A DNA stretch of 27,988 nt from a virus, in IMG/VR virus record IMGVR_UViG_3300029998_000099, positions 1 to 27,988 of that record. One strand, 5' to 3'. The notes under the pieces are model-generated. The model was not told the DNA's origin and searched no databases. It worked only from the letters and a program-made list of their open reading frames with translations. The translations under genes were made by a program, and so were the position numbers. Positions 1 through 27,988 of the stretch are shown one piece after another (position 1 is the stretch's first letter; every line of letters begins with the position of its first letter).

Positions 1-51
1 ATCAATCCCCTCCGATTGGAGTTTACTGACTATTACTTCATTTTCAATCAT
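1..51 (-). CDS. 5' end of an unknown gene, cut by the window edge
   Basis: Seventeen codons are visible from an ATG at 51-49, reading MIENEVIVSKLQSEGID and running off the left edge. It lies downstream of the membrane-protein gene at 113-340 and has its own TAnnTTTG-type box at 79-72, so it probably starts a new transcription unit. Position after terminase and portal suggests a head or morphogenesis gene, but 17 residues are too few to identify it. Confidence 0.6.
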   Translation of the reverse strand, partial: MIENEVIVSKLQSEGID

Positions 52-71
52 AGTGTTTATTTAATTTGTTG

Positions 72-79
72 CAAATATA
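72..79 (-). promoter_or_regulatory. Bacteroidetes-type -7 box (TATATTTG)
   Basis: On the minus strand the bases read TATATTTG, matching the Bacteroidetes consensus TAnnTTTG. The box lies 20 bp before the ATG at 51. I see no clear TTTG -33 element at the right spacing, so the call rests on one box and its place. Confidence 0.5.
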
Positions 80-112
80 ATTAATTCTTTATTTAGTATA
101 ACTTTTTTATAG

Positions 113-340
113 TTAAAGATTGTTATTAGTTTTAGAATGTCTATATTTATAAATCTTATACCTAATTTCAGTTATTGAATCTCCAGTCCTTTGTAGACTA
201 TCCTTAAACTCGTACATATCAAATATCGTTTTTAAAAACTCAATAAATTGCTGTATTACGAATATAGCATATCCTATTGGAATGAATATACACATAAATA
301 TAAATGCTAATACTTCTAATTTCCAATTTTTCTTTTCCAT
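113..340 (-). CDS. small membrane protein of unknown function
   Basis: 75 residues. A hydrophobic stretch at about residues 8-30 (rich in Leu, Ile, Phe, with a Pro-Ile-Gly break) looks like one membrane span. The rest is polar, with a basic tail. It begins one base after the portal stop, so it is in the same operon. A role in lysis or the membrane side of assembly is possible, but nothing in the sequence proves it. Confidence 0.65.
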   Translation of the reverse strand: MEKKNWKLEVLAFIFMCIFIPIGYAIFVIQQFIEFLKTIFDMYEFKDSLQRTGDSITEIRYKIYKYRHSKTNNNL

Positions 341-341
341 C

Positions 342-1886
342 TTAATTTACCCCTCCCTGATTTCTTACATTCTCTGCCGCACTTGCAGTAGTTTTTAAGT
401 TAGCTTCAACCTTTGCCTTAGCTGCTGCATCTGCTGCAACCTTAGCCTTTAATTGCGCCTCTGCTGCCGTTTCACTTTTGAGTTCCTCCATTGTCTCAGG
501 CGTATTAATAGTCAATATCCTGACAGCATTCTCAACAGATGTAATACCTGCACCAACAGCAACTGCAAGCATATTAACTGTTTCATCAACCGATGATGGC
601 AATAGAGAATTATAATTGAAACTAATATCCAAATCCTTCATTCCTGTAAGTTCGGGGTATAGCTCAGTTGCCATATCTTTTACGATACTGATAATTCTTG
701 AAATAAACTCATCGTGAATTTCACGTTTTTCTGCTACCTTAACAAAAGCCTGCAAGAATGTGAGTTTCATTGATTGAGTTGATAAGTTACCGTTTTTCAT
801 ATCGGTCATTAACTTATTTAAGTCAGGCCATGTAAAGCGATAAATATCATTTTCGTTATTCTGCATTTCAAGTTTAATAGATTCAGGAGCTGATGTAACC
901 TCTAAGTACTTCATGTCGGCATTGCTACCTGTTTTGGCATCGAATCCACTCGCTCCATCAATCTCGTATATTTTTACGGTTGCATTGTAGACTGGCTTTT
1001 TGGATAATTTACCATGAACTACTAATGCCGGATTACCGATACGGACATTTACGTCCGAGTGCATTGATCGAGAATAGTCTTGAAGAGATATAAGGTCTTT
1101 TACATATTCAAATTCCGATGCATCTTGTTCGAGATAAGCGAACAATAACTTTTTAGTCTGCATGGGGTTATCAATATGCTCAATGAAAGTAACTCCTTCA
1201 TATCTATCAACGCCTAAGTCAGTCCATATCTCGGTAGTTGGAACATTCATTCTAAGTACTCCATCGACTATCTTATCACGTTTATATTCAATCGTAACAG
1301 CATCAATCTTGTTCGCATCATCACGATGTCTATAAATCTTATATCCATCTTTAAATGATAGCACCTTACCCCTTAAACTAACTCCATCATACATAAATTG
1401 AATTGCAGATCTTGTCTCAATTCCGCACATTCTTGTTGCTTTTTTAATCAGCGACATCATACGTAGGTCTTTGTTCCAAATATCGGTAAACTTAGCAAAA
1501 GCATCCTGAATGTTTTGGTCGTTGCGATTACCATTCAGCACTAAATCAATATCATTCCCATACAGAAAAGCCACCATGTTAGCGACTATTTGTTGTGGAT
1601 ATGGTAGAGCGAGTTTAGTTTGGCGAACTTTTACTGACTTCTTTTCAATCTTACCATCTGGGGCTTCAACATCCTCCATCACATAGTAGTCTTCCTTGTC
1701 TTGGTCTATATGTATCGGGTGATGATTTTCGTAGAAACGAATATCCCTCGCAATCTGACCATAGGTAATACGGTTACAGTTTTTGCGTAAAATGGTTAAC
1801 TGCTCTGAAAAGGATAGAGTTTTTATTTGCTCTATATCTAAATGATCTGGGGATAATCCCAATGATAATCCTAATTCTCCATCCAT
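342..1886 (-). CDS. phage portal protein, SPP1 gp6-like
   Basis: 514 residues, the usual length for portals of this kind. Portals form the dodecameric ring at the head vertex through which DNA is packaged and ejected. The region PYPQQIVANMVAFLYGNDID (about 96-115), the Leu/Ile-rich core and the C-terminal region of alternating Ala/Lys/Glu (about 465-505, likely coiled coil) fit the SPP1/DUF1073-like portal group by recollection; I have no alignment. It follows the large terminase in the same direction, which is the normal order. The 86-bp gap to the terminase contains only an AT-rich inverted repeat. Confidence 0.85.
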   Translation of the reverse strand: MDGELGLSLGLSPDHLDIEQIKTLSFSEQLTILRKNCNRITYGQIARDIRFYENHHPIHIDQDKEDYYVMEDVEAPDGKIEKKSVKVRQTKLALPYPQQIVANMVAFLYGNDIDLVLNGNRNDQNIQDAFAKFTDIWNKDLRMMSLIKKATRMCGIETRSAIQFMYDGVSLRGKVLSFKDGYKIYRHRDDANKIDAVTIEYKRDKIVDGVLRMNVPTTEIWTDLGVDRYEGVTFIEHIDNPMQTKKLLFAYLEQDASEFEYVKDLISLQDYSRSMHSDVNVRIGNPALVVHGKLSKKPVYNATVKIYEIDGASGFDAKTGSNADMKYLEVTSAPESIKLEMQNNENDIYRFTWPDLNKLMTDMKNGNLSTQSMKLTFLQAFVKVAEKREIHDEFISRIISIVKDMATELYPELTGMKDLDISFNYNSLLPSSVDETVNMLAVAVGAGITSVENAVRILTINTPETMEELKSETAAEAQLKAKVAADAAAKAKVEANLKTTASAAENVRNQGGVN

Positions 1887-1916
1887 TTTTATATTATTTA
1901 TTATTAATTAGTTATG

Positions 1917-1936
1917 AGTTAATATATAAATTAACT
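1917..1936. repeat. AT-rich inverted repeat between terminase and portal
   Basis: AGTTAAT at 1917-1923 is perfectly inverted as ATTAACT at 1930-1936, with a 6-nt loop. It lies in the only sizeable gap between the packaging genes. It could slow or process the transcript, but an AT-only stem is weak and there is no U-run. Confidence 0.35.
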
Positions 1937-1972
1937 ATGCTTATTGTATATAATTTATTGGTAAAATTGTGG

Positions 1973-3439
1973 CTATATATTTATCTGATTTATCCCAATC
2001 TCAATGCTCTCCCAATTACTTCTACCGCTTTTAGACTCTACAACCTTATTATTAAATCCCATCTCGTCAGTAAATCTTCTTAGCATACTCAATGAATCGG
2101 GAGCATCATCTTTTTGTTTTTCTACTTTAGCTAAGTAAGTTAGCAATTGTTGTAATGCTCTATCGTATTGACTTCCCGGCTTTACGTCATTTCTAAATAC
2201 ACAATGATTCTTAATCCATGCACTATCAGTAAAGATACGAGTCTCTTTGTTTGATGTGGTAAACTGCCATGTAACATTTGTTTCTACCTCTTTTGAAATG
2301 CCTAAAGCAAATATACGTCCACCATTATTACTCTCAAATCGCATTAGATTGACGTTGTTTTCATTCAAATTCCCAATCAATAACGGTTCTGTAACCTCAA
2401 CTGGTTGGTCTGTAAAAATCCAGTCGTAAATATAATACAAATCTCCGTATTTCTTTGTAAGAGGAGCAGATAAATAATCATGTCCTTCATCTGCAACGTC
2501 ACATACGCCTAAATTTGAATCCATTGAATCAATCGGAAGTTTGCCATCATACCATTTTAAGTCATCATGGTCAAATAGTCTACCCTTAATATCAATTGGC
2601 TCTTGTTGATATTCTGCAAACCAAATTGGTTCGGCAATCTTATTTTTTACATCGAGATAGTGTTCAGTGCTTTGAACATCTTCGCAAAATGACTTATTCT
2701 TTTTAGTGAGAGCCGACACCTTAATAATGTTTTCTTTTTTATAATCGCCACGAGCTTCATTTATGCCGATAATATCATTTGTTCTCCAGCGAGTGCCCAC
2801 ATCAATTTGGCAGCATCCACGCTCAACACGTGAACCCCTTGCTGATTCTGACCATTCTATTGTCTTTTGATTTACGGACTCACTGAGGGCATCTGTGATA
2901 CCTCTATAAAGGTCATCCGATATATCAAGCATGGATGCACCGATACCGATAATAGTTCCACCCGTACCGCCACCAAAATAACTACTTTGGGTTGCGGTTT
3001 CTAATGCCCATGTTTTTACTCCTTTGGAACGTAATCTAACACCAAATAACCCGTACCATTTATCAGCACCGACTATTTCTCTAACATCCTTACTAAGTTT
3101 TTCATATAGAGTAGATGTACATGTATTACGCATTACAGACTTATCGGGGAAGTGACCTAACATAAATGCGCAGAAAAGAGAGACAATATACGATTTTCCT
3201 GACCTCGGCGGGAGGCTAATTGCCACTCTTATAACTTCTTCGTTCTTATATGAATCGTATACACGTTGTAAAATTTCTGCTATGTCTTTTAGGAATGGTC
3301 GTCTTGAATAAAACTTAAAATCGTGGTATAGGCAATACTCCCAAAAATCACCACGCTTGATATTTCTCCTGCGAAGCTCTATCCTTGCAGCAGCCTTCAT
3401 TTCGAGCGAATGTCTATCGAGTATTGTCTGTTTTTCCAT
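1973..3439 (-). CDS. terL: terminase large subunit
   Basis: 488 residues, standard length. This is the ATPase-nuclease motor that packages phage DNA into the prohead. The Walker A-like motif LPPRSGKS is at residues 76-83. LDISDDLYRG at 171-180 is the likely Walker B/coupling region. The C-terminal RNase H-like nuclease is supported by the acidic signatures CDVADEGHD (313-321), FESNNGG (368-374) and DDAPDSLSML near the C-terminus. It lies between the small genes after terS and the portal gene on the same strand. Confidence 0.92.
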   Translation of the reverse strand: MEKQTILDRHSLEMKAAARIELRRRNIKRGDFWEYCLYHDFKFYSRRPFLKDIAEILQRVYDSYKNEEVIRVAISLPPRSGKSYIVSLFCAFMLGHFPDKSVMRNTCTSTLYEKLSKDVREIVGADKWYGLFGVRLRSKGVKTWALETATQSSYFGGGTGGTIIGIGASMLDISDDLYRGITDALSESVNQKTIEWSESARGSRVERGCCQIDVGTRWRTNDIIGINEARGDYKKENIIKVSALTKKNKSFCEDVQSTEHYLDVKNKIAEPIWFAEYQQEPIDIKGRLFDHDDLKWYDGKLPIDSMDSNLGVCDVADEGHDYLSAPLTKKYGDLYYIYDWIFTDQPVEVTEPLLIGNLNENNVNLMRFESNNGGRIFALGISKEVETNVTWQFTTSNKETRIFTDSAWIKNHCVFRNDVKPGSQYDRALQQLLTYLAKVEKQKDDAPDSLSMLRRFTDEMGFNNKVVESKSGRSNWESIEIGINQINI

Positions 3440-3622
3440 TTATAGCAATTCTATTTCTTTCTTGACTTTATTCCAATACTCAATAAATTTATATTGCGTG
3501 CAAATTGATATAATTTCATTAACGCAAATTATAACAGCATCTTTTACACCTGAATAATCTATATCGAGTGATATGTGGTCAAATTTATTAACCAACTCTT
3601 GTGCTTTTTCTTTTGGTGTCAT
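3440..3622 (-). CDS. short hypothetical protein
   Basis: 60 residues, not recognised. The start overlaps the stop of the upstream gene by ATGA (3622-3619) and the stop abuts the terL start, so it is translationally coupled on both sides. The protein is mixed charged and hydrophobic, with no Cys motif or membrane span. Confidence 0.6.
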   Translation of the reverse strand: MTPKEKAQELVNKFDHISLDIDYSGVKDAVIICVNEIISICTQYKFIEYWNKVKKEIELL

Positions 3623-3948
3623 CCCTTGTCGTCTATAGGTTCTACTTCTTTGGAGGAGTCAACAATAGGGGCAGGTTCTTCAACCTTTGTCGTAGCCATC
3701 CCAACTAAACTCAGCGCATCAATCATCTCCTCTTCATTATCACCCTTAATCTTGAACCACTTTTTAAGTACCTCAATATCAGTACAAGCATACATTTCGC
3801 CGTATTGCTCATCTGCTTTTATAGTGTTAAAACTTTTAGGTTCTGCTAAATTGCGTGAACCGTTTTTCTTGTCTGAATAGAATTTAACTGTTGTTGGTTT
3901 AAATCCTTTTTGTTTTGCAAGTTTTGCAAGTGATAGTGATATATCCAT
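3619..3948 (-). CDS. hypothetical protein with helix-turn-helix-like N-terminus
   Basis: 109 residues from the ATG at 3948-3946, one base after the stop of the preceding gene. The same frame is open to 4029, but that would overlap the neighbour by 80 bp, so the inner start is preferred. The N-terminal part (LAKLAKQKGFKPTTVKFYSD) resembles a winged-helix or MerR-like helix pair, by eye only. The C-terminus is acidic. Its place between the two terminase genes suggests a packaging or head role. Confidence 0.6.
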   Translation of the reverse strand: MDISLSLAKLAKQKGFKPTTVKFYSDKKNGSRNLAEPKSFNTIKADEQYGEMYACTDIEVLKKWFKIKGDNEEEMIDALSLVGMATTKVEEPAPIVDSSKEVEPIDDKG

Positions 3949-3949
3949 T

Positions 3950-4228
3950 TTATTTAGTGTTAATTGTATAATCCATTCTTGAATATCCTCCGCTTGCGTT
4001 GACCGATGATACTTGTTTTTGTGAGTCAATTCCGCTTAATGCAGATAAGCATTTACCATATCTATATTCGATACTACTTCCATTTTTTACGCAGAAATAG
4101 CCCCACTCACCAGTTCTTGATAGAACTTCGTCTAATAATTCTTTTACTGTATAATCCTTGTCAAGGATAACCTCGTATCCTGACATACAATCCCCTCTTG
4201 TCGGTGCATTTTGTCTTAGTTTGAGCAT
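3950..4228 (-). CDS. hypothetical protein, APTRGDCM family
   Basis: 92 residues. I recall the N-terminal pattern LKLRxxAPTRGDCMSGYEV from small proteins of Bacteroidetes phages and related elements, without known function. Inner ATG 4186 has a purine-rich upstream stretch, but the conserved-looking N-terminus favours the outer start. It lies six bases after the terS stop. Residues 24-45 are likely helical and no catalytic motif is evident. Confidence 0.6.
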   Translation of the reverse strand: MLKLRQNAPTRGDCMSGYEVILDKDYTVKELLDEVLSRTGEWGYFCVKNGSSIEYRYGKCLSALSGIDSQKQVSSVNASGGYSRMDYTINTK

Positions 4229-4233
4229 AATTT

Positions 4234-4833
4234 TTACTTCTTTTTACTTTGTTTCACCTCTTGATAATCCACCTCAACCCCTGCCATTTCAGCAAGTTCT
4301 TTATCTGTATATTTCGATAACCCTGAGTCGCTGATCTCTTTTGGTGCGGGTTGAGCATACTGCATGATATTTATTATCTTATCCACTATTGCCATTTTGT
4401 CCGCAATCTCAAATTTCACTCCGAATTTACCGAACTCAATTTTTTTAGCGGAAAGGCGCATTGCCTCGCTCCACTCTCCAGTTTTTTTTAACTCAGACAT
4501 ATCCTCGTTAAAATAGTCTGCAAGGGATACGTTGAACATATCGGCTAATCCGGTAACTACCGATTCCTTCGTTAAATTACGATAGGTAATCCGCTCTCTC
4601 TCTAATTGATTTACACGAGCTATAACATCGTTATTCTCTAATAGTAATAATGCCATGTTGTTAGCATCATCCGCATTAAGAGTAACTCCAAAAGCAGCGT
4701 TGTAGCTTTTTTCGATGCCATCACGAGAAACAATCATGCGACAGAATTGTTCACGAGAATCGTCGAGCATAACAGACTTTCGAGCAGGTTGTGTAATTCT
4801 CAATATTCCAAGTTCAGGAGTTTCTTCTGGCAT
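4234..4833 (-). CDS. terS: terminase small subunit
   Basis: 199 residues. Small terminases recognise the viral DNA and deliver it to TerL. The region REQFCRMIVSRDG...SYNAAFG (about 27-50) looks like the usual N-terminal helix-turn-helix, followed by NNDVIARVNQLERERITYRN and a helical oligomerisation region, as in Terminase_2-like proteins. The start at the ATG 4833-4831 is chosen because the frame upstream runs into the -7 promoter box at 4859-4852 and would need a TTG inside it. The first 14 codons repeat the peptide of the remnant at 5596-5555, but with different synonymous codons (see findings). Confidence 0.85.
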   Translation of the reverse strand: MPEETPELGILRITQPARKSVMLDDSREQFCRMIVSRDGIEKSYNAAFGVTLNADDANNMALLLLENNDVIARVNQLERERITYRNLTKESVVTGLADMFNVSLADYFNEDMSELKKTGEWSEAMRLSAKKIEFGKFGVKFEIADKMAIVDKIINIMQYAQPAPKEISDSGLSKYTDKELAEMAGVEVDYQEVKQSKKK

Positions 4834-4851
4834 ATCTATAATTTTATTGTG

Positions 4852-4859
4852 CAAATATA
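4852..4859 (-). promoter_or_regulatory. -7 promoter box in front of terS
   Basis: TATATTTG on the minus strand fits TAnnTTTG. It is 18 bp before the terS ATG and just after the HNH stop. It gives terS its own promoter, consistent with the HNH cassette bringing one along. Confidence 0.6.
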
Positions 4860-4880
4860 TACATTATTTTTTAATTTACT

Positions 4881-5408
4881 CTATAATTGCATTTTTAGTT
4901 CATTTTGGTAAGCGTTATGAGCTTCTAATTCTGTTGGAAAACGACCAAGATATTTACGTTTTCTATTTGTAGTTATGTAGGATTCCCAATTTCCATCTCT
5001 TTTAAAGAAGCTAACGCCAGTAAATTCTGAAGAGTATTTTTCTTTGTTCTTCTTGAAGCATATAGAATTATTTTCTCTCGATGTTACAACATGTAGATTC
5101 GATAATCTGTTATTGGTTTTATCCCCATCTATATGGTCGATTACTAATGTGTTTCCGTTTATTGTATGACCTAAAAATGCTATGGCAACTAACTGATGAA
5201 CTGACATAGTTCTTGCCGTTCCATTCTTTTTTATACTAAATATCCTATACCCAGACCTATTTGCAGACTTTAGAATACGGCTATTTACCTTTCTCATACA
5301 AAATCCATTAAGAGCCAATCTATCAACGCTCCTTACTCTTCCTAAATTGCTGACTTGGTAATAACCCTCATATTCAGGCACATCCTTCCAAATCTCTATT
5401 TCTTCCAT
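4881..5408 (-). CDS. NUMOD4-HNH-AP2 homing-type endonuclease
   Basis: 175 residues in three modules. NUMOD4 is at about 6-35 (IWKDVPEYEGYYQVSNLGRV). The HNH fold is at about 69-115, with His71, Asp91-His92 and Asn100/Asn104. An AP2-like DNA-binding repeat is at about 128-170 (SEFTGVSFF...YLGRFPTELEAHNAYQNEL). Such free-standing endonucleases cut relatives that lack the gene and spread by repair. It stands between a remnant of the terS start and the intact terS, behind a structured leader and its own promoter-like box. No intron is needed to explain it. Confidence 0.9.
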   Translation of the reverse strand: MEEIEIWKDVPEYEGYYQVSNLGRVRSVDRLALNGFCMRKVNSRILKSANRSGYRIFSIKKNGTARTMSVHQLVAIAFLGHTINGNTLVIDHIDGDKTNNRLSNLHVVTSRENNSICFKKNKEKYSSEFTGVSFFKRDGNWESYITTNRKRKYLGRFPTELEAHNAYQNELKMQL

Positions 5409-5420
5409 AATAAAAAAAAT

Positions 5421-5503
5421 AGTCCCAAATTTCAGTAGGAAATTGCTGCTTCCTGACTTACTCTAAGGGACTTATAAATTAGTTTTACATGCAGCAACAT
5501 GTA
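5421..5503 (-). ncRNA. kissing-loop leader RNA, copy 1 (minus strand)
   Basis: Read on the minus strand. P1 is TACATG (5503-5498) with CATGTA (5491-5486), and its loop holds A = TTGCTG (5497-5492). P2 is AGTCCC (5472-5467) with GGGACT (5426-5421). P3 is AGGAA (5454-5450, via its complement) with TTCCT (5441-5437), and its loop holds CAGCAA (5448-5443), complementary to A. A T-run follows P2, and the HNH ATG is 12 nt further on. The architecture is shared with three plus-strand copies but all helix sequences differ. Biological role is unknown; the T-run means terminator or attenuator activity is possible here. Confidence 0.75.
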
Positions 5504-5507
5504 TCTA

Positions 5508-5515
5508 CAAATATG
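5508..5515 (-). promoter_or_regulatory. -7-like box before leader copy 1
   Basis: CATATTTG on the minus strand is one base off TAnnTTTG. It ends 4 nt before P1 of the leader, close to the spacing in the other three copies, so the RNA would begin almost at P1. Confidence 0.5.
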
Positions 5516-5554
5516 GTTATTATTTTTATTCTTCGTAAACTAATTAACAATTAT

Positions 5555-5596
5555 TTAAGTAATTCGGAGTATGCCGAGTTCTGGTTCTTCGCTCAT
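5555..5596 (-). pseudogene. remnant of the original terS start
   Basis: An ATG at 5596-5594 overlaps the stop of the upstream gene (ATGA-type coupling) and opens a 13-codon frame, MSEEPELGILRIT, then TAA at 5557-5555. The intact small terminase starts MPEETPELGILRITQP. The shared nine residues are encoded by different codons at six places. The frame stops exactly where the peptide match ends, so this looks like the original 5' end of terS left behind when the HNH cassette entered after codon 13. Confidence 0.7.
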
Positions 5597-5859
5597 AATA
5601 ATTCAAAATAATGAGCAACAATAAATCCGTCATGTATTTGACATGTGCCAAGATACATTCTATTTGAATCAGCCATATCGCTACCCGTCATACATATTTC
5701 TATGTTTTTTACAACAGGCTCGTTATTAGGCTCTACAAGATACCATAAGCATACAGTTCCGAGCTGTTGCTGAATGCATAAAAATTCTGAATATGCAGGA
5801 ACTTCTATTTGCTGAATAGCATCTTTATAATCTAATTTATATTTCCATATCTGTTTCAT
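5593..5859 (-). CDS. DUF7352-like hypothetical protein
   Basis: 88 residues from the ATG at 5859, which overlaps the stop of the upstream nuclease gene as ATGA. Reading begins MKQIWKYKLDYKD, with conserved-looking IEVP, CLWYLVEP and YLGTCQI..FIVAHYFE, which matches my memory of the small DUF7352 family of phages. These are beta-rich proteins of unknown function. An outer in-frame ATG at 5877 would overlap the neighbour more and is less likely. Confidence 0.7.
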   Translation of the reverse strand: MKQIWKYKLDYKDAIQQIEVPAYSEFLCIQQQLGTVCLWYLVEPNNEPVVKNIEICMTGSDMADSNRMYLGTCQIHDGFIVAHYFELL

Positions 5860-6248
5860 AGTTCTGATATTAAACATCCATTTGTTAATATACAGTCAAT
5901 CTCTTCCTTAAACTGCTCTAAACTTCTTATCTCGCAAAATGCCCCACCTTGTTTTACCAATGCAGCACCAACTTCCAATTGCTCTTTTGATAATTTATCT
6001 TTATCTACCTTGAAATCAAACATATATAATCTACCAGCGTAATAAAATTCATAGTCTAACACCCCTTTAACTAATCCTACAGCCTTCAAAGTCGACATGA
6101 TTCTTAGTTTTACGTTTAACGGTATCACTCTCTCTAATATCAAAGGTAATCCATTAAAGTTTGCATGGAATAATCCTCGTAGTTCTGGGTGTTCATTATG
6201 GAGAAAAAGGTGCGATTGTGATTGAAGCTTTTCGTGACTTGCTGCCAT
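5856..6248 (-). CDS. VRR-NUC / PD-(D/E)XK-type nuclease
   Basis: 130 residues. The core KGVLDYEFYYAGRLYMFDFK (61-80) followed by LSKEQLEVGAALVKQGG has the order of VRR-NUC enzymes: Asp65, then Asp78-x-Lys80, then Gln90. The usual Glu of E-x-K is Asp here. Related phage enzymes cut branched DNA or act in packaging and recombination. It lies upstream of the terminase genes, where Holliday-junction-type nucleases are often found. Family call is good; the substrate is inferred. Confidence 0.7.
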   Translation of the reverse strand: MAASHEKLQSQSHLFLHNEHPELRGLFHANFNGLPLILERVIPLNVKLRIMSTLKAVGLVKGVLDYEFYYAGRLYMFDFKVDKDKLSKEQLEVGAALVKQGGAFCEIRSLEQFKEEIDCILTNGCLISEL

Positions 6249-6253
6249 GGTGA

Positions 6254-6670
6254 TTAGTTTTTGGTATATACTTTATTTATTTCTTTAAACACATACTCAA
6301 CAAGATAAGCATATTGTTCGTTTCCATCACAATAATTTTGGCTCGACATTCCGAGTGATTCAAATATATAATCTGCAATATGAACCGATTCATGGACTAC
6401 AGATGAAACATCGCATGGATTTAAAAGAAAAACTATAATGCCAATATCATTTTTTGAGCTTATAGCTTCAATCACAGATGCTCTTACATTGTCAAAATAA
6501 TTAGATTTATATCCATCATGTATTAACTTAAACGTTCCATCAGTTCTTTTAGTTTTAAACTTTAGTCCTTTTATAAAACACTCGATGCATTCAACTCCTC
6601 TTAAATCTACTACCCATATTTTACGTGGATAGATTTGAATGTCGATTTCGTGGATGCGCTTAGTGGTCAT
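6254..6670 (-). CDS. minimal HExxH metallopeptidase-like protein
   Basis: 138 residues. HESVH at 93-97 fits the zinc motif HExxH. Glu118 in NEQYAYLVEY, 21 residues on, could be the third ligand, as in gluzincins. The protein otherwise has a beta-rich N-terminal half (residues 10-85). Small proteins with VHExVHxADFxFExLG and a following Glu-xx-AYLV segment are common in phages of Bacteroidetes; their target is not known. Starts overlap the end of the small membrane-protein gene upstream. Confidence 0.65.
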   Translation of the reverse strand: MTTKRIHEIDIQIYPRKIWVVDLRGVECIECFIKGLKFKTKRTDGTFKLIHDGYKSNYFDNVRASVIEAISSKNDIGIIVFLLNPCDVSSVVHESVHIADYIFESLGMSSQNYCDGNEQYAYLVEYVFKEINKVYTKN

Positions 6671-6779
6671 CTCTGTGCTTTTCGCTTATATCATAACCGA
6701 GACAATAACCTGAATAAAATATGATAGCCGACAAGACTATTGTACCGACTATTGTAATTACTGAAATTGGAATTATCAT
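6660..6779 (-). CDS. 39-residue single-span membrane protein
   Basis: The frame from the ATG at 6779 encodes 39 residues: a hydrophobic stretch of about 25 residues (IPISVITIVGTIVLSAIIF) and a charged tail ISEKHRDDH. The A-rich bases before the ATG are like those of other genes here. Its stop overlaps the start of the HExxH gene by 11 bp. Size and topology would allow a holin or accessory lysis protein, but this is only a guess from shape. Confidence 0.5.
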   Translation of the reverse strand: MIIPISVITIVGTIVLSAIIFYSGYCLGYDISEKHRDDH

Positions 6780-6862
6780 TTTATTGATTTTTTGTAACAG
6801 TATCCAGTATCATCCGACTACTGCTTTTAAGTTTAACACCTGTCTTTCGCTTTCTGTTGCCA

Positions 6863-6915
6863 AGTTGCGAAATGTCAACTCCGAGTCTTACTCAGCTCCT
6901 AATTTCTGACTTAGG
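6863..6915 (-). other. three consecutive hairpins downstream of the tRNA
   Basis: On the minus strand CCTAA/TTAGG (6915-6911 with 6902-6898), CTGAGT/ACTCGG (6895-6890 with 6886-6881, one G-U) and AGTTG/CAACT (6880-6876 with 6867-6863) follow each other with almost no spacers. CCA/TGG at the flanks could close them, giving a cloverleaf-like outline. It lacks the TTCGA loop of a tRNA. It may be a decayed tRNA or the 5' leader of the membrane-protein gene. Confidence 0.35.
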
Positions 6916-6931
6916 TTGGACTTATTTACTG

Positions 6932-7004
6932 AGCTTCCTGTCAGGATCGAACTGACGACAATATCATTACAAATGATAGGCTCTACCTGCTGAGCTAAAG
7001 AAGC
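6932..7004 (-). tRNA. tRNA-Thr (anticodon UGU)
   Basis: A complete 73-nt cloverleaf. The acceptor stem GCTTCTT/AGGAAGC pairs at all seven positions with one wobble. The D stem is GCTC/GAGC, the anticodon stem TATCA/TGATA has loop TTTGTAA, and the T arm is GTCAG-TTCGATC-CTGAC. The anticodon TGT is at 6971-6969 (+ strand ACA) and reads ACA codons, which are frequent in this AT-rich genome. The discriminator base is T and CCA is not encoded. Confidence 0.93.
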
Positions 7005-7010
7005 GGTTTA

Positions 7011-7031
7011 AATAGGCAGCACCGTCCTATT
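7011..7031 (-). other. hairpin in the leader of the tRNA
   Basis: AATAGG (7011-7016) and CCTATT (7026-7031) form a perfect 6-bp stem with a 9-nt loop, six bases upstream of the 5' end of the tRNA on the transcribed strand. It may be a processing signal for the tRNA precursor. Confidence 0.35.
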
Positions 7032-7103
7032 AATGTATGGTTTTAGGTTTTATTTATTCGCAGCGACCATCTTTACCTTTAACGCCGATAGTGTTTATCG
7101 TTG

Positions 7104-7111
7104 CAAAGTAA
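7104..7111 (-). promoter_or_regulatory. weak -7-like box upstream of the tRNA
   Basis: TTACTTTG on the minus strand differs from TAnnTTTG at one position and is followed by C, as in many such promoters. It lies about 100 bp upstream of the tRNA and just after the stop of the 7117-7359 gene. It is the only promoter candidate for the tRNA in the gap. Confidence 0.35.
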
Positions 7112-7116
7112 ATCAA

Positions 7117-7359
7117 TTAATTTGTAATTGCCAAATCTTTAATCGCCATAGTATTATACAACTCTTTAAATTGCTTAGTATTCAATTTTGTCGGCAATGA
7201 TTTGAGATAATTTTCTAATTGAGCCTGTAACGCATCTTTAGCAAATTCTAATGCAAGAAATGCTTCGCAAAATGTTTTATCCATTGGCGTCTCAAAAGAA
7301 GTTTTATTTTTCGAGCCATCATTGGTTACTGATATTTTTAGTTCTATGTCTATTAGCAT
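7117..7359 (-). CDS. hypothetical helical protein
   Basis: 80 residues from the ATG at 7359; the frame is open two codons further to a TTG that touches the neighbour's stop. The N-terminal part is beta-like (LIDIELKISVTND), the rest is a long amphipathic helix rich in Ala, Leu and Lys (residues 28-70). It is the second gene of the leftward early unit. I do not recognise it. Confidence 0.6.
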   Translation of the reverse strand: MLIDIELKISVTNDGSKNKTSFETPMDKTFCEAFLALEFAKDALQAQLENYLKSLPTKLNTKQFKELYNTMAIKDLAITN

Positions 7360-7361
7360 AA

Positions 7362-7565
7362 TCAATAAAACTTAGAAGATGATACTTCGATGCGCTTTTC
7401 TTTTATCAAACAAACTACATCTCCTTTTTCAAATCCAACTGAAATGTCTTTTTCTGTTTCAGTACCATAAATATGACCCACCAATTTTCCTAATGTTTTA
7501 TTCCTTTTAGAATTTGCAACATAATAATCAAGTTTTCCATCTTGATAAATAAAGAATTTTTTCAT
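7362..7565 (-). CDS. hypothetical protein, first gene of the leftward unit
   Basis: 67 residues from the ATG at 7565; a GTG four codons earlier (7577) is the alternative start. The pattern of short beta strands (KFFIYQDGKLDYYV, VGFEKGDVVCLIKEKRIEV) suggests a small barrel or SH3-like fold. It is about 50 bp downstream of a clear TATCTTTG box and overlaps the next gene's start region. Confidence 0.6.
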   Translation of the reverse strand: MKKFFIYQDGKLDYYVANSKRNKTLGKLVGHIYGTETEKDISVGFEKGDVVCLIKEKRIEVSSSKFY

Positions 7566-7613
7566 TTTACTATTCACTTAACCAATAGTGAGAGGTTTTA
7601 ATTATTATTTATA

Positions 7614-7621
7614 CAAAGATA
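7614..7621 (-). promoter_or_regulatory. leftward promoter, -7 box TATCTTTG
   Basis: Perfect TAnnTTTG on the minus strand, 49 bp before the ATG at 7565. It faces the two rightward boxes at 7884 and 7993, so the region between is a divergent control region. No good -33 TTTG is seen. Confidence 0.65.
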
Positions 7622-7859
7622 ATATGTTCAACCCAATTAAACTCATATTTATTTATGTTATACAACAGGTTTTTACTTTGGTCAAAAATTGGTCGGATAT
7701 TTTTTGAGATTTAGGGGTGAAGGGAAAAAGATTTTACGTTTTTGACCCCGAATTTTTAAGCGGCATAGCGCATATTAACATTGTTAATAAATACCCTAAG
7801 CACCCCTCCCTTCCAAATCTTTATTTTAACAATCTTTAACTATAATATATGCAATAATG

Positions 7860-7891
7860 TTTGGTCAATCGAAATGATATGTGTATCTTTA
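7860..7891 (+). promoter_or_regulatory. rightward promoter 1, TTTG and TATCTTTA
   Basis: TTTG at 7860-7863 and TATCTTTA at 7884-7891 are separated by 20 bp, the expected spacing between -33 and -7 elements in Bacteroidetes. Only the last base of the -7 box is off. Confidence 0.6.
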
Positions 7892-7915
7892 CATCAACAA
7901 AGAAACAAACTAACA

Positions 7916-7927
7916 TGTTGATCAACA
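7916..7927. promoter_or_regulatory. perfect 12-bp palindrome, candidate operator
   Basis: TGTTGATCAACA reads the same on both strands. It lies between the two rightward promoters, where a bound dimer could affect the first and block elongation from it. Similar but shorter TTAACA/TGTTAA halves lie nearby. Confidence 0.4.
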
Positions 7928-7992
7928 AAAAGTTTAACATATTAAATTGAATCTTTTAACACAAATACTTTTCATATATCAATTCAATATAT

Positions 7993-8000
7993 TATCTTTG
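7993..8000 (+). promoter_or_regulatory. rightward promoter 2, -7 box TATCTTTG
   Basis: Perfect TAnnTTTG, 31 bp before the ATG at 8032. The -33 region has only TTTTC. Together with promoter 1 it drives the first rightward unit. Confidence 0.65.
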
Positions 8001-8031
8001 TGTCATACTAATCAACTAAAACAAACGCCTT

Positions 8032-8139
8032 ATGAAACTCTTTACAACTAAACAACTTACCGGACTTATAGCAGTAGCAGTAGTATTGATCACTGTAGTA
8101 GCATTGCTTGTAACAGGTAACTTTGCTTATCTAAACTAA
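8032..8139 (+). CDS. 35-residue single-span membrane peptide
   Basis: MKLFTTKQLTGLIAVAVVL and a further Val/Leu/Ala stretch form one membrane span (about residues 9-29), ending in GNFAYLN. It is the first gene after the rightward promoters, with A-rich bases before the ATG. Early phage membrane peptides often act in exclusion or take-over, but there is no direct evidence for that here. Confidence 0.6.
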   Translation: MKLFTTKQLTGLIAVAVVLITVVALLVTGNFAYLN

Positions 8140-8146
8140 TACCGGG

Positions 8147-8169
8147 TGCAGCCTATTAGATTAGGCGCA
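8147..8169 (+). other. hairpin after the first early gene
   Basis: TGC-A-GCCTA (8147-8155) pairs with TAGGC-GCA (8162-8169): eight pairs with one bulged A and a 6-nt loop. No U-run follows, so it is not a normal terminator. It begins the structured leader that continues to 8413. Confidence 0.5.
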
Positions 8170-8183
8170 TTCACAATAACAAA

Positions 8184-8194
8184 GTTCTTTGACA
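8184..8194 (+). promoter_or_regulatory. boxA-like antitermination site
   Basis: GTTCTTTGACA matches the bacterial boxA motif (TGYTCTTTRACA-like) that binds NusB/NusE in rRNA and phage nut leaders. Its position in a long leader, before tandem hairpins and a large early operon, fits such a role. The match is by eye. Confidence 0.5.
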
Positions 8195-8198
8195 TGAT

Positions 8199-8352
8199 GA
8201 ACATAGGTTGCGAAAGGAAGCAACTAAAGAACATAGGTGACCGCTTCAGTGAAATGCTGTTATAGGTCAATTAAAAACATAGGGTGACAACCTTCAGTGC
8301 AATGCTGTTAACCGTACAACATAGTGTTGTTTACTTCGGTGAAATGCCGTAA
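8199..8352 (+). ncRNA. tandem hairpin array in the early leader
   Basis: AACATAG occurs four times (8200, 8230, 8276, 8318), each followed by a hairpin. The first is GTTGC/GCAAC (8207-8211, 8220-8224). The next three share a core: TTCAGTGAAATGCTGTTA at 8245-8262, TTCAGTGCAATGCTGTTA at 8293-8310 and TTCGGTGAAATGCCGTAA at 8335-8352. In the last, both sides of the stem change together (CAG/CTG to CGG/CCG). Outer pairing TGACC/GGTCA closes unit 2 (8238-8242, 8265-8269). No coding frame spans it. It is probably an RNA element, possibly a nut- or put-like antiterminator. Confidence 0.6.
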
Positions 8353-8366
8353 TAGAACAAAGTAAG

Positions 8367-8392
8367 AGATAGGCGGTTGGTTCTGCCTATCT
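8367..8392 (+). other. 8-bp hairpin closing the leader
   Basis: AGATAGGC (8367-8374) and GCCTATCT (8385-8392) are perfectly complementary with a 10-nt loop. No T-run follows. A second perfect hairpin, GCTCAA/TTGAGC, follows at 8400-8413, directly before the next start codon region. Confidence 0.55.
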
Positions 8393-8430
8393 ATACGATG
8401 CTCAATGTTGAGCAACTAACAACTATTATT

Positions 8431-8631
8431 ATGATTCACATAACAGACATTAAGCCCGACACACGTATACAGCTACAATGCGGTATAGTGATGTCAATTG
8501 ATGCAATGGAGCACATAGGAAGCAGGACATTTGTTCTGTGCACTATGGATAACGGTACTGAAGAGGGTCATAGGATTGATATTAATGACTCTGTATTATT
8601 CTTTAATGAAAATAAATCTATATTATTATGA
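8431..8631 (+). CDS. hypothetical small early protein
   Basis: 66 residues from the ATG at 8431. The frame is open further upstream, but that part overlaps the perfect hairpins at 8367-8413, so the inner start is preferred. Beta-rich, with TRIQLQCGIVMSID and TFVLCTMDNGTEEGH, like a small barrel. Stop and the next start overlap as ATGA. Not recognised. Confidence 0.6.
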   Translation: MIHITDIKPDTRIQLQCGIVMSIDAMEHIGSRTFVLCTMDNGTEEGHRIDINDSVLFFNENKSILL

Positions 8632-8801
8632 CAAAAGATCAATTATATGTGCACACCGCTATTAATGGCAGGAGTAACTCTGTTACAAATCCAATTGAAA
8701 AGGAAGTATTAAGGAGCACCGTTGAAAAATGGGACACAGGAAAGAACATGTATCCTTATAAAGTTTGGGTGTTATACGGAACAAATAAAGACCAGTTATG
8801 A
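8628..8801 (+). CDS. 57-residue protein, first of two paralogs
   Basis: MTKDQLYVHTAINGRSNSVT..., then KWDTGKNMYPYKVWVLYGTNKDQL. It overlaps both neighbours by ATGA junctions. A second copy of the same length lies at 9920-10093 and shares VHTAINGR and KWDxGKNMYPYKVWVLYGTxKD. The conserved Trp/Tyr-rich end and the pair of copies show it is a real gene; function unknown. Confidence 0.7.
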   Translation: MTKDQLYVHTAINGRSNSVTNPIEKEVLRSTVEKWDTGKNMYPYKVWVLYGTNKDQL

Positions 8802-8911
8802 CCCTCGAAAAGCTTATCTTTATATCGATAGAATTATTTATTATAGCATACTTCATCAAGTGTGCAGTTGTTAAAATTAAAAAGTTTATTAAATATTTTA
8901 AAGAAGACTAA
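8798..8911 (+). CDS. 37-residue membrane peptide
   Basis: ATG overlaps the preceding stop. Hydrophobic residues LIFISIELFIIAYFIKCAVV (about 6-25) form one span, followed by a strongly basic tail (VKIKKFIKYFKED). This is a typical small phage inner-membrane protein. Not recognised. Confidence 0.55.
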   Translation: MTLEKLIFISIELFIIAYFIKCAVVKIKKFIKYFKED

Positions 8912-8915
8912 TATT

Positions 8916-9131
8916 ATGAAAACAGTTAAATTCCTTGCACCAAATCAATGTTATTTTTTCAGTGATAACAAAATTGTATTCCAGTCTTACGATACAATTG
9001 TTTGTACTATTGAAAATGGGAAAGTACAAATCACTGAAGGACAACCGCAAAGTAATACGACCGCAAAATGGTTAAACAGATTTTTGGAGTTACACGTTGG
9101 TATTAACAATTATAAAAATATAGACAAATGA
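8916..9131 (+). CDS. hypothetical protein, MKTVKFLAP
   Basis: 71 residues from the ATG at 8916, five bases after the preceding stop; a longer reading from 8862 would overlap the neighbour. Beta-rich N-terminus (KFLAPNQCYFFSDNKIVFQSYDTIVCTI) and helical C-terminus with KWLNRFLELHVG. I recall similar N-termini in Bacteroidetes mobile elements without function. Overlaps the next gene by ATGA. Confidence 0.65.
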   Translation: MKTVKFLAPNQCYFFSDNKIVFQSYDTIVCTIENGKVQITEGQPQSNTTAKWLNRFLELHVGINNYKNIDK

Positions 9132-9544
9132 AAGCAATTAACGGATTATCAAAAGTGTTTTTCGGAGTAAGAAAATCAGATAACGAACGTATTTATTTAT
9201 CAAAACCATCATGGGATTGTTCGTGGTATTGGGGATTCGGCTATTTAGGAAATAGAAATGAACATTATCATTTATCAGGATACGCAAACGGTAAAAACGT
9301 GTACGATGCTTTGTTGGCTGATTATGATTTAAACGAAAAGATAAAAGAAAATTTGTGGGTTTTTGTTGAGTTGGTTACAACTGCATACACGCTAAAAGAA
9401 ACGGCTGAGGTGCTTGGCAGGGGTGGGAGTCATTACACTACTAACCCCTGTAAATCTATTATAATTAACGAGGTAGAAACTAAACGTATTAACGAAGATG
9501 TACTACCTGCTATCTTTAACGAAATAGGTAGAATTATTGAATAG
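9128..9544 (+). CDS. hypothetical phage protein rich in Trp and Tyr
   Basis: 138 residues. The central part LSKPSWDCSWYWGFGYLGN...HYHLSGY (about residues 24-55) is rich in aromatics and looks well conserved. GRGGSHYTTNPC (about 97-108) could be a phosphate-binding turn. I recall this type of protein from phages and conjugative elements of Bacteroidetes, without assigned function. Last gene before a structured gap. Confidence 0.65.
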   Translation: MKAINGLSKVFFGVRKSDNERIYLSKPSWDCSWYWGFGYLGNRNEHYHLSGYANGKNVYDALLADYDLNEKIKENLWVFVELVTTAYTLKETAEVLGRGGSHYTTNPCKSIIINEVETKRINEDVLPAIFNEIGRIIE

Positions 9545-9546
9545 AA

Positions 9547-9685
9547 CTTTAACCCGTCGAAATTCACCGTACATGAGTGAACAACAAATCAATCGAATTG
9601 GTTAAAGCATTACTTTAAATCTTGTATTTTAATGGACTGAAATACAGTAACAAACAACAAACTAAAAAAATCCGTTCAAAGCGGA
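9547..9685 (+). other. structured gap upstream of 9693
   Basis: CTTTAACC (9547-9554) pairs perfectly with GGTTAAAG (9600-9607) and encloses TTCAC/GTGAA (9563-9567, 9577-9581). Then follow TGTATTT/AAATACA (9623-9629, 9640-9646) and TCCG/CGGA (9671-9674, 9682-9685), the last 8 bp before the start codon. No TAnnTTTG box is present, so it is probably read through from upstream. Possibly a leader for translation control or RNA processing. Confidence 0.45.
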
Positions 9686-9692
9686 AAAAATC

Positions 9693-9914
9693 ATGAAAAC
9701 GAATGAAAATGTAACAATCGAAATAACGGGGAATAAATTAACAGTAAAGCAATTATGTTTTCCGACCTACACGTTTGAAGTAAAAGAAAAAGCACCCGCA
9801 GGATATCACATTTGGAATATAGGGCACAATATGCCGGCTGAATACACCCCGTATTGTAAGTATTTACATGACTTAAATATAGATCCTACAAGTTTAGTAG
9901 CTGTACTAAAATAA
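9693..9914 (+). CDS. hypothetical protein
   Basis: 73 residues. The first 35 form beta strands (VTIEITGNKLTVKQLCFPTYTFEV), followed by APAGYHIWNIGHNMPAEYTPYCKYL and a short helix. No motif is recognised. It is followed after five bases by the second 57-residue paralog. Confidence 0.6.
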   Translation: MKTNENVTIEITGNKLTVKQLCFPTYTFEVKEKAPAGYHIWNIGHNMPAEYTPYCKYLHDLNIDPTSLVAVLK

Positions 9915-9919
9915 ATAAA

Positions 9920-10093
9920 ATGACATCTAATCAATTATTTGTACACACTGCTATTAATGGCAGGCAGAATGCTATTGTAGACCGCGACGAAAAAGAAATA
10001 CTAAATCTAACTGTCGCTAAATGGGACAAAGGAAAGAATATGTATCCGTATAAGGTCTGGGTGCTTTATGGTACGCACAAAGATTCTATTTAA
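9920..10093 (+). CDS. 57-residue protein, second paralog
   Basis: Same length and pattern as 8628-8801: VHTAINGRQNAIVDRDEKE..., then KWDKGKNMYPYKVWVLYGT. Middle residues differ. The repeat of a whole small gene in one operon suggests either different partners or expansion by duplication. Confidence 0.7.
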   Translation: MTSNQLFVHTAINGRQNAIVDRDEKEILNLTVAKWDKGKNMYPYKVWVLYGTHKDSI

Positions 10094-10174
10094 TATAATC
10101 ACACAACTTTAAATTAAACCCTCTTAAAACGCTTTAAAATCAATATAGACAAAATCTATAACATCCAAACAATT

Positions 10175-10282
10175 ATGGAAACAAACTATATTCAAGTAGG
10201 CTGCTATGTCTACATATTTGACACAAACAGGATTATTAAGGGTCAACAATGGCCTGTATTGATGAAATTCAATTTAAACTAA
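10175..10282 (+). CDS. 35-residue hypothetical protein
   Basis: ATG at 10175 with an A-rich upstream region. The frame encodes METNYIQVGCYVYIFDTNRI and then KGQQWPVLMKFNLN, ending at 10282. It lies in the gap after the paralog and ends just before the start of the next gene. The codon pattern resembles neighbours, but there is no family support. Confidence 0.45.
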   Translation: METNYIQVGCYVYIFDTNRIIKGQQWPVLMKFNLN

Positions 10283-10299
10283 AAATAAAAGCCGACAAT

Positions 10300-10554
10300 A
10301 TGAAAACGAATAAGATATTTTCCCAAACCCAGTACGATATTGCCCGACTTCAAAATGAAAGAATACAATACCAAAACAATAAAACAAATTGGGTTGACTT
10401 TGATACATTCGGAATGGATATTAATTTTGTAGGTAAGACTGGAGTTATTGCAACTAAGCATGTAAATGACTGGAAAAGTTATACGTATAAAGATTTATGT
10501 AAGAAATTTGATGAAATAGATGTTGATTCCTCTAAAATGTACTTTGATTCATAG
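10300..10554 (+). CDS. hypothetical protein
   Basis: 84 residues from the ATG at 10300. An outer start at 10249 overlaps the 35-residue frame and is less likely. Helical N-terminus (TQYDIARLQNERIQYQNN), then beta-like VDFDTFGMDINFVGKTGVIAT and an acidic end. Not recognised. Last gene of the first rightward unit before leader copy 2. Confidence 0.55.
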   Translation: MKTNKIFSQTQYDIARLQNERIQYQNNKTNWVDFDTFGMDINFVGKTGVIATKHVNDWKSYTYKDLCKKFDEIDVDSSKMYFDS

Positions 10555-10576
10555 ACCTTTATCCATTTATTTTGAT

Positions 10577-10584
10577 TATCTTTG
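10577..10584 (+). promoter_or_regulatory. -7 box TATCTTTG before leader copy 2
   Basis: Perfect TAnnTTTG, 6 nt before the first base of P1 of the leader. A -33 element is not clear (TTTA at 10558 is too close). Confidence 0.65.
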
Positions 10585-10590
10585 TATCAA

Positions 10591-10676
10591 ATTACTGTCT
10601 CACATAGTAATTAACCCTTTAAAAGCCCTTTTTGATTTAATTCGCAGTGAGACACGGATTATTTTGATTAGGGCTT
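10591..10676 (+). ncRNA. kissing-loop leader RNA, copy 2
   Basis: P1 ATTAC/GTAAT (10591-10595, 10607-10611), with loop A = TGTCTCAC (10596-10603). P2 AAGCCCT/AGGGCTT (10623-10629, 10670-10676). P3 AATTCG/CGGATT (10639-10644, 10655-10660), with A' = GTGAGACA (10647-10654), perfectly complementary to A. The start codon of the NUMOD4 gene is 15 nt downstream. A and A' change together against the other copies. Confidence 0.8.
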
Positions 10677-10691
10677 AATTTATATATTCTT

Positions 10692-11531
10692 ATGAAAAAA
10701 CAAAAAATACAAGAAAATTGGCGTACTATCCCAGATTACAATGGTTATTTGTTAAGTGATTTAGGACGTGTTAGGACAATAGAAGGCGTATTTATAGAGA
10801 CTTATAACGGGTTTGTCATGCTCGAATTAGAACAGTACTCAATTGCTGATTTAGTACAAAAAACATTCGTAAAAGAAAAGCCAGCAAATGCTGGTCATAA
10901 CGATATTTTAAACGGCTCATTTACGCTACGTTTCAAACATTATGTACTAACACCAACCTCAACACCTGATTTGTCTTCTGATGGTCTTAAAATGTGGTTT
11001 ACTGACTATGGATTTGTGTGCGTCGCGCCTCAAAGAAGTTTTCCGGTTGGTAATTGTAGATTTATATTCCCTTATGCAGTAACAGGGGATAGGGCGTATT
11101 TGTGCCCATTTGAGGAAATAACGGAAGGATCATATAGAATGCCTCGTAATTCGGGGACTGTTCAAATTTCGACCAACAAACGACCTGTACCGCTTCGGCA
11201 GGCAATAGCAATTATTTACAAAGAGTTCAATAAAGCGGTTAAGGATCATTCTCGTATTACTCCCGATACTAAATTACTAAAAAGCTATGCTTCTAACGCT
11301 GTTTTAAGTACTATAGGGAGATTAACTCCCGTATGTACTCACAATGATACTGTTTATATTATTTATGTCGATTACAAAAGCCTACGTGCTGAATACAGGG
11401 AATTAATTTCAAAGCAGGACGTTTTTAAAATATATGAGTTCGTTTCCGTACAGTCAAATTTACTGTGGGAAAAATCATTTGGCTTTACCAAGGAATCATT
11501 CTTAAAATTGGTAGAAACTGCTGATAAATAA
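10692..11531 (+). CDS. NUMOD4-containing protein without an HNH domain
   Basis: 279 residues. The N-terminus (about 6-32) has WRTIPDYNGYLLSDLGRVRTIEG, a clear NUMOD4 module as found at the start of homing endonucleases. The rest shows no His-Asp-His-Asn pattern of an HNH fold and no AP2 repeat. It has a beta-rich middle and a helical C-terminus. It may be a DNA-binding protein that lost or never had the nuclease. It is the only gene after leader copy 2 and is followed by the candidate origin. Confidence 0.7.
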   Translation: MKKQKIQENWRTIPDYNGYLLSDLGRVRTIEGVFIETYNGFVMLELEQYSIADLVQKTFVKEKPANAGHNDILNGSFTLRFKHYVLTPTSTPDLSSDGLKMWFTDYGFVCVAPQRSFPVGNCRFIFPYAVTGDRAYLCPFEEITEGSYRMPRNSGTVQISTNKRPVPLRQAIAIIYKEFNKAVKDHSRITPDTKLLKSYASNAVLSTIGRLTPVCTHNDTVYIIYVDYKSLRAEYRELISKQDVFKIYEFVSVQSNLLWEKSFGFTKESFLKLVETADK

Positions 11532-11549
11532 TATGTTATCTAATAATAC

Positions 11550-11694
11550 CAAATAGGAAATAAAAATAAAAAATGAGAAGTGCTTATATATTAAATACTT
11601 ATCTACATTTAACTACATATACTATATTTTCGACACATAAAAATCAAACTTCTACACTTTTTATAGTTTTATTTTTATTTTTCAGCCCTATTTT
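11550..11694. repeat. long imperfect A/T-rich inverted repeat
   Basis: AAATAGG and the A-rich AAATAAAAATAAAAAA then GAAGT (left arm, about 11550-11582) face ACTTC, TTTTATTTTTATTTTT and CCTATTT (right arm, about 11648-11694). The hairpin could act as a terminator after the NUMOD4 gene on either strand. It is imperfect and of low complexity, so chance matching cannot be excluded. Confidence 0.4.
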
Positions 11695-11739
11695 ATTACA
11701 ACATTTTGCCTCTCTTATCTTTTATTAACTCTACTCTTT

Positions 11740-11835
11740 AATTACTATCTAATATAATAAATAATATAAATTTTATATAGTATATATATTTATAGTATAT
11801 ATTATTATTTATAGTTAAGTATTTGATTTAGAGTA
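11740..11835. other. very AT-rich tract, candidate unwinding element
   Basis: About 95 bp composed almost only of A and T, with alternating TATA runs. It lies between the long inverted repeat and the iteron cluster. AT-rich tracts beside iterons are the usual melting sites of replication origins. I see no coding frame in the whole gap from 11532 to 12351. Confidence 0.4.
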
Positions 11836-12041
11836 TAGTTAATAAATATAGAATGCAGTTACTATAATGTAATTTAACTTATTTTAAGGATAGTTGTTAA
11901 TGAAATATAATTATTCCACTAACTATCAAATTACCAAATCATTACAACTAAAATCTAAAGTATAATAAAAGCTAACTAATTGATATTCATCAATGTTAAT
12001 TGAATTAACCTTTAAGTGCCGTATATTGCCAATAACCAACT

Positions 12042-12287
12042 AACTTGATCAATCTTACATTCATTTGATTATCCTTACTAAATCATACTTGAATAACAAA
12101 TATCATTAATCAAGTATATTAATAAGTGTTTACGGGATTTACTCTGAAATCTTTAAAATACATTAAATCGTAATAGGTAAGAATAATCAAAACAACTATA
12201 TCTATAATCAAGTTTTGCCATATAACTAATCAAGTTTATTTAAGTATAATCAAAATAACTTGATTGTTTTAATTATTATTAACTTGA
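12042..12287. repeat. iteron cluster, AATCAAGTT in both directions
   Basis: Seven full or near-full copies: AACTTGAT 12042-12049, ACTTGA 12087-12092, AATCAAGT 12108-12115, AATCAAGTT 12206-12214 and 12228-12236, AACTTGATT 12257-12265, AACTTGA 12281-12287. Four within 85 bp lie just upstream of the promoter at 12317. They could be binding sites for a replication initiator or for a repressor of the following operon. In an AT-rich sequence some copies may occur by chance, but not seven of this word. Confidence 0.6.
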
Positions 12288-12316
12288 ATGGTCTTTATCA
12301 ATAATCAAATAAGCAT

Positions 12317-12324
12317 TATCTTTG
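12317..12324 (+). promoter_or_regulatory. -7 box TATCTTTG for the 12.3-16.6 kb operon
   Basis: Perfect TAnnTTTG followed by C, 27 bp before the ATG at 12352. CTTTA at about 12293-12297 has the right distance for a -33 element. The iteron copies end 30 bp upstream. Confidence 0.65.
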
Positions 12325-12351
12325 CCATTATTAATTTAAAAACGTAACAAA

Positions 12352-12735
12352 ATGAGTAACGAAACAAATCATGGCGGTAAAAGGGAAGGTGCAGGACAAA
12401 AGCCAAAAGAACCACGCAAAACACTGCATAGAAATATACCTATAAGTCAGTATGATAGAATGGCAGAATCAATCGATGCCTTCTTAGAAAAATATCGAAA
12501 AAAGGAAATTGAAAACAGAGAGGCTATACATCCTGCCAGAAAAAAGAATTACGATCAGGAAATGCTTAAAAAAATAATGGATGATGGTTGGTCAGTAAAA
12601 ACATCTACAACGTCCTATTTCGCCTCTAAAAGTGCGGATGAGATTGTACAAGGGGAGACTATTTGTGATTTGTTTGAAGCGATATATGGGGCAAGGGAAT
12701 ATAACAAGTATTTGAAACAAATTAAAAGGCACTAA
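12352..12735 (+). CDS. GGKREGAGQKP-type protein with a C-terminal DGW module
   Basis: 127 residues. The N-terminal HGGKREGAGQKPKEPRKTLH (7-26) matches the short basic GGxRxGAGRP-type motif common in phage and plasmid DNA-binding proteins. The middle is helical. Residues 76-113 (MDDGWSVKT...SYFASK...CDLFEAIYG) resemble the ends of the next protein and of the 51-residue protein at 16253. It is the first gene after the iterons, so a link to replication or to control of that region is possible. Confidence 0.6.
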   Translation: MSNETNHGGKREGAGQKPKEPRKTLHRNIPISQYDRMAESIDAFLEKYRKKEIENREAIHPARKKNYDQEMLKKIMDDGWSVKTSTTSYFASKSADEIVQGETICDLFEAIYGAREYNKYLKQIKRH

Positions 12736-12736
12736 A

Positions 12737-13210
12737 ATGAGATACGAAAACGACAGAGCAGATTATGAGTTTATGACCAAACTAAGAGCCTTAGAAGCTC
12801 AAAGATGGAAGGATCTGGAGGTGGCACACGCCAAGCGATTAGAGGATGAAAGGTTAGCCAAGATAGAAGATGAAAAATTGAGACTATCAGAAATTTTCGA
12901 ACAAGAGAAAGCAGCACTTTTGGAAATTGCCGAACAGGAAATGAAAAGAGCAACAGAAGCTAAAATAAAGCTTGAGCTCGAAAAGGAGGAACGCAGGGTT
13001 TACGCAGAGAGAATGATAAAAATTGAGAGAGAAGCAGCGGAGAAAAAGATAAAAGATATGACCGATAAAATGACTAACGATGGCTATATTATAAGTAGGA
13101 ATGATCTTAGAAGTATAACGTCTATTTATTACGCTACTAAAGATGGAATTACAATACATGCAACTCCACTTTGTTGCTTATTTGAAAAGATTTATGGAAC
13201 GAGTTATTAA
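12737..13210 (+). CDS. coiled-coil protein with C-terminal DGY module
   Basis: 157 residues. Residues 15-110 are a nearly continuous charged helix rich in Glu, Lys, Arg and Ala (coiled coil). Residues 113-154 (TNDGYIIS...YYATKDGITI...LFEKIYGT) repeat the C-terminal module of the upstream gene. Starts one base after the upstream stop, so the two are coupled. Confidence 0.65.
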   Translation: MRYENDRADYEFMTKLRALEAQRWKDLEVAHAKRLEDERLAKIEDEKLRLSEIFEQEKAALLEIAEQEMKRATEAKIKLELEKEERRVYAERMIKIEREAAEKKIKDMTDKMTNDGYIISRNDLRSITSIYYATKDGITIHATPLCCLFEKIYGTSY

Positions 13211-13257
13211 AATCGAGTTATTAAACTTAAAAAGAAAGAGAGGCTTTTATCAAATAC

Positions 13258-13938
13258 ATGGGTTCAAAAAACAGGATAGCAAAATACATCCTGCCTATAA
13301 TTTTAGAGAACAGAAAAGAAGGACAGTGGTATGTAGAGCCGTTTTGCGGTGGTTGTAATACGTTGGATAAAGTAACAGATAATCGGGTAGGCTGTGATAG
13401 TAACTTAAACGTGATCAATGCTATGATAGCTATCAGGGACTGTATTTGTGATTTACCACAAGACAATAAACAATTTACCGAAGAAGACTATAAAAATTTA
13501 AGGTCTGGCGATTATAAATATAAAGGTTATGCGGGCTTTGCATTCAGTTATGGCGGTAAATGGATGGGTGGATGGTGTAGGGATGGATTAGATAGCCGTG
13601 ATTATGTGGCTGAATCGTACAGAAACGCACTAAATCAGTCTCCATTATTACAAGGTGTACAATTAGTCCACAAATCATATTTAGACCTTAAATTCAAGCA
13701 AAACTGTATCATTTATTGTGATCCTCCATATTTTGGCAGTACCGGATACAAAGACAAATTTAACCATACCGAATTTTGGGACTGGTGTAGACAAATGAAA
13801 GCCGAAGGACATACCATATTTATAAGTGAATATAATGCACCTGACGACTTTAAATGTGTTTGGCAAAAAGAGCAGGTTAGCTCACTGACCAAAGACACAG
13901 GGAGTAAAAGAGCGATAGAAAAATTATTTACTATTTAA
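13258..13938 (+). CDS. DNA adenine methylase, D12 class (Dam-like)
   Basis: 226 residues. It transfers a methyl group from S-adenosylmethionine to N6 of adenine. GSKNRIAKYIL (2-12) and VEPFCGG (26-32, motif I) form the cofactor site. CDSNLNVIN (46-54) follows, and DPPY is at 155-158 (motif IV, catalytic). Shorter than E. coli Dam (278 residues), but all main motifs are present. Phage enzymes of this kind usually protect DNA against host restriction. No partner endonuclease is next to it. Confidence 0.88.
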   Translation: MGSKNRIAKYILPIILENRKEGQWYVEPFCGGCNTLDKVTDNRVGCDSNLNVINAMIAIRDCICDLPQDNKQFTEEDYKNLRSGDYKYKGYAGFAFSYGGKWMGGWCRDGLDSRDYVAESYRNALNQSPLLQGVQLVHKSYLDLKFKQNCIIYCDPPYFGSTGYKDKFNHTEFWDWCRQMKAEGHTIFISEYNAPDDFKCVWQKEQVSSLTKDTGSKRAIEKLFTI

Positions 13939-13957
13939 ACCAATAAAATTTAGTATT

Positions 13958-14356
13958 ATGATACCAGAAATTATTAAACAATGGGAAGAAAACAAGCATA
14001 AGCTTGAAGAGTATTTCAGAACCACAAAGCAAGAAGAGTATTCTAATTATAAGGATATTGTAAAAGCGTTATTTTATTGTTGCATCGGAGAATTTAATGT
14101 CGATAAAATGACCGTTATCGATGATGGAGATTATCAAGGAACGCAAATTTTTATTATCCCAAAAGGTTGCTACCAACCATCAGTAGATGACTATATCGTT
14201 ACGGATACTTATTACGGGTCGTGTTCAGGTTGCGACACTTTGCAGGCTATATGCTCTTATGAATACGAAGAACTACCTTCAGAGTCACAAGTCAAAGATT
14301 ATATGACTTTGGCACTACATTTAGTTCAAAGATTACACCGGCTTTCCATACCTTAA
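13958..14356 (+). CDS. hypothetical protein with Cys pair
   Basis: 132 residues. Acidic helical N-terminus, then a beta region with TQIFIIPKGCYQPSVDDYIV and TYYGSCSGCDTLQAI (Cys-x-x-Cys, about residues 90-93). The Cys pair and the conserved-looking YYGSCSGCDTLQ suggest a real family in such phages, but its role is unknown. Follows the methylase after 19 bp. Confidence 0.65.
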   Translation: MIPEIIKQWEENKHKLEEYFRTTKQEEYSNYKDIVKALFYCCIGEFNVDKMTVIDDGDYQGTQIFIIPKGCYQPSVDDYIVTDTYYGSCSGCDTLQAICSYEYEELPSESQVKDYMTLALHLVQRLHRLSIP

Positions 14357-14361
14357 CCACC

Positions 14362-14580
14362 ATGAACAACATCCGACAACCATACGCCGAGAGAAATCAT
14401 AAACAGTATACAGAAGGCGTACACAGATTTAATTTAGATTGGATAGTTTATATCCCCAAGCAATTAAAAGGGCACACAACTCCTTGTATCGTTGCGGATA
14501 GGAAGTTTAAAGATAAGGGAGCAGCAGATATTTATTATAAATCAATTAAAAATGCAAATCCAACTAACAGACAAATCTAA
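14362..14580 (+). CDS. hypothetical protein
   Basis: 72 residues, basic, with HRFNLDWIVYIPKQLKGHTTPCIVADRKFKDKGAADIYY in the middle. This looks like a small beta-beta-helix fold. No motif recognised. Confidence 0.55.
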   Translation: MNNIRQPYAERNHKQYTEGVHRFNLDWIVYIPKQLKGHTTPCIVADRKFKDKGAADIYYKSIKNANPTNRQI

Positions 14581-14635
14581 TTTTTATCAGTATGTCGATA
14601 GTGACGTACTTAACCAATTAATAATAGCAATATGA
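14552..14635 (+). CDS. 27-residue overlapping ORF
   Basis: The ATG at 14552 lies in the end of the preceding gene in another frame. The frame encodes MQIQLTDKSNFYQYVDSDVL then NQLIIAI, and its stop overlaps the next start as ATGA. The two-sided overlap is typical of this operon, but the length is too short to be sure. Confidence 0.4.
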   Translation: MQIQLTDKSNFYQYVDSDVLNQLIIAI

Positions 14636-14904
14636 AAAAGACTATTGAAATTACGACAACAAGAAAAAAGGAAGTTGAAATTATATTCCCGTTATATACA
14701 AAAACGAATTGCCATTCTTTTTACTTTAAGAGCGAAAAAGAGCTTATATGTGTTACGCTGTCTACGCTTGGAAATAATATAGAATTGTTTTCAAATCCAT
14801 TTGATTATATAGAATGGGCTAATGAAAGAAAGTCAAATCGCAAACAATTCATTAGAGCCTATAATTCAGCATTAAAATCAATCAATAAAATAATAGAACC
14901 ATGA
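14632..14904 (+). CDS. hypothetical protein
   Basis: 90 residues. Begins with alternating beta residues (TIEITTTRKKEVEIIFPLYTK), followed by ICVTLSTLGNNIELF and a helical, basic C-terminus. Overlaps the next gene by ATGA. Not recognised. Confidence 0.6.
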   Translation: MKKTIEITTTRKKEVEIIFPLYTKTNCHSFYFKSEKELICVTLSTLGNNIELFSNPFDYIEWANERKSNRKQFIRAYNSALKSINKIIEP

Positions 14905-15200
14905 AAACACTAATCACTACGCTAATAATCTTAGCGTTATTATCAATCTTATTTTTCTTAATCAGAATCTATTTTAGCAAAGAGGTTGAAGAACCTGAAG
15001 AACAAATCAATTTCGAGTTTATCAAACCTGTATCATTAGCCGGAAGTATACGAGTATTTAGTCTATACGGTAATCATTTAGCCGACATTAGTTGCGATGG
15101 GTCTATTGTGTATATTAGCAGCAAATCTATCGGTCAACAGGCTGAGATTAGGTATATAATGGATAATTATAAAACGGTTTATAAACAGTTAGCACAATGA
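14901..15200 (+). CDS. membrane-anchored hypothetical protein
   Basis: 99 residues. Residues 3-25 (LITTLIILALLSILFFLIRI) form a membrane anchor, followed by an acidic linker (EVEEPEEQ) and a beta-rich domain with ISCDGSIVYISS. Most likely cytoplasmic or periplasmic domain tethered to the inner membrane. Function unknown. Confidence 0.6.
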   Translation: MKTLITTLIILALLSILFFLIRIYFSKEVEEPEEQINFEFIKPVSLAGSIRVFSLYGNHLADISCDGSIVYISSKSIGQQAEIRYIMDNYKTVYKQLAQ

Positions 15201-15214
15201 ACAAACAATGATTT

Positions 15215-15637
15215 ATGGCAATGAGTTTGCCTTTTGGATTAAAAGTAAAATGCGATAATTTAATATGCGGTTTAGTGTCTGTAAAGGTGTTAAATGACAT
15301 GGTAGAAATTACATATCCAGAAAACCCAAGCATGCCATTTTCAAGACACAAAAACGTATATAAACCCATTCTTCACCCACTTTCCGACCTCACAAAACCG
15401 ATTGAGCATAATGGTGAAAAGTTTGTACCGATGGTTGAATTAGGCAGAATATTTAAACTAAATGTTGCTGAGTATTGTGTTATAGAACAAAATATTAAAT
15501 ATAAAGAATTTGCACCCGATAACTTTAGATTTAGTGTAGTTATGCAGCTCATAGAATGGCATTTTGACATTGCATTTTTAATCGAAAAAGGAGAAGCGAT
15601 TGACGTAAACACATTAAAAACAAACCCATACTTATGA
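15215..15637 (+). CDS. hypothetical phage protein, LSDLTKPIEHNGEKFVP family
   Basis: 140 residues. The pattern LHPLSDLTKPIEHNGEKFVPMVEL...QLIEWHFDIAFLIEKGEAIDVNTL (about residues 53-135) is one I recall from many Bacteroidetes phages and prophages; function unknown. Start could also be the ATG two codons later. Overlaps the next gene by ATGA. Confidence 0.7.
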   Translation: MAMSLPFGLKVKCDNLICGLVSVKVLNDMVEITYPENPSMPFSRHKNVYKPILHPLSDLTKPIEHNGEKFVPMVELGRIFKLNVAEYCVIEQNIKYKEFAPDNFRFSVVMQLIEWHFDIAFLIEKGEAIDVNTLKTNPYL

Positions 15638-15927
15638 CACAACTATCGTTAAAAGAAGCAAAAAGACTCTCTATTATTAAATGGGAAGCACATGTAAAGG
15701 CGGGAGGATATGAGCCAAATCTGCCAAAAGAGTTAGCCCCATTAGCGGCTAGTTGCGGATTCTGCGAAAGGTGGAATAATATATGTAGCGGATGTGAATT
15801 TGGAAAATTAGCTGGTCGTTGTGCCAGTTGGGATAAGAGCGACTTGTTTTCGATATGGTACAATAAACCAAACATCGAAAACGCCCAATCCATTCTAAAC
15901 ATCATTAAATCTATACCCGATGAATAA
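15634..15927 (+). CDS. small four-cysteine protein, possibly zinc-binding
   Basis: 97 residues. CGFC (41-44) and Cys51-x-x-Cys54 (CSGC) are spaced as in small zinc fingers; a fifth Cys lies in GRCASW. The remainder is helical. Such proteins occur in small-gene runs of phages, and a nucleic-acid role is possible but unproven. Confidence 0.6.
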   Translation: MTQLSLKEAKRLSIIKWEAHVKAGGYEPNLPKELAPLAASCGFCERWNNICSGCEFGKLAGRCASWDKSDLFSIWYNKPNIENAQSILNIIKSIPDE

Positions 15928-16066
15928 CGGAAAATTAGTATACATAGAAGGCTCAAAAGAAACCGTTCTCAAAAACGACGCTCCATTTGCCTTATTGCAA
16001 AGTATGAGATCAGAAATGATAAGAAAAGGATATGATAAATTAAAACTAAAAATTAGATATAAATGA
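15920..16066 (+). CDS. 48-residue basic protein
   Basis: The ATG at 15920 overlaps the preceding stop and the stop overlaps the next start (ATGA at 16063-16066). Sequence starts MNNGKLVYIEGSKETVLKND and ends in a basic tail. Two coupled junctions support it. Not recognised. Confidence 0.55.
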   Translation: MNNGKLVYIEGSKETVLKNDAPFALLQSMRSEMIRKGYDKLKLKIRYK

Positions 16067-16206
16067 AAATATTTAAGCCAGATTATAGATTTACAGTTCG
16101 TTGATTTATAGAAATTGCAGCAACGTTAGTGTCTATGTTGACAATGGGTATAATTAGACCGAGATGGTTATTTACTTATACTAAGAATAAAATGATCTTT
16201 AAATAA
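16063..16206 (+). pseudogene. small membrane-protein gene with in-frame TGA
   Basis: From the ATGA junction at 16063 the frame reads MKIFKPDYRFTVR, then TGA at 16102-16104, then continues without stop as FIEIAATLVSMLTMGIIRP and further to TAA at 16204-16206. The second part carries a likely membrane span. One base change (TGG to TGA) would explain it. Elsewhere TGG codes for Trp and TGA is a normal stop, so recoding is unlikely. Confidence 0.55.
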
Positions 16207-16252
16207 GTGTATTAAACAATCACTTTAAATAACAACACATAACTAATTGATT

Positions 16253-16408
16253 ATGAACAAACAGCAAAAATTAGATAGACTGAAAAATGATGGATGGATA
16301 GTCACTGGATTTCCATTTAGAACCAAGCGTTTCGAAGCTCTAAAAAGAGGAGTAGAGATTAAAACTAAAAATATTTATAATTTACATAAACAAATATTTG
16401 GATATTAA
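16253..16408 (+). CDS. 51-residue protein made of the DGW module
   Basis: The ATG at 16253 has AATTGATT before it. Residues 12-51 (KNDGWIVTG...ALKRGVEIKT...LHKQIFGY) resemble the C-terminal modules of the proteins at 12352 and 12737. The module therefore also exists on its own. Function unknown. Confidence 0.6.
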   Translation: MNKQQKLDRLKNDGWIVTGFPFRTKRFEALKRGVEIKTKNIYNLHKQIFGY

Positions 16409-16409
16409 T

Positions 16410-16610
16410 ATGCTAGAAATTTTAAAATTTTCAGTTTCTGGGTTCTGGATTTTTATTGGATGTTATTCAATTATTTCCTTATTCCTTTATTTCGTAATAA
16501 ATGGAATACTTAGATTAGTATCCAGAACTTACAGGTTTTTCATTATTATGAAGTATGGTTATCCTCCTGAGCATTGCGATGCAGATGGAGACTTAAAAGT
16601 TAAGTCATGA
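16410..16610 (+). CDS. small membrane protein
   Basis: 66 residues from the ATG at 16410. Two hydrophobic stretches, about 5-22 (FSVSGFWIFIGCYSIISLF) and 23-33, form one long or two short spans, followed by a basic segment and the acidic-polar tail EHCDADGDLKVKS. A longer reading from 16398 is possible but has less room before the previous stop. Confidence 0.55.
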   Translation: MLEILKFSVSGFWIFIGCYSIISLFLYFVINGILRLVSRTYRFFIIMKYGYPPEHCDADGDLKVKS

Positions 16611-16714
16611 AATTACGAGTTATCAAAACGCATTAGCGAATATATAATAGTTAAACATTCTATTTTATGTTATTAAACATGCATAGAGATTATTAATCAA
16701 TTAAATTAAAGTAT

Positions 16715-16722
16715 TATCTTTG
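16715..16722 (+). promoter_or_regulatory. -7 box TATCTTTG before 16745
   Basis: Perfect TAnnTTTG, 22 bp before the GTG start at 16745. No clear -33 element. It separates the long small-gene operon from the next unit. Confidence 0.6.
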
Positions 16723-16744
16723 TAAACACTAAAAATTAAACCAA

Positions 16745-17323
16745 GTGAAACTATTAAAAAATTCCACGTATCAAAATTTATTGAATGAAAATTCTGTATT
16801 ATGCTCAGCCAATGCCAATTTAAAAAGTAATTTGGACATTATGTCGGATAAAGCCGTCAGACTAGAAAGAAAATTAATCAAAGTAGAAAAAGATTCTAAG
16901 ATTTTAACAGAAGGAATAGTTAGAATTGAACAGGAGAAGTCGGAAATTAGAAAGATGTATGCGAACGAACTGCTAAAAAGAGAGCATGTAATATCAGACT
17001 TAGAAAAAGAACGCCTTTATGTCAATTTAACGAGAGATAAGAAAGGGGTGCTGCATTCGATTGTAAAGAAGGAAAAGGCAGTCAAAAAGCCAGTAATTGT
17101 TTTATCCGCAAAAGAGTTTGCTGAAAAGTATTTAGGAAAGCGGACTAAAACAGATATTGGAACAGGTAAAATTTGTGGCTACGATCCAACTGATTCTTCT
17201 ATTTTGGTTGGGTTTGATGACAGTTTAAAAGGGCATGGTGGGTCAGCTTCTAATGGTGTTAAACTAAAAGAATATCCATCTTACTATTGGCAACATAAAG
17301 ACTTAATTAAATTAGCAAATTAA
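16745..17323 (+). CDS. coiled-coil protein with small C-terminal domain
   Basis: 192 residues with a GTG start (no ATG nearby). Residues about 10-95 form a coiled coil of charged heptads. Residues 97-192 form a globular end with IGTGKICGYDPTDSSILVGF, resembling small beta-barrel modules seen at the end of phage proteins, by eye. First gene after the promoter at 16715. Confidence 0.65.
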   Translation: MKLLKNSTYQNLLNENSVLCSANANLKSNLDIMSDKAVRLERKLIKVEKDSKILTEGIVRIEQEKSEIRKMYANELLKREHVISDLEKERLYVNLTRDKKGVLHSIVKKEKAVKKPVIVLSAKEFAEKYLGKRTKTDIGTGKICGYDPTDSSILVGFDDSLKGHGGSASNGVKLKEYPSYYWQHKDLIKLAN

Positions 17324-17325
17324 CC

Positions 17326-17496
17326 ATGCCAAACTATTACGACAAGCACACCGCTACCGGATCGAGTCGCATTCAAAAAGTCAATCTCTCTATACAGGGA
17401 GAGATTGATTTAGAAGAAATACATAAAACGGATGTCGGAAAAATTCCGATACGAATAGATAAAAACACAATTAAATTAGTTAAAAATGGAAAATGA
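17326..17496 (+). CDS. 56-residue protein containing two strong hairpins
   Basis: Starts three bases after the upstream stop and overlaps the HTH gene by 11 bp. The predicted protein starts MPNYYDKHTATGSSRIQKVN and is mixed beta-like. Its DNA holds a perfect 10-bp inverted repeat (17381-17390, 17399-17408) and a 6-bp one (17435-17440, 17444-17449). These could be regulatory hairpins before the HTH gene. Coding nature is likely but not certain. Confidence 0.5.
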   Translation: MPNYYDKHTATGSSRIQKVNLSIQGEIDLEEIHKTDVGKIPIRIDKNTIKLVKNGK

Positions 17497-17683
17497 AATG
17501 AATTTAAGAGATCGAGTAATTAAAATGATCATGGATAGCCTTGGAGATGCACCAAAAACTGCTTACCAAATTAACAAAAAAACAGGGATCAACCTTACAA
17601 CGGCTGCCCAGATAATTAACGGGAATTTTAATCCCACGTTTAATACACTTTTAGAAATGGAAAAGAAATATAGTGTAAAATAG
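17486..17683 (+). CDS. Cro/CI-type helix-turn-helix protein
   Basis: 65 residues, almost only an HTH_XRE/Cro domain. TAYQINKKTGINLTTAAQI (25-43) holds the helix-turn-helix, followed by NGNFNPTFNTLLEME, as in lambda-like repressors. Size suits a Cro-like regulator binding as a dimer. Its operator cannot be identified; the palindrome at 7916 and the iterons at 12.2 kb are candidates to test. Confidence 0.7.
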   Translation: MENEMNLRDRVIKMIMDSLGDAPKTAYQINKKTGINLTTAAQIINGNFNPTFNTLLEMEKKYSVK

Positions 17684-17705
17684 TTACTATATGAAATAAT
17701 TGTTG

Positions 17706-17713
17706 TATCTTTG
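17706..17713 (+). promoter_or_regulatory. -7 box TATCTTTG before the HNH gene at 17743
   Basis: Perfect TAnnTTTG, 29 bp before the ATG. Unlike three other NUMOD4 genes here, no kissing-loop leader follows; the gap is only 29 bp. Confidence 0.6.
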
Positions 17714-17742
17714 CAACATTATTTTATTAAACTATTTATATT

Positions 17743-18297
17743 ATGAGGACAAGAAATTTAAAAGGCGGAGTATTATGGCAAAGATGGAAATTTATACCAG
17801 ATTATGAAGGGTATTATCGGTGTAGTTCTTTAGGCAGGGTTAGGAGCGTTGGCCGAGTAATTATAAGGTCGAATGGAGCTTCGCAAATAATACATGATCG
17901 AATTCTAAGCGGATGGGTGTCGACTGGTTATCCGATGGTTACTTTATGTATTGGAGGCACCCATAAGGCAATGCACATTCATCAATTAGTATCTATAACA
18001 TTTTTGGGACATAAGCAATGCAAGTTTGATTTTATCGTTGATCACAAAGACGGAAACAAGAAAAAGAACTACTTGTCGAATTTGCAGATTGTAACCAGTA
18101 GGGAAAATACTTCTGTTTGTTTTATTTCGGGAAGGGAAAACTATATGTCTCAATTCGTTGGTGTAACATGGGACAAAAGTAGAGATAAATGGATGGCTCA
18201 TATTAGAATAGGAAAATCAAGGAAAACAATTGGTAGATTCCTTACCGAAATAGAAGCCTCTAACGCATATCAAAATGAACTTTTAAAAATAAAATAA
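17743..18297 (+). CDS. NUMOD4-HNH-AP2 endonuclease
   Basis: 184 residues. NUMOD4 is at about 12-38 (WQRWKFIPDYEGYYRCSSLG). The HNH fold is at about 78-122, with His80, Asp100-His101, Asn109 and Asn113. AP2-like repeat at about 137-181. Shares a 34-bp identical stretch with the HNH gene at 19450, showing a recent common origin. Its stop overlaps the start of a broken gene. Confidence 0.88.
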   Translation: MRTRNLKGGVLWQRWKFIPDYEGYYRCSSLGRVRSVGRVIIRSNGASQIIHDRILSGWVSTGYPMVTLCIGGTHKAMHIHQLVSITFLGHKQCKFDFIVDHKDGNKKKNYLSNLQIVTSRENTSVCFISGRENYMSQFVGVTWDKSRDKWMAHIRIGKSRKTIGRFLTEIEASNAYQNELLKIK

Positions 18298-18509
18298 TGT
18301 CCTCATCTGTAAAATGGAAGCAAGAGCATCCTGTATAAGCAAAGATAAATCAAAAGAAGTACAACGATAAGCATTGGGGTAAAAAATCGAATGGTGAGGC
18401 TAATATAGAGTCAATAGTGGATAATTTACTATCTGGTAATATGTCAGTATTGGATGTAGAAGTGGCTTATGGTAAAATCAATAATTTAATAATCAAATCA
18501 ATAATTTAA
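18297..18509 (+). pseudogene. broken small gene with stop and tandem duplication
   Basis: From an ATG overlapping the HNH stop the frame reads MSSSVKWKQEHPV, then TAA at 18336-18338, then 56 more codons without stop (KKYNDKHWGKKSNGEA..., ending IIKSII). A perfect 20-bp tandem duplication at 18476-18515 shifts the end. With only one copy the frame would end ...LIIKSK and overlap the next start as ATGA. Both lesions suggest decay of a formerly coupled gene. Confidence 0.55.
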
Positions 18510-18515
18510 TAATCA
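18476..18515 (+). repeat. perfect 20-bp tandem duplication
   Basis: The unit AATCAATAATTTAATAATCA occurs at 18476-18495 and at 18496-18515, followed by a partial third copy (AATCA). It is of the kind made by slipped replication, and it lies at the end of the broken gene, directly before the ATG at 18523. Confidence 0.9.
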
Positions 18516-18522
18516 AATCAAA

Positions 18523-19308
18523 ATGAAACAAGAATTTAATATAAAAGTATCCATTGAGCAAATTGAAAATAAGATTGTGACGGAGTTTGAATGTTCTCCC
18601 AAAAAATATAAAGACGGGGATATTGTATTGGTAAATTGGGATTATGCACACGATGCGCCAGCTATATTAAAAGATTATAATATGGGGTCTTGTCATGTCG
18701 CAATAGCCACAGATAAGGATAATATACCCATATATAACCATAGCATAACAAATACAAATATAATCTGCTATGCCACTCCACACGAAAAACAACTCCTATT
18801 CGATGCCTTAGAAAAAGCAGGAAAACGATGGAATGCTGAAACATTGCAAATTGAAGATTTAAAAGTTGAGCCAAAGGTTGGGGATTACGTGAAACTGATC
18901 TACGGCGATGAGGAAGATTGCATATATTGTAGAATATTATCAATAAATAGCAAACAAATCGTATCTAAATCATCTTTCGCTCCTAAGGAGAACCGCTTAG
19001 ATTGTCGAAGTTTTTGCAACTATTCTACATATAGGATATTGACAGAAGCTCAATTCCAATCCGAAGTAAACTCTTTAGGTTTTGAATATGATTTTAAGAA
19101 TAATACGTTTAATGAGTTGAGATGGGAGCCGAAAGAAGGAGAAAGATGCTTCGAGCTGTCTATATTTTTAAATGAGCTTTGCGTAGTTGAAATTTTATAT
19201 GACTCAAGGTATCATAAAAAGTCATATGACGAAGGCAGGACGTTTAAAACCAGACTTGAATGCGAATCAGCAATTGAAAAAATAAAAGAAATATTAAAAA
19301 GCAAATAA
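18523..19308 (+). CDS. large hypothetical phage protein
   Basis: 261 residues. Three beta-rich segments are joined by helical parts: about 30-80 with GDIVLVNWDYAHDAPAIL, 115-160 with VGDYVKLIYGDEEDCIYCRI, and 205-250 with RWEPKEGERCFEL...FKTRLECESA. The motif ALEKAGKRWNAETLQIED (about 90-107) recurs in proteins I recall from Bacteroidetes elements. Function unknown; repeated SH3-like modules are a possibility. Confidence 0.65.
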   Translation: MKQEFNIKVSIEQIENKIVTEFECSPKKYKDGDIVLVNWDYAHDAPAILKDYNMGSCHVAIATDKDNIPIYNHSITNTNIICYATPHEKQLLFDALEKAGKRWNAETLQIEDLKVEPKVGDYVKLIYGDEEDCIYCRILSINSKQIVSKSSFAPKENRLDCRSFCNYSTYRILTEAQFQSEVNSLGFEYDFKNNTFNELRWEPKEGERCFELSIFLNELCVVEILYDSRYHKKSYDEGRTFKTRLECESAIEKIKEILKSK

Positions 19309-19334
19309 AACTTCGATATATCAAAATAATTCAC

Positions 19335-19342
19335 TATCTTTG
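19335..19342 (+). promoter_or_regulatory. -7 box TATCTTTG before leader copy 3
   Basis: Perfect TAnnTTTG, 9 nt before P1. TTCG at 19312-19315 has near-correct -33 spacing but one mismatch. Confidence 0.65.
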
Positions 19343-19351
19343 CATAATATA

Positions 19352-19438
19352 ATTACGGTCTGACACTTAGTAATTAACAATTTAAAGCCTCATTGCATGG
19401 ATATAGAAAGTCAGACCTCTATTGAAATCTTTGGGGCT
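19352..19438 (+). ncRNA. kissing-loop leader RNA, copy 3
   Basis: P1 ATTAC/GTAAT (19352-19356, 19370-19374), with loop A = GGTCTGAC (19357-19364). P2 AGCCTC/GGGGCT (19386-19391, 19433-19438, one G-U). P3 ATAGA/TCTAT (19403-19407, 19418-19422), with A' = GTCAGACC (19410-19417), perfectly complementary to A. The HNH start codon is 11 nt after P2. TCTTTGGGGCT before it is shared with copy 4. Confidence 0.82.
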
Positions 19439-19449
19439 ATTTTATTATT

Positions 19450-20217
19450 ATGAAACGAAACTTAGTAAAAGGTTATTTGTGGCAAAGGTGGAAGGATATA
19501 CCAGATTATGAAGGGTATTATCGGTGTAGTAGCTTAGGGAATGTTAAAAGCTTAAATAGAACTATAATTAGAAGCGACCTAAGGATAAGTAATATAAAAG
19601 AAAAAATACTTAAGCCAGCACTCACTAAAAAAGGGTATCTCATGGTCGTATTATGTGTCAATAGTAAAAATGTATCTCTTCAAATACAACAGTTAGTCGC
19701 AATTACCTTTCTTGGTCATATTAGCTGTGGAAACAAAGTAATAGTAGATCATAAAAATGGAAACAAGGTAAAGAATTATGTATCTAATCTTCAAACAGTA
19801 ACAAGCAGAGAAAATAATACAGTTTGTTTTAGAAAAAATAATGGAAAATACTCTTCTCAATATGTTGGTGTGTCATGGAATAACGGTCTTAATAAGTGGA
19901 TGTCTCAAATTTACGTAAACGGGAAACATAAATATCTTGGCTTATTTGATTCGGAACTTGAAGCTTCGGAATCCTATCAAAAAGCATTAGAGCACGTTAA
20001 GATTGGATGCCCTGAAAGTTATTTGGAATCAATATCCCATAAATCTTCATCTACATACGTAGGGGTTTCTTGGTATAGAAAATTAAACAAATGGAGATCA
20101 GCTATACGTATTGATGGTAAAAAGAAACATCTTGGATACTTTTATTCAGAATCTGAGGCATCATCTAAATATCAAAATGAATTATTAAAATTAAATCAAT
20201 TAAAATTAAACCAATAA
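19450..20217 (+). CDS. NUMOD4-HNH endonuclease with two AP2 repeats
   Basis: 255 residues. NUMOD4 is at about 11-37. The HNH fold is at about 78-122, with Asp100-His101, Asn109 and Asn113. The first His of the usual vHqLV is Gln80 (QIQQLVAITF), unlike the two HNH relatives in this window, so activity may be altered. Two AP2-like repeats follow at about 135-180 and 198-245. Its stop overlaps the ATPase start (TAATGG), so it is coupled to that gene. Confidence 0.88.
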   Translation: MKRNLVKGYLWQRWKDIPDYEGYYRCSSLGNVKSLNRTIIRSDLRISNIKEKILKPALTKKGYLMVVLCVNSKNVSLQIQQLVAITFLGHISCGNKVIVDHKNGNKVKNYVSNLQTVTSRENNTVCFRKNNGKYSSQYVGVSWNNGLNKWMSQIYVNGKHKYLGLFDSELEASESYQKALEHVKIGCPESYLESISHKSSSTYVGVSWYRKLNKWRSAIRIDGKKKHLGYFYSESEASSKYQNELLKLNQLKLNQ

Positions 20218-21920
20218 TGGAATCACCAAAAATTATTTCACTAACTCTAAATAGTAGATTTGGAGTTTTAGAAGCTCAGGAAGTTATTTTTACTCAGGAT
20301 GTAAATCAACTTGTACAAATCAAAGGACAGGTCGGGCATGGAAAAAGTAGTGTAGGCAATGCTATTTCGGTAGGACTATCGGGAGGGTCAGAACGTGAAG
20401 TTCCATTAGACTTAAAGAAATTTGAGAATTTGGACATAGAAGAGCAGCTATCTTTCGGCGATGTTCCTGTATTCTTACACACTAAATATGAAGCAGGTAA
20501 ACTATCATCATCTGTTTATATTAAAGACATAAATGGTAAGCGATGTGACAACCCAGTACTTGCTGGCTCAAAATTTACCGCCGCATCACTGCGTGATTTT
20601 CTAAAGACCGAGCTTACATTCGGTGTTGATGAATTTTTATCTGAAAATCCAAAAGTACAGTTTAATTGGATGACAAGTGTCTACAAGGACAAATTAAAAG
20701 ATTGTGGAGTCATATTCGACAAGAAATCTCCATTATATGTTGGCTCAATCCTTTACGATTTGGAGCAAGCAAAAATGGATCGTTCACGTATCTACAACAA
20801 GGTAACCGAACTTAACGCATTTAAGACCAGATTGGAACAAGAAGGATATAAGGAAACTAACATTCCGGACTACATTAACGTTTCGCTTATCGAAGAGGAA
20901 CAACGCTCGGCAACCAAAAAGTACTACGAGGAAATTCAATCAATTGACAAGGAAATTAGCGATCTTAGTATTCAGGCATCTCAATATAATTCAGTTATTG
21001 CAAATTATAATGCAACGCTGGAAACGCAAAAAAAACTCATAGATTCCGAGGAAGAAAAAAAAGTAAATGAATTTAACTCTGTAGTTCAAAAAGAAATAGA
21101 CCTAAGAGAAGAAATTCGTGTTTGTGTTGATTTCTTAGTCAAAAATGGGTTCACTGGAGTTAAAGAACAATTTGAAAGTCTACCAACAATAAGAGATAAA
21201 AAAGAAATAATTCTAACAGTAATAACCAAGATTGAAAAAGATGAGAACAACAAATTTATTCGCGTTGGTAACTATACTCCTGAAGTTGATAGTGCATTCG
21301 TTGGCATATCTGATTTACGCACTGCTGGGGCTATTCTCATGGATAAAAAATCTAAAGTGATAGAACCTAAAGAAGAAGATTATAGGTCTCGTATTGAGTC
21401 TGCAAAGGGGGCTAATCGCATTGCTGAACGTTGGAGTATTTTCTTTGAACATCAAGAAGCGGATAACAAGGTAAAAGAAATTTTTAACCGTTACAGAAAA
21501 GTATTTACTACTATTGACTTAGGAGTTGCAGGGTTGAAGATGTCGTTACTTGGTGATGATTCGGATGAATCGAATGAAATTCGTACAACTTACAACGGAG
21601 AGCATGATACGGTACTATTCCATAACGAGAAGAAAGAAGCCCGCATTATATCGGCATATTCGCATACGCAAAGGAATGTATTGGCGGTATTACTTCAAAT
21701 CTATTTGCTTGAAGAGAAACGCAAAAAAGGACAAGAAGGTCTGAGGTACATGTTTTTTGACGCTCCTATTGATTTAAAGACTCGTGATATTTTAATTGAT
21801 ATGCAGAAAAAGTATGATTTGCAGTTGATTACAACAACTACAGGGGATTTTGTTGTAGAGAATTTGAAAGAGGGTGAGATATTAATTGAGAATGGCTATT
21901 TACTTTCAAAAAAGATATAG
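20217..21920 (+). CDS. SMC/RecN/SbcC-like ATPase
   Basis: 567 residues. Walker A is GQVGHGKSS at 37-45. Middle region from about 180 to 400 is coiled coil with charged heptads. A degenerate signature, SAYSHTQRNVLAVLLQIYLL, is at about 479-498. The Walker B-like segment YMFFDAPID is at about 511-519. The head-coil-head plan is that of DNA repair and recombination ATPases. Where Walker B normally has Asp-Glu, this has Asp-Ala, so the catalytic Glu appears missing. It precedes the recombination operon. Confidence 0.75.
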   Translation: MESPKIISLTLNSRFGVLEAQEVIFTQDVNQLVQIKGQVGHGKSSVGNAISVGLSGGSEREVPLDLKKFENLDIEEQLSFGDVPVFLHTKYEAGKLSSSVYIKDINGKRCDNPVLAGSKFTAASLRDFLKTELTFGVDEFLSENPKVQFNWMTSVYKDKLKDCGVIFDKKSPLYVGSILYDLEQAKMDRSRIYNKVTELNAFKTRLEQEGYKETNIPDYINVSLIEEEQRSATKKYYEEIQSIDKEISDLSIQASQYNSVIANYNATLETQKKLIDSEEEKKVNEFNSVVQKEIDLREEIRVCVDFLVKNGFTGVKEQFESLPTIRDKKEIILTVITKIEKDENNKFIRVGNYTPEVDSAFVGISDLRTAGAILMDKKSKVIEPKEEDYRSRIESAKGANRIAERWSIFFEHQEADNKVKEIFNRYRKVFTTIDLGVAGLKMSLLGDDSDESNEIRTTYNGEHDTVLFHNEKKEARIISAYSHTQRNVLAVLLQIYLLEEKRKKGQEGLRYMFFDAPIDLKTRDILIDMQKKYDLQLITTTTGDFVVENLKEGEILIENGYLLSKKI

Positions 21921-21924
21921 TATT

Positions 21925-22323
21925 ATGGAAAAAATTTTAAGAATTGAAGAATCTAACTTCAAAATTAATGAAAAGTCATACGGTGGATATGATGGGTATG
22001 AAATAGTAACCGATAAGCAAACAATTCGGATAGGAATATCTGATAGTCAATGCTGCTGTGAGGATTTCGGGTGCATAATCACAAATGATGAAATTTCAGA
22101 ATTTATTAACGCAGAATTAATTGGAGTTTCAATTACCGATACTGCATTAAACAATAAAGAAATTGAAGAGCTTGAATGCTTGGATTGCGGTGGAGCTATG
22201 TTTGTAAATATAGAAACCAACAAGGGTCTACTTCAATTTGTTACCTACAACTCACACAACGGATATTACGGGCATGAAGCGGTATTAGTGAGCAAGCAAC
22301 TTAATCATAATGAAGATTTATAA
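21925..22323 (+). CDS. DUF7448-like hypothetical protein
   Basis: 132 residues from the ATG at 21925, four bases after the ATPase stop. ISDSQCCCEDFGCI (about 38-51) and LLQFVTYNSHNGYYGHEAVLVSKQLNH (about 101-127) are strongly characteristic of a phage and element family that I remember as DUF7448. The Cys cluster suggests metal binding. Role unknown. Confidence 0.7.
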   Translation: MEKILRIEESNFKINEKSYGGYDGYEIVTDKQTIRIGISDSQCCCEDFGCIITNDEISEFINAELIGVSITDTALNNKEIEELECLDCGGAMFVNIETNKGLLQFVTYNSHNGYYGHEAVLVSKQLNHNEDL

Positions 22324-22325
22324 CT

Positions 22326-22391
22326 ATGTCTAACCTTAAACAACTCTTATCACAAATCCTCAAAATGCTCGAAAATAACGAGTGCTATTAA
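22326..22391 (+). CDS. 21-residue ORF
   Basis: ATG at 22326, two bases after the previous stop. It encodes MSNLKQLLSQILKMLENNEC and a last Tyr. It is probably an amphipathic helix. Length gives little support, but its position right after the stop is typical here. Confidence 0.3.
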   Translation: MSNLKQLLSQILKMLENNECY

Positions 22392-22445
22392 ATATATTCC
22401 AATCGTGTTGGCTATGTAAAATATGTTCTTAAACATATAAATAAA

Positions 22446-22477
22446 TTTGCATATAAATAAACTATGCAATATCTTTG
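22446..22477 (+). promoter_or_regulatory. promoter of leader copy 4, TTTG and TATCTTTG
   Basis: TTTG at 22446-22449 and TATCTTTG at 22470-22477 are 20 bp apart, the best complete promoter in the window. P1 of the leader begins 9 nt later, so the RNA probably starts within a few bases of P1. Confidence 0.75.
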
Positions 22478-22486
22478 CAAATATAA

Positions 22487-22574
22487 TTGCAGGTTCGACA
22501 ATACATGCAACTAACAAAATAAGCCCCTCTGTATGGAGATAAGATGTCGAACCCTTATCAAAGTCTTTGGGGCT
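22487..22574 (+). ncRNA. kissing-loop leader RNA, copy 4
   Basis: P1 TTGCA/TGCAA (22487-22491, 22506-22510), with loop A = GGTTCGAC (22492-22499). P2 AGCCCC/GGGGCT (22522-22527, 22569-22574). P3 GATAAG/CTTATC (22538-22543, 22554-22559), with A' = GTCGAACC (22546-22553), perfectly complementary to A. The next start codon is 30 nt downstream and is not an HNH gene but the head of the recombination operon. Confidence 0.85.
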
Positions 22575-22604
22575 AACTTATTTTAAAAATCCAATCAAAT
22601 CAAA

Positions 22605-23135
22605 ATGAGCAATCGAATTACAAAGTCAGAAGCTACACAAGTAGCAAAATTAATGGTGAATGATACCATCGACAAAAAACGTGTAGCGTTAAAAGAGAAA
22701 ATGTCGGCATTAATTCTGCCTGTCGTTTTATCTTCAATCCCAAATGAAGTAAACGAAACGTTTATCAAATTTCCAAACTATTTTCAAACAGCCAAACAAG
22801 TTAATGCAGTTTTAAATGGCGGTGGGTCTGAAAACGTTGAATTATCTGTCAGATTCCCTTCAACAAACGAATGGTGTCCGGCAATTGAAACACCAAAAGA
22901 AATTTATTCAGAGATTTTGAAATTAAGCAATCAAAGATCAAAGTTGCGTGAAAAGTCAGATCAGATAAAAAATAATATTTACGAAACACTTGTTTCACTC
23001 GCTACATATAAAAAGATTAAAGACCAATTCCCAGAAGCGTATAAATATATACCTATTGAATGGTTATCAGAGTCTTTTACTACTCTCGCATTACCAATTG
23101 AAGAATTGACCAAGGAACTTGAAAAATATAAATAG
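22605..23135 (+). CDS. hypothetical protein, first gene of the recombination operon
   Basis: 176 residues, mostly helical. MSNRITKSEATQVAKLMV at the start resembles the opening of the Nmad5-type (nucleotide modification associated) proteins, but I am not sure. FPSTNEWCPAIETP (about 83-96) and SLATYKKIKDQFPEAYKYIP (about 134-153) look conserved. It is the first gene after the best promoter and leader of the window. Confidence 0.6.
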   Translation: MSNRITKSEATQVAKLMVNDTIDKKRVALKEKMSALILPVVLSSIPNEVNETFIKFPNYFQTAKQVNAVLNGGGSENVELSVRFPSTNEWCPAIETPKEIYSEILKLSNQRSKLREKSDQIKNNIYETLVSLATYKKIKDQFPEAYKYIPIEWLSESFTTLALPIEELTKELEKYK

Positions 23136-23137
23136 TC

Positions 23138-23293
23138 ATGAACCACAAACCAAGAAACATCTTAATTCTAAAAGGAAATGGACAACCATTAAAAGCCGTA
23201 AAATCAGGTCGTAATGAATTATGCTCATGTGGATCAGGGAGAAAATCGAAAAAGTGTTGTGATAAAGAGACTCAATACTTTAAAACAAAATAA
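23138..23293 (+). CDS. 51-residue SEC-C motif protein
   Basis: The end NELCSCGSGRKSKKCCDKE (26-44) is a clear SEC-C zinc motif, C-x-C-x8-C-C, as at the C-terminus of SecA and in many stand-alone small proteins. Zinc binding is expected. The partner is unknown. The ATG lies two bases after the preceding stop. Confidence 0.75.
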   Translation: MNHKPRNILILKGNGQPLKAVKSGRNELCSCGSGRKSKKCCDKETQYFKTK

Positions 23294-23295
23294 TT

Positions 23296-23454
23296 ATGTC
23301 AGAAGAAATAACAGTAGGCAGTAAGGTTATTGTATGTGGAGAATTAGAGACCACTATAACTAAAATAGAAGGAGATGAATACTATTTTCTTGATTCCGAT
23401 GGTAAAGAATGGAAAGAAACAACTGACGCAATAGAATTAATAGTAACTATTTAA
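23296..23454 (+). CDS. 52-residue acidic protein
   Basis: MSEEITVGSKVIVCGELETT is followed by short beta strands and KEWKETTDAIELIVTI. It has a Tudor/SH3-like look. The strongly acidic composition could allow DNA mimicry, but this is only suggested by charge. Starts two bases after the SEC-C stop. Confidence 0.6.
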   Translation: MSEEITVGSKVIVCGELETTITKIEGDEYYFLDSDGKEWKETTDAIELIVTI

Positions 23455-23467
23455 TAATCAAACACTT

Positions 23468-24016
23468 ATGGAAGTCAACATTGATGCATTTAAGTATCGC
23501 AAGTCAACGCACCTCGCAAGTATCGATATAAGGGAGATCATACGAGAAAAAGGAGAATGCGTTCTTACTATAAAACTCGCCTATTACGAAAAAGGCGTAA
23601 ATGTAAACGGCAAAAAGCAAGACGGGTATTTTATCCGCTTTGAAGAACCGCTAAAAGAATTTATGCCAAACTCAGGTAATCGTAAAATTATAGCCAACAT
23701 TGTTAAAGAGAAATTAAATATCCCGTTAACTGAAGCTATGATAATAAGCACGTGGACAGGACTTAAAATTAAATTGCTTTTTGACCCGAATAGAACGTTT
23801 GCAGGTGAAGTAACGGGTGGTATTTTAGTTGATAGAACATATCAAGAAGCACCTAAAAAGACTCTCGAAGAAGCATTAGATGCTTTTAAGTCGGTGAGTA
23901 GCAGGGAATCGTTCGTTGTTGCTATGACTGACTTTAAGGAGTTTATGCAGAATGAAACAGTATTAACAGAGTGTAAAGAGTTAGCAGTTAAATATCCTAA
24001 TACAGAGAAGAAATGA
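23468..24016 (+). CDS. hypothetical protein next to the exonuclease
   Basis: 182 residues. THLASIDIREII...CVLTIKLAYYEKGVNVNGKKQDGYFIRFEEP (about 14-62), then NRKIIANIVKE and WTGLKIKLLFDP. I recall this family beside YqaJ/lambda-type exonucleases in Bacteroidetes phages. It sits where a RecT-like annealing protein would be expected, but its sequence does not show a RecT or Erf motif that I can recognise. Overlaps the next start by ATGA. Confidence 0.65.
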   Translation: MEVNIDAFKYRKSTHLASIDIREIIREKGECVLTIKLAYYEKGVNVNGKKQDGYFIRFEEPLKEFMPNSGNRKIIANIVKEKLNIPLTEAMIISTWTGLKIKLLFDPNRTFAGEVTGGILVDRTYQEAPKKTLEEALDAFKSVSSRESFVVAMTDFKEFMQNETVLTECKELAVKYPNTEKK

Positions 24017-24324
24017 AAATAATAGATATTGAAAAAGTATTAGATGAACAATGGAAAGTCTCAACTCAAGTATCTGATAAATTTGAAAATTTGGGTACCT
24101 TAATAAGCAATATCATAGGAGTTGAGTCTGGGAGATGCTTTGGGCTGGGAGTTAATTTTGCAGAAACAGAACTACAAAATTTAGCAATTGAGTTTGCAAG
24201 TTTCATTGGAGACCATCACTACAGATATAATCAAAACATGCTATTTTGGTTTAGTGATAGAAGTAAATATACATTGACTACATCCGAATTATTCACCAAA
24301 TTTATAACCGAAAGAAACAAATGA
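24013..24324 (+). CDS. hypothetical protein
   Basis: 103 residues, acidic N-terminal helix, then VESGRCFGLGVNFAETELQNLAIEFASFIGDHHYRYNQNMLFWFS. No motif known to me. It overlaps both neighbours by ATGA, so its product is coupled to the exonuclease. Confidence 0.6.
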   Translation: MKIIDIEKVLDEQWKVSTQVSDKFENLGTLISNIIGVESGRCFGLGVNFAETELQNLAIEFASFIGDHHYRYNQNMLFWFSDRSKYTLTTSELFTKFITERNK

Positions 24325-24995
24325 AAATCTACAAAGAATTACAACAAGGATCTCAACCTTGGTTAGAAATCAAACACGAAAAAGTAGGCGGTTCACGACT
24401 TGCAAAGATTATGACAAAGTTAGATAAATCAGTTCGTGAATGTTCTGAATACTATGCTATACTTGCCGAACACATGGAGGATTTTGATCCATTCGAAGTC
24501 AATTTTCAAAGTGTGGCTATGGCTCGTGGCAATGAATTTGAACCATTAGCCCGCAAAGAATACGAACGTATATACGGAGTTAAAGTTGAGCAATACGGAT
24601 GGATTCAAAGCGATGAAATTAAAATAGCTGGCATTTCGCCTGATGGTCATATACCTTCACTTGATAAGGCAATAGAAATTAAATGTCCATCGGATAATAC
24701 TCACGTAATGTATATGCTTAATCCTGCTGCATTTTTAGAGGAGTATTGTTGGCAAATTGTTCATAACTTCTTAGTAATTGGAGTTAAGTCAGTAGATGGT
24801 ATTTCATATCGACCTGAGAATAAAATAAAGCCAATGCTTGTTATTCCTGCTACAAAAGATACTTTAATTCAAATATCAAAAAAAGAATGTTACCCAATAT
24901 CTTATTTGGTTGAGTTAGCTGAAAAAAGATTAATTGAATTAGAGATGTGTATTAAGGAGGATTTAGATAAATTAAATAAAGAGAATCAATTTTAA
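24321..24995 (+). CDS. YqaJ-like exonuclease (viral recombinase nuclease)
   Basis: 224 residues, usual length. These enzymes are PD-(D/E)XK nucleases of the lambda exonuclease group that resect duplex ends 5' to 3' for single-strand annealing. QGSQPWLEIKHEKVGGS (9-25) is the N-terminal YqaJ signature. ARGNEFEP (68-75) contains Glu72. SPDG (106-109), Glu119-x-Lys121 and Gln145 complete the active site. Next to the OB protein and helicase it forms the recombination module. Confidence 0.88.
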   Translation: MKIYKELQQGSQPWLEIKHEKVGGSRLAKIMTKLDKSVRECSEYYAILAEHMEDFDPFEVNFQSVAMARGNEFEPLARKEYERIYGVKVEQYGWIQSDEIKIAGISPDGHIPSLDKAIEIKCPSDNTHVMYMLNPAAFLEEYCWQIVHNFLVIGVKSVDGISYRPENKIKPMLVIPATKDTLIQISKKECYPISYLVELAEKRLIELEMCIKEDLDKLNKENQF

Positions 24996-25022
24996 AAAAA
25001 ACAATTTAAAAACAAATCAAAA

Positions 25023-25349
25023 ATGCGAATTAACGGTAGAATTACAGTAGTCCTTCCATTACAAGAAGGTACAAGTGCAAAAGGAACTGCATGGAGTAAA
25101 CAAACAGCAGTAGTAGAAGAATCAGAAGGTCAGTACCCTCAAAGTTTGGCATTCGATATGATGGGTGACAAAATCGTTGCTTTGACAGTTGGACAGCAAG
25201 TTGAAGTCGACTTTGATACAAAGTCTCGTGAATATCAAGGTAAGTATTTTAATAACGTGAATGCGTGGAAAGTGACGGTGGTAGGGCAAGTAGCTCCGGC
25301 AACAACTCAAACTACACCTACACCAGCAGAAAAAGATCTCCCTTTTTAA
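25023..25349 (+). CDS. DUF3127 OB-fold protein, SSB-like
   Basis: 108 residues. GRITVVLPLQEGTSAKGTAWSKQ (5-27), EGQYPQSLAFDMMGDK (35-50) and VEVDFDTKSREYQGKYFNNVNAWKV (60-84) are the order of the DUF3127 family. The Thr/Pro-rich linker and the end AEKDLPF copy the acidic DDxxPF tip of bacterial SSB, which recruits partner enzymes. Role: covering single-stranded DNA during recombination or replication. Confidence 0.82.
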   Translation: MRINGRITVVLPLQEGTSAKGTAWSKQTAVVEESEGQYPQSLAFDMMGDKIVALTVGQQVEVDFDTKSREYQGKYFNNVNAWKVTVVGQVAPATTQTTPTPAEKDLPF

Positions 25350-25361
25350 CATTCATTAACT

Positions 25362-25775
25362 ATGTACTACGAAATTAAAACCCAATACTCAAAAATTGGG
25401 GAGGATGGCAACCCTAAAAAAGTTAGCGAATCATTTTTAGCAGATGCTATTAGCTGCACGGATGCTGAATTAATCGTAACGAAAGAAGTCCAGCCATTTA
25501 GTAACGGAGAGTTTAAAATCAAAAATATCCGTGAAACTACAATTGCTGAATTATTTCAACGTGATTTAGAAGGTAAGTGGTATGCGTGTAGGCTAAATGC
25601 CTTATCCGTAGACGATAAAGGAAATGAAAAGAAGTTTCCTGTACTCATATATGTGAAAGCTACAGAGGTAAAGGATGCAGAAAGTTTCGTTATGCTCCAA
25701 CTTAAAAAGTCAGTTCAGGAATGGGTGATAGTATCTGTTGTTGAAACTAAAATTATTGATGTATTTACTAAATAA
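25362..25775 (+). CDS. DUF4494 protein
   Basis: 137 residues. YYEIKTQYSKIGEDGNPKKVSESFLADAIS (2-31), TDAELIVTKEV (about 33-43), GKWYACRLNAL and the end SVVETKIIDVF follow the DUF4494 family, common in Bacteroidetes and their phages. Function unknown. Lies between the SSB-like gene and an HNH gene. Confidence 0.85.
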   Translation: MYYEIKTQYSKIGEDGNPKKVSESFLADAISCTDAELIVTKEVQPFSNGEFKIKNIRETTIAELFQRDLEGKWYACRLNALSVDDKGNEKKFPVLIYVKATEVKDAESFVMLQLKKSVQEWVIVSVVETKIIDVFTK

Positions 25776-25784
25776 TTAATCAAT

Positions 25785-25807
25785 CCCCGAATCGTAATGG
25801 TTCGGGG
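25785..25807 (+). terminator. GC-rich hairpin, possible weak terminator
   Basis: CCCCGAA (25785-25791) and TTCGGGG (25801-25807) form a perfect 7-bp stem, unusually GC-rich here. No U-run follows (TAAATAACC), so it may instead protect the RNA end or separate the HNH gene from the operon. Confidence 0.5.
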
Positions 25808-25822
25808 TAAATAACCTCAGAA

Positions 25823-26233
25823 ATGATTTGTATCCAATGTGGGCTAAAACAATCAGAAAAAGGTAGCAGGAAATGCAACTCATGCAACTACAAACAAAAG
25901 AAGAAATCAAACCCAATAAGAATAGCCTATACATCACTTAAAGGACATGCTAAAGAACGGGGAAAGGATTTTAATTTGACCATTAAGCAGTTTGAAGAAT
26001 TTTGTATAAAATCAAACTACTTAAATTGTCGTGGAATTGAAAAGTTTAGTTATCACATTGATAGAATAGAGGAAACAAAGGGTTACGAAGTTGGGAATTT
26101 GCAGCTACTAACTAATATCCAAAATGTTAGAAAATACATTAAGTTTGTCGAGATAAATCAACACGGAACTAAGATTTTTAAGACGCAAGTTGCGGTTAAT
26201 TTAAAAGAAATACGTACTGATGCACCTTTTTAA
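25823..26233 (+). CDS. HNH endonuclease with N-terminal zinc finger
   Basis: 136 residues of a type different from the NUMOD4 enzymes. Cys3, Cys6, Cys18 and Cys21 form a zinc finger. The HNH part is FSYHIDRIEETKGYEVGNLQLLTNIQN (about 75-101), with Asp80, Asn92 and Asn98 or Asn101. It sits between recombination genes, as a mobile endonuclease. The C-terminus ends TDAPF, close to the SSB-type tip. Confidence 0.75.
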   Translation: MICIQCGLKQSEKGSRKCNSCNYKQKKKSNPIRIAYTSLKGHAKERGKDFNLTIKQFEEFCIKSNYLNCRGIEKFSYHIDRIEETKGYEVGNLQLLTNIQNVRKYIKFVEINQHGTKIFKTQVAVNLKEIRTDAPF

Positions 26234-26242
26234 AATAAAGTT

Positions 26243-26416
26243 ATGGCTAAGAATAGTTTAGATGTCACTTATTGCAAAGACTGCCCAAACGGTGGAGAAA
26301 TAAAAAACTTTCTCGTTAAATGCAAGGTGGATGGCAGTTGGAATCATAGTATTGTTAATTGTAGAAAAATAGCCGATGATAACTCTAAGACCGTATCAAC
26401 AAGAAATCGAAAATAA
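26243..26416 (+). CDS. 57-residue Cys-rich protein overlapping the helicase
   Basis: Residues CKDCPNG, VKCKVD and NCRK give four Cys in zinc-finger spacing. The 3' part overlaps the helicase start by 41 bp in another frame. The Cys pattern argues that it is coding in spite of the overlap. Confidence 0.6.
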   Translation: MAKNSLDVTYCKDCPNGGEIKNFLVKCKVDGSWNHSIVNCRKIADDNSKTVSTRNRK

Positions 26417-27938
26417 AATTTACGAAAAGTGGAATGAGAAGTCAAATGTACGAGATGGTAACAAGAAAAGTTTATTGGTTCAACTTGGAACAGGTGGAGG
26501 GAAAACGGTAATTTTCAGCGATATAGCTAAAAAGGCGCAGAAAAAAGGTTCGGTAGTTCTTGTTCTTACACATAGGGAAGAATTACTTTCTCAAACAAGT
26601 GGTACGCTCGTAAAATTTGGTTTATTCCCTGATTTAATTACCAGAGATACTAAATATCCGCCAAAAGGTAGTTTGATAGTAGGTATGGTTGAGACTGTGA
26701 TTCGTAGATTATCTAAACCTGAATGGTTATCGTGGTACTCAACTGTAACGCTATGCATCTTAGATGAAGCCCATGAACAACTATTCAATCGTATATTCGA
26801 CATTCCAGCGACTAAGGATAAGTTCGTATTAGGATTTACTGCTACACCTGAAAGGAATGGGAAACAGAGACAATTGAAAGCTGACTATGAAGATATGGTC
26901 GAGGTTTCGGATGTCCAACAGTTAATTAATCTTGGCTATCTTGTCCCAGATAAATACTACTCAATTCCTGTCGACATGAAAGGTGTTTCAGTAAAACAAG
27001 GGGAGTTCGACTCTTCAGAGATGTTCAACCGATATAATAAATCCGAACTTTATTCAGGAGTTATCGACAATTGGAAGCGACTTTGCCCGAACACAATTAC
27101 CTTAGTATTTTGTTGTAATATACAGCATTCAATCAATACTTGTAAAGCACTAAACGATGCAGGAATAAAATCAAAGTTCATTGTATCTGATTTGGCAAAG
27201 CCACAAGTACCTGATGAAAAGGCAACTAAAGGAGATATTGCAAAATATAACATTAAAGTTTTGGAATATGAGAATTATTTAGTTAGCTTTGAATCCTTTT
27301 CCGGTAAAAGAAAAGATGTCATACAACAGTGGAAAGATGGCGAATTTTATATCTTAATAAATGCAGGAATAGCCACCACAGGGTTCGATCATCCACCTAT
27401 TGAAACAGTAATAATAAACAGGGCTACAATGTCAAGTAACTTGCTTCAACAAATGGAAGGACGTGGCAGCCGTATCTTTAAAAACAAAACTCACTTTAAC
27501 TTATTAGACTTTGGCGATAATTGTTCAAGACTTGGATATTATAGACAACAAAGAGAATGGTCACTAACTCACGAGGAATCAAAAAAGGAAGGATGCGGAG
27601 TTGGTGCAGTAAAGGACTGTCCAAAATGCGGAGCTTTAATTCACGCTTCATCTCGAATATGTAAATACTGCGGCTATGTTTTCCCTATCACTCACGAACA
27701 AAAAATAGTTGATTTAGTCGAAATAAGTTATTCGGAAGCGGTAAAGGAATTAAAGAATATCAAAGATTACGATATTTATTCTGAGGCGAAAGGGTATAGT
27801 AAAAATTGGCTTTTTAGGCAAGTATTTATTAAATGGGGCAAAGATGGGCTAATAGAATACGCCAAGACTCATAATTTCCCACAGAATTGGGTTTATATAC
27901 AAATTGCCCGTTACAATGCACAAAATATTCGCAAATAA
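26376..27938 (+). CDS. superfamily 2 DEAH-box helicase with zinc ribbon
   Basis: 520 residues. RPYQQEIE (5-12) is the Q-like motif. Walker A is GTGGGKT at 38-44. DEAH is at 130-133. GFTATPER (153-160) is motif III. The second RecA domain has TGFDHPPIETVI and QMEGRGSR (359-366, motif VI). A C-terminal zinc ribbon has Cys415, Cys418, Cys429 and Cys432. The plan is like the RadD/UvsW-type helicases and phage replication helicases. Role in branch migration or replication is inferred from family and context. Confidence 0.88.
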   Translation: MITLRPYQQEIENKIYEKWNEKSNVRDGNKKSLLVQLGTGGGKTVIFSDIAKKAQKKGSVVLVLTHREELLSQTSGTLVKFGLFPDLITRDTKYPPKGSLIVGMVETVIRRLSKPEWLSWYSTVTLCILDEAHEQLFNRIFDIPATKDKFVLGFTATPERNGKQRQLKADYEDMVEVSDVQQLINLGYLVPDKYYSIPVDMKGVSVKQGEFDSSEMFNRYNKSELYSGVIDNWKRLCPNTITLVFCCNIQHSINTCKALNDAGIKSKFIVSDLAKPQVPDEKATKGDIAKYNIKVLEYENYLVSFESFSGKRKDVIQQWKDGEFYILINAGIATTGFDHPPIETVIINRATMSSNLLQQMEGRGSRIFKNKTHFNLLDFGDNCSRLGYYRQQREWSLTHEESKKEGCGVGAVKDCPKCGALIHASSRICKYCGYVFPITHEQKIVDLVEISYSEAVKELKNIKDYDIYSEAKGYSKNWLFRQVFIKWGKDGLIEYAKTHNFPQNWVYIQIARYNAQNIRK

Positions 27939-27949
27939 TTTAAATAAAT

Positions 27950-27988
27950 ATGGAAGAGGAAATTTGGAAAGATATTCCTGATTACGAG
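27950..27988 (+). CDS. start of another NUMOD4 endonuclease, cut by the window edge
   Basis: Thirteen codons reading MEEEIWKDIPDYE, matching the NUMOD4 opening of the other HNH genes (MEEIEIWKDVPEYE at 5408). It begins 11 bp after the helicase stop, so there is no room for the kissing-loop leader and it must be read with the helicase operon. Confidence 0.75.
   Translation, partial: MEEEIWKDIPDYE

Follow-up and report, generated by a model that had tools for sequence, protein, structure and literature searches.

On the usual view, homing endonucleases persist in essential genes inside introns or inteins, or else occupy the spaces between genes. The closest known relative of the arrangement described here is found in fungal mitochondria, where atp6 of Allomyces macrogynus, atp6, atp9, cox2 and nad3 of Glomus, atp9 of Rhizopus and cox2 of Mortierella carry an endonuclease together with a foreign C-terminus, as set out in the portions of PMC3630166 drawn on here. 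In the mitochondria of Tremella fuciformis, a mobile element likewise carries a partial homologue of its host gene and can replace it, although those elements are described as introns in mitochondrial DNA, unlike the ones below; the excerpted account (PMC7315562) speaks of N-terminal duplications, yet likens the duplicate to the exon that follows.

The window, i.e. the whole stretch of 27,988 nucleotides analyzed here (IMG/VR virus record IMGVR_UViG_3300029998_000099), holds a comparable arrangement at terS, whose product was identified as the terminase small subunit (Pfam Terminase_2, E 3.9e-8). On the minus strand, the order is the 6248-5856 gene, the DUF7352 gene, a 13-codon frame, a leader, an HNH gene and terS (Table 1). 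The 13-codon frame reads ATGAGCGAAGAACC... from 5596, encodes the peptide MSEEPELGILRIT* and overlaps, as ATGA, the stop of the gene upstream. Within the stretch PELGILRIT, this remnant and the start of the intact terS agree in all nine residues, while six of the nine codons differ silently (20 of 27 bases identical). The sequence-only reading had proposed such a coupled frame, an intact terS from 4833 and a PELGILRIT shared by the two in different codons, and its peptide and codon comparison proved exact. The same junction recurs at 99.98-100% identity in three contigs, L001, L002 and L003, each with its own metagenome id, and is thus not an assembly accident. By score alone, the match between the two peptides (50 versus 48.5) lies only near the 99th percentile among unrelated pairs of flanks; the case for a split terS is made by the alignment of the two start codons, by the coupling and by the relatives. 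We consider it roughly 75% probable that a homing cassette entered terS and brought the end of a divergent terS with it, restoring the gene and leaving its native 13-codon start behind. It is directly observed that terS is split, that its ancestral form was uninterrupted, that its 5' tract has had a separate history, and that the same architecture recurs in further genes, at 5' as well as 3' ends. Near the packaging genes, the window also contains a tRNA gene (6932-7004, minus strand; Rfam).

Table 1. Features of the terS locus and of HNH leaders with two crossing stems (positions refer to the window unless another locus is named).
Feature	Position	Strand	Remarks
Displaced native terS 5' end	5555-5596	-	MSEEPELGILRIT then TAA at 5557-5555
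HNH leader	5409-5554	-	between remnant and HNH gene
HNH endonuclease gene, 175 aa	4881-5408	-	NUMOD4-HNH_3-AP2
Promoter-like box TATATTTG	4852-4859	-	19 bases before rebuilt terS start codon
terS, intact with rebuilt 5' end, 199 aa	4234-4833	-	starts MPEETPELGILRITQP
Putative foreign tract, terS codons 1 to ~29-36	4726-4833	-	from identity to L004
DUF7352 gene	5593-5859	-	directly upstream of remnant; ATGA overlaps at both ends
Gene coupled directly to terS in cassette-free relatives	5856-6248	-	
Crossing two-stem HNH leaders	5409-5504; 19300-19452; L004 2360-2462		
Crossing two-stem HNH leaders	L014, L017, L094, L101, L103, L105-L109, L114, L116, L121, L124, L172, L173, L175		

Relatives of terS were found in seven viral contigs and in none of 50,697 phage records or of the genome contigs. 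Three of the seven represent this phage (L001-L003); the others form two cassette-free lineages, L004/L005 (99.98% identical) and L090/L091 (identical). In both lineages terS is uninterrupted, starts TTATGAGCGAAGA... and is ATGA-coupled, its start codon overlapping the stop of the homologue of the 6248-5856 gene. An HNH gene was absent from the terS site in L004/L005 and L090/L091 (L004 has one elsewhere, ~1.5 kb upstream of that site), an optional presence at the same site that is a trait of free-standing HNH homing endonucleases. Because the cassette-free relatives possess a coupled, uninterrupted terS, the short frame is the old terS start. The prediction that cassette-free phages should have a gapless terS beginning at the 5596-type ATG was thus borne out, and both lineages support the earlier proposal of an insertion after codon 13 of a once-continuous gene. 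The DUF7352 gene is missing from all four cassette-free loci and was therefore either gained in the window lineage or lost in the relatives; in the window it sits seamlessly between two coupled genes. An intergenic sequence, CCCCTAAATCTCAAAAAA(A)TATCCG, is common to the three phages (window ~7712, L004 ~2994, L090 ~2865).

Comparing terS between window and L004 revealed a discontinuity: codons 1-36 are 66.7% identical and codons 37 to the end 85.4%, and a permutation test put the change point near codon 29 (p 0.002). For L004 versus L090, by contrast, the first tract is the more similar one (77.1% versus 71.6%), and the change point could partly reflect exchange between these two. The rebuilt start is one codon longer than the remnant and L004, as in L090, whereas the remnant has the L004 length. 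Given the reversal of identities around the change point and the extra codon of L090 type, the rebuilt start looks, from its sequence, like the end of a divergent terS homologue, about 29-36 codons long and with other residues. The sequence-only reading had spoken of a recoded 5' end; a history different from the rest of terS holds up, but the tract is not merely 13 respelled codons. In its bases, the remnant is hardly closer to L004 (31/39 matching) than the rebuilt start is (29/39), and two cassette-free lineages make a small basis for comparison. A donor terS was not found among phage records, viral contigs or genome contigs.

The interposed gene has the composition of a free-standing phage HNH homing endonuclease, HNH combined with NUMOD/AP2 modules: its product matched NUMOD4 (1.6e-16), HNH_3 (1.2e-13) and AP2 (1.9e-6, with a bit score under the Pfam cut-off), as well as the phrog_59 HNH endonuclease (7e-36). 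Ahead of the rebuilt terS start lies the box TATATTTG, which we take to be a Bacteroidota-type promoter-like motif. It had been read as a promoter from the letters; the box is present as described, but a promoter at 4852-4859 is unproven, as TANNTTTG is not above chance in the window (45 occurrences versus 42.3 expected).

Inspection of the HNH leader pointed to RNA structure. The segment 5504-5409 folds with a z of -3.0, and none of 200 shuffles was as stable. Two possible pseudoknot stems were recognized by eye, A (5497-5491 TTGCTGC with 5449-5443 GCAGCAA) and B (5472-5467 AGTCCC with 5426-5421 GGGACT). For this leader (HNH1), a pseudoknot search chose other stems (p 12/100), and because crossing stems are unremarkable in that shuffle search, the HNH1 leader rests on its own fold and on its likeness to the leaders of L004, HNH3 and others. 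Crossing stems in the order A-B-A'-B' precede the start codons of HNH1, HNH3, the L004 HNH gene and many further ones, mostly of Bacteroidota phages; the sequences are unrelated and the order is the same. L101 and L103 have the A stem in common, with the B stem wholly replaced on both sides. In the shuffle test, 16 of 86 HNH leaders reached p 0.01, compared with 10 of 258 leaders in front of other genes (Fisher 4e-5); among AT-rich leaders only, 12/68 did so versus 9/169 (p 0.004). The loci were hand-picked before counting. The 86 leaders took in four phage records; the search that gave p 12/100 for HNH1 started from 92 entries (4 by hand plus 88 of 159 loci), fewer of which yielded a leader after duplicates and short flanks. 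The window leaders matched no Rfam family. Since RNA hairpins limit the translation of T4 endonuclease genes, according to the sections of PMC2988022 used here, it would be a fair guess that the leader controls HNH expression. A like leader occurs at L174 700-838 (Cellulophaga phage phi19:1, before gp030), where the gene behind it is not annotated as HNH.

The relationship between a displaced and a rebuilt gene end is clearest in another target gene, that of L243 and, above all, L343/L344. In L243, the HNH gene continues in fusion from the native start MALTERTIIDKYEI, while the target begins anew with MALVKKTAIDKYEI at the HNH stop codon; the rebuilt start resembles the native one at 25 of 42 bases. 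We compared 18 of 23 loci with this target (L341, L342, L353, L361 and L363 were left out). Of these, 16 have a gene start that agrees with the fused native one in 34-40 of 42 bases, but with the rebuilt one in just 21-26. The two exceptions, L343 and L344, have an HNH gene at the same site, 47% identical to that of L243. Here again, the HNH gene is joined to the native start. The rebuilt start encodes nearly the same protein, silently recoded over only ~18 codons, beyond which the gene resembles any HNH-free relative. Silent differences per shared residue amount to 0.47 and 0.63 in the first and second ten codons (natives: 0.16 and 0.17), and to 0-0.17 after the first twenty codons (natives: 0-0.25). 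All 17 HNH-free relatives of L343/L344 keep the native spelling. The recoding excess was significant against each of them (Fisher p<0.01; 12 of the 17 loci are distinct, and the 17 tests are non-independent as they share one sequence), and was seen in 1 of 66 native-native pairs. Because this excess holds against the HNH-free relatives and is rare between natives, the recoding, as judged from these alleles, goes with the HNH gene in this target.

To place these cases in context, we took related loci and matched the peptides encoded on one side of the HNH gene against those on the other. From 319 loci plus 8 others, all hand-picked before counting, 266 were kept; apparent duplicates and loci with short flanks were dropped, and some were not entered. 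While most of the 266 lack any gene-end copy, five have a gene end copied in divergent form on the opposite side of the HNH gene (window, L156/L178, L184, L277, L243), the copy abutting the HNH gene in L156, L184 and L277, and two further loci have near-identical flanking copies (L143, L067). Chance pairs scored at least 45 in 9 of 798 cases, so flank scores alone are weak and relatives decide. The replaced end is the 3' end in L156 and L184, and the 5' end in the window, L277, L243 and L343, where replacement is N-terminal, unlike the C-terminal replacement of the fungal mitochondrial type. Two other traits of the fungal type recur: a divergent end forms a hybrid host gene in terS, L156 and L243, and the native end is displaced beyond the endonuclease ORF in the window and other loci. 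Several candidates were rejected on closer inspection. The apparent captured starts of L095 and others (MIAKTLSRLG) are the N-terminus of the HNH gene itself, with no copy downstream; high flank scores at L144, L066, L158, L252 and similar loci stemmed from low-complexity or out-of-frame matches; and L221, L331 and L236, left out of the count, were self-matches from wrongly set HNH bounds. In the window, a frame MSSSVKWKQEHPV* and further pieces 3' of the second HNH gene (18297-18520) resemble a broken gene.

In the Staphylococcus phage locus L156, an HNHc gene with a foreign 3' tract, whose last 20 bases overlap the HNH frame, is followed by the HNH gene and then by the native 3' end. Pel11 and SN13, found among the phage records, have an uninterrupted HNHc gene. 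Identity between L156 and Pel11 is 81% up to codon 180 and 57% beyond (change point: 0/2000 permutations), whereas Pel11 and SN13 are 78% identical in that last tract. In L277, a native start MKILVKRTFNN... is cut off, followed by the HNH gene and an intact gene starting MKVNVVRRYNN...; in L338, the two neighboring genes are adjacent, without HNH. L184 shows the 3'-end layout (foreign end, HNH gene, displaced native end), and cassette-free relatives of it were not found in viral contigs or phages. The copies in these three loci also differ in residues (16 of 24 the same in L156, 14 of 25 in L277 and 12 of 18 in L184), so a foreign end alone explains them, without selection for recoding. The HNH genes of L143 (2947-3510) and L067 (2309-2880) lie between near-identical direct copies, of a gene start (42/45 bases identical) and of a stop-start junction, respectively, which is perhaps the state before divergence.

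Such flanking copies demonstrate that duplication at insertion happens, and raise the question of whether the terS 5' end was duplicated within this lineage when the HNH gene entered, with the copies drifting silently and no donor involved. In line with this, remnant and rebuilt start both read PELGILRIT, whereas L004 and L090 both have EQGILRII. However, duplication of the remnant cannot give the foreign tract, which reaches 16-23 codons past it, and the relatives of L243 and L156 reveal the displaced copy to be native and the rebuilt copy not to be. We therefore regard a duplication as unlikely. That ordinary mosaic exchange between phages placed an HNH gene and a second terS beside a broken one, the endonuclease being a bystander, would be consistent with the gain or loss of DUF7352 next door and with HNH cleavage activity being only predicted from sequence; yet displaced and rebuilt ends abut the HNH gene in unrelated phages and genes, and the recoding in L343/L344 is confined to the insertion point, which makes a mere exchange improbable. 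A self-splicing intron between codon 13 of the remnant and terS codon 14, where the reading frame is joinable and the leader structured, was rejected, as Rfam found no conserved catalytic RNA core: neither a group I or group II intron nor another catalytic RNA in the window reached its gathering score, and none appeared within 4700-5650 even when E was relaxed to 5. Besides, terS is complete without splicing, and L156, L243 and L343 need none; we give splicing next to no credence.

In the homing-cassette reading that we prefer, an HNH homing-endonuclease gene with its own leader would have inserted behind codon 13 of terS. With it would have arrived the initial 29-36 codons of a divergent terS, so that terS downstream of the endonuclease became whole again, while the native 13-codon start was left behind, capped by a stop. 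The endonuclease presumably cuts terS near codon 13, and a donor may have served as the repair template for both the endonuclease gene and the terS end next to it; one side would then have been resolved by homologous exchange within terS, the other by non-homologous joining at the cut. A divergent or recoded spelling would escape cutting, and the cassette would thereby protect its own genome while rescuing an essential gene. On this reading, the carried gene end restores the protein and probably destroys the putative cut site, for which the silent recoding limited to ~18 codons at the insertion point of L343/L344 is an indirect argument. On the intact side, the tract past the insertion point (16-23 codons in terS, ~4 in L343) would fit a need to cover the recognition site, and would equally be what gene conversion leaves. 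Taking the loci together, we lean slightly towards the view that phage HNH genes repeatedly form natural home-and-rescue drives, entering near either end of an essential gene with a recoded, predicted-uncuttable copy of that end. The 5' version would also capture a start or supply a new one, as in L243 and L343, where the endonuclease appears to be translated from the start of its target, and the target to restart at the overlapping stop codon.

The fungal mitochondrial elements share the pattern of a free-standing endonuclease ORF that inserts into a gene together with a divergent end, giving a hybrid gene and a displaced native end, with DNA differences that can be nearly all synonymous. Those elements are mitochondrial, of LAGLIDADG or GIY-YIG type and, in the cited portions of PMC3630166, always at the 3' end, whereas the present ones reside in dsDNA phages, are of HNH type and affect both ends (the 5' end in the window). 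Our literature search, with most subscription journals outside it, found no phage or N-terminal counterpart, and no published counterpart of the HNH leader. In phage Aeh1 (mobE in nrdA) and T4 (mobA in gene 60), a free-standing HNH gene likewise splits an essential gene, but the target stays split into separate coding regions, while the present cassettes make good the lost end. Intronless homing with co-conversion in T-even phages similarly spreads the endonuclease gene together with its flanks and replaces recipient markers; there, however, hundreds to thousands of bases separate the cut sites from the endonuclease gene (both in the excerpts of PMC2988022 used here), whereas the present insertion seems to be at the target, with the native end left.

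A cassette with a spare gene end would constitute a third survival route in essential genes, one that would make the gene immune and functional in a single step. The L343 group renders this idea testable, since its alleles with and without the HNH gene are set apart by ~18 recoded codons in a defined place. Spare-end cassettes would also explain sudden chimeric gene ends in phages and represent a natural parallel to engineered rescue drives. In the home-and-rescue drive HomeR, a cutter is reportedly placed in an essential gene with a recoded, uncuttable replacement of that gene's end. The likeness lies in the combination of a cutter within an essential gene and a replacement of the gene's end; HomeR, as presented in the portions of PMC7968924 drawn on here, is an engineered Cas9 drive in flies, whereas the phage cassettes would be natural, with uncuttability predicted only.

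Follow-up and report, generated by a model that had tools for sequence, protein, structure and literature searches.

Kissing-loop leader RNAs, probable control elements of replication and DNA-cutting genes in Bacteroidota phages

The window analyzed here, which is the whole 27,988-nt stretch of viral DNA, encodes proteins that include an SPP1-type portal, a YqaJ recombinase, and a DEAD/ResIII helicase (Pfam). Four of its genes are headed by leaders of a common plan, in which a TAnnTTTG promoter is followed by a hairpin P1 with loop A, a linker, a helix P2 around a hairpin P3 with loop A′, and a start codon. The original prediction, made by reading the sequence, had placed this plan at four positions (minus strand, 5515–5421; plus strand, 10577–10676, 19335–19438, and 22470–22574) and had claimed that loop A is complementary to loop A′ in each; all of these elements were located there, and the complementarity was seen in all 4 copies. 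The features, identified from the sequence (leader RNAs also by descriptor search, with cmsearch bit scores; genes by Pfam), are as follows:

5508–5515, minus strand: promoter −7 box of copy 1, CATATTTG (consensus TANNTTTG; PMC6847099)
5421–5503, minus strand: leader RNA of copy 1, from P1 to P2 (44 bits)
5503–5486 and 5472–5467/5426–5421, minus strand: P1 and P2 of copy 1
5497–5491 and 5449–5443, minus strand: loop A, TTGCTG(C), and loop A′, GCAGCAA, of copy 1
4881–5408, minus strand: gene behind copy 1, NUMOD4-HNH-AP2 homing endonuclease-type protein
10577–10584, plus strand: promoter −7 box of copy 2, TATCTTTG
10590–10676, plus strand: leader RNA of copy 2 (67.8 bits)
10590–10595/10607–10612, 10623–10629/10670–10676, and 10639–10644/10655–10660, plus strand: P1, P2, and P3 of copy 2
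10596–10603 and 10647–10654, plus strand: loop A, TGTCTCAC, and loop A′, GTGAGACA, of copy 2
10692–11531, plus strand: gene behind copy 2, N-terminal NUMOD4 motif only
19335–19342, plus strand: promoter −7 box of copy 3, TATCTTTG
about 19350–19438, plus strand: leader RNA of copy 3 (70.1 bits)
19351–19356/19370–19375, 19386–19392/19432–19438, and 19403–19407/19418–19422, plus strand: P1, P2, and P3 of copy 3
19357–19364 and 19410–19417, plus strand: loop A, GGTCTGAC, and loop A′, GTCAGACC, of copy 3
19450–20217, plus strand: gene behind copy 3, NUMOD4-HNH-AP2 protein
22470–22477, plus strand: promoter −7 box of copy 4, TATCTTTG
about 22487–22574, plus strand: leader RNA of copy 4 (52.4 bits; descriptor hit to 22584)
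22487–22491/22506–22510, 22522–22527/22569–22574, and 22538–22543/22554–22559, plus strand: P1, P2, and P3 of copy 4
22492–22499 and 22546–22553, plus strand: loop A, GGTTCGAC, and loop A′, GTCGAACC, of copy 4
22605–23135, plus strand: gene behind copy 4, Nmad5 (nucleotide-modification-associated) protein

All 4 copies were recovered by a search with a descriptor of this plan (P1 and its loop A; P2 around P3 and its loop A′), with A–A′ helices of 7–9 bp. The loop pairs are orthogonal within the window, the own partners matching over 7–8 bp and the crossed partners over 2–4 bp. In copy 1, P2 is followed by a T-run (ATTTTTTTTATT). The fifth HNH gene of the window (17743–18297) has a TATCTTTG box at 17706–17713 and no leader was found before it; its leader region is short and unstructured, which makes it a natural leaderless control. 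A guide-RNA reading (IscB/omega-RNA) was dropped, since the proteins belong to the NUMOD4/HNH/AP2 type and many leaders have no HNH gene.

The bare topology is common by chance: single strands of the dinucleotide-shuffled window gave best scores of 59–72, compared with 62–69 for the 4 copies, and the MFE z-scores of single copies ranged from −0.9 to −3.6. Because shuffled sequences match these scores, the 4 copies read by eye are no proof, and homologues were needed. When the promoter box and the start codon were added to the descriptor, 27 real hits were obtained versus 2 shuffled hits (score ≥66, 1.42 Mb).

Orthologues of 2 replication genes (a DnaD-like helicase loader by phrog; DUF6291 with a weak Phg_2220_C) were fetched and their upstream regions read, which yielded the alignments A6 (13 type II leaders) and A7 (7 type I leaders). 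Every region of the DUF6291 set that contains a suitably spaced TAnnTTTG box has complementary loops (by eye, then parsed); L384, of the same set, has no clear P1. Covariation was counted on the unmodified sequences of A6 and A7, and the alignment A5 was left out of the counts because MAFFT had misaligned P1 between type I subgroups. In A6, 98.6% of cells are paired and double-sided changes occur in 22 of the 28 pairs (P1, 4/5; kiss, 6/8; P2, 8/11; P3, 4/4), with a covariation score of 0.760 versus 0.244 ± 0.024 for shuffled and at most 0.108 for slid alignments. In A7, 98.1% of cells are paired and the changes are double-sided in 15 of 23 pairs (P1, 4/4; P2, 7/10; P3, 2/3; kiss, 2/6, the other 4 being invariant), the score being 0.698 versus 0.259 shuffled. 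The covariation claimed from the 4 copies, for which homologues without covarying pairs had been named as the decisive counter-observation, thus stands, pairing being kept through double-sided changes in both sets.

Single comparisons follow the same pattern. The close relatives hemulen and mymlan carry different kiss pairs (GTGAGACG/CGTCTCAC and GTGGAACG/CGTTCCAC, respectively), P1 of copy 4 (TTGCA/TGCAA) is TTGCC/GGCAA in its orthologue in L004, an A-T to C-G change, and the orthologue of the copy 2 gene in L174 (62% identical) is preceded by an unrelated yet complementary pair, GTAGGCA/TGCCTAC. Across all leaders, 34 distinct A sequences were collected, each complementary to its own A′ over at least 6 bases, whereas swapped pairs reach 6 in 24%; many of these leaders had been picked by the kiss, so the orthologue and covariance-model sets are the cleaner evidence. 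Loop A is GC-rich (59%, compared with 33% in the leaders overall). P3 is flanked by AGTA and CGAA in type I and by TGAA/GGA in type II leaders, and the type I flanks have the letters of what we take, as a suggestion, to be a loop-E/sarcin-ricin bulged-G motif. On comparative grounds, we consider the leader structure well supported.

At least 11 cultured phages of Bacteroidota carry the element, as do dozens of contigs in IMG/VR. The cultured carriers with complementary loops are Polaribacter P12002L/S, Cellulophaga phi19:1 and phi10:1, Croceibacter P2559S, and Flavobacterium FCV-1, FCL-2, 11b, hemulen6-1, mymlan6-1, and tooticki6-1. A covariance model (R1) was built from 14 members with the kissing pairs left out; its seed, hand-padded with N and trimmed to stay gap-free, served for searching only. 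R1 matched 22 of 48 related records and, at E ≤ 1, 12 of 15 cultured phages; crAss001, B124-14, and 6H had no R1 match. In these 15 phages, the loop complementarity that R1 does not use was present in 9 of the 11 non-antisense hits at E < 0.04, and none of the hits above E 0.09 had a convincing kiss. Of 27 contigs chosen as leader-type, R1 recognized 25, compared with 0 of 10 control contigs (other phages with HNH genes). An R1 scan of 395 Bacteroidota genomes was empty; only about 9 candidates per genome were scored, which makes the scan uninformative on prophages. A blastn search with copy 4 against the phage collection returned nothing, a result to be expected when an RNA conserves little of its sequence. 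Downstream of the leaders, across the set, lie replication initiators, HNH endonucleases, and an Nmad5 gene.

Several variants were observed. An extra small hairpin precedes P1 in L174 (4881–5000) and lies in the P1–P2 linker in FCL-2 (L241). Phage phi10:1 (L233) keeps the leader with the box TATATTTA instead of TATATTTG. The P1–P2 linker is A-rich, with an ATATTA/ACATTATT core that recurs across subtypes (e.g., L336, L016, and L236) and is a candidate protein or triplex contact.

The position of the leader relative to its promoter bears on what the RNA may do. In Flavobacterium johnsoniae, the G of the −7 box lies at −5 (PMC6847099), and the gap between box and P1 is 2–9 nt (median, 5) in the leaders, so that P1 would start at about +1. 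The fold had been proposed to lie at the 5′ end of phage mRNAs, and this geometry supports the placement: an mRNA made from the TAnnTTTG promoter would have its first nucleotide at P1 or only a few nucleotides away, and would begin with a hairpin. From the end of P2 to the start codon there are 9–47 nt. A −33 TTG element was looked for upstream of the box and gave no clear positional signal.

Promoter and leader also appear to travel as a unit. Type I (GAGCAG, AAGCAG) and type II (CATCCGAC) leaders alternate before proteins that are 91%–100% identical to one query, as seen in L336, L338, L339, and L340/341, and the helicase gene of the close relative L004 is preceded by a leader (7288–7369; GGTTCAAC), whereas its window orthologue at 26376 has none. 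A similar behavior is known from promoter early stem-loops (PeSLs), which as far as we know are simple stem-loops, reportedly called composite promoter–terminator motifs in the title of Comeau 2014; the PeSL cassettes of T4-like phages are also said to be the subject of Arbiol 2010. To our knowledge, PeSLs have been described with neither a kissing loop nor a three-part pairing that covaries, nor with a copy of a loop beside the start codon. In T4-like phages, the PeSL cassette is a modular unit of promoter and stem-loop associated with gene shuffling (cited in PMC4503421). The Bacteroidota leaders, which are likewise exchanged modularly between orthologous genes, resemble PeSLs in behavior and not in anatomy, and they use the Bacteroidota TAnnTTTG box (PMC6847099) in other hosts instead of a T4-like early promoter.

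P2 resembles a terminator hairpin. At least 6 T occur within the 8 nt after P2 in 86% of leaders compared with 16% of leaderless promoters (Mann–Whitney p = 1e-15; 3e-11 after dereplication by A), and a terminator score modelled on the classical formula is above 0 in 79% of leaders versus 3% of shuffles. The U-run is weak in window copies 2 and 4, and the U-rich stretch could serve ribosome binding instead. Alternative antiterminator pairing is usual in RNA-based attenuators and is not required in protein-controlled ones. No conventional antiterminator was found: the P2 5′ arm matched the sequence upstream of it no better in the own leader than in swapped leaders (3.6 versus 3.9 nt), and a purely RNA-based terminator switch is therefore not evident.

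One subclass, the type I leaders, carries a third element at the start codon. In 21 contigs, a sequence identical to A, here termed A2, ends 0–5 nt before the ATG. It occurs in 8 variants (GAGCAG, AAGCAG, AGGCAG, TTGCAG, TCGCAG, GTGCAG, GGGCAG, and GTACAG), the second position takes all 4 bases, and A, A′, and A2 change together. The A2–A′ and A–A′ helices of this subclass both comprise 6–8 bp; in A7, A′ and A2 are paired in 100% of cells, with 2 double-changed pairs, and in the type I set no match of 6 nt to the A of another leader occurs. Because A2 repeats A, A′ is able to pair with A or with A2 and not with both. A type II leader (L376/L382) likewise has CTTCGAC before its ATG. The 4 window copies lack A2, and in leaders without A2, these copies included, A′ shows no complementarity to the start region. 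In the genomes examined, 41 A2 sites lie behind their own leader, and no site in trans was found besides 1 of doubtful meaning in L373. In L346 (603–2510), a leader with A = GTGCAG heads an operon, and the matching A2 (GTGCAGTAAA-ATG) lies 1.8 kb downstream, past 4 genes and before the fifth; an insertion of genes may have separated A2 from the leader, or else A′ works over a distance. This arrangement does not fit a purely local switch, and a trans or long-range role is possible.

We propose that the cassette is probably an on/off control element, previously undescribed, for viral replication and DNA-cutting genes. Its more specific form, for which we see about an even chance on the present sequence comparisons, is a modular promoter–leader cassette acting as an attenuator, with an added start-codon switch in the A2 subclass. 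Some transcripts would end at the P2 U-run as an RNA of about 90–100 nt. In a type I mRNA that is read through, an A′–A2 helix would cover the start region (off), whereas capture of A′ by the earlier-made P1 loop would leave the start open (on); A–A′, being the first helix to form, is taken to be the open state. The trigger may be a phage or host protein at the conserved P2–P3 internal loop or the linker, loss of the 5′ hairpin, or an RNA in trans. More tentatively, since we would sooner bet against it than for it, the leader may be a self-contained switch in which A′, carried on a terminator hairpin, chooses A or A2, and which is passed between phages as a promoter cassette to gate replication initiators and homing endonucleases. 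The transcription start, termination, switching, and direction of regulation are all inferred.

A known counterpart of such a start-codon switch is found in the IncI-alpha plasmid ColIb-P9, where a pseudoknot upstream of the start of the replication initiator gene repZ controls translation through competing pairing (PMC8383071). The repZ pseudoknot is an activator, with which an antisense RNA competes in trans (PMC8383071), and the sign proposed above could likewise be reversed. In the leaders, by contrast, the competitor would be a second loop in cis and the loop is carried on a terminator-like stem; no sequence relation to repZ was seen, and complementarity of the repZ kind beside the start codon exists in the A2 subclass only and is absent in the window copies.

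Four other readings were weighed against the attenuator. The leader may stabilize mRNA, a blunt 5′-terminal hairpin locked by the kiss guarding against 5′-end-dependent decay and the U-run being incidental. This fits P1 beginning at about the predicted +1 (PMC6847099) and a structure far more conserved than its sequence, and yet we think it unlikely, because neither the strong U-run enrichment after P2 nor the covariation of A2 with A′ would be explained. A source of small RNA, by contrast, would make use of the terminator-like hairpin: termination at the P2 U-run would release an RNA of about 95 nt whose A′ pairs in trans with A2 of an mRNA, for instance in negative feedback on a replication initiator. 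The distant A2 of L346 and the precedent of plasmid copy control, the ColIb-P9 repZ pseudoknot with Inc RNA (PMC8383071), speak for it; however, nearly every A2 immediately follows the leader to which it belongs (41 own versus 1 doubtful other), A′ already has A as its partner in cis, and an A2 target is lacking in most leaders, which renders this reading improbable.

The putRNA of phage HK022 acts by processive antitermination through the zinc-binding domain of the RNA polymerase β′ subunit, and we know of no U-run in it. A nascent leader that likewise binds RNA polymerase, so that later terminators are read through, would suit a promoter-proximal RNA of about 100 nt or less with 2 hairpins that stands first in phage operons. 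The length of putRNA is about 70 nt, with 2 stem-loops, and putL lies just downstream of PL; it is a short structured RNA at or near a phage early promoter that acts in cis, features that the leader would share, but PMC9378689 mentions no kissing for it. Moreover, putRNA occurs as 2 copies of similar sequence in one phage, whereas the leaders are many diverged copies in many phages; the leader itself ends in a U-run and adjoins the gene, and A2 would be left unexplained, so that we hold this reading to be rather doubtful. The idea that the inverted repeats act as DNA, as a site for promoter-cassette recombination or for recognition by an HNH endonuclease, draws on how closely the elements are linked to HNH genes in the window and on the swapping of leader types before near-identical genes, but is very improbable given an orientation fixed relative to promoter and ATG, pairing that is kept as the sequence changes, a nearly constant loop geometry, retained G-U wobbles, and the many leaders with no HNH gene downstream.

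The attenuator cassette would belong to a known kind, the cis-acting leader RNA, with an architecture that is apparently new, not being known to us. The Guanidine-II riboswitch also has 2 kissing hairpins upstream of a gene, with short invariant loops and a ligand; the leader kiss, in contrast, comprises 6–9 bp and is free to vary in sequence, and thus no ligand pocket is indicated. We know of neither the leader architecture nor the three-part code elsewhere. At the gathering score, Rfam 15 gave only tRNA in the window and no family at 20 leader-bearing loci, which supports the absence of a named RNA family with this plan; a permissive Rfam 15 scan of copy 4 gave chance-level hits only, and no description of a kissing-loop leader was found in the open-licence literature. 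The original prediction therefore held for the kissing fold, the covariation, and the lack of a named family. It had left the function open between stability, translation control, and protein binding, and it had missed the U-run, the strong association with genes for HNH proteins and replication, the exchange of leaders as modules, and A2.

The leaders appear to represent a widespread class of regulatory RNA, outside Rfam, in phages of a major bacterial phylum. Evolutionary evidence supports their loop–loop interaction and, in the A2 subclass, also a third partner that competes beside the start codon. Little is known of how phages of Bacteroidota control their genes, and the cultured phages phi19:1, FCL-2, hemulen, and P2559S offer a testable handle. 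If true, the choice made by A′ would define a regulatory RNA class that is new, its code being purely one of base pairing, almost sequence-free, and orthogonal between the copies of one genome; a kissing code that varies so freely would also help in the design of orthogonal RNA regulators for Bacteroidota.

Repeats resembling AACTTGATT cluster on both strands at 12042–12289 of the window, inside a long intergenic stretch (11728–12352). Their total in the window is not above chance and the clustering alone is striking; the cluster is possibly an origin or a regulatory site.
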